Assembly (NCBI GenBank): GCA_021604005.1
Contig: BQIV01000018.1
Location: 1 to 64,000 of the forward strand
Direction of reading: 5' to 3'
DNA from: Nitrospirales bacterium
Lineage (GTDB): Bacteria; Nitrospirota; Nitrospiria; Nitrospirales; UBA8639
DNA length: 64,000 nucleotides
Below are positions 1 through 64,000 of this stretch, one piece after another (within the stretch, counting starts at the first letter, position 1; every line of letters begins with the position of its first letter). The translations under genes and the position numbers were made by a program. Below the pieces are notes generated by a model. That model made no database searches and had not been told where the DNA came from. It saw only the letters and a list, made by a program, of their open reading frames with translations.

Positions 1-6
1 CTGAAG

Positions 7-28
7 TTCCCCCTCTTTAGTGGACGCC
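7..28. repeat. Left terminal inverted repeat of the IS3 element
   Basis: The reverse complement of this stretch reads GGCGTCCACT, AAAGA, GGGGGAA. It matches the right end at 1352-1372 at most positions outside the middle A/T block. Confidence 0.7.
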
Positions 29-70
29 AGCCTCTATGGTAAGAAGGGTTCACCAACGAAGGAGGGAACG

Positions 71-376
71 ATGATGCACACCATTCCGACTCGCCAGTAC
101 ACGGGAGCATTTCAGGACGCAGCGGTGAAACAGGTTCTGGAAGGGGGGCGGGCCATTCGAGAGGTCGCCCGCAGTTTGGAGATGCCGGCAAAGACCTTGG
201 GCAATTGGGTTCGACGTACCCGAAAGGGAGAAACACGTTCCCATGGAACCGAGAAGCTGGCCGTGTCCGATGTGCAGGCGGAGCTCTCACGGTTGCGAGC
301 CGAAAACGTGCAGTTGAAGATGGACAAAGACATCTTAAAAAAGGCGGCGGCGTACTTCGTGAGGGAGTCGCGATGA
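71..376 (+). CDS. IS3-family transposase OrfA (HTH protein)
   Basis: This is a small basic DNA-binding protein of about 101 residues. It has an HTH_Tnp_1 type helix-turn-helix (AIREVARSLEMPAKTLGNWV, about residues 30-50) followed by a leucine-zipper-like helix (ELSRLRAENVQLKMDKDILKKA). I chose ATG 71, where the family-like sequence begins (MMHTIPTRQYTG). A longer frame from 20 would add residues of no family resemblance. The stop TGA at 374-376 overlaps the ATG of orfB as ATGA. Near its end the frame contains TTA AAA AAG, a classical -1 slippery site that would fuse OrfA to OrfB. Its role is to bind the IS ends and to regulate or complete the OrfAB transposase. Confidence 0.85.
   Translation: MMHTIPTRQYTGAFQDAAVKQVLEGGRAIREVARSLEMPAKTLGNWVRRTRKGETRSHGTEKLAVSDVQAELSRLRAENVQLKMDKDILKKAAAYFVRESR
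337..343 (+). promoter_or_regulatory. Predicted -1 programmed frameshift site (A AAA AAG)
   Basis: The heptamer is in phase with OrfA as TTA AAA AAG. A -1 slip enters exactly the frame of orfB, which is open upstream of its own ATG. IS3-family elements commonly make the OrfAB transposase this way. Actual slippage here is inferred. Confidence 0.6.
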
Positions 377-1284
377 AGTATGCCTGGATTCATGAGTATC
401 GCGACCAGAACCCGGTGGCCCGGAGCTGTGACGTGTTAGGCGTCACTCGCAGTGGGTATTACCAGTGGCAGCAGCGTCACCAACGCCCATCGGTTCGAGC
501 GCAAGAGAATGCCCAGTTACTCGTGGAGTTGCAGACCCGACATCGTCACCATCGACAGTGCTATGGAAGTCCGCATATGACGGCCGATCTGCGAGCGGCA
601 GGCTGGCAAGTGAATCGCAAACGGATTGCTCGGCTCATGCGGCAAGCGGGCCTCCGAGCTCGGGGGCGCTGTCGCCGACGGTATACAACACAGTCGGCTC
701 ATCCCCATCCGGTGGCCCCCAATCGCGTCGCGCAGCAGTTTACCGTTACTGCTCCGAATCGAGTCTGGGTGACCGACATCACCTATGGGGCCACAGACGA
801 AGGGTGGCTGTATGTCGCACTGGTCATGGATCTGTTCTCTCGAAAATTCGTCGGGTGGGCGGTAGAGGCGTTTGTCGATACGCGGTTGACGCTCGCGGCG
901 TTCCAAATGGCGCTGGGCAGGAGGCAGCCGGCGGCCACCCTTGTGCATCATTCCGATCGCGGAGTGCAGTATGCCGCAGCGGCTTATTCCACCGTGTTGG
1001 AGGAACGAGGGATGACTCGGTCGATGAGTCGGAAAGGGAATTGTTATGATAATGCCCCCATGGAATCGGCCAATGGGACATTGAAAACCGAATGCGTTTA
1101 TGCACAACGATACGTCACCCGAGCCCAAGCCAAAGCGGACCTGATCGAGTATATCGGATATTACAACACTGAACGCCGGCATTCGGCGTTGGGGTATCAG
1201 AGTCCGGCAGCGTTTGAACGACAGTGGCAGAGCCAGCACCAGCCAGTAGAGACGCCATCAACCGCTGACCAGGGAGAGGCCTAG
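373..1284 (+). CDS. IS3-family transposase OrfB (DDE integrase domain)
   Basis: This is the catalytic subunit, 303 residues from ATG 373. The HTH_21-like region (QTRHRHHRQCYGSPHMTADL) is followed by an rve integrase core. The DDE residues are visible: D in VWVTDITY, D in VHHSDRGVQY and E in PMESANGTLKTE. The frame is uninterrupted and ends with the usual YNTERRHSALGYQSP block. It lies in the -1 frame relative to OrfA and can be made by ATGA coupling or by frameshift fusion. Length and motifs are normal for the family, so the element is probably still active. Confidence 0.9.
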   Translation: MKYAWIHEYRDQNPVARSCDVLGVTRSGYYQWQQRHQRPSVRAQENAQLLVELQTRHRHHRQCYGSPHMTADLRAAGWQVNRKRIARLMRQAGLRARGRCRRRYTTQSAHPHPVAPNRVAQQFTVTAPNRVWVTDITYGATDEGWLYVALVMDLFSRKFVGWAVEAFVDTRLTLAAFQMALGRRQPAATLVHHSDRGVQYAAAAYSTVLEERGMTRSMSRKGNCYDNAPMESANGTLKTECVYAQRYVTRAQAKADLIEYIGYYNTERRHSALGYQSPAAFERQWQSQHQPVETPSTADQGEA

Positions 1285-1351
1285 AGTATGGACCAACGGA
1301 CAATCGTTCAGTCACGGGCAAATATGAAAGCCGAATTTTTCACAAAAAGCT

Positions 1352-1372
1352 GGTGTCCACTTTTTGGGGGAA
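1352..1372. repeat. Right terminal inverted repeat of the IS3 element
   Basis: The sequence GGTGTCCACTTTTTGGGGGAA pairs with the left end at 7-28. It marks the boundary with the older, broken transposase that follows. Confidence 0.7.
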
Positions 1373-1905
1373 AGATCATCCGTATTTGCTACGCCACCTC
1401 CAGATCACGCGGCCCAATCATGTCTGGGCCATGGATGTCACGTACATCCCCATGGCCAAGGGATTTGTCTATACCGTCGCCGTAGTGGATTGGTATACGC
1501 GCCGAGTCCTTGCCTGGCGAGTATCGATTACCATGGACGTCCAGTTCTGCCTCGAAGCCGTCGAAGACGCCTTGGTACGTTAGGGGGAGACCAGACATCA
1601 TGAATATGGATCAGGACAGTCAATTCACCAGTCATGCCTTTACGGGATTCCTCAAGGCCCAAGGTATTCGAATTAGTATGGATGGGCAAGACACGTGGCG
1701 CGACAATGTGTTCGTCGAACGCCTCTAGCGCTCGGTGAAATACAAAGAAATATACTTACATGCCTATGACTCAGTCTCAACAGCCAGAAAGGGACTCGGA
1801 CGCTATATTCGGTTTTACAACAATGGTCGACCGCATTCTCATTTGGCCGATCAGACATCAGATCAGGTATATTTTGACAAACGACCACAGCCTCGAGCGG
1901 CATAA
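1373..1905 (+). pseudogene. Broken IS3-family orfB (second, older element)
   Basis: Three collinear pieces of one DDE transposase can be read in sequence. The first, to the stop at about 1583, contains RPNHVWAMDVTYIPMA and DWYTRRVLAWRVS. The second, about 1588-1728, contains NMDQDSQFTSHAF and DTWRDNVFVERL and then stops. The third, about 1729-1905, contains SVKYKEIYLHAYDSV and GRYIRFYNNGRPHSHL. Frame changes and a stop (TAG where an IS3 ORF reads through ERLW/ERLxRSVKY) make it non-functional. Its N-terminal part is absent to the left, which is consistent with disruption by the intact IS3 element. The catalytic Asp positions are still visible. Confidence 0.8.
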
Positions 1906-2285
1906 CCCAGCAGGGAGCGACCCACTTATCGGAGCACCATTACCTGTTCAAAGAAATGGGGCCACCTCTGAGAGCTTCTCTTGAAATATGTACAAAACTA
2001 CAAAGCTAACGAGAGATGGAAACTTCTATTATCTGGGATGAAGGGTGGGAGGCAGATAGCAGTCAAGAATTTTAGCTATCGCAATGCCATGGAGTTTGAG
2101 CAGAAGGGTTCTTCTTAATTTTATATCTTTCTGTTTGAGATCATTCTGACAATGTAAAGGCTTCGTTCGTTGTCAATGTGTCTTCATTATAGAAATCAAG
2201 ATGGCATATGCCTAAACCAACCGCAGCACTCATAATAAGCCCAGTTCAAGATAAAAGCATAGAGAAACCGTGTACAACTACTTAA
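1906..2285. other. Intergenic, probable tail of the broken IS plus unassigned AT-rich DNA
   Basis: The first roughly 80 bases probably belong to the 3' end of the degraded IS. After that I see only AT-rich sequence with no convincing frame, RNA or strong hairpin. Confidence 0.4.
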
Positions 2286-3233
2286 TCAAGGAAAGTCGTA
2301 CCCAAAATATCGATTCAGTGAGCCACCGATTCGTGCTATCACATTCAGATCGTTATCCGGCAACTTTTCCTTCCATGCTAAATCTTCTTTGACCACACCT
2401 GAACTTTGCCTTCGCATCTTATTTCCCATGATATGATGTTCAACTGTATAAAAATCTTTTGGGAGAGAAGCTGGCTTTAATCCCATAAGATCCGTAATCC
2501 GATCTACACTTCCTTGCGGGTCAGCACATAAATCAGAGTATCTCAGGCGCAACCACCGATCAGGTGAAACTAACTTTTTCGCCAGATCAGCCTTTGAATT
2601 AATTCTTCGCCAATAACGTGCAGCCCAAGCTACATCCTTACCTGTGTGCTTCATCGTACTTACAACGCTAGCCCTTATATCTTTCACCAAATGGACGACC
2701 TTTAGATCGATTTGCTCTATGTCCTTCAAAAACTTTATACGCCTTGAATCCTTCAAGGCATCTACAAAGGCTGTTTTGTTCTGGATCATCATTGCGGCTT
2801 GTGCGACATGCACCACCCGTTGACTAATTTCCTCAATCTCTTGCTTGTATCCCGGATACAAGTAGGGTACGAGTCTGTCCCTTATTAGTTCTAGAGAATT
2901 GTTCCCTAAAGAACGCACCAACAGCACATTCAACAAATGCGAATCACTCAATCGGAAACGAGTCTTCCAGGATTTGTCTATGTTAAATGTGCTTCCTAAT
3001 TTTTTTACTTGTTTTTCGAGTTCTAGAAAAAATGGACACTCGGTCATAACTTGACCACAGGAACAACGGTACTTTTTCGGCTTAAATCTTTCTACTGGAC
3101 CCGCTTCCCCAATCGTCATAATTTCTGGGTGGGAATTTAGAAGAAAACACAGTAAGGTGGATCCAGAGTAACCTTGTCCTGTAATGTATAAATAAGGAAT
3201 TTTTGATTGTGAAGACGACATACTATTCGTCAT
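2286..3233 (-). CDS. Sulfotransferase family protein
   Basis: This 315-residue protein is of the PAPS-dependent sulfotransferase type. The N-terminal strand-loop YITGQGYSGSTLLCFLLNSHPEI (about residues 15-37) is the 5'-phosphosulfate-binding loop. The central block LKVVHLVKDIRASVVSTMK fits the 3'-phosphate-binding region. Four Cys (CSCGQVMTEC, about residues 57-66) may form a structural site and also occur in related bacterial enzymes. The start is well supported by AAGGAGG nine bases upstream of ATG 3233. It probably sulfates a glycan or small molecule. The substrate cannot be told from sequence, but an exopolysaccharide-type beta-barrel gene lies next on the same strand. Confidence 0.75.
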   Translation of the reverse strand: MTNSMSSSQSKIPYLYITGQGYSGSTLLCFLLNSHPEIMTIGEAGPVERFKPKKYRCSCGQVMTECPFFLELEKQVKKLGSTFNIDKSWKTRFRLSDSHLLNVLLVRSLGNNSLELIRDRLVPYLYPGYKQEIEEISQRVVHVAQAAMMIQNKTAFVDALKDSRRIKFLKDIEQIDLKVVHLVKDIRASVVSTMKHTGKDVAWAARYWRRINSKADLAKKLVSPDRWLRLRYSDLCADPQGSVDRITDLMGLKPASLPKDFYTVEHHIMGNKMRRQSSGVVKEDLAWKEKLPDNDLNVIARIGGSLNRYFGYDFP

Positions 3234-3679
3234 TCTACTTATACCTCCTTCTGTGGGCCACTCTTCTTAAGCTAAGAATCTTTAGGAATAGAAAGATAAG
3301 GAAATCGATATTCAAAACGATAGAACATCATTTAGTTCAATAGATTCTGCTTATGTTCCATACACGACCTTCGAGATAACTGTCTCGCCACTATGAAAAT
3401 ATAGACAGAAAGATAAAAGATAGTAAAGTGCAAAAAGGAACATCCCGCTAGCACAGCCTAAGATTTCGGATTTACTCAAGAAATAGAGTCTTGCGAGATA
3501 TTACGGCAGTGGTGCATAGTGACCCATCTATAATGAACTCCAGTTCCTCAAGGCACTGAAAGAATCGGTCATCATATACCTATCACCAACTCACAACAGA
3601 ACACTCTCTCTACCCAACAGTCTGCTTGTCGGCAAGGCTTACAAGATGGTCTTTGTACATCTACAATTACACTTCAATA
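3234..3679. other. Gene-free AT-rich spacer
   Basis: There is no frame with family resemblance. A short stretch near 3520-3560 vaguely resembles transposase coding sequence but is too short to call. Confidence 0.4.
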
Positions 3680-5050
3680 TTAAAGAAATCCCTGTACACT
3701 AATCATAAATGTATTACTATAATAGTCAAAGATATTCTGGTTTGAACTTCTCCTATCAAAAATATAGTCAAAACGGAAACCTAACCATGTAACAGCTCGA
3801 TATTCGATTCCGCCCTTCCAACGAAATCGATTATCTCGCCGTCCCTCTTCAAATTTATTATTGGTGTAAAAGAACCTTCCCCGCAGTGCATAACGATCTG
3901 TGAGTTTCTGCCTAGCATTAATAGATATCCCCGTTTGAACAAATGTAGAAGTATTAAACACTGCCGCTTGCCGGATTCTTCGAAATGGCTGTACCCTGAT
4001 ATTAAATCGAGAAGTAGGATTCCAAACAATATTTCCAATCATGAAAAGACGTTTCTGCTGCTTCCCCCCCCTGCTTAATCCCATTTGTGACAGCTCCATC
4101 AATTTCGCGGGATCAACTACTGGAGCACGGTCGAAATTTAAAATCCTATACCCTATCCTGAAATCTCCGAATAAGAGTTTACTCGTCCTCAACCTAAAGC
4201 CTGTAAATACTCCATGCGCGAAACTGTCTAACTGTTTATTCTTGTCATAGGAACGATTCAATACATCGAAACCCAAAAGACCTGAGATAATTCGACTTGT
4301 GGGGACAAAAAAAGTTAAACGAGCCCTCATGGTATCACGATCTCGAGGCGCACCCTGATTATTGTTCGTAAAATTCAATTCTGTAAATTCTAACCTCAAC
4401 CTTACGCCCATCGACTGACCTAATAATGAAGCTTCGCTCAGGAACCTGTTGGTGTTCCACGTCGTAATGTCGTCTTGCTGGGTATCTACGTCAGATCCTC
4501 GGTTTACAAACCCCTCTCTATGTCCACCCTGCAAATCAACCTTCAACCCCCCTGGAAAATCTAACTTTAGATGCCCTACCCCATGTTGAGCCAGAACATT
4601 GTTTTCTGAAAATTTATGATAGAGAAGTTGTGCAGCGCGGTAATCAATTAGAAATGAATGCTTACCTCCAAAAGGCAAGTAAACTTGCATCCCTGGAGCT
4701 ATAGTCGTCACAAAATCGCTCCGCCTTCGATTGTTCGTCCGAAATACATTGTCTGTATACAGTTCTGCAACACCTAAGGACGGATGGATCTCTGCAGGAC
4801 CGACTCGCAATCCATCTCCAGGAAGCCATTCACGGAAAATAGGATTATTGCGAACAAAATTATCGGTCCCTGTAAAATAAAATGAAGAAAAGTTATTTGT
4901 ATTATTAGATGACTGAGCCCATCCCTTACTAGGAACGAGCATTTGGCAACACACGAGAAGTAGGGGGATAATACAGTGTCTAAGCTTCAGATCAATTCTT
5001 TTTATTTTAAATGAGCACTGTTTCTGATTCACGGTTTCCCCTTGAATCAT
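3680..5050 (-). CDS. Outer-membrane beta-barrel protein (BBP2_2 / EpsL-like)
   Basis: This is an exported protein of about 456 residues. A signal peptide is visible after ATG 5050 (hydrophobic core CIIPLLLVCCQMLVP, cleavage near GWAQ-SS). The mature part is rich in alternating polar and aromatic strands with repeated RxRFxFT-like elements. It ends in a run of amphipathic strands and the C-terminal FMISVQGFL, typical of barrels. The arrangement (short N-terminal part with RVGPAEIHPSLGVAELYTDNVF, then about 14-18 strands) matches the putative beta-barrel porin 2 / exopolysaccharide EpsL group. ATG 5161 or TTG 5176 would also be open, but these put over 60 residues before the signal core. Its likely role is an outer-membrane channel for polysaccharide. 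Confidence 0.65.
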   Translation of the reverse strand: MIQGETVNQKQCSFKIKRIDLKLRHCIIPLLLVCCQMLVPSKGWAQSSNNTNNFSSFYFTGTDNFVRNNPIFREWLPGDGLRVGPAEIHPSLGVAELYTDNVFRTNNRRRSDFVTTIAPGMQVYLPFGGKHSFLIDYRAAQLLYHKFSENNVLAQHGVGHLKLDFPGGLKVDLQGGHREGFVNRGSDVDTQQDDITTWNTNRFLSEASLLGQSMGVRLRLEFTELNFTNNNQGAPRDRDTMRARLTFFVPTSRIISGLLGFDVLNRSYDKNKQLDSFAHGVFTGFRLRTSKLLFGDFRIGYRILNFDRAPVVDPAKLMELSQMGLSRGGKQQKRLFMIGNIVWNPTSRFNIRVQPFRRIRQAAVFNTSTFVQTGISINARQKLTDRYALRGRFFYTNNKFEEGRRDNRFRWKGGIEYRAVTWLGFRFDYIFDRRSSNQNIFDYYSNTFMISVQGFL

Positions 5051-5192
5051 TGGATTGAATGCCCAAGAATCAAGAACTGATGTTGGTGAAGTCTTATTTA
5101 AATATGCATAACCTTGAGTTTTCTCAAAAATTACCTTTGGCTGGGATAACCGTAAAGACATCCGGACGGAGGGCAACTAAAGTTTAAAAAAC

Positions 5193-5246
<54 letters not shown>

Positions 5247-5269
<23 letters not shown>

Positions 5270-5900
5270 ACTGAATTTGTGGAATCCACTTAGTCGTGAG
5301 CAAGTCCTTGGCTTTCTGCAAGGCTAACGCACGATGACTGACGGTATTTTTCTCTTCAAAACTGATCTCGGCAAGTGTTCTCTTGAAGGCCGGAAGCCAA
5401 AACACAGGATCGTATCCAAACCCTTGAGTGCCTTGTGGGACTTCCGTAATCTCGCCCTCCAACAGGCCTTCCATGACATCCACCTCACCGTCAGGATTGG
5501 CGATGGCTACTACTGTAAGAAAACGGGCCTGCCGATGTCCAGCGGTCACGCCTGAAAGTTCTTGAAGGAGTTTTTGACAATTATCTTGATAGGTAGCATC
5601 TTCACCGGCATATCGCGCTGCATACACACCGGGGCGACCGTCTAATGCCGTCACATCTAATCCCGTATCATCGGCAAGCGTCACATGACCGGTATATTTG
5701 GCAATGCCTAGGGCTTTTTTAATGGCATTTTCTTCACAGGTCACCCCATCTTCTTCAATAACAGGTGCCTGGGGAAAGTCTCGAAGCGTCAAAACCGTAA
5801 CTGGGAGATCCTTGAGCAAGTCAAGGATTTCCTCTTGTTTGTGCCGATTGCCAGTGGCCAACACCAACACACCCTCCTGACCATGAATGGGATCATTCAC
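5247..5900 (-). CDS. rdgB: dITP/XTP pyrophosphatase (RdgB/HAM1)
   Basis: This is a housekeeping enzyme that hydrolyses non-canonical purine NTPs (dITP, XTP) to the monophosphate. All family blocks are present: [13 protein letters not shown] near the start, [49 protein letters not shown] and the terminal SHRALAL. GTG 5900 overlaps the stop of rph (GTGA) and has AGGA eight bases upstream. A second, stronger AGGAGG sits eight bases before GTG 5864, which would start the protein directly at LATGN. The C-terminus is odd: the last codons (SGRSAAR and the stop) lie inside the tRNA-Pro gene downstream. Confidence 0.92.
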
Positions 5901-6637
5901 GCTAATGTTCCTATAAGGTCCTTTTGCATCTTGATCAAGTCCTGAATGCCAACCCATCCCATTGAGAGAAACGCATCAAGGTCTTTTTTTTCAAATGGCT
6001 CACCTTCGGCGGTGCCTTGTACTTCAACCAGATGTCCCTTGCCGGTCATCACTAGATTCATGTCCACATCGGCCACCGAATCTTCATCATAGGCCAAATC
6101 AATACGAACTTCACTCCCAATCTTTCCAATGCTAATAGCCGCCAGATAGTCTTTTAACGGCCGCTGCTTGATCAGTTGCTTGTCCTTCAACTTGGTCATG
6201 GCATCGGCAAGGGCAATAAACGACCCTGTAATCGCAGCCGTTCGCGTTCCGCCATCGGCTTGAATGACATCACAATCAATCCAGACGGTTCGTTCCCCTA
6301 ATGACGTGGTATCCGTGACGGCACGAAGTGCACGTCCCACCAGCCGTTGAATCTCAAGTGTGCGTCCTCCCTGTTTTCCTCTATTCGCTTCTCGGGGCAT
6401 GCGATCATGAGTGGAACGAGGCAGCATGCCATATTCCGCCGTGACCCATCCCTTCCCTTTGTCCCGCAAAAAGGAGGGAACCTTTTCTTCCACGGTCGCA
6501 TTGCAGATGACTTTGGTTTCACCCATCTCAATGAGGACCGAACCTTCCGCGTACTTCGTGAAGGACCGGGTAATTTTCACTGGCCGAATTTGATTGGGCA
6601 TTCGCCCATCCGAACGTGTTGATTCAGGCTCGATCAT
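5897..6637 (-). CDS. rph: Ribonuclease PH
   Basis: This phosphorolytic 3'-5' exoribonuclease trims tRNA 3' ends. It has 246 residues from ATG 6637, which is preceded by AAAGGA. The family features are RSDGR near the N-terminus, [32 protein letters not shown], the phosphate-binding core [16 protein letters not shown] and the late block [19 protein letters not shown]. It is translationally coupled to rdgB by a 4-base overlap. The rph-rdgB pairing is common in bacteria, and here both sit next to a tRNA gene. Confidence 0.95.
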
Positions 6638-6720
6638 GATAGCATTCCTTTGAGAAAAAAGAGCCAGATTATAAAGAGGGGTTCCTGAAAACACAAACGG
6701 CATCGGAAGGAGGAACGTTC

Positions 6721-6861
6721 TTATTTTTCAGTTGTCACACTGCGGTTTTGTTCGGCTTGCCGTTGCCGTCGAACCACCACAATGCGAAGACACAGCAGTG
6801 CAATGATTAGCAAGCCGATGCCCCAGGCAAACAGGTCTTCATAGGGAAAGTGATACGGCAT
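6721..6861 (-). CDS. Small single-span membrane protein (46 aa)
   Basis: ATG 6861 to TAA 6721 encodes 46 residues. A short aromatic N-terminus ([14 protein letters not shown]) is followed by one hydrophobic helix ([16 protein letters not shown]) and a basic, glutamine-rich tail ([10 protein letters not shown]). That gives a clear N-out, C-in topology by the positive-inside rule. It lies 83 bases upstream of rph in the same orientation. No strong ribosome-binding site is seen. No function can be assigned. Confidence 0.5.
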
Positions 6862-6982
6862 AGATTACGTCAAGAGCATAGCACACGCATGTGAAATGCC
6901 ACCCACTCCTATTTTCGTTGACTCCAATTTCGACGGGTGGTAGATTCAGCAACAAGAGCAGAATCCCTAAGGATGTCAACGT

Positions 6983-8272
6983 ATGTATGACTTTCGTGTT
7001 TTAAAAGATCAGCTTGCTCGATTGCAAGAAAACCTCGGTCCACGTGGAAAAGAGGTGTCGTGGGCATTCGTGCAACAATTAACGGAACAACGTCGCGAGT
7101 TGATTGCAACAGTTGAAGAGCTTCGCAATCAACTCAAACGAGGTTCTGACACGGTGGCGAAACTCAAACGGGAAAAACAGCCGACCGATGAGGCCACAAC
7201 TGAACTTCGCACACTTGGCGACCGCATTCAAGGCATTGAAGCGCAATTACGAGGGGTTGAAGCGCAATTACAGGCTGAAGCCCTTCGCATTCCCAATGTT
7301 CCGCATGAATCTGTTCCGAAGGGTGCCGATGCAACAGAAAACCAAGAAGTTCGTCGTTGGGGCACTCCGCCTTCGTTTGATTTTACGCCGCGTTCCCATG
7401 ATGAACTTGGGGAGACTCTTGGTATTTTTGATTTTGAGCGAGCCAGTAAAGTGACCGGGTCCCGTTTCCCGCTGTCATTTGGACTTGGTGCTACACTCGA
7501 GCGGGCCTTAGCCCACTTCATGCTCGACTTGCATATTGGAGAACATGGATACACCGAAGTTCTTCCTCCTTTTATCGTCAATCGTACAAGCATGACCGGA
7601 ACAGGACAGCTTCCAAAATTTGAAACTGAGGCCTTCCACTTGGCAAGCGAAGACTACTTTTTAATCCCAACGGCTGAAGTGCCTCTCACGAATATTTACC
7701 AGAATGACATTATTCCTGAAACGGATTTGCCCCTTCGATATGTGGCACACACGCCCTGTTTTCGAAGAGAAGCCGGGTCATATGGGCAAGACACGAAAGG
7801 GCTGATTCGTGTTCATCAATTTAATAAAGTCGAACTGGTCACGTTTTCCACGCCGGAGGAGTCCTATGCAGCACATGAGAGCCTCACGAAGGCTGCCGAA
7901 AGTATTTTGCAAGCGCTTGGCTTGCCCTATCGCGTCATGGCGCTCTGCACAGGAGACTTAGGATTTGCAGCCGCAAAGACCTACGATTTGGAGGTGTGGC
8001 TCCCGTCACAACAGACGTATCGAGAGGTGTCGTCCTGTAGTAATTTTGAGGCATTTCAAGCCAAGCGGGCTAACATTCGCTATCGCCCCAAACACGGCAA
8101 ACCCAATCATGTCCATACGCTCAATGGGTCTGCGCTGGCTGTCGGTCGCACCCTCGTGGCCATTTTGGAAAATTATCAACATGCCGATGGTTCCGTAACG
8201 ATTCCCGACGTGCTTCACCCCTACATTTCAGACACGACCGTCATGACACTGAGGACTTCGCCCAACATCTAA
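6983..8272 (+). CDS. serS: Seryl-tRNA synthetase
   Basis: A class II synthetase of 429 residues that charges tRNA-Ser. The N-terminal long coiled-coil arm (about residues 25-105, rich in KREKQ and [11 protein letters not shown]) contacts the tRNA-Ser variable arm. The catalytic core shows motif 2 ([27 protein letters not shown]) and motif 3 ([19 protein letters not shown]). AAGGA precedes ATG 6983. Two tRNA-Ser(TGA) genes follow within 900 bases, so enzyme and substrates are clustered. Confidence 0.97.
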
Positions 8273-8290
8273 AGCCGACATCAAACGATT

Positions 8291-8746
8291 ATGATAGACC
8301 ATACCCGGTTATCGCCACATGCCTGGGATTATCTTTCACACCAACTTTTTGGCGCTGACAACGCATGGATTACGCCTCCACAGAAATTATTTTTGTGGAA
8401 TGCACAAGGGATCTACATCGACTATTACTACCCTAATCCTGAAATCGTGCATCTTGTCGGAGGTGAGTATTTATTAGGGAAGCGCATTAGCAAAGTGTTA
8501 CCTCAACCCATGGCAAGAGGTGTGCGATCTTCAATTGTTCAAACACTTGATCTTCAACAACCGCATATTGAATATTACGAGTTAACCATGCAGAAACAAT
8601 TATACCGAGTTGCCGTTCGATTCTTGCCGTTTCTAGATAAGGTTTTGGGGTTGGTTAACGATTTGCCCAATCTACAAGAAGAGAACGCCGCTGTTGGTAT
8701 ACCTCAACAACACCGTTTACCTGCACTGTCGCATCGCAAACCATAA
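8291..8746 (+). CDS. Stand-alone PAS-domain protein
   Basis: This protein has 151 residues and no output domain. Residues about 25-130 read as a PAS fold: a strand (KLFLWNAQGIYIDYYYPNPE), the typical GKRISKVLPQPMARGVRSSIVQTLDLQQPHIEYYELTM segment, and the two closing strands (LYRVAVRFLPFLDKVLGLVND). It probably serves as a sensor or protein-interaction module. It follows serS by 18 bases and may be co-transcribed with it. The functional partner is unknown. Confidence 0.6.
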   Translation: MIDHTRLSPHAWDYLSHQLFGADNAWITPPQKLFLWNAQGIYIDYYYPNPEIVHLVGGEYLLGKRISKVLPQPMARGVRSSIVQTLDLQQPHIEYYELTMQKQLYRVAVRFLPFLDKVLGLVNDLPNLQEENAAVGIPQQHRLPALSHRKP

Positions 8747-8810
8747 TGTCCTATCACGCAAGACAGAATCCACATTGATAATACATGCGAGCAATGGCGG
8801 TCAATACTGT

Positions 8811-8898
8811 GGAGGGGTGCTAGAGTGGACGAATAGGCCGGTCTTGAAAACCGGAGTAGTGCAAGCTACCGTGGGTTCGAATCCCACCCCCTCCGCCA
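8811..8898 (+). tRNA. tRNA-Ser (anticodon TGA), copy 1
   Basis: Class II tRNA with acceptor GGAGGGG/CCCCTCC, anticodon loop CTTGAAA (TGA), a long variable arm (GTAGTGCAAGCTAC), T-arm GTGGG-TTCGAAT-CCCAC and encoded GCCA. Confidence 0.95.
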
Positions 8899-9076
8899 GG
8901 ATTCAATCGTATGACCAAACCGTGGAGAAGCGTATACACCGGTTTCAATAGCCCTTTAGTTAATAGGGGATCGGGACCGATACGCTATCACGTACTTTTC
9001 CGAGAGACACATGCATATACTCCCTAATGACTGAAACGTGATCACACGAATTCTCGACGGTTCTGCAAAAAGATCT

Positions 9077-9164
9077 GGAGGGGTGCTAGAGTGGACGAAT
9101 AGGCCGGTCTTGAAAACCGGAGTCCTTCACGGGACCGTAGGTTCGAATCCTACCCCCTCCGCCA
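9077..9164 (+). tRNA. tRNA-Ser (anticodon TGA), copy 2
   Basis: This copy is identical to the gene at 8811 from the acceptor through the anticodon arm. It differs in the variable arm (GTCCTTCACGGGAC) and carries the paired change GTAGG/CCTAC in the T-stem. CCA is encoded. Confidence 0.95.
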
Positions 9165-9464
9165 ATATCCACGAATGCCGTCTATTGTTCAGTAAGAAGT
9201 CAGAAGATAACATTAGGCAAACAGTCTACTACGCATTCTTGACGCTATTCTGTAGAGTCTTTTTCACGACCTTTCCTGCCTAAAAAAACACGCCTTTCAC
9301 TCGTGTATCTGCTTGTTCTTGAAGCTTGCAAGACGTTCATCAGTCTTCCGATTTGCCTGTATATTGACCTCTTACGCACGCACTCAAGTGAATGCGGTTC
9401 CAGCCGACAAGGGTAGGACAAAGCCACACGATTTCATGCTTATTTTATGTAAGGAGGTGTCGAA
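9165..9464. other. Gene-free spacer after the tRNA-Ser pair
   Basis: I see no supported frame or RNA. The last bases hold the strong AAGGAGG of the next gene. Confidence 0.4.
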
Positions 9465-9728
9465 ATGAATATTTCAGGTATTGAACAGGGGCAAGGTCCA
9501 CTCAGTCAGGTGGCGAATACACTCTCTTCTGCCAGTAAGCCAGCCACTGCCGTGCAACGCCCAGAAGATGAGAAAGAGTCAGCCAAGAGTGCACTGCAAA
9601 CAGGAAACCCTGAAGAGCAAGGCATCAAAGTTGAGATTTCACGAGCCGCTCAAGCCTTGTCTCAATCACAGTTTTCATCACAACAAGGCACACAGCAAGA
9701 TACCTCATCTCTTTTAGATAAAGAGTAA
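9465..9728 (+). CDS. Small hydrophilic hypothetical protein (87 aa)
   Basis: An AAGGAGG seven bases before ATG 9465 strongly supports translation. The protein is Ser/Gln/Ala-rich, lacks Cys and membrane segments, and reads like an intrinsically disordered protein (SQVANTLSSASKP, SQFSSQQGTQQDTSSLL). A short predicted helix (IKVEISRAAQALSQSQ) sits near the C-terminus. The general look resembles small flagellar-regulon proteins such as FlgM, which occurs at 15.6 kb, but no FlgM signature is present. Function unknown. Confidence 0.55.
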   Translation: MNISGIEQGQGPLSQVANTLSSASKPATAVQRPEDEKESAKSALQTGNPEEQGIKVEISRAAQALSQSQFSSQQGTQQDTSSLLDKE

Positions 9729-9879
9729 TGACGTTCGCATAGTTCTTCCTGGAAGCATCTTCTATAGGTGGTCAGGCTGAACACCGTGTTGAGTCTATGT
9801 TCTGTATGATCTTTTACGTGGTCGTGTGATCGAAAACGGCACTTCTGAAACCTCTTCTCTTTCATCTGTGGCTAGACTT

Positions 9880-9923
9880 TTTCTGAAATCATCCTTCTAT
9901 GAAATGAAGGATGATTTCAGAAA
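9880..9923. repeat. Perfect 18-bp inverted repeat (8-base loop)
   Basis: The arms TTTCTGAAATCATCCTTC (9880-9897) and GAAGGATGATTTCAGAAA (9906-9923) are perfectly complementary around TATGAAAT. There is no T-run on the 3' side in either direction, so a standard intrinsic terminator is not obvious. It lies in the 419-base gap between converging genes (9728 and 10148), which otherwise holds nothing I can recognise. Confidence 0.8.
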
Positions 9924-10147
9924 GGACTGATGTTTCAAAGCCAGCAGTTACACGATTAAACATCTTATCGTATTCATTTGCATGACTCGTGCTATATCCA
10001 TCACCGTCCTTGTATTCTATCGTATTTGAACTTCTTCTCAGTACATATGACCTAACGCCGACAGGCTCTAGCCGTCCAAATGAAACGTTACAATGCTATC
10101 GGCCATCAAGCATCAGTAATTTCATCATCCACAGAGCCTTGATTCCG

Positions 10148-10813
10148 CTACCGTCTGACATAAAATAACTGACAGGCTTGAAGGTATCCCTCAGCCCACC
10201 CTTCATCATAAAACTTTTCAAGTTGTCTATATAATGCATTGACGTCTTTCTCATTGTGACTTGGACAGACCTCTTGAGAGAGGAGCATCTGGTGTGCCAC
10301 ATCCAACAATTGTTCACGACGCTCAAGAATGTCTTTTGAAATAAAGGTGTGAATAACTTCTCGGGCTCTTTGCAGAACAATGGTTTCCTGAAACGTATCG
10401 TATCCTTGTTTCGCCACCACCCGTTCACGGATGATCGACAACTCTTCTTGAATGCGTGTTTGATCTTTCATCAGGACAGAAAAGACGTCTTTTTTAGCTT
10501 CCTCTCGCAACGTCTGCTCCATCGCGTCGAAGGCGACTCCCGGATCAGGGGTCGTGTCTTCTGACTCGCCAAATCCATCAACTTGCTGACGGTAACCGCC
10601 AAAGCGTAAGCGATCATAGGCCTTCCGACTTTCCGGATCATTCAGTACTTCATAGGCGGCATTAATCTCCCGAATTTTTATCTCGGCATCTGACTTTCCT
10701 TGGTTGTGATCAGGGTGATAGCGAAGAGCCAGCTTTCGGTAGGCTTTTTTGATATGCTCAAATGATGAGTCCGGCTCGACTTCCAGGACGGCGTAATAAT
10801 CAAGGCGTGGCAA
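10148..10813 (-). CDS. DnaJ-domain protein
   Basis: This protein of 221 residues has an N-terminal J-domain (about 4-70: DYYAVLEVEPDSSFEHIKKAYRKLALRYHPDHN) with an intact HPD, so it should stimulate an Hsp70 ATPase. The rest has no Gly/Phe or zinc-finger region. Instead there is a charged helical part (ETIVLQRAREVIHTFISKDILERREQLLD) and a C-terminal helix. It is therefore a type III (specialised) J-protein with an unidentified client. Confidence 0.8.
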   Translation of the reverse strand: MPRLDYYAVLEVEPDSSFEHIKKAYRKLALRYHPDHNQGKSDAEIKIREINAAYEVLNDPESRKAYDRLRFGGYRQQVDGFGESEDTTPDPGVAFDAMEQTLREEAKKDVFSVLMKDQTRIQEELSIIRERVVAKQGYDTFQETIVLQRAREVIHTFISKDILERREQLLDVAHQMLLSQEVCPSHNEKDVNALYRQLEKFYDEGWAEGYLQACQLFYVRR

Positions 10814-10974
10814 TGAAACGCTCCATAAAGTATTGCTTTAAGTTTTACGTATGTGGTTGCGGTGCTGCAAGATCATTTCTGTTGGAATGAGACATTCAAC
10901 AGGCTGAAGGCATGACTGCTGGAAGGTAGCATAGACGTGGGCGGAAGGTAAAAATTGAAATGGGAGAGAGAAGA

Positions 10975-11172
10975 TTAAGACACTCTTCTTGTAAGTGGTG
11001 GTCGGCCAGGCCCGCCAGGATGCCAGGGACGGTTCCCATTTTGTGCACGCATGGATGTTCTACGTTTCCTCAGGTGATGCGCGCAAAACCACCCACTAAT
11101 CGCTTTGCGAGGGCAATAGATGCAAAGGCCTGCGGCCTTGTGGCGTTGTTGATAGCGTTCTTGACGTGTCAT
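10975..11172 (-). CDS. Small Cys/His-rich protein, possible zinc finger
   Basis: From ATG 11172 this is a 65-residue basic protein. Its only feature is a compact CxxC...CxxH cluster (CIYCPRKAISGWFCAHH), which could bind one zinc, followed by an Arg-rich tail. The pattern RYQQRHKAAGLC also appears in small phage- and HNH-associated proteins. The upstream ATG at 11193 is an alternative start. No function is assigned. Confidence 0.45.
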   Translation of the reverse strand: MTRQERYQQRHKAAGLCIYCPRKAISGWFCAHHLRKRRTSMRAQNGNRPWHPGGPGRPPLTRRVS

Positions 11173-11374
11173 ATCTATAATTATGATACCCAATCTTGAG
11201 AAATATATTCAACTTTCCAATACTTTCAATAGGTTATGATTATTTTTCTAGCCTTATCTTGGAACAGACACTTGATGGGTAGTCATGTACAGCATACTGC
11301 AAAATACTAACATTTAACTTTAAATATATGCACAGAATACAACTATTGATGCCCTAGTTCTTATCACGAGACAC

Positions 11375-12070
11375 ATGCTTGGCTTGCTCCTCATTTTTAG
11401 CTTTCTATTGCTCCAAAGCCCCACCGCGTCCATCATCGTCTCTTCAAATATTCACGACCACTCACTCCCAGCCTCTTTGCGCATGTCTTTGCACAAATAT
11501 TTTCAGTTTTTCAACCAAGCGCCTGCCAATGTAATATTCAAAAAATTGTTCAGCACTGATCTGTTTCTTACTGACAATCTTCCTGAAGAACCTGAAAAGA
11601 TGGATCAGGAAATTGTCTCAATTGAAACGCTTTTGGAGTTTCCCGAGCGCTTTCATCAAAAAATGGTGACGGTTCACGGTATCGTCAAGCAACCAGAAAT
11701 GCATCTCGACGAGACGGAACTTTTCTTTGACTTTGTCTTCATCTTAGAGAAAGATTCCGTATCGCTTATCGTCTTTGGCCGGCACGATCGGACTCAGGGC
11801 GGTAGCTCAATTGCAATGGGGAATTATGTCGAAGTGACCGGTATCTTTTGGAGAGATCGGGTGGCTAACAACTATCATTTCGAAAATAACCTTGAAGCGA
11901 TGACTGTCACCCCCTACCCGTCCCTCATTCCGGATCGTACGTCATTCACACAATATCAGCGGAACCCCATGTGCTTACTGCAAGAAGGGCAGGATATGAT
12001 CAACCGCAGCCTTTGTTCCTTCAGAAGGCATAGACTCATTAGGGAGAGGGCTCGCAAGGACTTGCTCTAA
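11375..12070 (+). CDS. Exported/anchored protein with a possible OB-fold
   Basis: This 231-residue protein begins with a hydrophobic segment (LGLLLIFSFLLLQSP). The middle (SIETLLEFPERFHQKMVTVHGIVKQPEM through MGNYVEVTGIFWRD) reads like an OB-fold of the nucleic-acid-binding/BOF type, with the VxVxGxV and GxxVxVTGxF strands. The C-terminal 30 residues are basic. They are encoded opposite the end of the neighbouring glycosyltransferase gene, giving a 96-base tail-to-tail overlap. That tail may be read-through after loss of an earlier stop. Function unknown. Confidence 0.55.
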   Translation: MLGLLLIFSFLLLQSPTASIIVSSNIHDHSLPASLRMSLHKYFQFFNQAPANVIFKKLFSTDLFLTDNLPEEPEKMDQEIVSIETLLEFPERFHQKMVTVHGIVKQPEMHLDETELFFDFVFILEKDSVSLIVFGRHDRTQGGSSIAMGNYVEVTGIFWRDRVANNYHFENNLEAMTVTPYPSLIPDRTSFTQYQRNPMCLLQEGQDMINRSLCSFRRHRLIRERARKDLL

Positions 12071-13060
12071 CGCCGTTTTCCACTGTCCGGATTCAAATGC
12101 ATGGCGAGAAAGTTCTGCAGCCCGTCCATAACGATGTGCAAAATCGACAAGTGGTTGTTCATCGGCAAAATTATATCGCCTGACATAAAGGGTCGGTAGC
12201 CCTAACCGAACGGTTTCGACGATTGTTGCATAGCCTGGTTTGGTAAGTACCACGTCTGCTTCCGCTAAGATTTGTCGAAATCGAAGCCCGATCGAACTTG
12301 TTGATTCGATGCGCGTATATCCCCGGCAATCAAACGCACCACTCACTAAAAACCGATATCCGTTGATTGTTTCAAGTTGTGTGAGGGGTAGCGACGATAG
12401 CGGAATACCACCAAATGCAATAAGGACTAATCGTTCGCTTGCATGCATGCCGAGCGTCTGTCGTATTGATGGTGCCGGTTTCACATGCGGCAACAAGACA
12501 GGTCCGACGTCAATCACGTCCGGAAACGCGACCATACGAATGCCGGGAGATGGCCGGATCATCATAGTAATCCCTTGATACGCTTGACGAATATGCTCAA
12601 CAATCGCTGTGTGTTCTGGACGGTCCGGCACGCGATATTCAGCGAGAACCTGATCCCACGATAAGGAACCGAACGCCACGGTAGGATATCCCGCTTCGAC
12701 ACCAGACGCGGTACCTAAATGAGAAATATTGGACAAGACAATCGCCGGATTCGCCTGTCGCATCGCCATGACTTCATCTAGCACGCGTGTTTTCCAATTT
12801 TGATGAAAGTCCTCATAGGCACTCCACGTTTTCTCGATGTCAATAGACAGTGGCCCCTGTTGAATGCAACCGATATCTTGCTGTACCGGTGATAATTCCC
12901 AGGGAACAGCCAGTGTTTCTTGAAAAAAATCGGCAGGGGTCGTTGTACGCAACAGCACCCGAAGCTGTGGATTCCGACGTCCTAATTCGTTGAGTATGGG
13001 AACGAGTTGAGCGGCATGGCCAAATCCATGGCCTGAAATTGAACACCACACGAGTGGCAC
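11975..13060 (-). CDS. Glycosyltransferase-like protein (GT-B fold, MurG-type)
   Basis: This protein has 361 residues. The N-terminal WCSISGHGFGHAAQLVPILNEL is the glycine-rich start of GT-B enzymes (compare the G-x-G-H motif of MurG and related nucleotide-sugar-binding proteins). The C-terminal LAEADVVLTKPGYATIVETVRLGLPTLYV resembles the donor-binding motif with its conserved Pro-Gly-x-x-T-x-x-E. Relatives include the N-terminal domains of sugar kinases and uncharacterised glycosyltransferases. It is probably cytoplasmic or membrane-peripheral, and the acceptor is unknown. Its 3' end overlaps the opposing gene by 96 bases. Confidence 0.6.
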   Translation of the reverse strand: MPLVWCSISGHGFGHAAQLVPILNELGRRNPQLRVLLRTTTPADFFQETLAVPWELSPVQQDIGCIQQGPLSIDIEKTWSAYEDFHQNWKTRVLDEVMAMRQANPAIVLSNISHLGTASGVEAGYPTVAFGSLSWDQVLAEYRVPDRPEHTAIVEHIRQAYQGITMMIRPSPGIRMVAFPDVIDVGPVLLPHVKPAPSIRQTLGMHASERLVLIAFGGIPLSSLPLTQLETINGYRFLVSGAFDCRGYTRIESTSSIGLRFRQILAEADVVLTKPGYATIVETVRLGLPTLYVRRYNFADEQPLVDFAHRYGRAAELSRHAFESGQWKTALEQVLASPLPNESMPSEGTKAAVDHILPFLQ

Positions 13061-13084
13061 GATGGGACCTCCTCACGTTTTCGT

Positions 13085-13235
13085 CATATGGGCACCTCTA
13101 AAAACCAGGATTTTTTCGTGAGGGCAAGGAAGTTGCGCGCGCAAAACCGCAGTGTATAGAGGCATACATGAGGATTTGAGCACGCGGCTGACGCCACCAT
13201 CGCGGAAAGGGACGGTTTTTAGAGGTGCCCATATA
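13085..13235. mobile_element. MITE-like element with 22-bp terminal inverted repeats
   Basis: The left arm CATATGGGCACCTCTAAAAACC (13085-13106) is repeated inverted at 13214-13235 with one mismatch. The 107 bases between have no supported gene and are GC-richer than the surrounding spacer. Size (about 151 bp), terminal repeats, TA-rich outer ends and intergenic position fit a non-autonomous miniature transposable element. The remaining bases to 13530 show nothing I can name. Confidence 0.6.
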
Positions 13236-13530
13236 CGTATCTTGACGACCTGACTTGTTATGTATGCCGTATCCATCTACAATTTTTATGTTCGACAGGG
13301 TATAGCGAACCCTCGTACGCATTAGTATGCATGACCACAATACCGGCAAAGCCTCGTGGGACTCACAGAAAAAACGTTCGATGTCATCGCAAAAGCGTTA
13401 AGAACGGAGTGATCCTCTTTCAATAGACATCCGCTTATACGACATGTATGGTTGTCCTCTATGAGAGACATTCGTCAGGGAAGTATTTGGTTTTGCTATA
13501 ATTGAATCGGCTATAATCTCTCTTAAAAGA

Positions 13531-14028
13531 ATGTGTATGCACGAATCTCGAGTGATACTCGCTCCCGTTCAGATATTTCAGATCTGTTGTCTCATCGGCA
13601 TGTGTCTTGTCAGCCTTGGGACGCATGGCTGCTCCCAACCAGCTTCCCGGCTTCCATCACCTGAACGTTCAGGGGCAGGAACGACTTCCTCCAGTTCATC
13701 ACACGTTGAAGCACAATTGCTTCAAACCGTTGAGCATGCCGAAAGCCTCGGGAAAGGCAATCCGTTACTGCTCAGCAGCCTCTACAGCCTAGCTTCCTAT
13801 TACCGGTCACAAAAGGAATATACCAAGGCGGAACGGCAATATAAAAAAGCCTTACAGATGAAAGAAGAGCTGAGTGGTCCGGAACATCGAGATGTGGTTA
13901 CCATTCTTGAAAAATACGCCGATTTGCTTCGTGAAGCCAAACGATATCCCGAAGCGGACAACTTATCTTCGCGAGCCGCGGCTATTCTGGCCAAACCATC
14001 CTCCCAGCAACATCCTTCATCACAATAA
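13531..14028 (+). CDS. Exported TPR-repeat protein
   Basis: This protein has 165 residues, with a hydrophobic N-terminal segment (FQICCLIGMCLVSLGTHGC) that could be a signal peptide. The Cys after HG is a weak lipobox. Tetratricopeptide-type helices follow (LYSLASYYRSQKEYTKAERQYKKALQMKEELSGPEHRDVVTILEKYADLLREAKRYPEADNL), giving about two TPR units of the kinesin-light-chain type. It is likely a periplasmic or membrane-anchored interaction protein. Confidence 0.65.
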   Translation: MCMHESRVILAPVQIFQICCLIGMCLVSLGTHGCSQPASRLPSPERSGAGTTSSSSSHVEAQLLQTVEHAESLGKGNPLLLSSLYSLASYYRSQKEYTKAERQYKKALQMKEELSGPEHRDVVTILEKYADLLREAKRYPEADNLSSRAAAILAKPSSQQHPSSQ

Positions 14029-14274
14029 TTGCTTCAAATTTCCGTTCGGCCATAGGCCGTTTTCTCCCTAGAAGTATGGGTAAGACTTGCCGGTTGTGTT
14101 AATCCAATCCCCATGTTCTTTTAATTTTCGCGACGATATGAACCGTTACGTGGGATTTGCGCACACTCGGAAAGTGGCATAAAACTTGTTACAGCTAAGT
14201 GCAACAATGAATATTCACTACTGGCGAACATCCCAGTCTATAAACCTTTGTTCAATCCATGAAAGCCCATACCT

Positions 14275-14532
14275 ATGAAACGCAATACCCTCAAAACAAC
14301 AAAGCCCTCAGGCTCGCCTTCCACTCGTTCGACCTCAAAACACCCGCGCTGTCCACGATGTGGCTCACGAACCGTCCATCTTGAACAACTGCAACAAGAA
14401 CTCTTAGCCACATTGAGTTTACATTGTTTAATTTGTGGACATCATGCCTTTTTAGGAAAACCCGTGGTTCGATTGATCCGTCGCCCGAAAATTCCAAGTT
14501 CATTCCCCCTAAAAAACTCTCAATCGGCGTAG
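14275..14532 (+). CDS. Small zinc-ribbon protein (85 aa)
   Basis: Two CxxC knuckles (CPRCGS and CLICGH) lie 28 residues apart in a basic protein, which fits a zinc ribbon. The N-terminus is Ser/Thr/Lys-rich. No partner domain is present. It is probably a nucleic-acid-binding or regulatory small protein, with no further assignment possible. Confidence 0.5.
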   Translation: MKRNTLKTTKPSGSPSTRSTSKHPRCPRCGSRTVHLEQLQQELLATLSLHCLICGHHAFLGKPVVRLIRRPKIPSSFPLKNSQSA

Positions 14533-14598
14533 CGATCAACCTGGATTATTTTTGACGAGTGTTTTGATACAAGAAGAACTCGAGAGTGGGCTGTGTAT

Positions 14599-15501
14599 TT
14601 ACCACACTTCGGCTCGAATGCTGTGGAGTCGCACTCCCTGCTCTTGAAACCCTTGCCGAAGTTGAGTCAGGGCGGCCTTATTTCCGCAATACCGAATATG
14701 GTACTGCTGAAGGTCTGGAACAATCGCCAAGAGCTGACTAAGATCTATGGCCGTATCATCGACTGTCGCCTGCCGTGTGCGCATAATCCGCCCTCGCGTA
14801 AAAGGCCAATCTTCCGGCCAACGTCTTGTCAGCACAGGATGGTACCAAAAATTATCAGGGAAATGCTGTTGAAGCACGAGCAGTTCGTCATGGGCCATTA
14901 GTTGTTCAGGTGAACGAACACTGACAATGAGCCCAAACCTTGCTCCAGCATGCGACGTCGACCGGCCAAAATTCAAGCCTTTCATATATCGTAGATAGGA
15001 AAGAAATGGTGTAATTCCCGTCGAAAAAGCCAAGGCGAGAAAGTGCATCCTCTCCCATTCACCATCAGGCTCGAGTCGTAAGTTCGAGTCCAAACACGTT
15101 TGACTATTCTCATAGATATGCAATGCCGTTCGGTCGTGATTCCATTCAACCTTGACCTCGAGCGGTTGCCCAAACTGCTGCCATTCGACACACTCATCCG
15201 TTTGCCACCACGCTGAGGTGTCGGACTTCTCTGTATGCGTATAGTTGATAATTGTTTCCAGGCAATAGGCTGAATGCATACTGGAATTCGAGCGCGTGTA
15301 CATGCGTCTCCGCCGCTTTTCCGTACGACTGCCCCAGGGCTTTGCAAGGAAGGCGGTTCCCGGCCGCATGGTATCATGAATCGGGTACATGTTCCCTTCG
15401 ATTTCCCATTGTTGGGGAAGCGTGAGTTCAATGATGCGAACTTCTCCAGGGTCAAGGGTTTTCAAGGTTGTAATGTGTCCAGGGACCATCAGTTCCGTCA
15501 T
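14599..15501 (-). CDS. Ferredoxin-NADP reductase-like flavoprotein
   Basis: This protein has 300 residues from ATG 15501, which has GGAAGGA six bases upstream. The FAD domain shows RRMYTRSNSS (the RxY-T/S motif) and the NAD(P) domain shows AFSTGITPFLSYLRYM. The C-terminus has YHIRYCGNKAALTQLRQGFQEQGV and ends with an E-x-W close to the terminal aromatic common in the family. No plant-type [2Fe-2S] domain is fused, so the electron partner must be separate. The (2Fe-2S) ferredoxin-like protein at 40.2 kb is one possible but unproven candidate. Confidence 0.7.
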   Translation of the reverse strand: MTELMVPGHITTLKTLDPGEVRIIELTLPQQWEIEGNMYPIHDTMRPGTAFLAKPWGSRTEKRRRRMYTRSNSSMHSAYCLETIINYTHTEKSDTSAWWQTDECVEWQQFGQPLEVKVEWNHDRTALHIYENSQTCLDSNLRLEPDGEWERMHFLALAFSTGITPFLSYLRYMKGLNFGRSTSHAGARFGLIVSVRSPEQLMAHDELLVLQQHFPDNFWYHPVLTRRWPEDWPFTRGRIMRTRQATVDDTAIDLSQLLAIVPDLQQYHIRYCGNKAALTQLRQGFQEQGVRLHSIRAEVW

Positions 15502-15624
15502 GACTTTCCTTCCTTCTCTCAGCGTTGAAATATCCTGCCTCCCCTCTTGCTCTATTCCCATTTTTCTCTATTTTATCTATACTATCAGGCAGATTCATGA
15601 TTAAGGACAGGGAGGGCACAGAAT

Positions 15625-15960
15625 ATGGCCATCGATCCTAGTAATGGGACCCGTCATTCGCCTGACAATACTAACATGATCAAGGCAATGCCTAGCGTGC
15701 CACAAGGCAACGCGCTCACTTCAGAAGCGTTCACACAAACCGTCCAGAATAACACCAAAAATGTCTTGAGCTTGTCATCCAAGCAAGGAGAGTTTGATCA
15801 CCTTATCAATGCTATACAGCAAGCTCCTGATATTCGAGAAGAAAAAGTAAAAAAAATCAAAGACGCGCTTGAATCAGGAAACTATCACATTTCGAGTGAA
15901 AATATTGCAGATCGTATTATTCAAGAAACCATTACTGATCGTACTCGTACGTTACGTTAA
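15625..15960 (+). CDS. flgM: Anti-sigma-28 factor FlgM
   Basis: This protein has 111 residues. The C-terminal half (PDIREEKVKKIKDALESGNYHISSENIADRIIQETI) is the conserved FlgM sigma-binding segment, and the N-terminal half is disordered as usual for this family. It should hold FliA (sigma-28) inactive until the flagellar hook is finished. The gene stands alone, without flgA or flgN beside it, but a PilZ-domain gene follows 284 bases downstream. Confidence 0.9.
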   Translation: MAIDPSNGTRHSPDNTNMIKAMPSVPQGNALTSEAFTQTVQNNTKNVLSLSSKQGEFDHLINAIQQAPDIREEKVKKIKDALESGNYHISSENIADRIIQETITDRTRTLR

Positions 15961-16244
15961 TACCTAAGGTGTATCACCGCCCCCCCCTTCCATCCCCAAT
16001 ACGTCTCAGCAAGCCCTCAAGTATTCGACATTCAGAACCCTCTTTAGCTTTTTTCTCGTACAAACCGAAGAGTAGAGAAGAACGCATCAATAGGTTTGCG
16101 TGCCATTGTGCGGGTTGCATAGCCATTCGCTATCGCATGCAAGGCCTGGTCGTCATGACGGTTAAACGTTGGAGTGGGTGAGCGCAGTATCCCTCGAAAC
16201 TTTAGCCTGCGGTTCAGACGCCAAAGATGAGCATTGCCTGAGAC

Positions 16245-16907
16245 ATGAAACGACAACAACGAACCCTTCTTTCTTCGAGCTCCAATACGCTTTGGTTGAC
16301 ATTTCCTGCCGAGCCCACTTCGATTATTCTTCGATCGCAGTTGTTAGGACTCGGAATGGATCACTCCCTTCTTTGTGCACTGCCTCAAGACTCTCAGCTT
16401 CCAGACTTACCACCTGGATCCCTCGTCAAAGGCCGCTCACTTCTTGATGGAGACACCTATCAATTTGAAACGACCATCAAAGAGATCTCTATTCCTGCAC
16501 AATCTCTTCGTCTCAATGCTCCGGAGAGCATTCTGCATCAAGCGGCAAGAGTGTACCCACGTCTTGCGGTCGATGTATCCGGTACGGTCCGCCCCATGAA
16601 CGATCATGGCAAAATTTTGGCGGTTCTTCCCGTTATCATTAGCGATCTGTGTCCATCCGGCTGCCATGTCACGGCTGAGGCAAATGCGTGGCCTGCCGTG
16701 ACAAGCATGAAGATGATGTTAACTTGTCAACTTCCTGGATGTTCTCATACGTCCAGGTTCTCCGGGACGATTGAATGGATTGACCCCACACCGGACTTAC
16801 ATATTGGCGTACAGTTTTGCTTTCAGTCAGAGTCCGACGTTGCACGCCTCGATCTCCTGCACTGGTATACCGCTCAGCAGGCAAAGCTCATTAATACGAG
16901 CGTGTAA
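16245..16907 (+). CDS. PilZ-domain protein (YcgR-like arrangement)
   Basis: This protein has 220 residues. The N-terminal part has the strand pattern of a PilZ-N/YcgR domain. The C-terminal part carries RVYPRLAVDVSGTV followed by ISDLCPSGCHVTAEA. This resembles the RxxxR and D/NxSxxG c-di-GMP contact motifs, although the second is degenerate (DLCPSG). GTIEWIDPTPDLHIGVQF closes the barrel. It probably couples c-di-GMP to motility, which suits its place next to flgM. Confidence 0.6.
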   Translation: MKRQQRTLLSSSSNTLWLTFPAEPTSIILRSQLLGLGMDHSLLCALPQDSQLPDLPPGSLVKGRSLLDGDTYQFETTIKEISIPAQSLRLNAPESILHQAARVYPRLAVDVSGTVRPMNDHGKILAVLPVIISDLCPSGCHVTAEANAWPAVTSMKMMLTCQLPGCSHTSRFSGTIEWIDPTPDLHIGVQFCFQSESDVARLDLLHWYTAQQAKLINTSV

Positions 16908-17073
16908 TGTCATCCTGATGCACTGAGATTCCATTCCCACTCAACACAACTACATCGTACTGATTGGCTGCATTCATTCGGCCATACCCTGCTTGATTGA
17001 ACTTGTGATTCCCCGTGGTCCTGCCACGGAGAATCACAAGTTGAAATGGATCAGGTGTACCAATCTTGCCCAT
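16891..17073 (-). CDS. Possible small protein containing a strong hairpin (60 aa)
   Basis: ATG 17073 has AAAGGA nine bases upstream, and the frame overlaps the end of the PilZ gene by 17 bases. The product (MGKIGTPDPFQLVILRGRTT...) has no recognised family. A long stem-loop at 17000-17042 sits inside it, so the region could instead be structured RNA. Confidence 0.3.
   Translation of the reverse strand: MGKIGTPDPFQLVILRGRTTGNHKFNQAGYGRMNAANQYDVVVLSGNGISVHQDDITRSY
17000..17042. repeat. 19-bp inverted repeat, 5-base loop, one mismatch
   Basis: The arm AACTTGTGATTCCCCGTGG (17000-17018) pairs with CCACGGAGAATCACAAGTT (17024-17042) with a single mismatch. No T-run follows on either strand. Confidence 0.75.
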
Positions 17074-17097
17074 GCCACAATCCTTTGTTGCAAAGTA

Positions 17098-17322
17098 TCA
17101 ACAACTGTATTTGGACATGATGAACTCAATATCGTAGGGCATGTATCTTGAGCATGCCCAAGGGGACTGTTGCGATACAATCCTCACGCGTGGCAGAACG
17201 ATCCATTCTGTTTCTGTCTCTCCTAACCGGAGACCACATGCGGGACATGTCGGTTGGGATTGTATCCACTCCAGAAAGACTGAGAGGGGAGAAACGTGAC
17301 GACACGTTTGACGTGTCCGCAT
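17098..17322 (-). CDS. Possible small Cys-containing protein (74 aa)
   Basis: This frame lies 24 bases upstream of the small frame at 16891-17073 and on the same strand, so the two could form an operon. Its only feature is a CPACG knuckle and scattered Cys. There is no recognised family. Confidence 0.25.
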   Translation of the reverse strand: MRTRQTCRHVSPLSVFLEWIQSQPTCPACGLRLGETETEWIVLPRVRIVSQQSPWACSRYMPYDIEFIMSKYSC

Positions 17323-17338
17323 GTTGAGATCCCCTCAA

Positions 17339-17862
17339 CCCTCCGTGCCCTCTCTATTCCACACGCATCTGTTCCGCATGGAAACCGCATTCCACGTTAC
17401 AGAAGATGAACACAGGGGAGAATATATCGACTCCCATGACAATCCGAATGCCTCCGCGTTGATAGGGACCGTATTCATACAATCTATCATCCAACCTGTG
17501 GGTAATCGTTTTGAGACATACACCTGGGAATTGGCATTCTTTTGCCTTTGCATATCAGTTCTCATTGTGCGAGATTTGGAGAACGATTGAGATTATCGGG
17601 ATACGCGAAGCCCCCTTCAGCAATGAACAGATTTCTAGACGCCCAGGTATGAAGACATTACTTTGATGATTTCATGGTCACTTGCGAATGCGGCGTAGCT
17701 GAATTACAATGAAGCTATTCAGCAATTACGTAAGATTTGCTAGGGCAAGACGAAGTAGAGATAATATGGCTATTCATATTGTTGTCAGCCTCTGATTTTC
17801 GAAGGCCCACGATTCTGGATTGGGACGCTTACTTTATCGTTATAACGTGAGGATTTTTAATC
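17339..17862. other. Gene-poor spacer before aroG
   Basis: A forward frame (17321-17590) is open but has no family resemblance. The rest is AT-rich DNA that probably holds the promoter of the DAHP synthase gene, with AGGA close to its ATG. Confidence 0.35.
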
Positions 17863-18939
17863 ATGACTGAACGAATTGATAACCGCAATATCATTGATAT
17901 CGGAACCTTGATGACACCCCGTGAGGTCAAGAAAAAACTCCCGTTACCGGAGGATGCGGAAATGCTCGTTCGTCAAACCCGTCAAGCCATTCAAGACATC
18001 TTGAATGGACGCGACCGGCATCGTCTCCTCGTAATTGTTGGTCCATGCTCTATCCATGATCCCCAAGCGGCCTACGAATATGCCGAGCGGCTTAAAAGCC
18101 TTATGAAAAAAACTCGCGATCATCTTGTCATTGTCATGCGAACCTACTTTGAAAAACCTCGAACAACCGTCGGGTGGAAAGGCTTGATTAATGATCCACA
18201 TTTAGATACCAGTTGCGATATCGATGCGGGATTTCAATTAGCAAGAACCATCCTACTCAATATCAACGGCATGGGAATTCCCTGTGGCACGGAATTTCTT
18301 GATCCTGTCACACCGCAGTACCTCTCTGATCTCATCAGCTGGTCTGCCATCGGCGCGCGAACGACAGAAAGCCAGACGCATCGTGAAATGGCAAGCGGAC
18401 TCTCAATGCCTGTCGGGTTTAAGAACGGCACCGACGGAGGGCTTCAAGTTGCGCTTAACGCCATGATTGCCGCCCGCCATCCACAAAGTTTCATTGGCAT
18501 TAATGTTGACGGCGTAACGTCGATCATTAAAACCAATGGCAATCAAGATCGACATATTGTCCTTCGTGGCGGAGGAGGGAAAGTGAATTACCAAGCGGGA
18601 GATATCGAACAAGCGGCCGCAGCACTGACGGACGAGAAAATATCCAGACCAATTATGGTGGATTGTTCCCACGGGAACTCTGAAAAAGATCACACACGCC
18701 AAAGCAATGTTGCACGGACCGTCCTTCAGCAAATCTGTGAAGGACAAGAAGCCATTATGGGCCTTTTAATTGAAAGTCACTTAAACGCTGGTAATCAGAA
18801 GTGGGAAAAAGGCAAGAAGTTAGCGTATGGCGTTTCTATCACCGATGCATGCTTGGGATGGGCTGAAACAGAACGCGTCATCAACGAATTACAGGAGGGA
18901 CTGGAACGCGCATCCAAAGAAAAAACAGTATCCTTTTAA
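17863..18939 (+). CDS. aroG: 3-deoxy-7-phosphoheptulonate (DAHP) synthase, class I alpha
   Basis: This enzyme catalyses the first step of the shikimate pathway, from PEP plus erythrose-4-phosphate. It has 358 residues, the normal length of E. coli AroF/G/H. The diagnostic blocks are VGPCSIHDPQAAYEYAERL, VMRTYFEKPRTTVGWKGLINDP, ARTTESQTHREMASGLSMPVGFKNGTDG and VDCSHGNSEKDH. The metal-binding Cys (GPCS) and His (CSHGN) are both present. I cannot tell from sequence which aromatic amino acid inhibits it. Confidence 0.95.
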   Translation: MTERIDNRNIIDIGTLMTPREVKKKLPLPEDAEMLVRQTRQAIQDILNGRDRHRLLVIVGPCSIHDPQAAYEYAERLKSLMKKTRDHLVIVMRTYFEKPRTTVGWKGLINDPHLDTSCDIDAGFQLARTILLNINGMGIPCGTEFLDPVTPQYLSDLISWSAIGARTTESQTHREMASGLSMPVGFKNGTDGGLQVALNAMIAARHPQSFIGINVDGVTSIIKTNGNQDRHIVLRGGGGKVNYQAGDIEQAAAALTDEKISRPIMVDCSHGNSEKDHTRQSNVARTVLQQICEGQEAIMGLLIESHLNAGNQKWEKGKKLAYGVSITDACLGWAETERVINELQEGLERASKEKTVSF

Positions 18940-19166
18940 TCTCTTAGACTCTTACAACACTGGGAATGGTGGGCTATGTCTCTCCATTCCGAGTTGACGA
19001 TTCACTCTCTGTAATTCTCCCCTACTCTATAATTCTCAAATTCTTACGTTTGCCGCACAGTCGTTACCCCATCTACGTCACAGCCTGGTGAACCCACTAG
19101 CATGGTTCGGATGAAAAACCTGAAAAGTAGTCTTATGAGTACAGAGTTCGAAAGAATGGACACAAG

Positions 19167-19652
19167 CTATTTACTGAGGGACGAATCGATAGCTTGCTCA
19201 AACGTTGGGGTTGCTAACGTTGTTGCCTCATGTTCATGCGTGTGGCAACCAAGGCAATGACACAGACGACGATTCCAAAATCCTGCAAATGCGATAAGCG
19301 ATGCTCCTAACACATCAAGGGCAATCTCTCCAAAGCTGCTTGGCACCATCCAGACATGTGCAGCGACGAGCAAGGAAAGGCCGAGTGCGGTCATATACGC
19401 CGGACGAATATCGCGATGTAAGGGATAAGTGGCCAGCAGGCCAAACCCTGCGAGGATCCCAATGATACCGACAAAAAACCATTCGGTGGTTTCGGCTAAA
19501 AACCCGCCAAGAAGCACGTCCAACCCGCCCCATGAATGCGCAGCAATGACCGGAAGTGCGAGCAGGGCTAAGGGAGTGAGTGCGCAATGAACGGCACACA
19601 CCAATGATGCGATTGATCCGGCTTTTGAAAGTTTGGGGCCGAGAGTTTTCAT
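19167..19652 (-). CDS. MerC-domain membrane protein
   Basis: This protein has 161 residues from ATG 19652 and about four hydrophobic segments. It starts with the MerC pair CAVHCALTPLALLALP (two Cys with a His between) and ends in a soluble Cys/His cluster, CHCLGCHTHEHE, suited to metal binding. The ATG lies four bases after the stop of the Fur-family gene, so the two form an operon and share the palindromic operator at 20100. Metal transport or buffering is likely. The metal (Zn, Hg, Co or other) is not determined by sequence. Confidence 0.75.
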   Translation of the reverse strand: MKTLGPKLSKAGSIASLVCAVHCALTPLALLALPVIAAHSWGGLDVLLGGFLAETTEWFFVGIIGILAGFGLLATYPLHRDIRPAYMTALGLSLLVAAHVWMVPSSFGEIALDVLGASLIAFAGFWNRRLCHCLGCHTHEHEATTLATPTFEQAIDSSLSK

Positions 19653-19656
19653 AGGA

Positions 19657-20076
19657 TTATTGACATTTTGGACAGAGACCGCTGAATTCCAGTGTATGTT
19701 CATTCACGATAAATTGAGTTTCTTTTTCAATAAATGCTGTGAGTTTTTTTAGGGGGCATAATAATAAATCTGCAATGCGACCACACACTTGGCAACGAAT
19801 ATGATGATGGTGCTCACGTCCATGACGAATCTCAAAACGGGCTTGACCTTCTTTGTGAAGCTCAATTTGCGCCACGACTCCAAGGTCACGCAACACGGTT
19901 AGGGTCCGATACACAGTCACTAAATCGATTGACACCTTGTTCTTTTGCAAGCGTTCATAGAGCTCAGAGGCACTCAGTGGGTACTTTGTTCGTTCAAGAA
20001 CCCCTAAGACCGCCCGACGGGTTCGAGTAAGCCGATGCCCGGCAGCTCGCAAATCCTCATCAATGGTAGACTTCAT
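19657..20076 (-). CDS. Fur-family metalloregulator (Zur-like)
   Basis: This protein has 139 residues. A winged helix (TRTRRAVLGVLERTKYPLSASELYERLQ, then VTVYRTLTVLRDLGVV) is followed by the dimerisation domain with the His-rich EHHHHIRCQVCG and the C-terminal CPKC. The two CxxC pairs would hold the structural zinc. The same palindrome (TTGCAA-N5-TTGCAA) lies 24 bases before its start codon and in front of the zinc-uptake genes 4-12 kb away. This suggests autoregulation and a Zur-type role. The co-operonic gene encodes a MerC-like protein. PerR- or Fur-type specificity is not excluded. Confidence 0.85.
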   Translation of the reverse strand: MKSTIDEDLRAAGHRLTRTRRAVLGVLERTKYPLSASELYERLQKNKVSIDLVTVYRTLTVLRDLGVVAQIELHKEGQARFEIRHGREHHHHIRCQVCGRIADLLLCPLKKLTAFIEKETQFIVNEHTLEFSGLCPKCQ

Positions 20077-20099
20077 ATGTCTGACACCTCAATACCTAA

Positions 20100-20116
20100 T
20101 TGCAAATCTCTTGCAA
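20100..20116. promoter_or_regulatory. Fur-family operator (autoregulatory site)
   Basis: The site TTGCAAATCTCTTGCAA has two TTGCAA half-sites. It matches three other sites in the window (24767, 29331, 32034) and overlaps the expected promoter of the Fur-family gene. Confidence 0.7.
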
Positions 20117-20253
20117 TTATAAACATTTCACCATGAATGTCAAGTGAGTCGACAGACCATTGGCAGATGACATGTCTCGTACAACAGTAGCAAACGAGAC
20201 ATGGCCTATTGCCGCTAGAAGGATGGGGGAGAACCGACTGCGAGGGAAGTCCG

Positions 20254-21018
20254 TCAGGCACGCTCTCGAGAGAGAGGTCTTACCCGGCAGGCCAGAGCAA
20301 CACCCTCACGGTAGCGAAGCCATAAGCGTAATGATTTCTTGATAGCGACAAGAACCGCATCCTGCCTTGCCCTGGTTGTGGCATGTGTCACCACCATATT
20401 ATAGGCATCGTGTCGATGTCCGTTTTCGACCATTTGATGTGCTCGTGTTAAATCCATCGCGTCAGGCGAGACCCCATGATGACAGACTAACGGATGTTGC
20501 CGAACGATTGCTTCAAGACGTTTTCGCGTCATTGGAACCGTCGATGCCTGAAGTTCCTGTCGGTCGTGCTTGCTCCCCTCGACAAAGATCGTCAACACCG
20601 CCGCACCGACAACCCAGTCTTGATGAACGGAAACTCGGTCCAGCCAAAGCCGGTAATGACGGCTAGCCGGAAGTAAGGTGATGTGTGTAAATGCCTTTGC
20701 GGGATACCGTAATCCCTTCATCATTTTGAGAAACAATTCAGGATGTGACCGCCCCAATGATAATCGACCTGTATCTTCTTCGTAGATGTTTTCAGCCAGC
20801 ATCGCACGTACATCTGCTGGAGGGTTTTGCCCATAAATCCTTGCAAGAAAAACAGGAAAATCCCGCACATAGACACCAAATTCTTGCTGATAATGTAGTT
20901 TCAGTTTCGATTTGGCAATGGCAGGTCCAGAAAAAATGGACCAAGCCCAATGATGCTTTTGATCCATGAGGCTTAACAATTGATTGCGGAATTGTGTGCG
21001 AGAAAGACGTGTACTCAT
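20254..21018 (-). CDS. PqqC/TenA-like haem-oxygenase-fold protein, metal site apparently complete
   Basis: This all-helical protein of 254 residues belongs to the PqqC/TenA/CADD superfamily, which includes haem-oxygenase-like diiron oxidases. A carboxylate-x9-His (D82 and H92, in YEEDTGRLSLGRSH), E147 (in FVEGS) and an H194-x3-E198-x2-H201 triad resemble the Glu-His-Glu-His-Asp-His ligand order of diiron members, with Glu replacing Asp. It is paralogous to 56866-57609, which lacks the last two His. The reaction is unknown. Oxygen-dependent chemistry on a small molecule is a family-based guess. Confidence 0.7.
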   Translation of the reverse strand: MSTRLSRTQFRNQLLSLMDQKHHWAWSIFSGPAIAKSKLKLHYQQEFGVYVRDFPVFLARIYGQNPPADVRAMLAENIYEEDTGRLSLGRSHPELFLKMMKGLRYPAKAFTHITLLPASRHYRLWLDRVSVHQDWVVGAAVLTIFVEGSKHDRQELQASTVPMTRKRLEAIVRQHPLVCHHGVSPDAMDLTRAHQMVENGHRHDAYNMVVTHATTRARQDAVLVAIKKSLRLWLRYREGVALACRVRPLSRERA

Positions 21019-21325
21019 TCAATCATCCTTGTCTCTCAGATTCTGGCTATCTATCACCGTTTCACGAGATGCCTGCACGAACGACGTATGGTTGTGCGTT
21101 GTACATGATACCCATTCGGCTGGAAATTTGTGGCTTTCTCAAGTTTGCATAGTGTCTATAGAAGTTTTCCTCTATGGTTCGGATCGTTGACACATTGCTT
21201 TCGTTATCGCGAATAGGCCTAGAGCCACGTAAGATCTCAGCAGAATGCGGCAGGGAGGGCCAGAGGCTCAATGGTCTTGAGCATACACATGTCTTCCACG
21301 AATAGATGGATCGAGTTCTGGAGGT
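21019..21325. other. Gene-free spacer
   Basis: I see no frame with family resemblance and no strong hairpin. Confidence 0.35.
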
Positions 21326-22111
21326 CTAACGAGGGGATTCTACGCGTAAAGCGCTTTCTCTCGGCGACTGGACAGAGGATGGAAAGGGTTTGGCCTTGGC
21401 AGATTTTGAAGAACGTGGCTTGACTTTTTTCGTTACCGCCTTCTCGGGTCTTCCGGTTTTGGACTCAATAGATTCGAGCTCTTTACCCAGATGCAACAGG
21501 ACCTGTTGCTGTGAGACGGCTAAGGCTTTTAATTCACTAATTTGTGAATTGACTCGGGTGAATTCTTTTCGTTGAGCCGTCAGTTGATCGCGAAGCGCAT
21601 GCACTTCCCCCAGTAACTCGTCATGTTCTAACGTAGCCATAGATGATACGGGTTGTGATTCAATCGTAGCAGGAACAATCCGGGACTGCGACTTTGATGT
21701 GGCGTTCTTCTTTTGTGAATAGATTTTCCAAATTTTTTCGCTAATGTTATCTGAACGTTCTCGAGCGTTTTGTGCCAATCGAACAAGCAAATTTATACTC
21801 GCGCCCACCCCGTTTTTGCCAAGTCTTATGACACCGGTGACCACAGAAGCCAGACCGTTACCTACACACCGGCATCCACGCCCACACAGTGCAAAACCTG
21901 CCTGAATCCATCCAAGCAGTTGCTTGCCTGCACCTCGGACCGCATCAAGCATTGTCGCAAACAATTGCACACCGGCAGACGGCGCTTCATCTCCAACCTG
22001 AATTCTCAAAGACTGCGCAGGATCGTACGGTAGTTTTGGCTTGGACTTCTCACCGTCTGAAGGCAGTATATGAATGAGGTTGAGTGGAGTTTCCGTTGTT
22101 TTCCAGCCCAT
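21326..22111 (-). CDS. Hypothetical protein with amphipathic helices and coiled coil
   Basis: This protein has 261 residues. The N-terminal 70 residues are hydrophilic. A Gly/Ala/Val-rich amphipathic stretch follows (about 55-115: MLDAVRGAGKQLLGWIQAGFALCGRGCRCVGNGLASVV). A coiled coil of about 45 residues (LLGEVHALRDQLTAQRKEFTRVNSQISELKAL) leads into a Lys/Ser/Pro-rich tail. The pattern recalls polyhydroxyalkanoate-granule or other surface-associating proteins, but there is no family signature and no phaC or phaP neighbour. I do not recognise it. Confidence 0.55.
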   Translation of the reverse strand: MGWKTTETPLNLIHILPSDGEKSKPKLPYDPAQSLRIQVGDEAPSAGVQLFATMLDAVRGAGKQLLGWIQAGFALCGRGCRCVGNGLASVVTGVIRLGKNGVGASINLLVRLAQNARERSDNISEKIWKIYSQKKNATSKSQSRIVPATIESQPVSSMATLEHDELLGEVHALRDQLTAQRKEFTRVNSQISELKALAVSQQQVLLHLGKELESIESKTGRPEKAVTKKVKPRSSKSAKAKPFPSSVQSPRESALRVESPR

Positions 22112-22584
22112 AGCAAAGTTCCAATACGTCTAAAAACAATCGTTTGAGAATCTATTCTCTTAACGCAATATTGCTTGACCGTTAGTAAAATACATGTACC
22201 GTCTCATCAATGACGCGTATTTGCATACCTTCCTTACTTTTTTTACTCCTCTTGCTTGCTAGAGTCAATGGTGAGGAATACAGTGGTGATGCCTGAAACC
22301 GGCCATCAACCATGTTCATGATGACACAACTCAACTCCGTCATTAATAGCTCACGCATAGCCATACTCCAATATCTTGGATATCATATTCTGGTCGTCCA
22401 CCATATTTGCCGTATTGTGAGAATACATAAGATTTCATATAAATTCATTAGTGCCTTACAATTGAGTATTTATTATTAAATTATACTACCTATAAATCTT
22501 ATAAGTACATATTTCACCGATGTGGTGGAAGAATGGAAGATCTGAGTTTGTATAGTCGAAAACCTGTGAGGACTCACACTCCCT
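22112..22584. other. AT-rich gene-free spacer upstream of the metal island
   Basis: Several weak frames exist, none with family resemblance. No copy of the TTGCAA palindrome is present here, so the regulator gene that follows has no visible Fur-type operator. Confidence 0.4.
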
Positions 22585-22896
22585 ATGCAACGTCTTCATG
22601 AAACACTACGTCAACGAATCATGCAATTACTTCAAGACAATCAGCGATCATCGCATGAACTGGCAATATTGATTGACCGCTCAGCGAGAGACGTAGAACA
22701 TCACCTTGCCCATGTGAAGAGAAGTCTTGATAGCGATCAACAGAACCAATTCACCGTCTCTCCCGTTCGGTATCAACATTGTGGGTTCGTTTTTCGGGGA
22801 CGGAAACGATTGACCTGTCCCAGTCGTTGCCCAACCTGCAAAGGAGAACACATCTCCCCTCCTCGATTCCGGATTATCAGCAAAACTGCCGGTTGA
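22585..22896 (+). CDS. HTH plus Zn-ribbon transcriptional regulator (COG3357-like)
   Basis: This protein has 103 residues. The N-terminal winged-helix-like part (HETLRQRIMQLLQDNQRSSHELAILIDRSARDVEHHLAHV) joins a C-terminal zinc ribbon (CGFVFRGRKRLTCPSRCPTCKGEHI). This is the arrangement of the predicted regulators grouped as COG3357. It sits directly upstream of a zinc-island lipoprotein gene on the same strand with a 66-base gap, so it may sense metal or regulate the first lipoprotein. No target is known. Confidence 0.7.
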   Translation: MQRLHETLRQRIMQLLQDNQRSSHELAILIDRSARDVEHHLAHVKRSLDSDQQNQFTVSPVRYQHCGFVFRGRKRLTCPSRCPTCKGEHISPPRFRIISKTAG

Positions 22897-22962
22897 CAAT
22901 TTTGGAAAGAACAGGTATCCGAACACACATTAATAAGCCTATCGTTCAATCAGGACTCGACC

Positions 22963-23790
22963 ATGTTTTCTTTTGGTATGCGCAGTATAGTGTGTGGAAT
23001 GTTCGTCACATTGTCGGCGTGCGTGTCTGTTCCACAGATCGAGACTTCCATCCTTGAAAGCCCTCAGGGTCATGTGACGCTTAAGACCTTTTCCGATTCG
23101 TCCATTCACGCTTCTCATCCCTCATTCCTTGGCGCTCCTCTTCTACAAAAGGCACTTCAAGGACTTCACGTTTTGGAAGATAAAGCCTTATTGGCGACAT
23201 TGGTCAGCGGTGAAGGACAGGAGTTGCCGGTTCTGACTGATCAAGAGCTACAGTTTCTTATCCCGTGGCTGAGTGAGGCGTTTGCTCAAGCGACACCTGA
23301 AGAATATGTCTGGTTCCAACTCACAAACACCAATGCCACGGTCCCACACGAGACGAGTGGGAGTCTGTATTTCTTTCAGAACCTGTTACGGGTAACATTA
23401 CATACATTTCAAGCCGATCGTCGTCAAAACAAGCTATCATCAAAAGCCAGTTTCTCCCCGACACACATACGACATTGGACGTTGACGTATTCTCCAGCTA
23501 CGGCCCAACAACAGACCGATACCAGCCCAGAAACGTATCCCCAAGATGCAATCGGCTCTGTTGCCATTGATGTAACGACCTTGCCAACCACTAAACCACT
23601 ATCAAAGACTGAACCCAAAACCGTAATGCCATTGCAAAGAGAAATCATTGGGCAAGATGCCGAGGTACAGGAGACTCGACAATTGCGGAAAGAAATTGAA
23701 GAACTGCAAGAACAGGTCGACGAGCAGAATAGAACACTCAAACAATTACACGATCGGTTCAAACAACAGATGCCGTCACCAGAAGAATAA
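22963..23790 (+). CDS. Metal-island lipoprotein, family unknown (copy 1)
   Basis: This protein has 275 residues. A signal peptide is followed by a lipobox (VTLSAC), then a body of about 160 residues (IETSILESPQGHVTLKTFSDSSIHASHP through LYFFQNLLRVTLHTFQ). A linker and a C-terminal coiled coil (RQLRKEIEELQEQVDEQNRTLKQLHDRF) complete it. It is clearly paralogous to 25298-26122, with the same order and many identical blocks (AFAQAT/ALAQAT, QVETTI/QIETSI). It converges on an ABC permease gene 15 bases away. It is probably an outer-membrane or periplasmic lipoprotein working with metal uptake. I know no family for it. Confidence 0.75.
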   Translation: MFSFGMRSIVCGMFVTLSACVSVPQIETSILESPQGHVTLKTFSDSSIHASHPSFLGAPLLQKALQGLHVLEDKALLATLVSGEGQELPVLTDQELQFLIPWLSEAFAQATPEEYVWFQLTNTNATVPHETSGSLYFFQNLLRVTLHTFQADRRQNKLSSKASFSPTHIRHWTLTYSPATAQQQTDTSPETYPQDAIGSVAIDVTTLPTTKPLSKTEPKTVMPLQREIIGQDAEVQETRQLRKEIEELQEQVDEQNRTLKQLHDRFKQQMPSPEE

Positions 23791-23805
23791 TAGGAGTACA
23801 CATGG

Positions 23806-24648
23806 TTAAGAATGCACGTGTTTCGGCCCCAGACATTTCTTGACACACCATTGTCCCACACTCACAATCCTGAACAAGACCCCACCGACCACCACATCAG
23901 TTGGACCAGTCGGCCAATCAAGCTGGTACAACACGAGAAATCCTGAAAATTCCATTAACAAGCCAATGAAGGCAGCCACAATGGGCACTATCCAAATTCC
24001 AGTTTGCACGTGCATCGCAATCATAGGAGGAAGCAATAAAAATCCAAACGTCACCAATGGGCCGACGACGAGCACTCCCAAGGAAATCGTGACTCCAACG
24101 ATTCCATAGAGCAAACAATCCCAAACCCACACGAGTTTCCCAAGCGAGATTGCTAAGTCGCGATCGACGGAAACCAGCAGTAACTCTTTTCGAAAACACC
24201 ACAAGAGTGCCATCATCACGCTAAAACAGACAGCCAACAACCCTAAGTCGGCATCGGAAATGGCAATAATCTGACCATTCAATACAGACAACGCACCAAC
24301 TTCTGGAATCCGGTCTGACGCTAGAAGCAAGATCGTCAGCGCACCGGCTAAGACATAGAGTATGCCAATGCGACCTTCGACCATGCCGTGACCTTGCCGC
24401 TCCAACATGGCTATGAGCAGTAATGTGCCAGTTGTCAAAATCGTCGAACCAACGAGTCCAAGTCCGAAATCATTGTGAGGAATTTGCGAATGAAAGGTCG
24501 CATGCAAAAAAATAGCCATGGCAATTCCCGCGGCGGACAGCGTTGGTAAGGTAACACCGAGAAACCCCATCCGACGAACATACATCAGTTCGCCTACAAC
24601 TGGCAGCACCATCCGACTCAAGACTCCTCCATACAGCGCACTTCTCAA
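23806..24648 (-). CDS. Orphan ABC-3 family metal permease (second ZnuB)
   Basis: This permease of 280 residues has 7-9 hydrophobic segments. It is clearly paralogous to znuB at 26160 (VLPVVGELMYVRRMGFLGVTLPTLSAAGIA; SVDRDLAISLGKLVWVWDCLLYGIVGVTISLGVLVVGPLVTFGFLLLP). No ATPase or binding protein accompanies it, so it must use those of the main operon or be a relic. Homology extends upstream of the TTG start at 24648, through IDPSYVL, to an in-frame TAG at 24669-24667. That stop truncates the N-terminal helix relative to its paralog. The palindromic operator at 24767 lies 118 bases upstream. Confidence 0.75.
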   Translation of the reverse strand: MRSALYGGVLSRMVLPVVGELMYVRRMGFLGVTLPTLSAAGIAMAIFLHATFHSQIPHNDFGLGLVGSTILTTGTLLLIAMLERQGHGMVEGRIGILYVLAGALTILLLASDRIPEVGALSVLNGQIIAISDADLGLLAVCFSVMMALLWCFRKELLLVSVDRDLAISLGKLVWVWDCLLYGIVGVTISLGVLVVGPLVTFGFLLLPPMIAMHVQTGIWIVPIVAAFIGLLMEFSGFLVLYQLDWPTGPTDVVVGGVLFRIVSVGQWCVKKCLGPKHVHS

Positions 24649-24766
24649 AACATAGGAAGGGTCAATCTACTCAATGAATGAAAACTTTGGCAGCTGATTG
24701 TCTGTCGTTGGCTACTCCTCCTCTCAGAATTGAACAGTATTCACGTGCTTCAATAACGAAGCTTTA

Positions 24767-24783
24767 TTGCAACTCTCTTGCAG
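24767..24783. promoter_or_regulatory. Fur-family operator between divergent metal genes
   Basis: The site TTGCAACTCTCTTGCAG matches the site before the Fur-family gene at 15 of 17 positions. It lies between the orphan permease (minus strand) and the exported-protein/lipoprotein operon (plus strand) and could control both. Confidence 0.6.
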
Positions 24784-24846
24784 CTACTATACAATGTCCT
24801 CCGTGAGTCCATGACGCCCAATGTTAGGTATAGCAAGCTAAGGATC

Positions 24847-25287
24847 ATGCAAATACCGTTCAAACTATGGAAGCTCTCGGCGATGTTCCTTGTCGAGCTA
24901 TTATTCGTCATAGCATTCGGGAACTTTTCTGTATTTGCATTAGACCTTGGGTATTCTTGCCAAGCTCACCCAAGCGCTGTGTTCGATACCATAAGCCAGA
25001 CGACAAAAGAAATGAAAGATTGGCGGTCGATCAGGAAAGTGAGCCACGAGTACACGATTAAGGCGGTCGTGCGGAACTGGCGAAATGCGGCGGTCCCTAT
25101 CTGGGTTACTGTACGACTGTCACCCACTGGTGAGCATCAGAGCAATAGCGAAATGCACATACTCTGGGAACAATCAATGGAACCGCTGAATTACCCTGAC
25201 ATGTATACCTTCCTCAACATCTTTCAGCTCCGCCAGCAAGATGCTGACCTGCATTGCGTATGGATCGGCTCAGACGTGGGGCCTTGA
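24847..25287 (+). CDS. Exported hypothetical protein of the metal island
   Basis: From ATG 24847 this is a protein of 146 residues with a good signal peptide (LWKLSAMFLVELLFVIAFGNFSVFA-LD). The mature part has two Cys far apart (YSC and LHC) and a beta-rich middle (EYTIKAVVRNWRNAAVPIWVTVRLSPTGEH) that reads like a small immunoglobulin-type domain. ATG 24811 and TTG 24778 are alternative starts, the latter inside the operator. It is the first gene of a pair with the lipoprotein at 25298, ten bases away. Function unknown, presumably in metal handling. Confidence 0.55.
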   Translation: MQIPFKLWKLSAMFLVELLFVIAFGNFSVFALDLGYSCQAHPSAVFDTISQTTKEMKDWRSIRKVSHEYTIKAVVRNWRNAAVPIWVTVRLSPTGEHQSNSEMHILWEQSMEPLNYPDMYTFLNIFQLRQQDADLHCVWIGSDVGP

Positions 25288-25297
25288 GGATTCGTCG

Positions 25298-26122
25298 ATG
25301 CGTCAAGGACTCCACATGCTCATTGCCGGTCTCATACTGACTCTCGTGTTCACCGGCTGTTCCGGGTTGCCACAAGTGGAAACCACCATTCACCAAAACG
25401 AACGCGGCATCGTGAGCTTACGGACGTTTGCCGATCCAACGGTTAAAGCCACTCATCCCATGACACTTGAGCCATTCATCTTGGCTCGAGCCTTACGAGG
25501 ATTATACGTAAAAGAAGAAAAAGCGATGCTCGGAGGGCTGATTGACGGGGGAGCCGTGAAGCGTCCGACCTTCACGGATGAACAGATTGTCTTTCTAGCC
25601 CCGTTGCTCTCAACGGCTCTTGCACAAGCCACCGATGAAGAGCAGATCACATTCTCGCTGATTGACTATGTACAGTCAAAGAAGCGCCACACGAAGGGCG
25701 TCTTATATGTTTCCGAACCTGCACTCCACCTTATATTAACTCAGTATCAGGTTTCTGCCGAGAGGCCCACATTACTATCAAGACCGTCGTACTCCTTTAG
25801 CCGTCCTAAACGATGGACGCTTGGATTTTCACCAGATACTGGTCTCCTTGATGAATTCAACGATGTTCCAATAGGAAATAATTCAGATGGAAGAATGTTG
25901 AAGATTGCCTACAACCGTGTACCGAGTCATTCAAACTCATCCTCATCCAACATCAATTCTGAACATTCTGACGAAAAGGTGGCGAACCCAGACGCCTTAG
26001 CACATGAGAATAAGAGTGGGGCAGAACTGAAGACCCTCAAAGAAGAATTGAAAGAACTCCAGAACTCTCTGAGCGAACAGAATAGAAAGCTTGACCGATT
26101 GGAAAAACGAGTGAATCCGTAG
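25298..26122 (+). CDS. Metal-island lipoprotein, family unknown (copy 2)
   Basis: This protein has 274 residues from ATG 25298, with GAGG eight bases upstream. A signal peptide and lipobox (LVFTGC) precede the same body as copy 1 (PQVETTIHQNERGIVSLRTFADPTVKATHP, then LARALRGLYVKEEKAML and LSTALAQATDEE). A Ser/Asn-rich linker and a coiled coil (LKEELKELQNSLSEQNRKLDRLEKRV) follow. It lies downstream of the exported-protein gene under the operator at 24767 and converges on znuB 37 bases away. It probably faces the periplasm or outer membrane. Confidence 0.75.
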   Translation: MRQGLHMLIAGLILTLVFTGCSGLPQVETTIHQNERGIVSLRTFADPTVKATHPMTLEPFILARALRGLYVKEEKAMLGGLIDGGAVKRPTFTDEQIVFLAPLLSTALAQATDEEQITFSLIDYVQSKKRHTKGVLYVSEPALHLILTQYQVSAERPTLLSRPSYSFSRPKRWTLGFSPDTGLLDEFNDVPIGNNSDGRMLKIAYNRVPSHSNSSSSNINSEHSDEKVANPDALAHENKSGAELKTLKEELKELQNSLSEQNRKLDRLEKRVNP

Positions 26123-26159
26123 CAATCCGACGCATTCTCATCTTGTGCCGCAAAACCGA

Positions 26160-27032
26160 TTACGCTTGAGCGGTTTTCTTCGTGAGCATCCATCGCACAA
26201 CAGTAATCATTGCCAGAATGATGTAAGCCACGAGCGCGTCAGTCGCGCTCGTGGGCCAATCAAGGAAGTACGAGACGACAAATCCCGTAAACGCAATAAT
26301 GACACCGAGCAGTGCGGCAATGATAGGCATCGCTGAAAATCGCTTTGCCATCCGTTCCGCAGTCATCACTGGGAGGAGAAGGAAGGCAAATGTGAGGAGC
26401 GGGCCGACCATCAGGACCCCTAACGAAATCGCAAAACCCACAGAACCATACAACACTAAGTCCCAGACCCACATTTGCTTTCCCAACGACAGCGCCATAT
26501 CACGATCGACAGAAACCAGCAGGAGTTCACGGCGAAACAAACATAACAGCATGACAATCAGACTGTAACTCGCAAGAAGTATCACCATGTCACTATCAGA
26601 AATCGCAATGATTTGTCCTTGTAGAAGCTTTGTGATCCCGACTTCCGGCACACGCTCTGAAGCCAGTAAAAGAACGGTGATCGCACCTGCGAGAATATAC
26701 ACCACTCCGATTCTTCCCTCCACGAGACTTCGACTGTTCCGCTCTATCATCGCTAAGAGGAACAGCGTTCCAGTTGTCACAATGGTTGATCCGATCAACG
26801 CAAGGAGAAAGTCGCTATGCACCGGATCTTGCTGATGAAGCGTTAAGTGCCAAAATACGGCCGCGGCGATTCCACAGGTCGACAACTGCGGCAACGCCAC
26901 GCCCAGAAAGACCATCCGTCTCGCGTACATCAAGACTCCCACAAGCGGCAGCACCAAACCTGTCAACATCCCACCATAGAGGGCATTGCGTAACACATAC
27001 GATGGATGCAAGATCTCTAGAAGCTCACTCAT
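26160..27032 (-). CDS. znuB: Zinc/manganese ABC transporter permease
   Basis: This integral membrane protein of 290 residues belongs to the ABC-3 family. The typical VLPLVGVLMYARRMVFLGVALPQLSTCGIA segment is present, as is the cytoplasmic EAA-like stretch before SISLGVLMVGPLLTFAFLLLPVMTAERMA. It overlaps znuC by eight bases (translational coupling), so it is the third gene of the znuA-znuC-znuB operon. A full paralog without ATPase or binding protein lies at 23806. Confidence 0.85.
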   Translation of the reverse strand: MSELLEILHPSYVLRNALYGGMLTGLVLPLVGVLMYARRMVFLGVALPQLSTCGIAAAVFWHLTLHQQDPVHSDFLLALIGSTIVTTGTLFLLAMIERNSRSLVEGRIGVVYILAGAITVLLLASERVPEVGITKLLQGQIIAISDSDMVILLASYSLIVMLLCLFRRELLLVSVDRDMALSLGKQMWVWDLVLYGSVGFAISLGVLMVGPLLTFAFLLLPVMTAERMAKRFSAMPIIAALLGVIIAFTGFVVSYFLDWPTSATDALVAYIILAMITVVRWMLTKKTAQA

Positions 27033-27750
27033 AATTCCCTCTCACAAGACTCCACGCCAATCTTGGGTATGCTTTCATAAACTCATCCACTTTCTGTCGA
27101 ACAAGCCTATGATTCTCGATCAGAATCACCTCCTCGACGACTTTGAGAAGATCAGGAGCAAGGTGATCAGCCCACAATATACTGAGTGTTGACTCAGCAT
27201 TGAGCTTTCTGAACAGGTCGATCATGGCATAGACCGTTTCTTGGTCAAGGCTAGCCAAGGGTTCATCCAACACCAGAATAGCCGGACACGTAACCAGACC
27301 TCGTGCAATCAGTACACGCTGCTGCTGACCACCAGATAGCTCAGAGTAAAATTTATGTCTGAGCGCCATGAGCCCCACTTCTTCGATCGCCCAATGGACT
27401 TTATCGCTTTCCTCTCCTTTACATGACTCCCAAGGTTTCAAACGTCCGTAAGTTCCCATTCGAACGACTTCCGTAACGGTTAGGGGAAGAAGTCCAGTCA
27501 CGGCTGCACGTTGAGGAACATATCCAACAAGAACATTCATGTTGTCGTGCCTCGAATTTCTATCTATCGTTCCACTCAATGGAGGTAGGATACCGGCGAT
27601 GGTCTTAAGTAAGGCCGTCTTTCCGCCTCCATTGGGACCCAAGATCGCGAATGAATCGCCAGGGAAAACGTCGAGCGTGATATTTTGGAGGACGGGATTT
27701 TGCGAGTAACCAATCGTGACTCGGCGAAGACTTAGGTAAGGCGAACTCAT
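27025..27750 (-). CDS. znuC: Zinc/manganese ABC transporter ATPase
   Basis: This ABC ATPase has 241 residues. Walker A GPNGGGKTALLKTI, Q-loop region YVPQRAAVTGLL, signature LSGGQQQRVLIARGL, Walker B AILVLDEPLASLD and a H-loop-like WADH are all in place. It overlaps znuA (ATGA) upstream and znuB downstream. It energises uptake by the permease at 26160 and possibly also by the orphan permease at 23806. Confidence 0.9.
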   Translation of the reverse strand: MSSPYLSLRRVTIGYSQNPVLQNITLDVFPGDSFAILGPNGGGKTALLKTIAGILPPLSGTIDRNSRHDNMNVLVGYVPQRAAVTGLLPLTVTEVVRMGTYGRLKPWESCKGEESDKVHWAIEEVGLMALRHKFYSELSGGQQQRVLIARGLVTCPAILVLDEPLASLDQETVYAMIDLFRKLNAESTLSILWADHLAPDLLKVVEEVILIENHRLVRQKVDEFMKAYPRLAWSLVRGNYE

Positions 27751-28763
27751 GAATCAGGACGGTGTGCGACAGTCTTGGTGCCCGCAGCATCAAGTATCGA
27801 ACGCAGGTTATACTCAATGAGCTGTTCGTAGGTGTCAACCCCTGGATTTCCACCGACCATGATCAAGAACTTGGCGACAGTAGATCCCGTTTGTTCAGCG
27901 ACCCAATTTGGCAATCGTTCAGGATAGTGTGGTTCACGAAGGATCAAGTTGACCTGCTTGCCTTTCATACGATCGACTAACCAAACGAGGTGACCTTGCG
28001 TCGGTTCGATGCCGGGCCGAATCTCAATCTGCGCAACTTCCTCGAGTCCAAAACGTTCTGCAAAATAGATCGTGTCTTGATGGTAGGACACGAACTTCTT
28101 TCCACGCAGGGGTTCAGCAAGACGTTTCCATTTGGCGAGTTGCGTATCGATATGAGCTTGGAAGTTTTTAAGGTTAGTGTCAAAAAACTCTTTTCCGGGA
28201 GGATAAAGACGCGTTAAACCCTCAGCGATGTTTTTTGCCATCACTTTGGCATAGACCGGATCGAGATTAAAATGAGGATTTCCCAATGGGTGCACGTCCC
28301 CTTCGCGTCGCAGTAGAGACTTTGGGACCTGCTTGGGACGAATGTTTTGCGAAGAGTTGATAAAACCCACACCTCCTGGAAGAATATTGGGATTCCTTGC
28401 CACGTCGATTAACGCAGGTAGCCAGGAATGCTCGGCCTGAAGACCAAGGACGACCAACGCATCCGCGCGATTCAATTTTGGGACAAAACTGGGTTTAATC
28501 GGTACACCATGAGGATCTTCAACGCCTTTAGCTAGACTTTCGACCGTCACGTAGCCCCCCCCGATCCTGGCGGTAAAATCCGCCAGGTCGGGGATCGACG
28601 TCACGACACGGAGTTTTCCTCCTTCTTCTATCGACGGGCGTTGTGCCATGCCCAGCATGGCCGGAATCAAAAGAAATATCAATATGATTCTCGCCATGTT
28701 CATTGTTGAATCTTTCTTGCTCACGCTATTGTTTTTCTGTAAAGCCATATTGATGACCTCCAA
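27747..28763 (-). CDS. znuA: Zinc/manganese ABC transporter substrate-binding protein
   Basis: This is a cluster A-1 (TroA/ZnuA) binding protein of 338 residues. A hydrophobic segment (MARIILIFLLIPAMLGM) follows about 20 leader residues. Metal-ligand regions are visible: EDPHGVPIKPS, GNPHFNLDP and FVSYHQDTIYFAERFG, followed by a late acidic position. There is no long His-rich loop. The operon is probably read from the operator at 29331 through the small DUF2946-like gene. The first part of this gene exists as a decayed duplicate at 29750-29907. Zinc is more likely than manganese given the regulator, but this is inferred. Confidence 0.85.
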   Translation of the reverse strand: MEVINMALQKNNSVSKKDSTMNMARIILIFLLIPAMLGMAQRPSIEEGGKLRVVTSIPDLADFTARIGGGYVTVESLAKGVEDPHGVPIKPSFVPKLNRADALVVLGLQAEHSWLPALIDVARNPNILPGGVGFINSSQNIRPKQVPKSLLRREGDVHPLGNPHFNLDPVYAKVMAKNIAEGLTRLYPPGKEFFDTNLKNFQAHIDTQLAKWKRLAEPLRGKKFVSYHQDTIYFAERFGLEEVAQIEIRPGIEPTQGHLVWLVDRMKGKQVNLILREPHYPERLPNWVAEQTGSTVAKFLIMVGGNPGVDTYEQLIEYNLRSILDAAGTKTVAHRPDS

Positions 28764-28774
28764 TCACGACCTCC

Positions 28775-28900
28775 CTTAAAATAACGCCTGATTATTAGAG
28801 GCAAATAGATTGCTATACTTTAAGTGACTGTATTGTCAGGGAAATGGTTGAAATTCACTCGAACAATATGTGAGATAGTCATATGCACTTCAACGAAATA
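28775..28900 (-). pseudogene. Remnant of the 3' end of a duplicated porin gene
   Basis: The bases just upstream of znuA resemble the end of the intact porin gene (29925-30010). Both share CAATCACGAC(C/T)TCCC near the znuA start, and the block GTTGAAATTC(A/G)CT recurs in the same order. The rest of the porin copy is missing. Confidence 0.55.
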
Positions 28901-28957
28901 GGCCATGGACAAATCAGCTGTACATCCAGCCGTGGGTTAGCTAAGGATGCAAGTGAA

Positions 28958-29287
28958 TCAGGAGGAAGGTGGAGGACGGGGCAACTGAACGGAGAAGCCC
29001 AAGAACGAAGCAACGACGATATTTCGCGCTACGGTATTTTTAAAGGCAGCAAAGGGCAAGCCATCTGCCAAAAGATTTTCAAAGGCAAATAACCCATTCG
29101 CATGCTGCTGAACCCATTGACACAAATCAAACTCAGAGTGTTCATGACCATTATGATCAACCTCAGAAAAAACATGATAAATCTCAAGCACACCATAGAA
29201 GGGAAGCAAGCTGAAAAACAACAGCCCAACCAGGACAGCTATTGAAGGGAATATTTTTTGACCGAAAAAATAATTGAACACCCTCAT
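28958..29287 (-). CDS. DUF2946-like small membrane protein (copy A)
   Basis: This protein has 109 residues. One hydrophobic segment (IFPSIAVLVGLLFFSLLPFYGVLEI) is followed by the metal-suited YHVFSEVDHNGHEHSEFDLCQWVQQH. The conserved H-x3-E-V-D-H-x-G-H-E-H cluster is shared with copy B at 31665. The operator at 29331 sits 44 bases before its start. It would be the first gene of the operon leading into znuA. The likely role is periplasmic metal binding or sensing; the annotated DUF2946 group is uncharacterised. Confidence 0.65.
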   Translation of the reverse strand: MRVFNYFFGQKIFPSIAVLVGLLFFSLLPFYGVLEIYHVFSEVDHNGHEHSEFDLCQWVQQHANGLFAFENLLADGLPFAAFKNTVARNIVVASFLGFSVQLPRPPPSS

Positions 29288-29330
29288 ACGGATCCAACCC
29301 TAGCAAAGAGCTGAGAGAGAGTCAAACACA

Positions 29331-29347
29331 TTGCAAATGACTTGCAA
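29331..29347. promoter_or_regulatory. Fur-family operator A (znu operon)
   Basis: The site TTGCAAATGACTTGCAA lies 44 bases upstream of the DUF2946-like copy A. It differs from operator B (32034) at one position. Confidence 0.7.
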
Positions 29348-29415
29348 AATGCTTGACTGACTGACAAAGGCTTAAACAAAAACGAATGGCAGAGAAGAGA
29401 AGGCCGAGAGCCCGG

Positions 29416-29745
29416 AATCAAAACAAACCCAGCACATTCCCGACGATCTGCGCAATCTGATACAGTATAGGACCGAATGTAGCCAGAAAGATACCCGGGA
29501 GGAAGAAAATAACCCAGAGAAAGACCAATTTCACGGAAAGCCCTTGAGCATGGGTTTCTCTTGACGACGGCGGCGTAAATCATTCGCCTGGCGACGCAAT
29601 GTTTGAGCAACATTCGCCCCGAATTGTTCACCCTGAATCAAGGCAGAAATAAAAAGAGACAGGGAAAGCAATGGATAGCCGTTGATAGAGACGACGAAAA
29701 CATTTTAAACGAAAAATTCCTAATGAAACTTCTTTTGTAAAGATA
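29416..29745 (-). pseudogene. Decayed duplicate of the 3' part of tadC
   Basis: This stretch aligns base for base with the end of tadC (32136-32480). Shared blocks include CAGAAAGAT(A/T)CCCGG, GCCCTTGAGCATGG/ACCCTTGAGCATGG, and GACGACG/GACGGTG runs around the RRQAN...LRxRRQE codons. Frame shifts and stops make it non-coding. It was created by the tandem duplication that also produced the znuA remnant next to it. Confidence 0.75.
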
Positions 29746-29749
29746 CGAC

Positions 29750-29907
29750 ATTCTAAGGCAGCCACCTTGTCCGATAGGTGGCTGCCCTCCCACACCAAAC
29801 ATGGCGAGAATCATATCGACTTTTCTTCGGACTCTCGCCATGTTCACAGTTGAACCGTTCATGCTCAGACTATTGTCTTTCGGTGAATCCATGTTGATGA
29901 CTTCCAA
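29750..29907 (-). pseudogene. Decayed duplicate of the 5' part of znuA
   Basis: Its start region (MEVINMDSPKDNS...STVNMAR) parallels that of znuA (MEVINMALQKNNS...STMNMAR) and diverges after about 45 codons at the join with the tadC remnant. The DNA match runs on into CTCGCCATGTTCA and GATGAC(C/T)TCCAATCACGAC. Confidence 0.75.
29757..29786. terminator. Hairpin at the duplication junction, possible terminator
   Basis: GGCAGCCACC and GGTGGCTGCC form a perfect 10-bp stem with a 10-base loop. It lies downstream of the porin gene on the minus strand and so could end that transcript. The following bases (TTAGAATG) are a poor U-tract. Confidence 0.45.
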
Positions 29908-31534
29908 TCACGACTTCCCACTGGAGTAACACTTGATTTTGTGGGTCAAGCGTATTCCCATACTTGGTGTGGTTATACTGCAGTATGAAGCGTTGAAATT
30001 CGCTGGGATAAAACGTGATATATGGTGAAAAGGTCATCGCATCGGTACGATTGCCCGATGCATTCAACGTTGAACCCACATTTCCACTAATCGGATTCGT
30101 CACGAGCGCCGGTTCGCTCGGCAACTGATGATAGTCGAATCGAAAGCCGGGACGCCATCGTTTATTGATTCGATATTCAGCGTATCCATAACCACCCCAC
30201 GCTCCTTGAGAGACCGTGTTGCCAAAAACATCCCGTCGTCCCTGACCAAAATCGTACATGATTTCTCCATGGAATGAGAAGCTTTGCCGAAGTCCACGTC
30301 CTAACGGGTACCACCGATAATGAAAATCGAGATTGAACGTGTGTCGATCGATCGGATCCGTTTCGTCAACCGCCAGCAACGCAAGTTCCCCGGCTTCGGG
30401 CACTCGCGACTGGGGTGTATACACGACGGAAAATCCAAGCTCAACATTGTTGTCGTCGTTTAGATCATGGTAGGTGCGTACAGATCCAAAGAAGGTTTCG
30501 CCGTTGATGACTTGCGAGCGAAGATTGCTGAGGGGACCTTCACCAAGCAACCCAAAATTAAATCCCCATCCCGCCGTAAAAGCCAAATACGTGTCCGTTG
30601 GCGCGAGCCATGACAATTCGATACCATCCGTTCGATTCCCGTTACCCATAAAAAGCGCTAACGATGGAGGGATGTCAATTTGTGGCAGATCGTGAGCATG
30701 CCGTCGTCCTAGATATCCCCAGTCAGCGAAAAACCTTCCACCCCGAATGGAGAGATTGAATGGTAAAGACGTGGTCTGGATCGCGGCCTCTTCGATCTCA
30801 AAAAAGGCTTTGCCGAATTCTTCAGTTCCTTTTGCATTTATTCCTTCGGCATGACCGGATGCGATGACGTAGGCACGGGCAAAGGGATCGATGTCAGCCG
30901 CGGCAAAGAGCTCAATCGTGCGCAACGCCGATGAAAAGCCTGCTGGAACCTTTGTCCCAACCTCTCCTCCCGCGTCGTCTCCATCGCCACCTTCGACAAA
31001 TCTCATGCGCCGCTGCGTGTAACCAGCGATTGACTCGACGACGAACCCAATCGCTGGATTGAACCGGTTCAGGATCTGTTGACGTCGTAAGATCGCGACA
31101 TCTCGAGGAGTCTCGCCAACATCAAGACTTTCAGGCACATTTAAGGGCATACCACCGACTCGTGGCAGGAGATCTGAAGGTTCTGCCTTTGATCGACTGC
31201 CTGGAAAACGATTATCCAATACACTACCTCTGTCTGTTGCATCAGGAGGCCCCGCTACACCTGCTGTCGCACCAGAGCCGCTCGCTTGGCCTTTAGACTG
31301 AGCTATTACAATTGGGGGTCGCATGCTCTGCGCTTGCGCCATACGAACACGAACGTCCTGAGCTAGCCGCACGCCCTCTATCGCTTCTCGGTTTCCATCG
31401 AGCGTCATTTCTTGATCTGAAGGTTCGGATGCGAAAGTGGATAAGGGAAAACAACTGAAAACAAACAGACACAGTCCGACTCCCAGCAGCCGGACCGTTA
31501 GAGACCTGTGACGGCTTGTACCATTTCGAGTCAT
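29870..31534 (-). CDS. Outer-membrane porin-like protein of the metal regulon
   Basis: This protein has 554 residues from ATG 31534, backed by GGAGGAGTGAGT directly upstream. The signal peptide is LLGVGLCLFVFSCFPLSTFA. A disordered N-terminal part of about 130 residues precedes a long beta-barrel-like region with alternating aromatics (GIELSWLAPTDTYLAFTAGWGFNFG; WRPGFRFDYHQLP; MTFSPYITFYPSEFQRFILQYNHTKYG). The body resembles zinc-responsive porins, with a barrel C-terminus (NQVLLQWEVVIGSHQH). The gene lies downstream of the DUF2946-like copy B and operator B, and its 3' end overlaps the znuA remnant. It probably lets metal cross the outer membrane. Confidence 0.7.
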   Translation of the reverse strand: MTRNGTSRHRSLTVRLLGVGLCLFVFSCFPLSTFASEPSDQEMTLDGNREAIEGVRLAQDVRVRMAQAQSMRPPIVIAQSKGQASGSGATAGVAGPPDATDRGSVLDNRFPGSRSKAEPSDLLPRVGGMPLNVPESLDVGETPRDVAILRRQQILNRFNPAIGFVVESIAGYTQRRMRFVEGGDGDDAGGEVGTKVPAGFSSALRTIELFAAADIDPFARAYVIASGHAEGINAKGTEEFGKAFFEIEEAAIQTTSLPFNLSIRGGRFFADWGYLGRRHAHDLPQIDIPPSLALFMGNGNRTDGIELSWLAPTDTYLAFTAGWGFNFGLLGEGPLSNLRSQVINGETFFGSVRTYHDLNDDNNVELGFSVVYTPQSRVPEAGELALLAVDETDPIDRHTFNLDFHYRWYPLGRGLRQSFSFHGEIMYDFGQGRRDVFGNTVSQGAWGGYGYAEYRINKRWRPGFRFDYHQLPSEPALVTNPISGNVGSTLNASGNRTDAMTFSPYITFYPSEFQRFILQYNHTKYGNTLDPQNQVLLQWEVVIGSHQHGFTERQ

Positions 31535-31664
31535 ACTCACTCCTCCCATGCCATGAATCATAGTGTGCGTGCAACACGATCGTCCGCGCACCATCACGAT
31601 CGGACAACGCGGTGTTGCTCAACGCTCTAAATAATAGATGATCAAGAAATTGAACAGGAAGAAC

Positions 31665-31991
31665 TTAAGAGAGGGGAGGTGCACGCGATCCGCCAACCGA
31701 TATCGTTGGTGAGGTCCATGCGTACTCTACGCTGCTAAGATAGCCGTCTGGAATGTAAAAAGGAGTGGTAACACCAAGCGGATCAATACTCAACGCGCTA
31801 CTAGTATGCTGCTGTACCCATTGACATAAATCAAAATCGGAATGTTCATGACCATCATGATCAACTTCAGCAAAAACATGATGAATCTCAAGAGCACCGG
31901 AGAATGGCAGCAAGCAGAGAAACACCACTCCGAGGAAAATTGAAACCTTCCTCACTAGGTAAGGCCGAAAGCATGATGCAGACGATTTCAT
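31665..31991 (-). CDS. DUF2946-like small membrane protein (copy B)
   Basis: This protein has 108 residues. A hydrophobic segment (VSIFLGVVFLCLLPFSGALEI) is followed by HHVFAEVDHDGHEHSDFDLCQWVQQH, almost the same as copy A (28958). The C-terminal third differs but keeps a PF...APPLS-like end. Operator B lies 43 bases upstream. It probably heads the transcript that includes the porin gene. Seven His/Asp/Glu within 20 residues argue for a periplasmic metal site. Confidence 0.7.
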   Translation of the reverse strand: MKSSASCFRPYLVRKVSIFLGVVFLCLLPFSGALEIHHVFAEVDHDGHEHSDFDLCQWVQQHTSSALSIDPLGVTTPFYIPDGYLSSVEYAWTSPTISVGGSRAPPLS

Positions 31992-32033
31992 AACGAGCGG
32001 AATCTAGCAAAGGCTCAAACTTCTGTCAAGTTA

Positions 32034-32050
32034 TTGCAAATGTCTTGCAA
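32034..32050. promoter_or_regulatory. Fur-family operator B (porin transcript)
   Basis: The site TTGCAAATGTCTTGCAA lies 43 bases before copy B of the DUF2946-like gene, at almost the same distance as operator A from copy A. Confidence 0.7.
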
Positions 32051-32135
32051 AAGTGGAAAGTGGCCGTGGTCTCGGGTTTGAGAAAATGTGATGTGAGGAA
32101 TAATCAGAGAGGAGAGTATACCGGAACCGCAGGCC

Positions 32136-33047
32136 TCAAAAAGTCCCCATCACACCACCAAGAATCTGAATGAGTTGATAAATGGTTGGACCCAACGTCG
32201 TCAGAAAGATTCCCGGCAAGAAACATAAGACCAAGGGAAACACAAGCTTGACGGATAACCCTTGAGCATGGTGCATCGCATGCTCCTGCCGACGGTGCCG
32301 TAATTCATTGGCTTGACGACGAAGGGTGTGCGCCACGCTCGCTCCCAATTGTTCACTTTGTACGATAGCTGACGTAAACAGGGAGATGGAAGGAATCGCG
32401 AGACGTTGTGCCAGCCGTCGAAAACACCGCAATCGAGAAATACCCAAGGAAACTTCCTGTTGAAACACACGAAACTCCTTGGTCAACGGACGCCCGGCTG
32501 GTTGTGAACTCAAGATTTTCGCCAGGGCGGAATCAAAATTCATTCCTGTTTCTACTAACGTCGAGAGTAAATCCAGAAAGAGTGGGAGATCCTGCTCTAC
32601 AGCAACTATCCGTTGTTGACGAATGCCTCGAACAACAAAAAACGGCGCCCCCCCTATCAAACAAAAAACAATCCATGGCATGGCAGACACGGCGACACCT
32701 AGTCCCCACCCGAAACTGCCTGGCAATTTCGCCACCGATTGCTCGAAGGCATCGACAATGTGGAAATGATACATCATAAAGATGCAACCTAATGCTATCC
32801 ATGTCGAGAGTACCATAACACTCACAAACAGCAACGGTGCAGCGGCATGACGAAATCCGGCTAGGGCCAGCCAGCGTCGAATTCTCCTTCGATGCTCTCG
32901 AGGCCCTAGCGACGTGTCCACTTTCACCGATTCCGAAAATTCTAGAATTCGCCGTAAACTCTGTTGACGGCGATACAATGAAAGAATTCCCAGAAGACAC
33001 ATGATGGTGCCTAAGAAAAGCGTCAGCATTATGCTCACCTGAATCAT
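32136..33047 (-). CDS. tadC: Tad pilus assembly protein TadC
   Basis: This inner-membrane protein of the type II secretion F (GspF) family has 303 residues. It has membrane segments near both ends and the GspF-like stretch DLPLFLDLLSTLVETGMNFDSALAKI...RPLTKEFRVFQQEVSLGISRLRCFRRLAQRLAIPSISLFTSAIVQSEQLGASVAHTLRRQANELRHRRQEHAMHHAQ. It follows tadB by nine bases. The 3' part was duplicated and survives as a remnant at 29416. Confidence 0.85.
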   Translation of the reverse strand: MIQVSIMLTLFLGTIMCLLGILSLYRRQQSLRRILEFSESVKVDTSLGPREHRRRIRRWLALAGFRHAAAPLLFVSVMVLSTWIALGCIFMMYHFHIVDAFEQSVAKLPGSFGWGLGVAVSAMPWIVFCLIGGAPFFVVRGIRQQRIVAVEQDLPLFLDLLSTLVETGMNFDSALAKILSSQPAGRPLTKEFRVFQQEVSLGISRLRCFRRLAQRLAIPSISLFTSAIVQSEQLGASVAHTLRRQANELRHRRQEHAMHHAQGLSVKLVFPLVLCFLPGIFLTTLGPTIYQLIQILGGVMGTF

Positions 33048-33056
33048 CGAATCCTC

Positions 33057-33914
33057 TTAAAACTTGATTTCATTTAATTTTGAAATCCACAAAATACCGA
33101 TCGTTTGCGCAATAATCGCCCCAGCTCCCAGGTACGATCCGATGGGTGAGAGTAAAAAGGTCTCCATGTTCTTCGGATTAACATGCCACATCATGAGTGA
33201 CAGACCATAGGTAATGATGAGAATTGAAAGAACGGATAGTTGCGACTCAACGCTTTGTGTTCGAATGCGTTGATCCAATTCAATACGGTTTCGGACAATT
33301 GCACTGACATTGACGAGCGTGGTCGCAAGGCTTCCTCCACTCCACCATTGCACGGCAAGCACTGAGGAGAAGATTTGGAACGTTTCCAACGGAATCTCTT
33401 TCCCTAGCTGTTGAATCACGGTCGCAGGATCATCGCCCAAACGAATGCGTCCGACCATATCGATGAAATACGACTTCAAGGGATGCGGTGTTTCATGCAT
33501 AGCCGTTTCCAATGCTTTCGGGACAGCCATGCCACTCTGTAAAAGACTAAGCATCAAATCAATGGCATCAGCCAATTGTTGTTCGATTGTGTTCAATTGC
33601 CGTTGCGCAATATGAGTCTCCAGCAAATAACTCACTACCCCTGTAAGTAACGCGGCCGCAACGGCAAAGGGAAGCGGGACATCTCCCACGACTAAGACCA
33701 AAAGTGCCGTACCACTCAACAGAATGGACACAACACGATACCGTTTGGGGAAGAGACGAATGTGCCGCTGAAGCCGGCGTTCATGAATTGATGACAAAAA
33801 CCCTTCCAGTCGTCTGAGATATCTTTGCCGGATGCGAATATCCCGCCACGCATAGCCGGCAACGCTTGTCAATCCAAGGAAGACAGACAGCAGGCTGAGT
33901 TCATACCACTGCAT
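33057..33914 (-). CDS. tadB: Tad pilus assembly protein TadB
   Basis: This GspF-family inner-membrane protein has 285 residues and pairs with TadC in the platform. The characteristic block LADAIDLMLSLLQSGMAVPKALETAMHETPHPLKSYFIDMVGRIRLGDDPATVIQQLGKEIPLETFQIFSSVLAVQWWSGGSLATTLVNVSAIVRNRIELDQRIRTQSVESQLS is present. The C-terminal segment is hydrophobic. The start codon lies inside the end of tadA (14-base overlap), so the genes are coupled. Confidence 0.88.
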   Translation of the reverse strand: MQWYELSLLSVFLGLTSVAGYAWRDIRIRQRYLRRLEGFLSSIHERRLQRHIRLFPKRYRVVSILLSGTALLVLVVGDVPLPFAVAAALLTGVVSYLLETHIAQRQLNTIEQQLADAIDLMLSLLQSGMAVPKALETAMHETPHPLKSYFIDMVGRIRLGDDPATVIQQLGKEIPLETFQIFSSVLAVQWWSGGSLATTLVNVSAIVRNRIELDQRIRTQSVESQLSVLSILIITYGLSLMMWHVNPKNMETFLLSPIGSYLGAGAIIAQTIGILWISKLNEIKF

Positions 33915-35352
33915 GAGGATCCTTTACTTCAAAGAGAGACCGCGGCATATCGATTCCTAATTCTTGAAAATCTGTCATCATAGCGGGGATCGTCCCATTG
34001 GAGATAAAGTGGCCGTGTTCCCCATGCCGGTTGACGTACGCACGTTGATAGGAAAAGATATCCTGCATGAGAATCGCCGTGCCGTCGCGGCCAACAATTT
34101 CCGATATACGCTCAACCCGCCGTACCCCATCTTCATACCGCCGAACATGAATCACGACATGAATGGCTGAGACAATTTGCTCTCGAATGGCAAACGACGG
34201 CAAATCCGAACTGGCCATCATCACCATGGTTTCCAGGCGGGACAGGGCATCGGGTGGTGAATTGGCGTGAATCGTACTCATGCTGCCTTCATGACCGGTA
34301 TTTAACGCCTGTAACATGTCGACGGCTTCCTCTCCTCTGACTTCTCCGACGATAATGCGGTCTGGCCGCATACGAAGGGTGTTGACCAAGAGGTCCCGCG
34401 TGGTGATTTTCCCTCGCCCTTCAACATTTTCCGGACGGGTTTCAAGGCGAACCACATGTTCTTGATCGAGGCCAAGTTCCACTGTGTCTTCGATTGTGAC
34501 GATCCGTTCATGGACAGGAATTGACTCAGTCATGACACTTAAGACTGTGGACTTCCCGGCTCCCGTCCCTCCCGATATAAGAAAATTTTTCTTGGCTCGA
34601 ACCGCGGCGTCTAAAAACAGAGCCATCTCGGGCGACAACATTTCCAGCAAGAGCACGTCGTGTTTTCGCAATCGTTGTCGCCCGAAACGTCGTATTGATA
34701 ACGTGGGACTATCCGTCGAGACCGGCGGCAATGTGGCATTGACTCGCGTACCATCTTTGAGGCGTAAGTCAGCCATGGGCCATGAGGCATCGATACGCCG
34801 CCCCATCTGAGCTGCTATCCGTTCGATGACGCGCGCAATATGCTCCCGGTTTGAAAACTTCACGGCGGTCAGCTCAATCCGGCCAAATCGTTCCACATAC
34901 ACATGCTCGGGACTATTGACAAGAATATCCGTGACGGCGGGATCAGATAACAAAGGAGCCAGTGGCCCCAAGCCAATGGTTTCTTCCGTTAATTCATCGG
35001 CCAACCTTCGACGTTCCTCCTCATTGAGCGGTATGTGTTCTTGAGTCAAAATGCGCGCGGTAAATTCCCGAATGGCACGAGTCACTTCCGCACTACTCCC
35101 GGCATAGAGATGTTGTTCTCCAATCTCAAGCAACATGCGTTCTTGCAACATGCCTTTAATGGTTATGTAGTCAGCCTGTAGACGTTGCGGAACTCTCCTC
35201 TCCTTGTCCGGTACGTCACTCAGAAAATTGCTTGAAGGACGTGAACGCTTCGTCCGTAATCTCGACATAATGCCTGCGGTATATGACCGATTCAGCCGCT
35301 CACGATAGATATTCCTCACGCCAGAGCTCATCGCATCTCTTGATTTATCCAC
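33901..35352 (-). CDS. tadA: Tad pilus ATPase TadA/CpaF
   Basis: This VirB11/GspE-like hexameric ATPase has 483 residues and powers pilus assembly. Walker [17 protein letters not shown], an Asp box ([12 protein letters not shown]), the Walker B-like [38 protein letters not shown] and His box follow in order. GTG 35352 overlaps the end of tadZ (GTGGATAA) and has GGAGG eight bases upstream. ATG 35331 is an alternative. The N-terminal 100 residues are basic and specific. Confidence 0.9.
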
Positions 35353-36589
35353 GCCACCATCCTCCGACAAGTTCGCCAAGTTGCTGCCAACTGGACATTG
35401 TGTACATCGGGGGACGCTGTCCAGCAGTCGAATCATGCAAGCATTCAATCTCGGCACTCAATGTCGCCAAACTACGAGAGAATCCAGACTGATTCGTTCG
35501 ACCCAGGCCATACGGAACTCCCGCATTGGCTGCAGCCAAAATGCCGGTTTGATACGGGAATATCCCATCGAAACGACGAGTCAGCCGCTCTTCAATATCG
35601 GCGGGGCTCAAATTACCGGTAAATGATCGATAATTCTGATTCAACACCAAACGTTGCTTTTCTCGCGCAAGACCCAACCCTTCTAAAATTGGAAGAAACT
35701 TTGAGGTCGCAATGACATTTGGAGCCGTGCCTTGCATCACGATATACACGAGATCGGATAGGTCTAGGACAGATACGACCGTACTATCAAGAATGGGAAA
35801 GGTGTCAATGATGACATAATCAAATGAACGTCGCGCAAAATTTACAATGCGATAGACTGATTCGTCATCGATTTCCGAACCTTCCAGGGCATCGTTGGGA
35901 GCTGCTAAGACATGGAGCCCACAGGCATGACTGATCGTAAATTGACGCAGTAACGTTTCATCTAATCGATCTTTTTCCCGTACCGCGTCAACCAACGACG
36001 TTGTCGGCAGCATGTCAAGCATGACGGTACACACGCCAAGCTGAAGAGAGGCATCGATGAGTAACACACGTCCAGGATGTCGTGACGCAAGCAGACAGGC
36101 TGCATTGACCGCTAACGTGGACTTCCCGACACCACCCTTATTACTCACAAAGGACACCACCTTTCCGCTAGGCGTTGATTGCCTTGGTCGCGGCATGGAC
36201 AGACGGTCAAGGAGTTGCCGCAGTTCCGTACTCGACAGTGGATGCCGTAAAAAATCTTGAATCTTGGCACGCATACCGTCAATCACGACCGCACTCTCAG
36301 ACCGTTCATTTCCAAATTGATCCGGCCGATATATGGCGGCCACGGTCGTCTCGGGCAGCATGAGATGAATTTCTTGTGTGAAACGTTTTAGATCTTCAAA
36401 GTCCCGTTCTATATCGACACAAATTAAATTTGGCTGCCGGCTCAGCGCTATTTCTTCTGCCCGCCGATAATCAGACGCATACGCGGTGATGCAATGCCGA
36501 TGGCTCAGCCCCTCCAGGGCTGCCTCAAACTCTTCTTGAAGTCCGCTGTCTTCCCCGACGACGAGTATGTGTACATTCTGATCCATCAT
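35345..36589 (-). CDS. tadZ: Tad pilus protein TadZ/CpaE (MinD-like)
   Basis: This protein has 414 residues from ATG 36589. An N-terminal atypical receiver-like domain (NVHILVVGEDSGLQEEFEAALE) is followed by a ParA/MinD ATPase with the deviant Walker A VSNKGGVGKSTLAVNAACLL, DASLQLGVC, and VIIDTFPILDSTVV. The start overlaps the stop of the upstream TadG-like gene (ATGA). It localises the Tad machine to the pole in other bacteria. Confidence 0.88.
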   Translation of the reverse strand: MMDQNVHILVVGEDSGLQEEFEAALEGLSHRHCITAYASDYRRAEEIALSRQPNLICVDIERDFEDLKRFTQEIHLMLPETTVAAIYRPDQFGNERSESAVVIDGMRAKIQDFLRHPLSSTELRQLLDRLSMPRPRQSTPSGKVVSFVSNKGGVGKSTLAVNAACLLASRHPGRVLLIDASLQLGVCTVMLDMLPTTSLVDAVREKDRLDETLLRQFTISHACGLHVLAAPNDALEGSEIDDESVYRIVNFARRSFDYVIIDTFPILDSTVVSVLDLSDLVYIVMQGTAPNVIATSKFLPILEGLGLAREKQRLVLNQNYRSFTGNLSPADIEERLTRRFDGIFPYQTGILAAANAGVPYGLGRTNQSGFSRSLATLSAEIECLHDSTAGQRPPMYTMSSWQQLGELVGGWWRG

Positions 36590-37443
36590 AAAGCCTCTTT
36601 GATGAGTGTTGGAGCCAAGATAGCGCCTTTTAGCGAGCGGTTCATGAAGAAGACCTGAGCAAGGTCCTGTTGACTTACCTGCGGCCATTCCACAGTCACA
36701 TGCGTCGAAGCATTGAGACTTCCGGTCGTACTCACATACTTTCGAATCACAAAATGGAAACGTGTTCCAGTGATTGTGACATGCCCGAACCCCACGACAC
36801 GCTTGCTCATTCCAACTGTTGTGACGATTGGAACATAGCCTTCAAGAGGCAGATGTACGGTATCCGGTGACTCAGGAGCTGGCACGGCCTGCCCAATGTG
36901 CGTCATGGGTCGTCCACCCTGACCAATGATTCTTCCGTGAGACAAGATTTCCCCAGTGGTATTGAGCGTCGCATCGACGAGAGTATCTTCCGTCATGGAC
37001 TCCCATACGTCTTTTTCTAGCGTATAGGGAAGCGCTCCAAAGAGAAGAGTAGGATCTGTTTGCGGTAATCCAACTTGCCTGGCCGGCAACAACTGTGCCC
37101 TGGCTGTGCTACTGACCGTAACCGAAGATGGTGCCTCGGAAGATGACATCCCAAGCATCAAGGGCCGCAAGGGCGATTCGATCTGAGTTGAGAGTTTCAT
37201 CCGTGTCACTCCTGGATTCGGAAATGTTGTCGTCATTATTGTGGGAGCATTTACGCCCACGGCCATGTGCGATGTCCATGCATCCGATCGATACCGATGA
37301 TTGTCGAAATACGAGTCAAGAACTAAAAATTGTGCGGTTGTGTCTAAGCGCGCTTCTACCCAACGACTGTACCCCCATTCAATTCCAAGCATACCGACAT
37401 TCAAAATACCCCAAGCAAGAACGGTGATGAGAAGAAATATCAT
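36586..37443 (-). CDS. tadG: TadG-like pilus protein
   Basis: This protein has 285 residues. A hydrophobic N-terminal segment (MIFLLITVLAWGILNVGMLGIEWGYSRWV) is followed by a soluble region with no known motif. Its place between tadE and tadZ and its ATGA overlap with tadZ indicate the TadG/TadE minor-pilin role. The sequence is weakly conserved, so the assignment is contextual. An earlier in-frame start is possible because the hydrophobic segment begins at the very first residue. Confidence 0.6.
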   Translation of the reverse strand: MIFLLITVLAWGILNVGMLGIEWGYSRWVEARLDTTAQFLVLDSYFDNHRYRSDAWTSHMAVGVNAPTIMTTTFPNPGVTRMKLSTQIESPLRPLMLGMSSSEAPSSVTVSSTARAQLLPARQVGLPQTDPTLLFGALPYTLEKDVWESMTEDTLVDATLNTTGEILSHGRIIGQGGRPMTHIGQAVPAPESPDTVHLPLEGYVPIVTTVGMSKRVVGFGHVTITGTRFHFVIRKYVSTTGSLNASTHVTVEWPQVSQQDLAQVFFMNRSLKGAILAPTLIKEAL

Positions 37444-37524
37444 ACTGTGCGCATCTTCATGATGTGTGGCTGACGTCTACTCATCACATGCTCATACATC
37501 TATTCATTAATATACGACCTGCAT

Positions 37525-38415
37525 TTATTGAAAGACTTCACGTCGAAACACGGCTTGTGCCGAAAGAATATGCGGATATTCCTTAACGGTTCCCGAGACA
37601 ATTGTTTGACTGTTAGTGTTGGTCGTACTCTGCGGGGAGGACATCGATGTTTTGGGGTTTTGGCTCTTCCCAGAACTATCAGATGCCCCGTTCAATTGTT
37701 CTATCGATGAAATCGAAACGGAGTCCGGCAGGATTGCTTGAGGCTGCCAACGCATAAACAGGGGTTGAAAGGGGTAATTGACTCGCAACGCAACTAATCC
37801 ACCACGTGCACCATGCGAAGACGGCTGCAAGCTAAACGCCCCCGACTGCGCGTCCTCTGGACTCCCCTTCATTTCTTCGAGGACGGATGTCCATCGACTG
37901 GACTCGGCATTCTGTTCTCGAGACGTTCCTGCAGCAGGCACACTGATAGACCAGACTAGCGAGCCATCAGACGTGTGTTCATGAACAACCACTCCTGGAA
38001 AACGAAGAACCGTACGTGTCTCTCCAGCAAACGTTATCGATTCAGCAATCATTAAAGGGCGGAGCATGCGATTGACAATGGGCAGTCCGTCTAGAAATTT
38101 CTCAAGACGATGCGAGTCCTGAAATTGATCCATGTCAATTACTAAGGCTGCGGGATCATAAATTCGGCGTTTGACGAGAGGGTGCCGGAGAGCCTGTTCA
38201 AACGTCAGAGCCGGCGGCAAAGGAATCAGAGCCAGTTCCCGTGCAGCTACCCTCGCCGTTTCTTGCAGCAATTGGGACACAAAGACCATTCGCGCCACAT
38301 CCACAATGAAGGCAATCAACAAGGACAGGGCAACGGCAATAAGAGAAAATTCGACAAGGACAGAACCACGATCGTTCCTCCCTCCATGCCCATATTCGTT
38401 TCTCTGTACACTCAC
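37525..38415 (-). CDS. tadE: TadE-like pseudopilin
   Basis: This protein has 296 residues. It starts with NDRGSVLVEFSLIAVALSLLIAFIVDVARMVFVSQLLQETARVAAREL, the standard TadE N-terminus (RG-S-x-x-VEF then a transmembrane helix). The rest is a soluble domain with a Ser/Asn/Thr-rich stretch near the end (SGKSQNPKTSMSSPQSTTNTNSQT). The start codon is GTG 38415. It lies 81 bases before the TadG-like gene on the same strand and probably leads the transcript. Confidence 0.75.
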   Translation of the reverse strand: MSVQRNEYGHGGRNDRGSVLVEFSLIAVALSLLIAFIVDVARMVFVSQLLQETARVAARELALIPLPPALTFEQALRHPLVKRRIYDPAALVIDMDQFQDSHRLEKFLDGLPIVNRMLRPLMIAESITFAGETRTVLRFPGVVVHEHTSDGSLVWSISVPAAGTSREQNAESSRWTSVLEEMKGSPEDAQSGAFSLQPSSHGARGGLVALRVNYPFQPLFMRWQPQAILPDSVSISSIEQLNGASDSSGKSQNPKTSMSSPQSTTNTNSQTIVSGTVKEYPHILSAQAVFRREVFQ

Positions 38416-38731
38416 GTCGATCCTTGCTCATGCGAGTCTTTGTGAAGAACAACCAATTTCCACACTGGAAACAGGCAGGTAAACTATGCTTCAAGCTTTA
38501 TGCCAGGAATGAGAAAGAGGAATGGGGAAAAAGACTCAACGGGATCGGCTCATAATTAGAAGAAACCGAAGTAGCCAGGCAAAAACTTCCATGACCCTAG
38601 GCAAACTCTACGAGGATTCCGGGAAAGTCCATATTTGAAAATCAAGCACAGCATATTTTCTGCCGAGGAAGAACGTACGACGACCGTTACACCGATCAGC
38701 ACATATCACAGTCAGGTAATCAAACAAACCG
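38416..38731. other. Divergent spacer between the tad cluster and the protease gene
   Basis: No gene is supported here. It probably contains the promoters for both directions. I see no Flp pilin gene (expected 50-70 codons with GxxxxEY) on either strand. Confidence 0.45.
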
Positions 38732-39316
38732 ATGAAAATTTTTCATATTCCGTTAATACGCTGGGCCATCATTTTTTCGATTCTTGTCTTCTCCCAACAT
38801 GTTGTCTTGAAACAATTGGGATGGGGACCTGATGCATTACAGAATCTTGATGTCGACACCATCTTTGCCGCGCTGTCCGTTACCAAGAAACAGCCGACCG
38901 CGATGATCAGCGACTATGAAGAACAGGTCATCATCCCTCTCGAACAATACGGGTCAGGGTGGATCATCTCTGTTGAACTCAATGGTCTGTATACCGCCAG
39001 GTTACTGCTTGATACCGGGGCTTCCATCACAAGTCTATCCGAAGACTTAGCCTTTGACATGGGACTGACGGCCGACCCGCGCTATACTCAGATTTCAGCA
39101 GAAACCGCCAATGGAACAACAACCGCCTGGCTGACTCATGTCGAAACGATTCGGTCGGGAGAAGCAGAGCTCCAAAACGTGCAAGTGGCCATTTTAGATT
39201 TTTCAAACTTTTCGCACAAAAAGATTCACGGGCTTTTGGGAATGAATTTTCTGAATAACTTTGAGTGGCGGCTTGACCAGGACCAAGAAGCATTGCTTCT
39301 TCAGCTAAAAACCTAA
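38732..39316 (+). CDS. Retropepsin-like aspartic protease (membrane-anchored)
   Basis: This protein has 194 residues. An N-terminal membrane helix (IRWAIIFSILVFSQHVVL) precedes one pepsin-lobe domain of the clan AA type. The catalytic motif is LLLDTGASITSL (D94) and the distal motif is KIHGLLGMNFLNNFEWRLD. A homodimer is needed for activity, as in retropepsins. This TIGR02281-type family is common in Gram-negatives. The substrate is unknown. Confidence 0.8.
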   Translation: MKIFHIPLIRWAIIFSILVFSQHVVLKQLGWGPDALQNLDVDTIFAALSVTKKQPTAMISDYEEQVIIPLEQYGSGWIISVELNGLYTARLLLDTGASITSLSEDLAFDMGLTADPRYTQISAETANGTTTAWLTHVETIRSGEAELQNVQVAILDFSNFSHKKIHGLLGMNFLNNFEWRLDQDQEALLLQLKT

Positions 39317-39636
39317 GCGAGCTTCATCTGAACCCCGACCATTCTTTCTTTGCGCCCTCCCCGACTTCCGATCCTGTGCATGCGCTGTTCCGCTCACCTA
39401 GGCGCAGAGCGTGAATTCTCTGCAATGAATAATCTCACCAAATACTCCGATTCTTGACAATTCCCGAAGGCACTATGGTAATACTACGAGTCCGTCATCC
39501 GGCTCTAATAAATGCCATGAAACACATGAACCTTGGAAGTGAGGCAGATAGTGGGGTATGATGACCATCAAATCGCATTCCGGGTGAGAAGCAGGAAATG
39601 ATTTGTTTATCCATCAGCAGCAATGAATGATACACC
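39317..39636. other. Gene-free spacer
   Basis: No supported frame. It probably holds the promoter for the gene at 39637. Confidence 0.35.
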
Positions 39637-40080
39637 ATGAAATTTTTTGTCTATGCGGACAATCTCAATCCCGTCCAACTGAAACGAAGAGCTCCGGAGC
39701 ACAAGTGGCTCTACCACGCCTATCTGCAAGATCACACCATCCACTTTGCTCGTTGGTCTTCTCAATGGCGTTGCGGGTTAGCCACGATCACGCCTTCTCA
39801 AGGAGAACGCGTGTGGGGAGCCGTCTTTGATATCACGGAAGAAGACCTGAAAGAATTAGACAAATTCGAAGGCGATCTTCCTGAAGGGGCCTTTCGACAT
39901 TTAGAAGTCACCATCGTCAAAGAGGACGAACAGAAAGAATTGGTCGTGACCCATTTTGCGCAGGCCATTGGGAAGTTTAAGGCTAAAGACCATTATTTAG
40001 ATTGGATCATAGCTGGCGTTCGTCATTGGAAGCTTCCAGACGAATGCCTTGAAATGTGGCAACTCTTTCGTCCTCGCTAA
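39637..40080 (+). CDS. Gamma-glutamylcyclotransferase-like protein (AIG2/GGCT fold)
   Basis: This protein has 147 residues. The N-terminal FFVYADNLNP is the nucleotide-like substrate loop (usually YFAYGSNL). DITEEDLKELDKFEGDLPEGAF contains the conserved E of L-D-x-F/Y-E-G, the catalytic residue of GGCT enzymes. The closing part (HYLDWIIAGVRHWKLPDECLEM) matches the C-terminal helix of the family. It probably acts on gamma-glutamyl amines or peptides. Its exact substrate is unproven. Confidence 0.75.
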   Translation: MKFFVYADNLNPVQLKRRAPEHKWLYHAYLQDHTIHFARWSSQWRCGLATITPSQGERVWGAVFDITEEDLKELDKFEGDLPEGAFRHLEVTIVKEDEQKELVVTHFAQAIGKFKAKDHYLDWIIAGVRHWKLPDECLEMWQLFRPR

Positions 40081-40182
40081 CAGTTGGGTGTACCATGCAT
40101 TCCCTCTCACGCATTACCTCATTAGACATGTCATCCGTCATGTACCAATAGAGTACATTTTCCAAACAAAGGAGAATCGCAT

Positions 40183-40509
40183 ATGCCAAAACCTAAATAT
40201 CACATCTTGGTTTGCACAAACTCTCGTCCTCCTGGTCATCCCAAACCATCTTGTGGTGCCGCTGGCTCTCAAAATCTCCTCATGGCATTAAACATGGGGC
40301 TCATCGAACGAGGCGTTCAACCGGGCGAAGTATTGGTGACAGGATCAACATGTCTTGGCCCATGCGAACAAGGACCAACTGTCGTGGTGTACCCTGACGG
40401 AACCTGGTATTCGCAAGTCAAGGAAGCCGATGTACCAAAAATTCTTGACGAGCACATTAAAGGTGGAACGCCGGCGGCTGACTTAAAACCCGATGCAGTC
40501 TGGGGGTAA
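40183..40509 (+). CDS. (2Fe-2S) ferredoxin-like protein (thioredoxin fold)
   Basis: This protein has 108 residues. Four Cys (C11, C24, C57, C61, in LVCTNSRPPGHPKPSCG and GSTCLGPCEQGP) match the [2Fe-2S] pattern of Shethna-type, thioredoxin-like ferredoxins. The fold is supported by PTVVVYPDGTWYSQV. AAAGGAG precedes the ATG. It is an electron carrier, and its partner is not evident nearby. The start of moaB lies 17 bases beyond. Confidence 0.85.
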   Translation: MPKPKYHILVCTNSRPPGHPKPSCGAAGSQNLLMALNMGLIERGVQPGEVLVTGSTCLGPCEQGPTVVVYPDGTWYSQVKEADVPKILDEHIKGGTPAADLKPDAVWG

Positions 40510-40526
40510 CACATTTCAGCACTGCC

Positions 40527-41084
40527 ATGGCTGATCACACTCACACAGGCGATTCATCGACGCACAGTCATACTGAGAACCCGTCTCACATTGCACACAA
40601 AGATACCGGGACTCAGGAAATCGGCTGCATGGTCATTACCTGTAGCGATACCCGTACTCCGGAAACGGATACGAGCGGCCAACTCATCCAGCAACTCCTC
40701 AACCAACGCCACCATCGCGTCAGTTCATATACCATTACCAAAGACGAACCAACAGAAATCAGCCGCTTATTACAAGAAGCGGCATCAAATGATTCCGTCG
40801 ACACGATCATCGTCAACGGTGGCACCGGCATCTCGCGGCGTGATGCAACATTCGAAGCCATTGATGCCTTGTTGGAAAAACGGCTTGACGGATTTGGGGA
40901 AATTTTCCGCTATTTAAGCTACAAAGAGATAGGCTCTCCCGCCATGCTGAGTCGCGCGACGGCTGGCCTGTATCGTGGGAAGGTTATTTTTTCTGTTCCA
41001 GGTTCTCGGGCTGCCGTTCAACTTGCGATGGAAGAATTGATCCTACCAGAAATGGGGCACATCGTCGGCGAAATGCGAAAGTAG
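40527..41084 (+). CDS. moaB: Molybdenum cofactor protein MoaB (MogA/MoaB fold)
   Basis: This protein has 185 residues. ITCSDTRTPETDTSGQLI and DTIIVNGGTGISRRDATFEAIDALLEKRLDGFGEIFRYLSYKEIGSPAMLSRATAGLYRGKVIFSVPGSRAAVQLAMEELILPE are the family blocks (GGTG, S-x-x-x-A-x-A-G, PG-S/N). It would adenylylate molybdopterin or bind it during Moco synthesis. An extra N-terminal stretch of about 30 residues carries six His (H4, H6, H13, H15, H21, H24), not usual for MoaB. Confidence 0.88.
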   Translation: MADHTHTGDSSTHSHTENPSHIAHKDTGTQEIGCMVITCSDTRTPETDTSGQLIQQLLNQRHHRVSSYTITKDEPTEISRLLQEAASNDSVDTIIVNGGTGISRRDATFEAIDALLEKRLDGFGEIFRYLSYKEIGSPAMLSRATAGLYRGKVIFSVPGSRAAVQLAMEELILPEMGHIVGEMRK

Positions 41085-41121
41085 TCATTGGGCAAAACCC
41101 TGTGATTTCCAGTAACATATT

Positions 41122-42054
41122 TCAAAGGGTCATCTTCCCTTCTGCGACCATCACCACCTGCCCTCCGACTTTTACTTCTTGTATCATGTCATCATCGGAA
41201 AAGACTTGGATGATGATACGAGAGGGGCGGTCGATTTCATAACCTTGTTCGGCAATAATTTCTGTCGTTGGCCCGACTTCTACAACACCATTTTTGACGA
41301 GATATGCCCCTAATGCACCACTGGCACTTCCCGTTGCCGGGTCTTCATCAATCCCAATGGGTGGAGCGAACATGCGTGTATGGACGGTCGAGGAATCTTC
41401 GACTGTCATGGTACTGTAGGTCATGATGCCGTTCGCGCCAAAACGTTGGCAAATGTCCACAATGGCGTTATGGTCAGGTACGATGGATTTTACGGACGTT
41501 AACGATCGGATGGGAACAATAAGAACGGGTAAACCTGTCGACACGACTTCAAGTGGAAATTGATGATGATTGAGCGACGCATTTTTTAACCCTAGCGCTT
41601 GCGCGATGTCATACTGATCTTCGGCTTTGTCAACCAATTCAATAAATTGTGGTCTAGGTTGAGACATCACGACCCGATCAATCGTGCCTTTGAGCACATA
41701 GAGCTCAGCGGAGAAGACGCCAATATTACATTCATAATGAATGTGGGTGATTGGCTCTTGAATGGTGAGCTCTTGCCGGGCACCTAAGACAAAACAGGTT
41801 CCCAGCACGGGATGGCCAGCGAATGGAATTTCATGTGTCGGGGTAAAAATACGAAGTTTGAAGTCCGCATTGGCTTGAGTCGGCGGCTGCACAAAGACCG
41901 TTTCCGAGAGGTTCATTTCTCTGGCGATTTGCTGAAATTCTCGATTTATCAAATCCGGAGCATGGGGAAACACCGCAACGGGGTTCCCCCCAAACGCCAC
42001 GTCAGTGAACACATCAGCTTGATAGAATGGAAGGTAGCGGGTCGTTTCGTCCAT
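41122..42054 (-). CDS. PhzF-family isomerase/epimerase
   Basis: This protein has 310 residues. The N-terminal QADVFTDVAFGGNPVAVFPHAPDLINREFQQIAREMNLSETVFVQPP is the PhzF hallmark, with the conserved Glu of NLSETVF. The later RMFAPPIGIDEDPATGSASGALGAYLV matches the D-P-A-T-G-S motif. The fold is diaminopimelate-epimerase-like, with two lobes. The substrate is not known. Nothing nearby suggests phenazine synthesis. Confidence 0.88.
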   Translation of the reverse strand: MDETTRYLPFYQADVFTDVAFGGNPVAVFPHAPDLINREFQQIAREMNLSETVFVQPPTQANADFKLRIFTPTHEIPFAGHPVLGTCFVLGARQELTIQEPITHIHYECNIGVFSAELYVLKGTIDRVVMSQPRPQFIELVDKAEDQYDIAQALGLKNASLNHHQFPLEVVSTGLPVLIVPIRSLTSVKSIVPDHNAIVDICQRFGANGIMTYSTMTVEDSSTVHTRMFAPPIGIDEDPATGSASGALGAYLVKNGVVEVGPTTEIIAEQGYEIDRPSRIIIQVFSDDDMIQEVKVGGQVVMVAEGKMTL

Positions 42055-42268
42055 CTTGGACCGAGTGGAAATTCGAGGATGAATTCCCTTATCCCGACGT
42101 TAACATATGAAACACCAACAATAACGTGCAATCATACAGGATTGGACCGACGGCGGCAAAGGGTATCATTTGTCTTCCAGAAACAGTAGCCTGATGAGAG
42201 AGACTCTAATTGACAGATTGCGAATAGGTTTGAGAGGATTTTCGCGATAATTGAAACGGCTAGACTCG

Positions 42269-42517
42269 ATGGACACGACAAGCCTTCAACGCGCCTTAGC
42301 GATTTTTGAACTTCCTGATACGGTCAGCCTTGATACCGTCAACGCACGATATCGTAAACTCCTCCACACCTGGCATCCGAATCGCTATGCGAGTCTCACC
42401 AATAATCCGAGGAAGTATATGGAAATGTATAAGAAAGGAGAAGACAAAACGAAGGAAATCCACTCGGCCTATCACGTCCTTCATGAATGGCTACGAAATA
42501 CGCAACCACCAGCGTGA
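42269..42517 (+). CDS. J-domain-like protein with HPN instead of HPD
   Basis: From ATG 42269 this is an 82-residue single domain with J-like order: helix I (LQRALAIFELPDTV), helix II (DTVNARYRKLLHTW), loop HPNRYASLTNNPRK, helix III (EDKTKEIHSAYHVLHEWL). The catalytic HPD is replaced by H36-P37-N38 (codons CAT CCG AAT). That should weaken or abolish Hsp70 stimulation, so it is likely a pseudo-J protein or an adaptor. Confidence 0.65.
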   Translation: MDTTSLQRALAIFELPDTVSLDTVNARYRKLLHTWHPNRYASLTNNPRKYMEMYKKGEDKTKEIHSAYHVLHEWLRNTQPPA

Positions 42518-42530
42518 GGAAATGACAGCA

Positions 42531-44498
42531 TTACGGCGTTGCATGACTGACAACCCGACTCATCCCCGCATCTCCCTCTTTTTCTGCTGACTCAGCTTTC
42601 GACATCGGCCACGTGATAAGACCCTGCACACCGTCTGTTCGTTGAAGCTCTCGTCCAGCCTGGGTGGCATATATCTGAGGCAGGTAGTTGGAGCCGTATT
42701 TTGAAATATACAGGAAGACATGTTCTCTGGCATTCACACGAACGGCCCAGGGGTCAAAGTCGTTTTGATAAAATTCTTCACAGAGCTGCATAGCATCTAA
42801 ACAGCTAATGCCTGTCGAGTCATTCAGCGTGTAATAATAATCCAACGGGATATCGTATTCTTCTTGCTTGTGAATAGTAATTCCAAATTTTTCTGGATTC
42901 CGAACCATAGGGGTATGTCGATACGCAACGAAATAAAACAGTTCCGTTGAATGGATATACCGTTTGTTGTCGATCAGAAATTGCCGTGTATCTTCGGCTT
43001 CATCTCGAGTCTCGCCAGGAAACCCGTAAAATGCCATCACATGATTCCAAATTCCTGCTTTGGCCGCTTCTCGTAAATTATTTTCAATGACACTTTTCTT
43101 CGCATGCTTATCCATGAGTTCGAGCACTCGCTCGTTGGCGGACTCCATCCCATAGTAGAGCGTACAACATCCGGCCTTAACCGCCTGTTTCCAAATCTCA
43201 GGCTCTTGAAGCGATTCTTCAAACCGGATCAAGGTAGTCCATTTAATCCCCACATCCTGCTCAACGAGCAACTGGACAACCTTCTTAAAAAGTGCAGGAG
43301 GGTATGACTCGTCGGCAAATAAAAAGTGTTTCGCCTGATACTTCTCTTTGAGCGCGGTAACATCTCGAACGACATCAGTAGCCGGTTTCCCTCGATATTG
43401 ATCGAAATATCCCTGTCCATGATCACAAAACGTACATCGACCCCAATAACATCCGCGCGTGGCGAGATAGGGCAGAATGCGCTCCGGCACAAAATAGGAG
43501 TCTAATGGTAACCCGTCAAAGTCCGGCAATGGTAGTGCTGTCGTCTTTTCGGTATAGACCTCCTCGCTAACCTGGACGCCCTTTTGACCTCGAAACATTA
43601 AGTTTGGAACCGCACTCCAATCTCGATCTCCCGCCAACGCTTCCAGTAACCACAGAAGCGCATGTTCGCCTTCATACAGAATTGCCGAATCAAACAAATC
43701 CGTGAAAAACTCTTCTTTTTGGGATATCTCTTCTTGCAACCGTGTAATCACATTACCGCCGACGGTGACATGAATATGAGGAAATGCGGCCTTGATCATT
43801 TTACAAAACGTTAATCCAGCCATCAGCTGCATTTGCGTTCCAATCGAGACTCCTACCACATCCGGAGCCTCCTTGCTGACAGTGGGAAGGACAAGTTGTT
43901 GGCACACATCTCGATAAACATTTACCTGTTCATCTTCTAAACAGGCAAACACTTCTTTAGAAACACCAGGCCGATAGCCTAAATTACTTTCCATAGGATA
44001 AAAGACCAGCGATGCTGGATAGTAGGCAGCCGAAATAAAATGCATCACCTCTCGAAAGACATTGAGCGCCGACTCGAGCTTGCCAGCATCGTAAAACTCT
44101 TCACCACGCGTCACGGTCTTTGCCCATTCCGCACGGTTTGCTAATTCGATCACATCGACTTCAGCTTTTGCTCTGAGACATGCAAGCTGTCCTGTTTCTT
44201 GCTCAGTCAATGAACGTCCTGACTGCTCGATGTTTTCAAGTGATGTTCGTTGCTGATCCATCCGTATTTTCAGCCAAATAAGAAAGGTATCCGTGAAAAA
44301 CCAATCATACATTTCAATATTGACATCTTTTTGAATAACCTGGTGTCCATGCTCACGAAGCACGGCCGTGAGGCTCGGCAAGGCCAGATAGGGAGCCGTG
44401 GGGACCCATTCCGGAGGAAAGAGCAACAGGGTTTTCATCGTCTTTCGAGGCTTGGAGGAAGGAGAAGATGTATCGACTTGGATTAAACTTGATGACAT
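42531..44498 (-). CDS. B12-binding radical SAM protein (copy 1)
   Basis: This protein has 655 residues. The N-terminal third is a cobalamin-binding-like Rossmann domain (KTLLLFPPEWVPTAPYLALPSLTAVLREHGHQVIQKDVN), lacking the DxHxxG of base-off binding. The radical SAM core follows at about residue 350 (LATRGCYWGRCTFCDHG, a C-x4-C-x2-C cluster). It is paralogous throughout to 44521-46419. The insert between the domains, about 100 residues with charged helices (ENIEQSGRSLTEQETGQLACLRAKAEVDVIELA), is shared by both. The reaction is unknown. A peptide or lipid methyl/alkyl transfer is a family-level guess. Confidence 0.75.
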   Translation of the reverse strand: MSSSLIQVDTSSPSSKPRKTMKTLLLFPPEWVPTAPYLALPSLTAVLREHGHQVIQKDVNIEMYDWFFTDTFLIWLKIRMDQQRTSLENIEQSGRSLTEQETGQLACLRAKAEVDVIELANRAEWAKTVTRGEEFYDAGKLESALNVFREVMHFISAAYYPASLVFYPMESNLGYRPGVSKEVFACLEDEQVNVYRDVCQQLVLPTVSKEAPDVVGVSIGTQMQLMAGLTFCKMIKAAFPHIHVTVGGNVITRLQEEISQKEEFFTDLFDSAILYEGEHALLWLLEALAGDRDWSAVPNLMFRGQKGVQVSEEVYTEKTTALPLPDFDGLPLDSYFVPERILPYLATRGCYWGRCTFCDHGQGYFDQYRGKPATDVVRDVTALKEKYQAKHFLFADESYPPALFKKVVQLLVEQDVGIKWTTLIRFEESLQEPEIWKQAVKAGCCTLYYGMESANERVLELMDKHAKKSVIENNLREAAKAGIWNHVMAFYGFPGETRDEAEDTRQFLIDNKRYIHSTELFYFVAYRHTPMVRNPEKFGITIHKQEEYDIPLDYYYTLNDSTGISCLDAMQLCEEFYQNDFDPWAVRVNAREHVFLYISKYGSNYLPQIYATQAGRELQRTDGVQGLITWPMSKAESAEKEGDAGMSRVVSHATP

Positions 44499-44520
44499 GT
44501 CGAAATCCTGACGTGAAAAT

Positions 44521-46419
44521 TTATGAGACCGAGGTCAGTACCGATTGATTGTCTTCCGGGGCGATTTTGAACTGCAAGGCTGGCAGCTTATTGGTTCCAA
44601 AATGTGCCACATAGAGAAACACATACTCACGAATGAAAATCTTGAGGTCCCATCCTTCATAATGATCACGTTCAAACTCTTCAAACACCCGTTCGGCGTC
44701 TTCGACGCCAAGACCGTCCTTAACGGTAAAGTAATAATCCAACGCCAGGTCCCAGTCAGGATTCTTATAAAAGGTCACCCCAAATTTTTCAGGATTCTTG
44801 GCGACCGGCGTATGCTTACTCAAATCGAACGTCCCGAACCCGATCGAATGAACATGTTCTTTATTGTCTTCAAGTAATTGCGTGGAAACCTTTGCGTCTT
44901 CGTAGCGTTCCCCAGGAAATCCGAAGAATCCCATGATGTGGTTCCAGACTCCGTGACGGGAAGACAGTTCTAAACTTCGTTGAATGACATCACGGGTCGT
45001 AGCTTTGTCCATAAGTTGAAGCACGCGTTCGCTTCCAGACTCATAGCCCATATGGAGGTATTTACAGCCGGATTCCTGTGCCGTTTGCCAAACCTGATCA
45101 TCAAGCAAACTTTTTTCAAAACGAATATGTGTTGTCCAGGCAATATCCATTTTGTGTTCGACGAGAGCATTGGTGAGCTTTCGAAACAAAGCCGGTGGAT
45201 AGGATTCATCCGTGAAATGAAAATGGCGTGTCTGATATTTTTCTTTGAGATGTGAAATCTCCTGTATGATTTCTTGAATCTTTTTGGTCCGATAGCCCGC
45301 CGTATACCCTTCGCCATGATCACAAAACTCACACCGCCCCCAGTAACACCCGCGTGTGGCTAAATACGGTAAGACGCGATCAGGCACAAAGTACTTTTCG
45401 AGTGGCAAGCCATCGAAGTCAGGTGGAGGCAGTTCTGCCATATTTTCCGCATAGGTTGCTATACTGACATGAATGCCCTCTGCATCTCGATAGATCAAGT
45501 TCGGAACATGAGCTAGCTCACCGTGTGAACCGATTGCCTCGATGAGGCGAAGAAAGGCCGTCTCTCCCTCGTACACCACCGCACTGTCAAACAGGGCAAA
45601 CAACTTGGGCGACTGAGGCAACACGTCACGAAGCCGCGTGACGGTGTTTCCGCCAATAGTGACATGAATATGCGGAAATTGTTCCTTAATTAACGAACAG
45701 AACGTCATCGAAGAAAAGAGCTGTTGCTGCAAAACAATCGAAATACCGATAATTTCCGGTTGCTCGGCTTCAATGGCCGGTTTCAGAATGTGCTCAAACA
45801 CATCTCGGTACACATTGACTTGCGTATCTTCCACCGCCTCAAGAACTTCAGATGACATAAAGACTTTATAGGACAAATCTGTTTCCATTGGCGGCATACA
45901 GATTCTTGCTGGGGCATAGACCAATGAAATAGTAGATGTGACTTCTCGAAACACATTGATCGCCCACTCCAGCTTATTAATGTCATACAGATCAGGACTG
46001 CGAACAATGCGCTTGGCTTCTTCGGCCTTCTCCGATAACTCTCCGATACGATTTCTCGTGCACTCGCATAGCGCGATCTGAAGGTCCATTTCCGCTTCGG
46101 TGAGGTCACGGATCCGTGAGAGTTTTTTCAACCGGTCCAATTGTTGCGGAACCCGTTTTAACACTTTCCCAAGAAAATCGCCGCTGAAATACCAATCATA
46201 CATTTCAAGATTGACATCTTTTTGAACGACGTCATGGCCAGCCGCGCGGATAAAGGCGGTGAGCGTCGGCAGGCTCAAGTACGGCTCAGAAGGAAACCAA
46301 TCTGGCGGAAAGACCAACATGACCTTGCTGCGACGGTGTGAAGTTCGCTTGTCCTCACCGCGCACGGGCTGAATCAATGAGGGAGCAAGCAACCCCCCTT
46401 TGTTGTAATCAATTCTCAT
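44521..46419 (-). CDS. B12-binding radical SAM protein (copy 2)
   Basis: This protein has 632 residues and the same layout as its neighbour. The N-terminal domain is SKVMLVFPPDWFPSEPYLSLPTLTAFIRAAGHDVVQKDVNLEMYDWYF. The helical insert comes next, then the radical SAM cluster LATRGCYWGRCEFCDHGEGY (about residue 358). The conserved tail HFHFTDESYPPALFRKL and GSERVLQLMDKATTRDVIQRSLELS follow. It lies 22 bases upstream of copy 1, so the two are co-transcribed and may form a heterodimer or act in sequence. Confidence 0.75.
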   Translation of the reverse strand: MRIDYNKGGLLAPSLIQPVRGEDKRTSHRRSKVMLVFPPDWFPSEPYLSLPTLTAFIRAAGHDVVQKDVNLEMYDWYFSGDFLGKVLKRVPQQLDRLKKLSRIRDLTEAEMDLQIALCECTRNRIGELSEKAEEAKRIVRSPDLYDINKLEWAINVFREVTSTISLVYAPARICMPPMETDLSYKVFMSSEVLEAVEDTQVNVYRDVFEHILKPAIEAEQPEIIGISIVLQQQLFSSMTFCSLIKEQFPHIHVTIGGNTVTRLRDVLPQSPKLFALFDSAVVYEGETAFLRLIEAIGSHGELAHVPNLIYRDAEGIHVSIATYAENMAELPPPDFDGLPLEKYFVPDRVLPYLATRGCYWGRCEFCDHGEGYTAGYRTKKIQEIIQEISHLKEKYQTRHFHFTDESYPPALFRKLTNALVEHKMDIAWTTHIRFEKSLLDDQVWQTAQESGCKYLHMGYESGSERVLQLMDKATTRDVIQRSLELSSRHGVWNHIMGFFGFPGERYEDAKVSTQLLEDNKEHVHSIGFGTFDLSKHTPVAKNPEKFGVTFYKNPDWDLALDYYFTVKDGLGVEDAERVFEEFERDHYEGWDLKIFIREYVFLYVAHFGTNKLPALQFKIAPEDNQSVLTSVS

Positions 46420-46747
46420 AGGTAGTCCTTCTACAACAATAAATAAAGTCAGATTGAGTTGAGGCCGATAGTGAGAATGACCATGAACAAGCCAACGCGT
46501 GTTTTCTATTCAGAAATTCTACTGATGGCCCATTCTATGTCCTCAGAAAATCCAGGGTCAAGGCCCTTCGATAGCTGCGTATTCGTAGGGAAATTTGATT
46601 GACAGAGTTATATATTATCTATAAGATTAGAGGTTTGTAATCGGCTGTGTATCAGGTTGCCTTTCTTCTGATTCCCGCCTGCCTGTGTTCAATCCTATTT
46701 TCCCTAAAACCATTCCCTCCTGAGGGACAACTTGTGAGGATAGCCCC
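46420..46747. other. Gene-free spacer between divergent genes
   Basis: No frame is supported. It must carry the promoters for the radical SAM pair (minus) and for 46748 (plus). Confidence 0.35.
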
Positions 46748-47260
46748 ATGACCAAGTGCGCGACACACGAACCAAAACATTGGATGTCATATCTCATCGA
46801 TTCGCTTGTAAACTCAGGAGCTCTCCTCAGTTGGGAAGCACTCGACTATGTCACATCGAATCTCCTTGGAGAATCTCCCAATGCTCAGCTTCACCATTCT
46901 AAGGCCCCCTATGAAGCCACGCAGCAATTGCTCAATCGAGTCTATGGTCCAATTGTGGAAGCAGCCTCTCGAACCATTGATTTGCCAACGCAAGCCATGA
47001 TTCACATGTTCACCGATATTAGTCTGATCGGGAAGTCAGCGGTCCTGGTTGTCTACTTTCCCGGAGACAATCAGCCTCACCAACTCTTACTTCTCGATTC
47101 TGCTCCTGCCTGGGATCTGGTGTTTGAGTCAGAAACACACTTCAATAGATGGGCGGAAGAACGTTATCAATGGATTATCCAAGCACTTCAAGCTATCGTC
47201 ACCGGTACACGCCAGACTTCAGAACTGCTCGACGAACAAGCAATAGCACAGATGGTATAG
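46748..47260 (+). CDS. Hypothetical protein (170 aa)
   Basis: The start is supported by GAGGATAGCCCC before ATG 46748. The protein is soluble, with no signal peptide. A hydrophobic-strand centre (MIHMFTDISLIGKSAVLVVYFPGDNQPHQLLLLDSAP) is flanked by helices. I do not recognise the family. Confidence 0.6.
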   Translation: MTKCATHEPKHWMSYLIDSLVNSGALLSWEALDYVTSNLLGESPNAQLHHSKAPYEATQQLLNRVYGPIVEAASRTIDLPTQAMIHMFTDISLIGKSAVLVVYFPGDNQPHQLLLLDSAPAWDLVFESETHFNRWAEERYQWIIQALQAIVTGTRQTSELLDEQAIAQMV

Positions 47261-47399
47261 AGCCTCGTCCTTGACTTATTCTACGCGCCTTCTCAATTCA
47301 TGATTTTTGGGAAGGCGTGTTGTGTCTGCACCGCCATCGCTTCTCCCCAATCCAATCTTTTCTCTATAGACGTAATGATCATCGGACTTCCAACCTTCA

Positions 47400-47969
47400 T
47401 TACACCCACACCCATAGTGCATACCCAAAGAATGCGAAGTACGAGATGGCAACAATTCCTACAAACCATTTCGTAAGGTATGATGATGTACCGCGAAGTA
47501 CACTGAGGGCAGAAACAAGGACAACCACGACTTCCAGACCAGTCACAATGTGACCATAGTGTTGAGGGTCCCAATAGGAAATTGGACTTTCAAAACGCCA
47601 ATCGGACACAGGGAAAAAATGTCGATGCCCGTCATCGTGATGAAGCGGTAAATCTGCAAACACATGAAACCCCATGCTGATACCAAGAAAGAGACCAGCT
47701 TGCGAATGGGCTTTCCATGCGATAAGTACGCCTACGATAATAAAGGGAAGCGAATTAAAACAATCAAAAAAGTTTTGCCACGCTTCGAGATAGTAGTCAT
47801 GACTCCAGATCACATGCTCTGGAATATTTCGAAGTATCTTTTCAATGAAATAAAAGAGGAACATCGGGGCATCGGGAAGGAGAGCGCCTGTAAGAATATA
47901 CAATTGATGACGCGGTGACTCCCGTCGACCAAGCAGCGCTAGATTCACCAGTAAATGAGCAGGCGTATT
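47400..47969 (-). CDS. Multi-pass membrane protein of a metal-dependent-hydrolase type
   Basis: This protein has 189 residues from ATG 47969 and about five hydrophobic helices. The N-terminal TPAHLLVNLALLGRR and LTGALLPDAPMF resemble the H-x-x-x-N and LPD motifs of the YdjM-like membrane-bound hydrolase family. A later MGFHVFADLPLHHDDGHRHFFPVSDWRFESPISYWD cluster holds further His/Asp that could complete a metal site. The substrate is unknown. Confidence 0.6.
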   Translation of the reverse strand, partial: NTPAHLLVNLALLGRRESPRHQLYILTGALLPDAPMFLFYFIEKILRNIPEHVIWSHDYYLEAWQNFFDCFNSLPFIIVGVLIAWKAHSQAGLFLGISMGFHVFADLPLHHDDGHRHFFPVSDWRFESPISYWDPQHYGHIVTGLEVVVVLVSALSVLRGTSSYLTKWFVGIVAISYFAFFGYALWVWV

Positions 47970-48016
47970 CATGTAAGAAAGGCTCAATTATAACGAATTC
48001 ACAGACACAACAGTAG

Positions 48017-48209
48017 GCTTAAACACGATAGTTGTGTGACATATCGCTGCTGAAAGGCAATCTAAGTTAGCCTTCAAGACCAGCTGAAATATTGATTACC
48101 GGTGTTTAATCGGTAGACTTGAACACGATAGTTGCGTGACATATCGCTGCTGAAAGGCAATCTAAGTTAGCCTTCAAGACCAGCTGAAATATTGATTACA
48201 GGTGTTCAA
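48017..48209. repeat. Tandem pair of about 93-bp direct repeats, 100-bp period, hairpin-forming
   Basis: The units start at 48017 and 48117 and are nearly identical. Each begins TTAAACAC or TTGAACAC and ends GTGTTTAA or GTGTTCAA, so the ends of each unit can pair and the single change is compensated in both arms. Inside are GAAAGGC/GCCTTC and GCTG/CAGC pairings. The surrounding 347-base gap (47988-48334) has no gene. Confidence 0.8.
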
Positions 48210-48334
48210 GTACAGAGCCGCATTTCAAGAAAAGGCCGGAAAAATTTTGACAGAGACAAGATGAGCGAGGTTAGGCTATCATATGAGTTGAGAAACTTAC
48301 ACTCATCCATGGAACATGGGAAGGCAACGTTAAT

Positions 48335-48538
48335 ATGCCGACGAATGCATTAAAAAAAGATACGCCACGGGGAAATGGGCCGCCTCCAGTGCTGACAACC
48401 ACGAAGCAGGCAAGCGGAAAAAATGATGCACAAACTGAATCCGAACTCGCGGCCCAAGAAATAGAGGCACTCTGGGAATCTCAAGAAGTCGGACTGACAC
48501 GGTGGTCAACAGATGATGGGAAACGCTATGCAGATTAA
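48335..48538 (+). CDS. Small hypothetical protein (67 aa)
   Basis: The protein is hydrophilic and begins with a Lys/Pro/Gly-rich stretch (KKDTPRGNGPPPV), followed by an acidic helix (SELAAQEIEALWESQEVGL). It has no Cys or membrane segment. GAAGG lies upstream at longish spacing. No family is recognised. Confidence 0.45.
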   Translation: MPTNALKKDTPRGNGPPPVLTTTKQASGKNDAQTESELAAQEIEALWESQEVGLTRWSTDDGKRYAD

Positions 48539-48559
48539 GCTTATCGGTATTTGCAATCG

Positions 48560-49831
48560 CTAAAACTTATATGTCAATTCAAATAAGTTCACATCGACGC
48601 CACGATTATCGGACCCCCACATACCGGCATCCGAAATATGATGAAATCGCCAGCCAATACCAACATGGTCCGTGACATAATACGTGAGCCCACCTTGTCC
48701 AACGATTTGGATAGGTCCACCAAGGTCCTGCCGTCCATATTTTTCTCGACTCACGTAGGCAAGCCCAGGTCCGCCATTGATACTCATCTTCCAGTCGGGA
48801 TACCAAAACACAATACCTGGTGAAATTGTCCCGATAAATCCAAGATCGCCGTCGCCACGCAAGGCTCCGAGCGAACCGTTCATACGAAAATATATTTCCC
48901 AGCCCGACTCGTAATAATACTGCTTAGGGAACCTCATCGCGCCAAAGATATCAAAGTGCTCAAAATTTTCTTTTTCAGTCGGTGGAATCGCCACATACTC
49001 AGCATTAAACCCACCTCGAATCCCTATCTCATCCCATCGCAACCCTTCCCTATCATCACGGGCTCCTGCCATCGATGCTCTTTCTTCAGAAACAGCGTTT
49101 TCATCAGCTAATTCGTTTTTTGCCAGAATGCGCGGAGTCGTGTTGGATGACTCAGCATTCGTCGACATAGCCACACGGTCGATTACAGGCGTAATGAGTG
49201 GTTCCTTGACAATTGGCATTGCCATGACCGGAGAAGGGATGGGTTCAGGAGCAAAGATTTCCTGCGCACGCATATCAGACTGCAGGGTTTGTGGTTCGGT
49301 AAGCACTTCATCATTTGGCCTTACTGGCTCTCTTGCTGGAATCACGACTTCACTTATCTCTTCTTTAAATGATGTTTTTGTGATTGGTTCTATACCTTGG
49401 CTCTCTGTCGTTCTCCACGTTCGTTTGACAAAGATATTGACAGGTTCACCATCGGCTTCGTGAAGCACCGCCTTCGTCTCAGAAAAAGCCTGCGGACGAT
49501 TGCAGGAATTTGGGTCTGATGATGCACATGACGATGAGCGCGGAAGGTCCGCGCCCTCATCGCGCCCTGAAATAGTCTCCACATCACCAGCAGTGTGAAC
49601 CTGTGAAAGAGTAGCACCTGGACTCTGGGCAAATGCCGTCGCGTCAACCTGAAGGGGTGACATATGCTCTTTGATTGTCGACCTCTGTTTCATGTCAACC
49701 GGTGCTAACTCTTTAGGCAATTGGCTTTGGCCGCTCACCCAAACCAATGCACTAATACCAAGCAAGCCACCGAATCCTATGAGGATAGATTTCATCATAT
49801 GTATAGACCGTGCAATCCTTTCAATCGACAT
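48560..49831 (-). CDS. Lipid A deacylase-like (PagL) barrel with a long N-terminal extension
   Basis: This protein has 423 residues from ATG 49831. A hydrophobic N-terminal anchor (SILIGFGGLLGISALVWV) and about 240 disordered residues rich in E, P, S and T precede a C-terminal beta-barrel domain (GIRGGFNAEYVAIPPTEKENFEHFDIFGAMRFP to LFELTYKF). The barrel ends with the PagL-like FHHISDAGMWGSDNRGVDV. The active His and Ser (H-x-S) are kept, but the usual N and E appear as D. The terminal F suits outer-membrane insertion, but an uncleaved N-terminal anchor would be unusual. Confidence 0.55.
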   Translation of the reverse strand: MSIERIARSIHMMKSILIGFGGLLGISALVWVSGQSQLPKELAPVDMKQRSTIKEHMSPLQVDATAFAQSPGATLSQVHTAGDVETISGRDEGADLPRSSSCASSDPNSCNRPQAFSETKAVLHEADGEPVNIFVKRTWRTTESQGIEPITKTSFKEEISEVVIPAREPVRPNDEVLTEPQTLQSDMRAQEIFAPEPIPSPVMAMPIVKEPLITPVIDRVAMSTNAESSNTTPRILAKNELADENAVSEERASMAGARDDREGLRWDEIGIRGGFNAEYVAIPPTEKENFEHFDIFGAMRFPKQYYYESGWEIYFRMNGSLGALRGDGDLGFIGTISPGIVFWYPDWKMSINGGPGLAYVSREKYGRQDLGGPIQIVGQGGLTYYVTDHVGIGWRFHHISDAGMWGSDNRGVDVNLFELTYKF

Positions 49832-50257
49832 TTTGGTGTCACGGACGGCATAACACGCAATCCAAGACATCGCCCATTAACCGACTATAGTAAAAATTAC
49901 TTCAGACAACAGTCTCCATTCAGGCAAATGAGCAAACAATACGGTCGCGGCAATTCATATCGATATTTATGAGGCGTATAGGTATATCGGGATATTCGAT
50001 TGAGTGCGAGAGGGGCTTCAACAGCTCTGAACGTTACAGTATGTTTGAGAAGTCAATGCTGATGAAGAACAATGGAGTGGGGTACCGCACCACCTTTCAT
50101 TACGATCTAGAAGATCCATTTAAGAGGCTGATATTTTCTACCACACCACAGTGTCATCTTCAAGATTGCCATACGATTTACCATCGTTTTAAAAAGGCAA
50201 GACGGTAAGTGTCCTATAGTCTTAAGGTTGTAGTGCATTCTGACAGTATGTAAATTT
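49832..50257. other. AT-rich spacer with no supported gene
   Basis: A forward frame (49969-50208) is open but shows no family resemblance and no ribosome-binding site. Nothing else is seen. Confidence 0.4.
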
Positions 50258-50470
50258 TTACGACTTTTCCTGCTCTCTAACGCAATCCTTGCCATTCACC
50301 CTTCCCAAATTCAACACATTACAAAACAGATACATGTATGTGATTGAAAAGACTTTAAGGGTCACATCAATATCTCTCGTAAGACGAGGTTCCCCGTACA
50401 CCAAGACCGCTTGCCCACCGATTACCATATAGGGGATACGACGTCGCTTAAGTGTCTTAGAAATCTTCAT
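50258..50470 (-). CDS. Truncated AbiEii-like nucleotidyltransferase
   Basis: From ATG 50470 this is a 70-residue protein. The family start (KISKTLKRRRIPYMVIGGQAVLVYGEPRLTRDIDVTLKV) contains the GG and the D-x-D metal residues of the minimal nucleotidyltransferase fold. After about 40 residues it turns into unrelated sequence and stops, whereas full proteins run to 150-250 residues. It is probably a degraded toxin or nucleotidyltransferase and overlaps the preceding gene by 14 bases. Confidence 0.5.
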   Translation of the reverse strand: MKISKTLKRRRIPYMVIGGQAVLVYGEPRLTRDIDVTLKVFSITYMYLFCNVLNLGRVNGKDCVREQEKS

Positions 50471-50681
50471 CAACAGGTGTTCGAACATTGAAAGCATTGG
50501 CTACGCGAATATCTACATCGATTCCCTCTAAGGGATCCTTCGGAGAAAATACACCGAGGTTTCGTGCCTCTTGAAGAAGCGCTTCGACAATTTTCAGATT
50601 AGAGAAGAGGTCAGGTTTAGTTTTCATGATCTGTTCGCGCTCAAATTGTTCGAGACGTGTACGGTTTTTGATCATAATCAA
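50457..50681 (-). CDS. Small partner gene of the nucleotidyltransferase (antitoxin-like)
   Basis: This protein has 74 residues (start also possible at the internal M, MKTKPDLFSNLKIVEALLQEARNLGVF). The composition and position, just upstream of and overlapping the AbiEii-like gene, match a two-gene module common in bacteria. The partner's truncation suggests that the pair is no longer functional as a toxin system. Confidence 0.5.
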   Translation of the reverse strand: MIMIKNRTRLEQFEREQIMKTKPDLFSNLKIVEALLQEARNLGVFSPKDPLEGIDVDIRVANAFNVRTPVDEDF

Positions 50682-50824
50682 GCCACTGATGATTTAGGAA
50701 TAATGAACACAAAACGATTCATACTGCTGATAGTGTGCAGAACCTAGAAACGTGATCTGCCAGTTAAAACAGCGAATGTTGTATTTTTTCTTTAAGCATT
50801 CATCAATGTGCATGTCACATTTTT

Positions 50825-53800
50825 TCATTCGGGATCATAAGACAAATTCGGCGCTAGCCACCGCTCAATAATCGACAGGTCCATGTGTTTTCTGCTTGCA
50901 TAGTCTGTGACTTGATCTTTATCGATTTTACCGACGCCAAAGTATTTGGCTTGCGGGTGCGCAAAGTACAAACCGCTGACTGACGCTGCAGGTAACATCG
51001 CATAGGTTTCCGTTAAGGTGATCCCGGTATGTTTTTCCACATCAAGCAAATCAAATAGGACAGGTTTCTCAGTATGGTCTGGACTTGCTGGATATCCAGG
51101 TGCAGGACGGATGCCACGATAGCGTTCCCGAATGAGTTCTTCGCTTGAGAGATGCTCGTCTTGTCCATACCCCCACTCTTTTCTCGCCTCGCGATGCAGC
51201 CATTCGGCAAAGGCTTCGGCCAATCTATCGGCCAATGCTTTCGTCATGATGGAATTGTAGTCATCATGGTCTTTATCAAACCGCGCGCACAGCTCTTGAA
51301 CCCCAAGTCCAGCCGTCACCGCAAACCCGCCGATATAGTCGTGTAACCCTGTTGATTTTGGCGCAATGAAGTCGGCCAAGGCACAATTTTCCTCGCCTTG
51401 AGGCTTCTCCATTTGTTGACGAAGGGTGTGGAACGTGGTGCCGATATTGGTGCGTGACTCATCAGCGTACACCTGAATGTCATCATCGACACTGTTAGCC
51501 GGGTAAAACCCATAGATGCCTTTGGCCTGGAATAATTTTTGGTCAACAATTTCGCGAAGAAGCTTCTGTGCGTCATCAAAGAGTTCTTTGGCCTTGCTCC
51601 CGACCGTTTCATCTTCGAATATCTTTGGATACCGGCCTTTTAATTCCCAGGTATGAAAAAACGGCGTCCAGTCAATGACCTCAACCAAGTCCTGCAACGA
51701 CATGTCGGCTAATACACGTGTCCCTAAAAAGCTTGGCGTCGCAATTTCCGTCGACTCCCATTGAATCGCCGTTCGTCGCTTTCTCGCCTCTTCCAATGTG
51801 AGCAAGCGTTTGGTCGACTGCTTATTTTTGTGCGCTTCACGGGTTTTGGCCTGTTGTTCTTGAACTTTCTCAACAAAAGCCGTCTTTTCTTCAGAACTGA
51901 GCAATTGCCGCACGACATTGACCGCCACCGATGCATCCAAAACATGCACGACCGGCTGCTGGTAGCCAGGTGCAATTTTCACCGCCGTGTGGGCCTTACT
52001 CGTGGTAGCCCCGCCAATTAAGAGCGGAATATCAAAGCCCTCCCGATTCATTTCCTTGGCATTATGAACCATTTCATCCAACGAAGGCGTAATAAGTCCG
52101 CTCAACCCAATCATATCGACCTTTTCTTCCCTGGCTCGTTGCAATATTTTGTCACAGTGCACCATCACGCCAAGATCGATGACTTCATAATTGTTACATC
52201 CGAGCACGACACCCACGATGTTTTTTCCAATATCGTGCACATCGCCTTTGACCGTCGCCATCAGGACTTTCCCCTGGGCACTACCACCTGTGGCCTCCTT
52301 CTCTTTTTCCATAAACGGCAGCAAGTAGGCCACGGCTTTTTTCATCACGCGCGCACTTTTCACCACTTGCGGAAGAAACATCTTGCCAGAGCCAAAGAGA
52401 TCTCCAACGATATTCATGCCGTCCATTAAAGGTCCTTCAATGACATGCAACGGCTTATCATACTGCTGGCGTGCCTCTTCGACATCTTCAATAATATATT
52501 CGACCAAGCCTTTGACCAATGCATGAGAAAGGCGTTCCTGTACCGTACCCTGTCTCCAGGCCTCATCTTTTACCGCAACCTTTCCCCCTTGCTTGACGGT
52601 TTCGGCGAACGTCACCAAGCGTTCGGTTGCATCGTCACGCCGGTTCAACAAGACATCTTCAACCAATTCCAGGAGATCTTTGGGTATCTCCGCATAGACG
52701 CCTAACTGCCCCGCATTGACAATGGCCATGTCCAGACCGGCTTTGATTGCGTGATACAAAAATGCCGTATGCATGGCTTCCCGCACCACGTTGTTTCCTC
52801 TGAACGAGAATGAAATATTGCTCACGCCCCCGCTCACTTTACAATGCGGTAACGTGGCCTTAATCTGCTTGGTGGCTTCGATAAAATTCACGGCATAATT
52901 ATTATGCTCCTCAATCCCCGTTGCGACGGTAAGGATATTGGGATCGAAAATAATATCTTCCGGTGGGAATTGAATTTCCTCCGTTAAAATCTTGTAGGCT
53001 CTGGTACAAATTTCCACCTTCCGTTCAGCCGTATCGGCTTGGCCGACTTCGTCAAACGCCATCACGACGACAGCCGCCCCGTAACGCCTGACTATCCGGG
53101 CTTGCTCTTTGAATTTCTCTTCTCCTTCTTTCAGACTAATAGAATTCACCACGCCTTTTCCTTGAATACATTGCAGGCCTGCTTCAATGACCGACCATCG
53201 TGAACTATCGATCATAATAGGCACGCGACAAATGTCCGGTTCCGAGGCGATGAGGTGCAGGAAATGCACCATCGCTTTTTCCGAATCCAACATGCCTTCA
53301 TCCATGTTGACATCAATAATTTGTGCGCCACCTTCGACTTGTTGACGGGCAACAGCTAAGGCTTCTTCAAATTCTCCGTTCAATATTAATTTGGCGAATT
53401 TCGGCGAACCGGTGACATTGGTTCGTTCACCGATATTAATGAAATTCGCTTCCGGACGAATGGAAATGGCTTCCAGTCCGCTGAGACGTGTGACATGAGA
53501 GCGTGAAACCGGCTCATGAGGAGGTAAGTCTGAAACGGCCTCGGCTATGGCCTGTATGTGATCCGGCGTACTGCCACAGCAACCGCCAACGATATTTAAC
53601 CATCCATTATTGGCAAATTCTCGTAAATCCTCGCCCATACGCTCAGGGGTTTCGTCAAACCCGCCGAACGCATTCGGTAACCCAGCGTTGGGATAGCAAC
53701 TGATATACACCGGCGCGATGCCGGAGAGTTCCTCAATATACGGACGCATTTGTTTGGCACCCAATGCGCAATTGATCCCGACGCTGAGTACGTTGGCATG

Positions 53801-54496
53801 GGAGACGGAATTCCAAAATGCCTCGATAACCTGTCCCGACAACGTTCGTCCGCTCTGATCGGTAATGGTTACGGATATCATGATCGGGACATGTTGTCCC
53901 TGTTCCTGGCAATAGCGATCAATGGCGTTGAGCGCAGCTTTCGCATTCAATGTGTCGAAAATAGTCTCAACCAGTAAGAGATCCGACCCTCCCTCCATCA
54001 GCCCACGCACTTGCTCATGATAGGCTTCTTCCAACTGACCAAAGGTCACAGCCCGAAACGCCGGGTCGTTGACATCGGGAGACATGGATGCGGTTCGGTT
54101 GGTTGGCCCCATCGATCCTGCAACAAATCGAGGACGGCTCGAGTCCTTTGCCATGACCGCCTTGACTGCCTCACGCGCAACTCGTGCACCTGCAACGTTC
54201 AACTCATAGGCCAAAGACTCCATCTTATAGTCAGCCATGGAAATGATATTGGAATTGAAGGTATTTGTTTCAATAATATCGGCGCCCGCGTCCATATAGG
54301 CTTGATGAATTGATTGAATGATGCCGGGCTGTGTGATGGATAACAGATCATTATTGCCTTTGACGTCGCTGGGATGGTCAACGAATCGAGTTCCTCGAAA
54401 GTCTTGCTCTTCTAACGTATGCTTTTGAATCATGGTGCCCATGGCTCCATCCATCACCACAATTCGGTCACGTAACAACGTCTCTAAATTTGACAT
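50825..54496 (-). CDS. metH: Cobalamin-dependent methionine synthase
   Basis: This protein has 1223 residues from ATG 54496, with AGGAG upstream. Domains in order are as follows. Homocysteine-binding: [14 protein letters not shown]; Zn ligands from GINCALG and GGCCGS near residue 307. Pterin-binding: [30 protein letters not shown]12-binding: [15 protein letters not shown], DxHxxG near residue 752. C-terminal AdoMet-activation domain: [18 protein letters not shown]. It transfers methyl from methyl-tetrahydrofolate to homocysteine. No B12 riboswitch is visible in the 167 bases upstream. Confidence 0.97.
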
Positions 54497-54663
54497 TCGC
54501 TCTTTCTCCTCAGAAAACAATATTCATAACACTCGGTCCGTTTCCCTACCTTAACACTATCACGACATGACTGACTGCACGAACAGATCGAATCTCTACC
54601 TCTTTTACTGTTCTTGACTTCTTTTGACCGTAACAAATACGATGGCAAATAGGAACCTCATTC

Positions 54664-55458
54664 ATGTTTAACTACCCTAGCAATTTACACATTATCCTTC
54701 TTCTTACCGTTTTCGCCCTGGGGTTAACTGAGTTGTCGGCTCCATTACGCAGCCACGCCAAACCATACTTTGAAGACGGCTATCTCGGACTCAAACAAGC
54801 TGAATTACATAAGCAATTAGGCATGCCCATGGCTGTTCGATCGCGAAAAGCCGCACTACGAGTGTTTAGTTACTATACGTTTCAAGATTGGGAGAAATAC
54901 TTCAGCGAACTCGTTGCACCAGGAAATGGAGAAGATGTCTACACCTACAACCGCGACGGGACTCAAGTGCGGTATTCCTTTGCCTATACTCCCGACCTGA
55001 GAGAACGTACGGACTCGCCAACGCTGTATGTGAAACGAGTTGAAATTGAGTTCACTCCTGCGGTGACGCTGTCAAAAATCCCCGACTTAATTTCTGAATT
55101 CTCGCCTCCCACAGATGCGAAGGCATCGGTCTTTCGATCAAATTTGTGGCTACTCATATTTAAAGGCGCTCCTTCACCGGACGCATCTTTTATTTCACAA
55201 GAACAAGGCAGGGAAAGCCTACCGTGGTCGTTGGCGTATCAGATGTTTGCCATTAATGGACTTCCCGACTACCTGACACTTGATGCAAAGATTGACCGTA
55301 TGGAAATTACCACCCAAAGTCTTGAAATTGTGAAAACCAATCAACGGCTTACGCATGAACCAATATTGAATCCATTTTCAGAAGAGGTTGCGAACCGGCC
55401 TCCCCCTTCTCCCGCTCAGCATAAAAAATCCATTCCTCAACCTGAATATGCAGACTAA
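54664..55458 (+). CDS. Exported hypothetical protein
   Basis: This protein has 264 residues. The signal peptide core (ILLLTVFALGLTELSAPL) is followed by a mature domain with a beta-rich pattern (DVYTYNRDGTQVRYSFAYTPDLRE; LYVKRVEIEFTPAVTLSKIPDLISEF). The segment YLGLKQAELHKQLGMP at residues about 38-55 has the SmpA/OmlA-like 'G..kaelh..LG.P' flavour found in lipoproteins. Its divergent neighbour is metH. Function unknown. Confidence 0.55.
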   Translation: MFNYPSNLHIILLLTVFALGLTELSAPLRSHAKPYFEDGYLGLKQAELHKQLGMPMAVRSRKAALRVFSYYTFQDWEKYFSELVAPGNGEDVYTYNRDGTQVRYSFAYTPDLRERTDSPTLYVKRVEIEFTPAVTLSKIPDLISEFSPPTDAKASVFRSNLWLLIFKGAPSPDASFISQEQGRESLPWSLAYQMFAINGLPDYLTLDAKIDRMEITTQSLEIVKTNQRLTHEPILNPFSEEVANRPPPSPAQHKKSIPQPEYAD

Positions 55459-55473
55459 AGGTAAGAAAAATTA

Positions 55474-55854
55474 TCATGGGTGCTTCGAAACACTGTCTTT
55501 TTCCGCATACCTGATGTCTCGCTCGTCACTTAATAGCAAATAGGCTTCCCCCCATTGCTTCTGACTTTCAAGAGTCCACGCTTCTACGTTCTGTTCCGGT
55601 TTCAGTCGAATGCCGTAGAGTCCGCCAAAAATGAGCACGGCAATTCCTGCACCTGAATCTTCCACCTTCTGTGCAAAGGCTTCACAGCATGGTTGTTCTG
55701 GGTCGTCATTCCATCCTGTAATGACACACCATTCACCACGTGAAATTCGGTCATAGACTTTGACATGGGAAATCGGGAACGGAGGGGCAACTTCCTTAAA
55801 TCGAAGAAAGACGGAGTGCTCGCAATTTGCATTACTCTCAACTTCAACAATCAT
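55474..55854 (-). CDS. Hypothetical protein (126 aa)
   Basis: ATG 55854 has GGAAGG nine bases upstream and is a better start than the TTG at 55863. The protein has a beta-rich core with a cysteine pair (PEQPCCEAF), two further Cys and the Trp-rich C-terminal part (WTLESQKQWGEAYLLL). Its 3' end lies 16 bases from the exported-protein gene on the other strand. I do not recognise the family. Confidence 0.5.
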   Translation of the reverse strand: MIVEVESNANCEHSVFLRFKEVAPPFPISHVKVYDRISRGEWCVITGWNDDPEQPCCEAFAQKVEDSGAGIAVLIFGGLYGIRLKPEQNVEAWTLESQKQWGEAYLLLSDERDIRYAEKDSVSKHP

Positions 55855-55953
55855 CAACCCCAACCTTCCTTGACCCCTGAAAATCTCTACTGATACGATA
55901 GAGCCAACTCAATACCAGGTGCTTCCTCGCGAAAATTTAACAAGCCGTTCCCC

Positions 55954-56325
55954 TTGAATAACGTGGCTAAAGATACACTTCACACACAACTTGAATCACT
56001 TCCATTTCTGTGCAGACGGCCAGTCCGAATTGTATGCTATGTCGGATTGACGGCATTTTTTCTCTGGATGATCGGCTGGGGCCTCATTCCGCCACTGTTA
56101 GACCCAACGTTCGAAAAGCATGTTCAAGAAAAAAAAGTGATTGTTGGCATGACCCGAGATCAAGCCCTGAAAGCTTGGGGCTCGCCGTATCAAATGAATG
56201 TGAGTTATACGCCGAAAGGCATTAGACGAGAAGAATGGGTCTATGAAGATTGGGTAGACGCTGGCACCATCACGCATCGGTACCTGTACTTTGAAGAAAA
56301 CCGATTGGTTGGTGGATGGGAATAG
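55954..56325 (+). CDS. Membrane-anchored SmpA/OmlA-like protein
   Basis: This protein has 123 residues. One membrane helix (YVGLTAFFLWMIGWGLIPPLL) is followed by a periplasmic domain with the BamE-like VGMTRDQALKAWGSPYQMN...REEWVYEDW pattern. The start codon is TTG 55954, with a GTG three codons later as an alternative. It may assist envelope assembly, although the resemblance is to the fold rather than to a specific BamE. Confidence 0.55.
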   Translation: MNNVAKDTLHTQLESLPFLCRRPVRIVCYVGLTAFFLWMIGWGLIPPLLDPTFEKHVQEKKVIVGMTRDQALKAWGSPYQMNVSYTPKGIRREEWVYEDWVDAGTITHRYLYFEENRLVGGWE

Positions 56326-56418
56326 AGCTTGCGGAAACCTCAGAAAACTCACCAGGTGTCTCAGGCAATCAATGTTGCTTCTGGTCTGTTTGCACGAGCA
56401 CAGCGACGTTAGTCAGCA

Positions 56419-56703
56419 CTATGGGGTCTCTGTAATTTGCGCCCGTCGTTCTCTCCCGTTGCCTCCACTAATAATTAGCACTCGTTTCCATTCACGAATC
56501 TGATAGACAGCCCATGCATTGGGTTGGCCTTTGTAATAGGCTTCAGGGTCTTCTCCCTTGGCTTGCAGATATGTCGGTTCTGTAAAACCTTCATCTAAAA
56601 CATAGTCCATTAAGTTATCGGCCGTGACTCCTTTCCCACTCAGAGATACGTCAGCTAAAAAGTTCAGAATTTCATCTGGATTTCCTAAATTTACTGTTTC
56701 CAT
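56419..56703 (-). CDS. Hypothetical protein (94 aa)
   Basis: This small acidic protein has a helical start (NPDEILNFLADVSLSGKGVTADNLMDYVL). The rest (WAVYQIREWKRVLIISGGNGRERRA) reads as one strand and a basic tail. It is supported by GGGAG upstream of ATG 56703. No family is recognised. Confidence 0.45.
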   Translation of the reverse strand: METVNLGNPDEILNFLADVSLSGKGVTADNLMDYVLDEGFTEPTYLQAKGEDPEAYYKGQPNAWAVYQIREWKRVLIISGGNGRERRAQITETP

Positions 56704-56865
56704 TGACTTACAGCTCCCTTAAAACTGTGGTATTCTATAAGTCTTATGAATCAAAAAGCAATTCTGTTCTCATAGCTGATGGTTATGGGGCTACCGTACA
56801 TGCTCATGCTTCCGCTTTGCGCCACTGGCTCTCCTCGCTAATCCGGCATAATGTAAAGGACCATC

Positions 56866-57609
56866 ATGCGTACTCTTTCCCCTGATCAATTCCGTGAGAA
56901 ATTATTTGACGTGTTGCGCCGTAAGCAGCATTGGGCTTCTTCATATTTCGATGGCAACACCATTACCAAGGCTCATCTTCATCAACTCTATCATCAAGAA
57001 TACGTTGTGTATATCCGTGACTTTGCCGTTTTACTTGCGCGTATTTTGGGGAAAAATCCACCATGGGAAGTTCGGCGACGATTGGCCTCTACCATTTACG
57101 AGGAAGAGACGGGCGGCCTATCATTTCAACAACCGCATCAAGAGCTTTTTTTACAAATGATGATCGGGTTGGGATTTGATCGGTCAGGATTCCGTGACGT
57201 CAAACTTCTTTCAAGCAGCAGAATCTACCGAGAATGGCTGGATCACGTCTGCGAAGATGAAGACTGGCTTGTAGGTGCCACCGTGTTAACGGTCTTTGTC
57301 GAAGGTACGTCTATGGACCCCGATGATGTCATGTATCCGAAGGGGCCAAAATCACCGGCAGAGATCGAGGACATCATCATGAAACATCCCTTAGTCCAAT
57401 ACCAAGGCCTTTCTCCTAAGCATATGGACTATATACGCGTCCAACAAATTGTTGAACCGGTCAATCGCCGCGCGATATACGACATGATCATTCATCACAC
57501 CGTCGAAGCAGAACAACAACAAACGGTTTTACAGCAAATGGATGAAGCCTTACGTCAATGGTCCCGATATCAAGACGGCATTGCACGATCCTGCGGATTA
57601 CGTCAGTAG
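56866..57609 (+). CDS. PqqC/TenA-like haem-oxygenase-fold protein, metal ligands lost
   Basis: This protein has 247 residues and is clearly paralogous to 20254-21018 along its whole length. The first carboxylate-x9-His (E81 and H91, in YEEETGGLSFQQPH) and E146 (FVEGT) are kept. The Hx3Ex2H triad of the other copy reads Q193-x3-E197-x2-N200. If the fold is a diiron enzyme, this copy should have lost one or both metal ions and may be non-enzymatic or changed in reaction. A C-terminal helix with Gln repeats (VEAEQQQTVLQQM) follows. Confidence 0.7.
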   Translation: MRTLSPDQFREKLFDVLRRKQHWASSYFDGNTITKAHLHQLYHQEYVVYIRDFAVLLARILGKNPPWEVRRRLASTIYEEETGGLSFQQPHQELFLQMMIGLGFDRSGFRDVKLLSSSRIYREWLDHVCEDEDWLVGATVLTVFVEGTSMDPDDVMYPKGPKSPAEIEDIIMKHPLVQYQGLSPKHMDYIRVQQIVEPVNRRAIYDMIIHHTVEAEQQQTVLQQMDEALRQWSRYQDGIARSCGLRQ

Positions 57610-57640
57610 ACTCACCCCGGTTCAATCGTCATGAAACGTT

Positions 57641-58051
57641 TTATTGTGATGATGAGAGAGAAGTTTGCATACAGAGCCTATGTATGACAGGAATATCTGC
57701 GGGGGGAAATTCAAATTCATGAAAATTCTCAGGCTTGACCCAACGAAAGTCTGCACATTCGATAGCCTGTGGCCTGCCTCGAAGAATTGAACATTCAAAA
57801 AAATTCAATACAACGGTTTTTTCTACATACTCGTGGCGACTGGCCATAAAATATATGGGCTGGCTTATCTCTATATCGAGTTCTTCTAAAATCTCTCGAG
57901 ATACACATTCCGCGAGCGATTCCCCATCTTGACATTTCCCTCCTGGGAACTCCCACAGGCCACCGAGGTGAACATCCGGCTTGCGTTGCGTAATCAAGTA
58001 ATGCCCGTCTTGTACGATCAACGCAACACCAACCTGAAAATGAGGTTTCAT
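57641..58051 (-). CDS. Nudix (MutT-type) hydrolase
   Basis: This protein has 136 residues. The Nudix box GGKCQDGESLAECVSREILEELDI fits Gx5Ex7REUxEExGU, and the upstream GGLWEFPG is the usual MutT lead-in. It lies 13 bases downstream of mutY. It may hydrolyse 8-oxo-dGTP and so complement MutY, or it may be the MutY C-terminal domain carried as a separate gene. Sequence alone does not decide. Confidence 0.82.
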   Translation of the reverse strand: MKPHFQVGVALIVQDGHYLITQRKPDVHLGGLWEFPGGKCQDGESLAECVSREILEELDIEISQPIYFMASRHEYVEKTVVLNFFECSILRGRPQAIECADFRWVKPENFHEFEFPPADIPVIHRLCMQTSLSSSQ

Positions 58052-58064
58052 GGTTCACGACACG

Positions 58065-58793
58065 TCACGGAGATTTATATGGGAACACTTTGCAGAACTT
58101 CTGCATAGGACACAATAAACAGTACGGTTTTCTGGCCGTACAGACCATCGCACCAAAATCCATTAACGCCTGATTGAAGTCATAGCCTTTACCTTTGGGA
58201 ATAGAGGCTTCGGAAATGGCCCATAATTTTGTCTTTTGCGTCTTGGGGTCCCCTTCCCCGACAAACACGCGATGCAGCACTCGCATGACATTCGTATCGA
58301 GAATCGCAGCATCTTCCTGAAATGCGAATGAACGCACGGCTCCTGCTGTGTACCGCCCAATCCCTTTCAAGGATAACAATTCATCTGGATCTTTCGGGAT
58401 TTCTCCCCCGTAGCGCGCCATTGATTCACAAGCAATACTATGCAAGCGGTAGGGACGAATATTGTACCCTAACGGAGACCATGTCTCTCGTACCTGCTGA
58501 GGTTGGGCGGCAGCAAGATCTGCAACGGTTGGATATTTTTGTAAAAATTCATGATATTTGGGAACCACCCGGTCGACTTGAGTTTGCTGAAGCATCACCT
58601 CCGAAACAAGAATTTTATACGGATCATTGGTTCGCCGCCATGGAAGATCACGGCCAAACTCGTCGTACCACTTCAATAATTGTATTTGAAATTTCCGCTT
58701 GATTCGCGGGTCTAAAAGAGGAGAAGCTTTTGTCTGTGACGGCTTTTTCTTTGGAGAAGAACGTGTGGTAGGTAATCGATCAGATCGAGCCAT
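58065..58793 (-). CDS. mutY: A/G-specific adenine glycosylase (MutY), short form
   Basis: This protein has 242 residues. The catalytic domain has the family order: DLPWRRTNDPYKILVSEVMLQQTQVDRV (catalytic E), the helix-hairpin-helix LKGIGRYTAGAVRSFAF, ILDTNVMRVLHRVF with the catalytic Asp, and the [4Fe-4S] ligands CTARKPYCLLCPMQKFC. The usual C-terminal 8-oxoG-recognition domain (about 100 residues) is absent, leaving the glycosylase core. The Lys/Ser/Pro-rich N-terminal 25 residues are extra. It excises A opposite 8-oxoG. Confidence 0.88.
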   Translation of the reverse strand: MARSDRLPTTRSSPKKKPSQTKASPLLDPRIKRKFQIQLLKWYDEFGRDLPWRRTNDPYKILVSEVMLQQTQVDRVVPKYHEFLQKYPTVADLAAAQPQQVRETWSPLGYNIRPYRLHSIACESMARYGGEIPKDPDELLSLKGIGRYTAGAVRSFAFQEDAAILDTNVMRVLHRVFVGEGDPKTQKTKLWAISEASIPKGKGYDFNQALMDFGAMVCTARKPYCLLCPMQKFCKVFPYKSP

Positions 58794-58875
58794 AATACAG
58801 CAGGATTGTATGGAGGACCTTCGTAGAATGCAAGATCATCCGTTATAACAGAAGAGAATCGTGTTGTCTGACCGA

Positions 58876-59346
58876 CTAGACAAAACGGGCCCGCTCGTTT
58901 TCAGCAGGAAGCCGACAACGTTCGCGCTTCCCCATCCACCGATATCGCCGGCGGCCGATAAATTGATAGACTACATCTCGAATGGTTCGTGGTATGAGTA
59001 TGCAGACATAGAGAGCAGGCCACAGACCTGACAGTTCTTTCGCGACCCTGAGGGATGCCGTGGACTTCGTAAAGACCTGCCCATTTTCCAGATAGAGAAG
59101 GGTTGCGAAATCTTGCGTATCAAAATTATGAATTCGTAAAATCTGTTGTGCCGGTTCAGACTGTAGCGTTCCAAACATAAACTTTTTCTGCGGATCACGT
59201 TTCATGACAAAGTCTACCGTGGCATTGCAAAAATTACAGACTCCATCAAAGAGAATGACACGCTGATAGTTGTCAAGAGGATGGTTTGAGCTTTTTACTT
59301 CGTCCATGATAGATCTCAGCAGGGCTTCTTTCGAGCCCGCAGCCAT
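58876..59346 (-). CDS. DCC-family (DUF393) thiol-disulfide oxidoreductase-like protein
   Basis: From ATG 59346 this is a protein of 156 residues. ILFDGVCNFCNATVDFVMKRD carries the DxxCxxC signature of the DCC family, and KSTASLRVAKELSGLWPALYVCILIPRTIRDVVYQFIGRRRYRWMGK is the conserved tail with a membrane-associated helix. ATG 59307 is also possible. The longer frame to 59475 would overlap the divergent gene start, so I rejected it. The redox partner is unknown. Confidence 0.75.
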   Translation of the reverse strand: MAAGSKEALLRSIMDEVKSSNHPLDNYQRVILFDGVCNFCNATVDFVMKRDPQKKFMFGTLQSEPAQQILRIHNFDTQDFATLLYLENGQVFTKSTASLRVAKELSGLWPALYVCILIPRTIRDVVYQFIGRRRYRWMGKRERCRLPAENERARFV

Positions 59347-59473
59347 ATCAACAACCGGCTCGGGCACATGGTGTTTTCTGCCATACAGAAGTCTACAGTT
59401 TACCAGTTTTGAAATATTTTGGCTTGAGCTATCATATGATATTCGCCACATAGAATTTTCAGGGAAACGTGCC

Positions 59474-60154
59474 ATGAAAATTTTTATTCATACTCTTCAG
59501 ATCATCAGCTTTCTCATTTTGTTGAACTTGGGAGGAATGTGCTCCCAAGGTTTTGCAATGGAATTTACAGGGATTGGCCGCCTCCTTCAAGTTCCAGAAG
59601 CCTCGATAGAACAGTTGATTACTCCCCCGACTCGACCTCTCATAACCGCATCGGCATTGGATCGATATTTGACCGAATTAGAAGGAACTCTTCCCAATTG
59701 GGAAGCCTTACATGATCGCCCGGAAGATGAACATGGGACACGGATATTCCAATTTAATCGAACGCGCGACGGCGTACGAAATGGGCATCCACTCCTTCAA
59801 CAACACATCGCTTTTTTGTGGAGCGGGCTTTTACGACAGTACGATGAGCACCACCAAGGGTTTCGCATTGCCGTCGGACCGATACTTACACATACGGCGT
59901 GGGGGATCGTGCGATTTAAGCCCGTCAACATACCGCCTGAAACAATCGCCATTCCCTCAAGCAAGCTTCTGGAGGAATTACGAGTACGAGTCTCTCACGA
60001 TGAAGAAATTGAAGTGATTATTGTATATACAGGGTTTCTGATTTCCCAGGAATCAGTGATGTACGCATTCTCCCATGATAACCCAGACCTTGGCATGATT
60101 CTACCGTTCGTTCACATTGACGGCGTCCACTACATAGTGAAAGACAGCCCGTAA
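59474..60154 (+). CDS. Exported hypothetical protein
   Basis: This protein has 226 residues from ATG 59474, with AGGGA nine bases upstream. The signal peptide is FIHTLQIISFLILLNLGGMCSQGFAM. The mature part has two domains in appearance (ITASALDRYLTELEGTLPNWEALHDRPEDEHGTRIFQFNR; ILTHTAWGIVRFKPVNIPPETIAIPSSKLLEELRVRV). No catalytic motif is visible. It is probably periplasmic. Confidence 0.6.
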   Translation: MKIFIHTLQIISFLILLNLGGMCSQGFAMEFTGIGRLLQVPEASIEQLITPPTRPLITASALDRYLTELEGTLPNWEALHDRPEDEHGTRIFQFNRTRDGVRNGHPLLQQHIAFLWSGLLRQYDEHHQGFRIAVGPILTHTAWGIVRFKPVNIPPETIAIPSSKLLEELRVRVSHDEEIEVIIVYTGFLISQESVMYAFSHDNPDLGMILPFVHIDGVHYIVKDSP

Positions 60155-60708
60155 ATTATGTAGGCAACATTGTGTGTAGTACGATCAAACATCTTCAACT
60201 CACCTCTTACTAGACAATTTGAGAAGAATTCGGCTAACCTTGATACGTGTCACCCGGAATCAGAATTCCTCTGGTATTGACAGCGACAGTATCAAGAAAA
60301 AACCCAGTTTTCATTTTATTAACCGAACATGATTCCTGAATGTGTGATTCGAACAATTCATTCTTCCCCAACACCAACAATGTTATTTTTTCAGAATTAC
60401 CCATTTATCATTGATGGTTCAAGTCTCAGAGCATGTCCTATAATTCCTTTCCATAATTCATACCCGATGTAATATCGACGTATCTTTCACTTTCGATCCT
60501 GAATGTGCGGGCAGGTCCAAGAGTTACCGTTCCTTTCTTAGATTACCTCTAAGATAAAAGGGAGCTTGACTTTCATTTTCCACTACCTCCCCACCCCTAC
60601 TCAATCTTCATACGATTTTCTATTCCATAGTTTTTTTGTTCTGCAAACCATTTCCACGGGTCCGTCCAAAATTCTTTGGATGGACTTTTATTCCAAAAGG
60701 AGGACCCT
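60155..60708. other. AT-rich gene-free stretch
   Basis: No frame, tRNA or strong hairpin is found. The end of the stretch carries the AAAGGAGG that precedes the methyltransferase start. Confidence 0.45.
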
Positions 60709-61671
60709 ATGTCTACTATTTCTGCAAGCCTGCTCAGCCATTCAATTTCCTCAACCAGTTCCACCACACCAACAGATGCCACATTTCGTTCCCTGTGTCT
60801 GTATATCTCCAAGTTGGTCAGTAAAGGCGGGCCTACGCTCTCGGACTATGACGACTTGAAGTCCGCATTGGATACTCTTGCTCAGGCACGAAAGTCACAG
60901 TCCGTAACTCAAGACCAGTTACAACAAATCCTTGACGCGTTTGGAGAATCACTTTCCCTTGAAACCATTCAAGGCATGGGATATCTGAAACCCCATGGAT
61001 ATGCAGGAGATTTTGAGATTATTGATAAAATCTACAGAAATCACCTTTCGCCAATCCCAGCCCTTCAGAATTGGGATCGCTTCGTTCACCATCAGCCGGC
61101 GTTTAAGGCGGTGAAAAACAGATTGTCGTATTTTTTAGAACAAATGTGGGATCTGAAGCTCGCCTACCCACAAGGCGCCTCAGTCTTAAACCTGGCGAGT
61201 GGTCCTGGACGAGATATGCTTGAATCGTTTCGAGTGATCGGAAAATCAAAAATCCATATTGATTGCATCGAACAGGATGCGACAGCCATTCACTATGCCC
61301 AGGCTCTGTGTTATGAGCACCTTGAACATATTTCGTTTATTCACCGAAATGTATGCCGATTTGCTCCAAAGAAACAGTACAATCTCATTTGGTCCGGGGG
61401 GCTATTTGATTACTTCAATGACAAATTGTTTAAACGAATGATCACGCGTTTTCTTGGTGCATTAACAAAAAACGGAAAACTGGTGATTGGTAATTTCTCT
61501 GAGAACAATCCAACGCAAAGTTATATGGATTTCTTTGAGTGGGTCCTGTTTCATCGGAGCCGGGAAACGCTTGCGCAACTAGCACAAGAATGTGGCGTTT
61601 CACCTCAAAATTTTTGGATTGAACAGGAACCAGAGGGTGTGAACTTGTTTCTGCACATTGTGAATGCCTAG
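60709..61671 (+). CDS. SAM-dependent methyltransferase (class I)
   Basis: This protein has 320 residues from ATG 60709, which has AAAGGAGG right upstream. The N-terminal 100 residues are helical (SLCLYISKLVSKGGPTLSDYDDLKSALDTLAQARKSQ). The Rossmann core shows motif I VLNLASGPGRDMLESF, the acidic end of strand 2 (HIDCIEQD), and a strand-4 NLIWSGGLFDYFND. The final part (FLGALTKNGKLVIGNFSENNPT) matches the family. There are no neighbours that point to a substrate. Confidence 0.75.
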   Translation: MSTISASLLSHSISSTSSTTPTDATFRSLCLYISKLVSKGGPTLSDYDDLKSALDTLAQARKSQSVTQDQLQQILDAFGESLSLETIQGMGYLKPHGYAGDFEIIDKIYRNHLSPIPALQNWDRFVHHQPAFKAVKNRLSYFLEQMWDLKLAYPQGASVLNLASGPGRDMLESFRVIGKSKIHIDCIEQDATAIHYAQALCYEHLEHISFIHRNVCRFAPKKQYNLIWSGGLFDYFNDKLFKRMITRFLGALTKNGKLVIGNFSENNPTQSYMDFFEWVLFHRSRETLAQLAQECGVSPQNFWIEQEPEGVNLFLHIVNA

Positions 61672-61990
61672 CCAAATTTGTCAATCCCCCCCTAAAGGCG
61701 TTAGGCTTACCCTCTTGTAATTCCGGCACCTGCACGTTTCAGACATACATGCAGGACACAGGACATTTAAGTTTGCCAGGTGTCTGTACCATATTAATGA
61801 GAGTCCAAAATTATAGTGTGACCTTCTTATTCCCGGAGGGAGTGACGTGCCAGCACATGATGTAAGACTCAAAGAACCGTCTTCATAATACTTTGAGTCC
61901 GTACAGATGCGAACACTATGACATAGGTATACGAGTGTTTCCGTGTATCGGCTATCTGGACGTTACCTTTCTAACGGCTAATGGTCCATT

Positions 61991-62023
61991 CCCGTGTCCT
62001 CTCATTTTGAGAGAGGGCACGGG
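61991..62023. repeat. Hairpin with 13-14-bp stem
   Basis: CCCGTGTCCTCTC at 61991 pairs with GAGAG(A)GGGCACGGG ending at 62023, with a single G-T pair. No T-run follows, so its role is unclear. Confidence 0.6.
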
Positions 62024-62409
62024 CACCGTACATAGCATGCTCTGATTGGCTATAGCCGTTTCAGTTATGCCGAATCTACAGGTCACCCCATTGAATACTG
62101 ATTGACCCTTCGTTATTGAACCGTCAATCGTCTGCAAGTCATCCAGGCGGGCATAACCTTCCTTATGTTCACGGTGTATCGCGCGGGGTTCGTTGATCGA
62201 CCTCAGCTGGAACGTAGTTGGATTCGCTATAGTGGTCGGTATGATCGGCGTTGCCAAGAATTTCCACTGGTATAGTTTTTTAACTTTTCATGAAGACCTA
62301 TTCATCTGGGAAGTCGTGGTGTCAGAAGAGCTTTTCCTCAAGAACATTACTCATTCCCATTCCCTTATTCATCGTATGCATTTCTTATGGTCCTAGGTTT
62401 TTGTTCTCT

Positions 62410-62590
62410 GCCGGGGTTCGCCCCGGCGGCCGAGTGCATTGTTTGTCGCATCCCGAAGGGTGCACCCTTTGTTGTGAAGGCAAAAGGACCCAAAACCATG
62501 AACGCCCAGGCCAGGCTCATCGGATGAGCTCAACCCCGGTTGGTGGGGCGGGCAAACTCGCTGCGCTCAAACAAGTCCGCCCAGTATGAG
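62410..62590. repeat. GC-rich block with a GC stem and TTCG loop, dispersed-repeat-like
   Basis: It begins with the perfect hairpin GCCGGGG-TTCG-CCCCGGC (62410-62427) and contains GGGTGCACCC and a CGGGCAAACTCGCTGCGCTC segment. Composition contrasts with the AT-rich flanks. From general knowledge, similar GC-rich blocks recur in unrelated bacterial genomes and give spurious frames. This one shows no gene. Confidence 0.5.
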
Positions 62591-62948
62591 AGGCGTTCAC
62601 TCAACGGACTCTAGCGAAACCTCATCCTTTCTCACGGAATGCATATGCCTGGTCGAACGCAAGAACACACGTCAACCGTATGAAAGAGTCGTGGCACGGC
62701 TAGATCCTAAAGGCGTCAGAGCAAAGGTACTGAGAAAAAGTTAAAAGGCAATAGTAGGAATGTTGTCGCGCACGAGAGGGAAGCTCTCTATTACTTTTGG
62801 TTTTTCAGTGAAATCACGCAATTCAGAACGAAGACGTCTCTAAGCTGACGCGGCATGCATCAGGATATAGAGAAAATATTTGGCCGTAGACAATTGGGGG
62901 ACCCGAGATCGCGCAAAATACCGTGAGGAGGAAATGCGAGCAAAGACC

Positions 62949-64000
62949 CTACGAAGACAATACTGAATGGATAACCGTACTCACTTCATGTAATCGAAAG
63001 GGCTTCGAGATTCTTCCATGAAAACCATATTCTTGAAAATTCGCCAGCACAGGGTCGTTGGAATACCCACTTACGACAATTGCCTTCACGAGTGGAGAGA
63101 TTTTGAGTAACTTTTGAATGACGATCCGGCCTCCCATCTCTCCAGGAATTGTCAGATCAAGAATCACGGCATCGAATGGATGTCCTTGCTCTTGAGCTTG
63201 CGAAAACGCGGCAAGAGCTTCTTCCCCATTTGTAGCTGTTTCCTGTGAGTAACCACAAACCTCCAGCATTTCACTCAAAACCTTTCGAATCGGCTCATCA
63301 TCATCCATGATGAGAACCTTTCCGTGCCCAGTACGTATCTGAGTAGATGCTGTGTGCATTGAAACTTGACTTTCACGTGATGCGGGTAAGAATATCGTAA
63401 ATGTTGTCCCAATGCCAATTTCTGAATCTACCATCACGCGTCCTCCATGATTACTCATGATGGAATAGGAGGTTGCCAATCCTAAACCATGTCCGTTGGG
63501 CTTGGTTGTGAAATACGGATCGAAAATGTTACTCAAATGCTCTTTCTGAATTCCAACCCCTTGGTCCATAAACGAGACTTTGACCCACCGGCCAACAGAG
63601 AGATGACCTCGCGTGCGACTACTTTCACTTTCAATCGTCATATTTTGACCGAATACCGTGAGCGTCCCGCCATCGGGCATGGCTTGCATGGCATTAATCA
63701 CCAAGTTTTGAATGACTTGACTGATTTGCCCAACATCAACTTCGACGGTCCAGAGTTCTTTGGTAATATGAAACTCACATTTTATGTTGGACCCAGTCAA
63801 GACAAATCGAGCATTTTCCTCAACGATTTGGCTCAAGGATGCCGGTTTGCGAATGGGAGTTCCACCTTTTGCAAATGTCAACAATTGTTGGGTTAAGTCT
63901 TGCGCGCGTAATGAAGCGGATTCCGCCTCATTGAGCCGATGAAAAAGAGGGTTATCCGAGGCAATAAAAAATTTAGCTAACGAAAGTTGGCCTAAAATGG
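62949..64000 (-). CDS. Hybrid histidine kinase, C-terminal part (cut by the window end)
   Basis: The reading frame is open to the window edge, so the gene continues beyond it. Within the window, ILGQLSLAKFFIA just after the expected phospho-His is followed by the HATPase domain (QVIQNLVINAMQAMPDGGTL = N-box; GVGIQKEHLSNIFDPYFTTKPNGHGLGLATSYSIMSNHGGRV = G1/F/G2). A receiver domain (KVLIMDDDEPIRKVLSEML...DAVILDLTIPGEMGG, phospho-Asp in ILDLT) makes up the C-terminus. The His itself and any sensor domain lie outside the window. Confidence 0.9.
   Translation of the reverse strand, partial: ILGQLSLAKFFIASDNPLFHRLNEAESASLRAQDLTQQLLTFAKGGTPIRKPASLSQIVEENARFVLTGSNIKCEFHITKELWTVEVDVGQISQVIQNLVINAMQAMPDGGTLTVFGQNMTIESESSRTRGHLSVGRWVKVSFMDQGVGIQKEHLSNIFDPYFTTKPNGHGLGLATSYSIMSNHGGRVMVDSEIGIGTTFTIFLPASRESQVSMHTASTQIRTGHGKVLIMDDDEPIRKVLSEMLEVCGYSQETATNGEEALAAFSQAQEQGHPFDAVILDLTIPGEMGGRIVIQKLLKISPLVKAIVVSGYSNDPVLANFQEYGFHGRISKPFRLHEVSTVIHSVLSS

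Follow-up and report, generated by a model that had tools for sequence, protein, structure and literature searches.

A conserved palindrome as the likely operator of a probable Zur-type Fur-family regulator in Nitrospirales

Zur regulons of gamma- and betaproteobacteria and of Pseudomonas comprise a Fur-family repressor linked to znuABC and COG0523 genes, together with HemB and PyrC paralogues and 7-1-7 palindromic operators (PMC2770081, PMC6103462), features that the system described here shares; the HemB, PyrC and COG0523 paralogues are considered marks of such regulons (PMC2770081). In the study of ZepA, the zepA genes for which the motif search returned a box are all from Cyanobacteria, Proteobacteria or the PVC group, and a Nitrospirota box is not given (PMC10957091). 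In the open-access literature that we searched, we found no Zur regulon for Nitrospira.

We analysed a 64,000-nucleotide stretch of a Nitrospirales genome (hereafter the window; contig BQIV01000018.1, positions 1 to 64,000), in which an earlier note had described a palindrome shared by a Fur-family gene and metal-uptake genes. It is very likely, in our judgement, that this palindrome is the operator of the Fur-family protein encoded at 19657-20076 (minus strand), most likely a Zur, and that it governs the regulator's own gene and the uptake operons. This reading is built on features visible in the DNA: the sites, their placement relative to conserved promoter modules, their conservation, their presence in genomes that have the regulator and, in relatives, the zinc-sparing genes found beside it.

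The palindrome, the regulator and the uptake island

The four sites, at 20100, 24767, 29331 and 32034, have the coordinates and letters given in the earlier note, and their density in the genome is not random. The exact form TTGCAAN5TTGCAA occurs three times in 4,705,129 bases, each time inside the window, and four of the five occurrences of the 15-bp core TGCAAN5TTGCA in the 4.7-Mb genome are the listed sites. Written as 7-1-7, the core reads as an ordinary Fur-family operator; the sites lie near promoters, including that of the regulator itself, as is common for operators of the Fur superfamily. One-mismatch sites in the whole genome stand at background level (19, against 17 for the reversed control), and we therefore claim no further targets; two-mismatch sites in the window are not enriched either (7, against 5.25 expected). 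Boxes found in relatives away from the regulator and the D genes, at nine loci, matched the reversed-control background and were discarded.

The regulator (139 aa) has the winged-helix and dimerisation domain of the Fur superfamily (PF01475, E 2e-27), and its sequence matches PDB entries of Fur, PerR, Zur and Nur. None of the Fur-family NCBIfam equivalogs, Zur included, reaches its cut-off on this protein; the Zur model NF008646, which represents the enterobacterial branch, scores 30.6 bits against a cut-off of 167. Cysteines C95, C98, C135 and C138, invariant in 13 diverse orthologues, form a Cys4 structural zinc site that occurs in other Fur proteins too and so does not discriminate Zur. Candidates for the sensory N2OS zinc site between the domains, invariant in the same 13 orthologues, are H74, E76, E82, H89-H92, D103, C107 and H127; the AlphaFold model is of medium confidence (pLDDT 72) and lowest at residues 105-108, too weak for placing C107. 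The regulator gene overlaps a gene for a MerC-family membrane protein (19167-19703, minus strand; PF03203, E 1.5e-13), and the pair is kept in the family. Immediately 5' of the regulator lies a haem-oxygenase-like gene (PF14518, 20254-21018), kept in some close relatives.

A paralogous Fur-MerC cassette was also observed (G000:C8:122843-123241 and five further loci), extended to Fur-MerC-D in three genomes. Its Fur is 44-55% identical to the window Fur and its upstream regions lack the TGCAA box, sharing instead a TGCAGATGA-like sequence (TTTTCATGCAGATGAAAA in L136-L138) that is perhaps an operator of its own; in the window's genome, a TAA lies inside the copy. A Fur relative in Patescibacteria (42% identical) has four TGCAA half-sites upstream, spaced by 11 bp (L193, 2424-2462), and a ZIP transporter downstream.

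Two of the boxes precede genes for small exported His/Cys proteins, D1 (28958-29287) and D2 (31665-31991), which we identified by alignment of the D proteins and, for D2, by gene order in relatives; these and the following genes are on the minus strand. D2 heads the gene of an outer-membrane porin-like protein (29870-31597), whose PF07642 match is weak and below the cut-off (E 1e-4) and which is kept in the operon of relatives. The D1 operon encodes a ZnuA-type binding protein (27747-28763; PF01297, E 7e-47), an ABC ATPase (27025-27750) whose closest NCBIfam model is AztA, below its cut-off, and the ABC-3 permease PERM1 (26160-27032; PF00950, E 2.5e-33). Pfam and NCBIfam assign no family to the D proteins. 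The label DUF2946-like, applied to them earlier, is not supported, as only two of the 17 members matched PF11162 (E 0.031 at best), and weak matches to RecA_dep_nuc were taken as chance.

The D1 and D2 regions are related by tandem duplication: 31806-32472 is 66% identical to 29102-29748 across boxes, D genes and a fragment of the adjacent T2SSF gene, and a second stretch, 29830-30022, matches 28686-28877. By this alignment, the boxes at 29331 and 32034 are paralogous copies of one ancestor and not independent. Only one of their 17 bases differs, whereas identity around them has fallen to 66%, which suggests selection. The duplication, now decayed, extends over 28686-32472 and includes a T2SSF 3' fragment (about 29347-29748), a second permease/lipoprotein pair and a truncated copy of the binding-protein N-terminus (29794-29907, minus strand; tblastn, 50% over 38 aa). 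Four relatives have a single copy, with D, porin, binding protein, ATPase and permease behind one box. The earlier claim that four recurrences exceed chance thus stands for the clustering of the core (at least three of four independent sites in the 12-kb island, probability ~7e-8 with the duplicated pair counted once) and falls for the independence of the two D boxes.

The fourth box (24767-24783) is the weakest, with an exact core and one altered outer base; its 17-mer, CTGCAAGAGAGTTGCAA, is identical to the regulator operator of one relative (G018). On one side lies PERM2 (23806-24648, minus strand), an orphan ABC-3 permease copy (PF00950, E 1e-24; 57% identical to PERM1), which completes the island's pair of such permeases. 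Its N-terminus is damaged: an in-frame TAG precedes IDPSYVLR, and the remaining start is a TTG lacking an obvious ribosome-binding site. On the other side, the ORF at 24778-25287 had been proposed as an exported protein under control of the box; our homologue search found it in no relative, and it is no longer counted as a target. The site is probably real and its targets are doubtful.

Two promoter geometries and the direction of control

The box is placed differently at the two kinds of promoter. At the regulator gene, the promoter (20116-20143, minus strand) consists of TTGACA at 20143-20138, an N16 spacer and TATAAT at 20121-20116, the last T of which is the first base of the exact operator TTGCAAGAGATTTGCAA (20100-20116, read on the minus strand), so that the operator overlaps the -10 element and +1 and ends 23 bases before the ATG. 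Orthologues of the regulator were found in 37 of 49 family genomes (E at most 5e-58), and 36 of these 37 have the box upstream with at most two mismatches, as do all Nitrospiraceae orthologues examined, N. moscoviensis included. When the -35 was scored at a fixed distance from the box, a TTGACA-like hexamer stood exactly 26 or 27 nt before it in 45 of 49 orthologous regulator promoters from the two families, with an extended -10 running into the first box bases. The box itself reads ATGCAAN5TTGCAA in Nitrospira proper, again including N. moscoviensis, and its position is unchanged.

At the D genes, the box lies upstream of the promoter core, 43 (D1) and 42 (D2) bases from the ATG. The D1 module (29297-29347, minus strand) comprises the box at 29347-29331, TTGACT at 29325-29320, N17 and TAGGGT at 29302-29297; the D2 module (32001-32050, minus strand) comprises the box at 32050-32034, TTGACA at 32029-32024, N17 and TAGATT at 32006-32001, with an extended -10 (TGC). 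Nearly all orthologues share this arrangement: 3-6 bp separate the box from a downstream TTGAC[AT], and an N17 spacer lies between this hexamer and an extended -10 (TGNTA); the automatic search chose another hexamer in two cases, where the sequences show TTGACT at 6 bp. The box has at most one mismatch in 27/27 D promoters and is exact in 25, against maxima of 4/27 (D) and 1/36 (fur) for 179 permuted half-sites. If the extended -10 is used, D1 and D2 transcripts would start a few bases from the ATG (at 29287 and 31991) and be near-leaderless.

We infer that the regulator binds the box with zinc as co-repressor, and that it represses rather than activates the D promoters. In zinc sufficiency, the zinc-loaded dimer would occupy the box. 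At its own gene, it would cover both the -10 element and the start point, thereby blocking RNA polymerase; steric autorepression is the natural reading of an operator that covers -10 and +1. At D1 and D2, a dimer directly upstream of the -35 would obstruct contacts of the alpha-CTD and of the -35, with a second dimer possibly reaching over the -35. In zinc starvation, the dimer would leave, and the D-porin and D-ZnuA-ATPase-permease operons would be produced.

At the D promoters, a site upstream of the -35 is not a textbook position for a repressor. The operator there is centred near -50, never overlaps the promoter core and occurs in two genera-wide variants; together with the nearly fixed gap of 3-6 bp, this would suit activation, by the metal-bound or the apo regulator. 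However, activators do not normally have their site centred near -50 either, and the D operons contain uptake genes, which should be silent when metal is plentiful. Both Zur activators and binding of apo-Zur close to the -35 have been described (PMC6103462), and one zinc sensor acting through one operator in two geometries could in principle have opposite outcomes, repressing its own gene and activating or apo-switching the D operons. We give this arrangement a small chance, and favour repression at the D promoters because their targets are uptake genes.

The metal and the protein that reads the box

Besides zinc, we weighed nickel, manganese and iron as the metal of the regulator. Zinc is strongly supported by the company that the regulator keeps. 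In the window, the uptake operon is of the ZnuA type, and the ligand motifs of its binding protein (DPH, NPHxxLDP and SYHxxxxYFAxRFG) are probably zinc-like, judged by what is established for cluster-9 binding proteins. In marine relatives, a D gene heads genes for a TonB-like protein and a receptor of the TonB-dependent type. In Nitrospiraceae, the regulator is followed by D, COG0523, WD40 and another COG0523 gene; next in this island come ZIP, dihydroorotase and HemB. Some of these genomes have a second box at a distance of ~11-13 kb, which precedes a CO_dh-domain gene, another D-like gene, S14 and ZigA-like genes. The zinc cysteines are missing from the island HemB (DVALDPYSSDGHDG), and five of these genomes encode a second HemB with DVCIDEYTSHGHCG elsewhere. 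Similarly, the island S14 is without CxxC, and the housekeeping S14 elsewhere is of the zinc type (RCGVCGR...MCRICF). Four Nitrospiraceae loci (L246-L249) show a zinc-sparing island of ~17 kb framed by boxes, one of which heads the CO_dh-domain (PF02552) gene together with another D-like gene, whose product ends in RGPP.

This zinc-sparing set of HemB, S14, PyrC and COG0523/ZigA chaperone genes in relatives, classical for Zur, beside uptake by ZIP and the window's ABC operon, is why we call the regulator Zur, its zinc binding being predicted; with it, 'probably zinc' is no longer a guess and has comparative genomics behind it. Against it, the window's genome has no zinc-sparing paralogue bearing the box, and the zinc-sparing genes of relatives, lying between boxes, are often several kb from the closest one.

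Which metal is sensed cannot be told from the motif by itself, because the box is practically that of the Streptomyces nickel regulator Nur. Matching tTGCaa-N5-ttGCAA as it does, the box could belong to a Nur-type sensor that controls nickel uptake. Such a sensor would not be expected beside zinc-sparing S14, HemB and dihydroorotase, ZIP and ZigA-like genes, which accompany the regulator in relatives. Furthermore, where Fur and Nur have H33, a histidine that binds metal in Nur, the regulator has a proline (P33) invariant in 13 orthologues, and Streptomyces Nur and Zur are both remote in sequence from the regulator. We regard a nickel sensor as very unlikely and retain zinc.

The box also tracks the regulator across genomes. 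Of the family genomes that have the orthologue, 31/37 carry the exact box, against 2/12 of those that lack it (Fisher ~5e-5); the two exceptions have a completeness of 73% and 66%. The counts are 21/27 and 0/9 (Fisher ~5e-5) when only genomes of at least 90% completeness are compared, and 18/21 and 2/15 (Fisher ~2e-5) in Nitrospiraceae, all three p-values being optimistic as the genomes are phylogenetically related. That another protein, such as a Fur or PerR paralogue, binds the box, with the linked Fur gene as no more than one of its targets, is highly improbable: the window's genome does hold three additional Fur-family matches, but genomes without the orthologue keep other Fur paralogues and lack the box, which argues that the regulator reads it, and the box is the autoregulatory operator in nearly all cases. 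Together with the footprinting in two families and the permuted-motif control, this co-occurrence supports the earlier proposal of Fur-family autoregulation and metal-uptake control.

Comparison with known systems

Compared with proteobacterial Zur, the Nitrospirales system differs in its box core, TGCAA-N5-TTGCA, and in its partners, the small D protein and MerC; its sensory residues also differ from those of E. coli and Mycobacterium Zur in a simple alignment. We propose its box as a new one of Zur type in Nitrospirota, placed at promoters in two fixed geometries. This would give Nitrospirales, the principal lineage of nitrite oxidisers and comammox bacteria, a box for zinc regulation, and mark the small His/Cys D family as a core zinc-starvation gene; the zur and D genes provide testable promoters in both geometries. 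As in the Nitrospirota with a ZepA-associated putative zur, a predicted Zur adjoins zinc-handling genes (PMC10957091). The closest operator is that of Streptomyces coelicolor Nur, also of the Fur family, which is practically the same (tTGCaa-N5-ttGCAA); its description was our only hit for the motif in the open-access literature (PMC3919588). Nur controls a nickel regulon of SOD genes, whereas here the box accompanies zinc-type uptake and zinc-sparing genes and a regulator with proline at H33. A box known for nickel thus appears to serve a regulon with zinc hallmarks elsewhere, so that the metal is not to be read from the motif.

Follow-up and report, generated by a model that had tools for sequence, protein, structure and literature searches.

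Two lipoproteins, LP1 and LP2, encoded in a zinc-uptake locus of a Nitrospirales bacterium, are read here with moderate confidence as outer-membrane-anchored periplasmic accessories of import modules made of a porin, a binding protein and an ABC importer, LP1 and LP2 being the zinc versions. Genes of the same family (the LP family) are associated with porins and importers of several kinds. The association appears repeatedly on the family tree and in the gene order, and operator sites lie among the genes of the zinc locus. The locus is part of a stretch of 64,000 nucleotides, called the window below (contig BQIV01000018.1, positions 1 to 64,000, assembly GCA_021604005.1).

The zinc locus and its two lipoproteins

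The features of the locus are the following, with the strand in parentheses. A MerC-family gene is also part of it.

19657–20076 (−): Fur-family regulator, probably Zur (PF01475), with an operator in front
20099–20117 (unstranded): exact operator, 5′ of the gene for the Fur-family regulator
22585–22896 (+): protein with HTH and zinc ribbon (PF0610-like; PF21476, PF23470), 5′ of LP1; conserved in locus L043 and partly in L041 and L039
22963–23790 (+): LP1, open reading frame of the A-type lipoprotein, convergent with permA; in a clade with those of L039, L041, L042 and L043
23806–24648 (−): permA, ABC-3 zinc-type permease of A type (PF00950), 78% identical to the L039 permease, without an adjoining ATPase or ZnuA of its own
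24766–24784 (unstranded): Zur-type operator with one core mismatch, ATTGCAACTCTCTTGCAGC, between permA and the small ORF preceding LP2
24847–25287 (+): small exported-looking ORF, directly 5′ of LP2
25298–26122 (+): LP2, B-type lipoprotein (open reading frame, structure models), convergent with permB; in a clade with those of L040, L044, L115 and L116 (support 94/82)
26160–27032 (−): permB, ABC-3 zinc-type permease of B type (PF00950), 72% identical to the L040 permease
27025–27750 (−): ABC ATPase of the importer, ZnuC-like open reading frame between ZnuA and permB, nearest to that of L040
27747–28763 (−): ZnuA, periplasmic zinc-type binding protein (PF01297, E = 7e-47), 73% identical to that of L040
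28779–28877 (−): relic of a porin C-terminus with an in-frame stop
29330–29348 (unstranded): exact operator, upstream of a 109-aa ORF and ZnuA-ATPase-permB
29794–29907 (−): relic of a ZnuA N-terminus
29870–31597 (−): porin of the zinc locus (PF07642, BBP2, E = 9.6e-5, under the cut-off), which precedes ZnuA in relatives too
32033–32051 (unstranded): exact operator, upstream of a 108-aa ORF and the porin

The LP2 reading frame spans 25241–26122 (+), with a likely start at 25298. LP1 and LP2 are paralogs (31% identity over 270 residues, E = 3e-42), and both carry a signal segment and a lipobox of the bacterial lipoprotein type, LSAC in LP1 and FTGC in LP2. Their 3′ ends face those of permA and permB at distances of 15 and 37 bp, respectively, which bears out the convergence on ABC metal permeases pointed out in the first-pass annotation. 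These two permeases are the sole ABC-3 (PF00950) permeases of the 4.7 Mb genome, which encodes three further members of the LP family, one of them weak.

Scanning LP1 and LP2 against Pfam and NCBIfam returned nothing above the curated cut-offs, in agreement with the initial impression that they belong to no known family. The sub-threshold matches were mostly to coiled coils, and no ZnuA-, ZinT- or AdcA-type zinc-binding protein was matched at E values up to 1. In an alignment of 18 family members, the invariant columns are M1, C21, H53, P54, G68 and P102, so that H53 is the sole invariant possible metal ligand besides the lipidated cysteine; in seven zinc-locus lipoproteins E114 and E115 are added to it. 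No cluster of metal ligands is apparent, and metal capture, one of the roles originally suggested, is not favoured. An aspartate at position +2 is absent from all 56 family members in which a lipobox was recognised. This absence fits sorting to the outer membrane, by a rule that is enterobacterial and may not hold in Nitrospirota.

Structures were predicted with AlphaFold2 from an alignment of nine sequences, namely LP1, LP2 and seven relatives from a scan of named genomes. The body of LP2 (approximately residues 28–152) was predicted with confidence, the linkers with low confidence, and residues 237–272 as a single helix. This C-terminal helix likely forms a coiled coil. The weak Pfam and PDB matches of the lipoproteins are to coiled coils only. 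The early description of two lipoproteins sharing a lipobox, a common body and a C-terminal coiled coil thus agrees with the sequences and models. When modelled alone, the LP2 body reached a mean pLDDT of 79.5 and a pTM of 0.77. Searches of the PDB and BFVD with this fold yielded no match with E < 0.001 (best Foldseek E of 0.29 and best VIA Z of 3.0 against the PDB), which is not proof of a new fold. Structure prediction, which had been proposed at the outset, supplied a body that folds and one helix at the C-terminus; the model as it stands offers no clue to function.

Operator sites

The 4.7 Mb genome has just three exact copies of the palindrome TTGCAANNNNNTTGCAA (TTGCAA-N5-TTGCAA), at 20100, 29331 and 32034, all in the zinc locus. 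The equivalent genes in relatives are preceded by the same motif. About 943 kb of other loci contain no exact copy and a single copy with one mismatch. Zur boxes vary by lineage and are usually shown as palindromes (review PMC6103462). The Fur-family protein is probably Zur, a name that we infer. Its gene is shared by the zinc loci L039, L042, L043 and L044, and also lies beside the lipoprotein gene of L041.

A Fur-type operator with a small exported protein had been reported in front of one of the lipoproteins; this is LP2, and the site at 24766 is a copy of the palindrome with one mismatch. As it sits between the divergent permA and the small ORF with LP2, the promoter that it serves is ambiguous. 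No Pfam family matches the small ORF, nor do the other loci examined encode a homolog. In a relative (locus L115, genome G330), an exact operator at 3454 stands upstream of a one-strand series of s108, cation efflux and LP genes. From such sites, LP2 plausibly belongs to the zinc regulon. No zinc operator was found in front of LP1, and its control by such a site was set aside.

History of the locus

The stretches of the 108- and 109-aa ORFs share 85% DNA identity over 122 bases, and the two porin-ZnuA junctions 72% over 194 bases. The porin, ZnuA and the ATPase are present singly, together with the two relics listed above, and both permease-lipoprotein pairs are kept. These remnants suggest that two operons, A and B, were merged or tandem-duplicated and then lost complementary genes.

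In other genera of the same taxonomic family, a gene of the LP family lies between a haem-oxygenase gene and an exonuclease/NUDIX/MutY cluster. The corresponding haem-oxygenase site of the window (56866–57609) has no such gene, and a second haem-oxygenase paralog is found near LP1. The zinc-locus lipoproteins group with the clade from the haem-oxygenase site (support 94/84), and the tree is compatible with an origin of the zinc clade from it.

Distribution of the family

Of the 59 Nitrospirales genomes searched, 57 encode relatives of LP1 and LP2. In a draw of 295 Nitrospirota genomes, 108 had the family: all those listed are Nitrospirales, apart from 10 of 15 genomes from other orders of the class, which have a single copy each, and none outside the class had it at an E value of 1e-5. 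No porin neighbour was identified for these single-copy genes of the sister orders. Matches in the named-genome scan were to metagenome-assembled genomes labelled Nitrospira, Nitrospirae or Nitrospiraceae, with two labelled Nitrospinota, possibly wrongly. No relative was found by tblastn in plasmids, and literature searches turned up no title or abstract describing such a lipoprotein. The family has no name in the libraries searched and is so far seen only in one class of Nitrospirota. Homologs next to znu genes in other phyla, which the first-pass annotation had led us to look for, were not found in the phylum draw, the named-genome scans or the plasmids.

The zinc link among relatives

Within the taxonomic family of the window (UBA8639 in GTDB), 48 genomes were surveyed for an ABC-3 permease. 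It is present in nine, and all nine also encode a lipoprotein of the zinc clade. Lipoprotein and permease genes are convergent in the window (twice) and in L039, L040, L042, L043, L115 and L116; they lie about 2.5 kb apart in L044 and on separate contig ends in genome G004 (L041, L117). The zinc-locus lipoproteins are monophyletic (support 99/98). The clades given above for LP1 and LP2 constitute the A and B types, and the type of each lipoprotein agrees with that of its permease.

Porin-ZnuA-ATPase-permease operons with a small ORF of the same s108-like kind and no neighbouring LP gene are found in other Nitrospirales families (L142, L143, L144), so that the lipoprotein is not obligatory for zinc uptake. 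In three genomes of f3 Nitrospira (L138–L140), a different ZnuABC lies 2.5–5.6 kb from an LP gene. A link between the two was rejected, as the LP gene follows atpC at that distance from znu and is missing from the same atpC site in genome G058.

Porin and importer modules beyond zinc

Linkage to znu as a trait of the whole family was likewise rejected, since most members lie elsewhere. In large clades, the LP gene is flanked by a Haem_oxygenas_2 gene and the exonuclease/NUDIX/MutY cluster, lies 3′ of a PPIase-like gene or follows atpC.

Proximity to porins was evaluated in 15 genomes holding 82 LP genes and 65 Pfam porins, from reported coordinates and genome sizes rather than by full permutation. 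An LP gene lies within 3 kb of 26 of the 65 Porin_O_P/BBP2 matches, where 0.71 would be expected from uniform placement, an approximately 37-fold excess whose Poisson value overstates significance because orthologous loci are not independent. Conversely, a Pfam porin is found within 6 kb of only 27 of the 82 family members. The porin neighbourhoods fall into seven kinds. Six of the seven porin classes occur on separate LP clades, and at least six changes on the LP tree are needed to account for the porin label.

Several of these neighbourhoods form modules with binding proteins and importers; loci L145–L155 were picked for porin proximity and therefore illustrate arrangements without measuring their frequency. 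The order porin-binding protein-LP, in one direction, is found in L089, L146 and L148, where the binding-protein and LP genes overlap by 4 bp. The order binding protein-LP-porin, also in one direction, is found in L089, L145, L147 and L148; in all of these but L089, an ABC permease comes next (confirmed as PF00528 in L145). The L147 module includes an ATPase that, like ModC, carries a TOBE domain. In L149, porin, binding protein, LP, PstS, PstC, PstA and PstB are all on one strand, and in L037, L153, L154 and L155 PstCAB and a porin are convergent with the LP gene. In the zinc loci and most phosphate loci, the LP gene is convergent and outside the operon. The binding proteins of the modules are of the SBP_bac_11 (ModA) or PBP_like_2 (PstS) type, and a Peripla_BP_5 (urea/amide-type) binding protein lies about 0.5–0.6 kb from LP genes in L059 and L095. 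The substrates (zinc, phosphate, molybdate-type, urea) were read from the binding-protein and ATPase families.

The enrichment and the co-directional modules strengthen the earlier guess that the lipoproteins are partners of the porin. The accompanying proposal of a new component of zinc uptake stood in part: the co-occurrence in nine of nine genomes and the single zinc clade agree with it, and specificity for zinc does not, most members being elsewhere.

Proposed role

The lipoproteins would consist of a lipid anchor, an α/β body of about 180 residues, a linker and a C-terminal helix that likely forms a coiled coil, all facing the periplasm. The anchor, the lack of aspartate at +2, the folded body and the helix suit a periplasmic adaptor. 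Each import module would have a lipoprotein of its own, LP1 and LP2 serving zinc, and the lipoprotein would most likely help the porin to pass substrate to the binding protein, whether it docks the binding protein below the pore, makes the pore more stable or gates it. We infer the outer-membrane location and the physical contact, as well as docking or gating. A shared role in substrate entry at the outer membrane is favoured because porins of different families and different importers are repeatedly found beside these genes, and a role as partner because the clades are module-specific. Weighing against the reading are the LP genes without a porin close by, among them the single copies of the sister orders and the large clades in other contexts, and the convergent placement outside the operon in the zinc and most phosphate loci.

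A general function in the envelope, such as porin assembly or spacing of the outer membrane from the wall, with the porin linkage a consequence of outer-membrane protein biogenesis, is considered unlikely. It would account for the many LP genes without an importer nearby and for a weak BamE-like gene near the haem-oxygenase context, and a coiled-coil tail would suit a spacer. However, different substrate modules have different LP clades, and the LP gene of several modules stands between those of the binding protein and other importer components, which suggests a module-specific partner.

It is very unlikely that the lipoproteins are dedicated parts of zinc uptake, binding zinc or delivering it between the porin and ZnuA. 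The zinc-clade lipoprotein in every ABC-3-bearing genome of UBA8639, the operators before the small ORF with LP2 and before the s108-cation efflux-LP series of L115, and the cation efflux gene adjoining the LP gene in both L115 and L116 would all agree with such a role. Against it, the family lies mostly outside zinc loci, including in phosphate and molybdate-type modules, the porin-znuABC operons of other families in the order lack an adjacent LP gene, potential metal ligands that are invariant are few, and LP1 has no zinc operator. As LP genes adjoin zinc, phosphate and molybdate-type importers alike, the proteins are probably general helpers of uptake rather than a zinc-specific part.

Also very unlikely is neutral hitchhiking, in which LP genes settle at convergent gene ends without a role in the neighbouring transport. 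It would explain the convergence at permA, at permB and at several neighbours of unrelated kinds, the exonuclease cluster among them. The co-directional and overlapping arrangements in several genera speak against it, as do the enrichment beside porins and the two permease-lipoprotein pairs kept in a duplicated locus whose remaining importer genes are single-copy or relics.

If the lipoproteins are module accessories, nutrient acquisition by Nitrospira-type nitrifiers, many of whose genes are unannotated, would include one more component that is so far uncharacterised. Passage from porin to binding protein is usually treated as free diffusion, and the family makes a hypothesis of channelling or docking directly testable.

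Comparison with known systems

LP1 and LP2 are encoded at a znu locus and probably serve ZnuABC, but the lipoproteins show no homology to any of its components and are absent beside other znu operons of the order. A dedicated zinc pore is known in Mycobacterium smegmatis, where MspD, a zinc-regulated outer-membrane pore, works with ZnuABC under the control of Zur (PMC13098993). The zinc locus described here resembles this system in that a pore appears dedicated to zinc, with ZnuABC and Zur control; MspD is the pore itself, for which the abstract names no lipoprotein partner (PMC13098993). The LP proteins are not pores.

The arrangement also resembles that of SusD, in that a lipoprotein is encoded beside a specific outer-membrane transporter, with one partner per substrate system; assistance by the LP proteins is a proposal. 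SusD, which is paired with TonB-dependent receptors (SusC), is a surface lipoprotein of large size and mostly helical fold. The LP proteins, in contrast, are small, with a predicted α/β body and a helical tail, and are encoded beside porins and ABC importers. At the sequence level, none of 18 family members matched SusD, and the recognised neighbours were porins and ABC importers. It is a tentative suggestion that the family represents undescribed lipoprotein adaptors of, as far as seen, one Nitrospirota class, in which each import module with a diffusion porin would have a dedicated outer-membrane lipoprotein coupling the pore to the binding protein, as a functional counterpart of SusD for porins.

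Organization of the zinc locus

Relics of a porin tail and of a ZnuA start give the zinc locus the appearance of two operons that arose by duplication or were merged, and that have since decayed in part. The porin and ZnuA operons each open with a small, exported-looking ORF.

28779-28877, porin tail relic with an in-frame stop
29794-29907, ZnuA start relic
31665-31991, minus strand, 108-aa ORF, first gene of the porin operon
28958-29287, minus strand, 109-aa ORF, first gene of the ZnuA operon

The two ORFs are related to each other, with a conserved HEH-containing segment, and had no Pfam match above cut-off. Their relatives also come first in similar operons of other genomes. At locus L115 of a relative, an ORF resembling the 108-aa one and a cation efflux family protein (L115 2350-3408) lie upstream of the lipoprotein (LP) gene on the same strand, and an exact zinc-type operator (TTGCAA-N5-TTGCAA) precedes this series.

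Genomic context of the lipoprotein family

19167-19703, MerC-family membrane protein, overlapping the end of the Fur-family gene
20254-21018 and 56866-57609, Haem_oxygenas_2 (PqqC/TenA-like) genes
21326-22111, 261-aa ORF, neighbour of LP1
22585-22896, PF0610-like HTH and zinc-ribbon protein, immediately upstream of LP1

The pairing of MerC-family and Fur-family genes is conserved across the relatives' zinc loci. The 261-aa ORF, without a match in Pfam, is conserved beside LP1 in L039, L041, L042 and L043 (44-67% identity), and the PF0610-like protein in L043 and partly in L039 and L041. The Haem_oxygenas_2 paralogs share 45% identity; the site of that at 56866-57609 is where LP is found in other genera of the window's family. 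Members of a short LP subfamily from several genera (L036, L068, L091, L098) have no Pfam porin close by and lie directly downstream of a putative peptidyl-prolyl isomerase gene, which by eye looks to be of the cyclophilin type.
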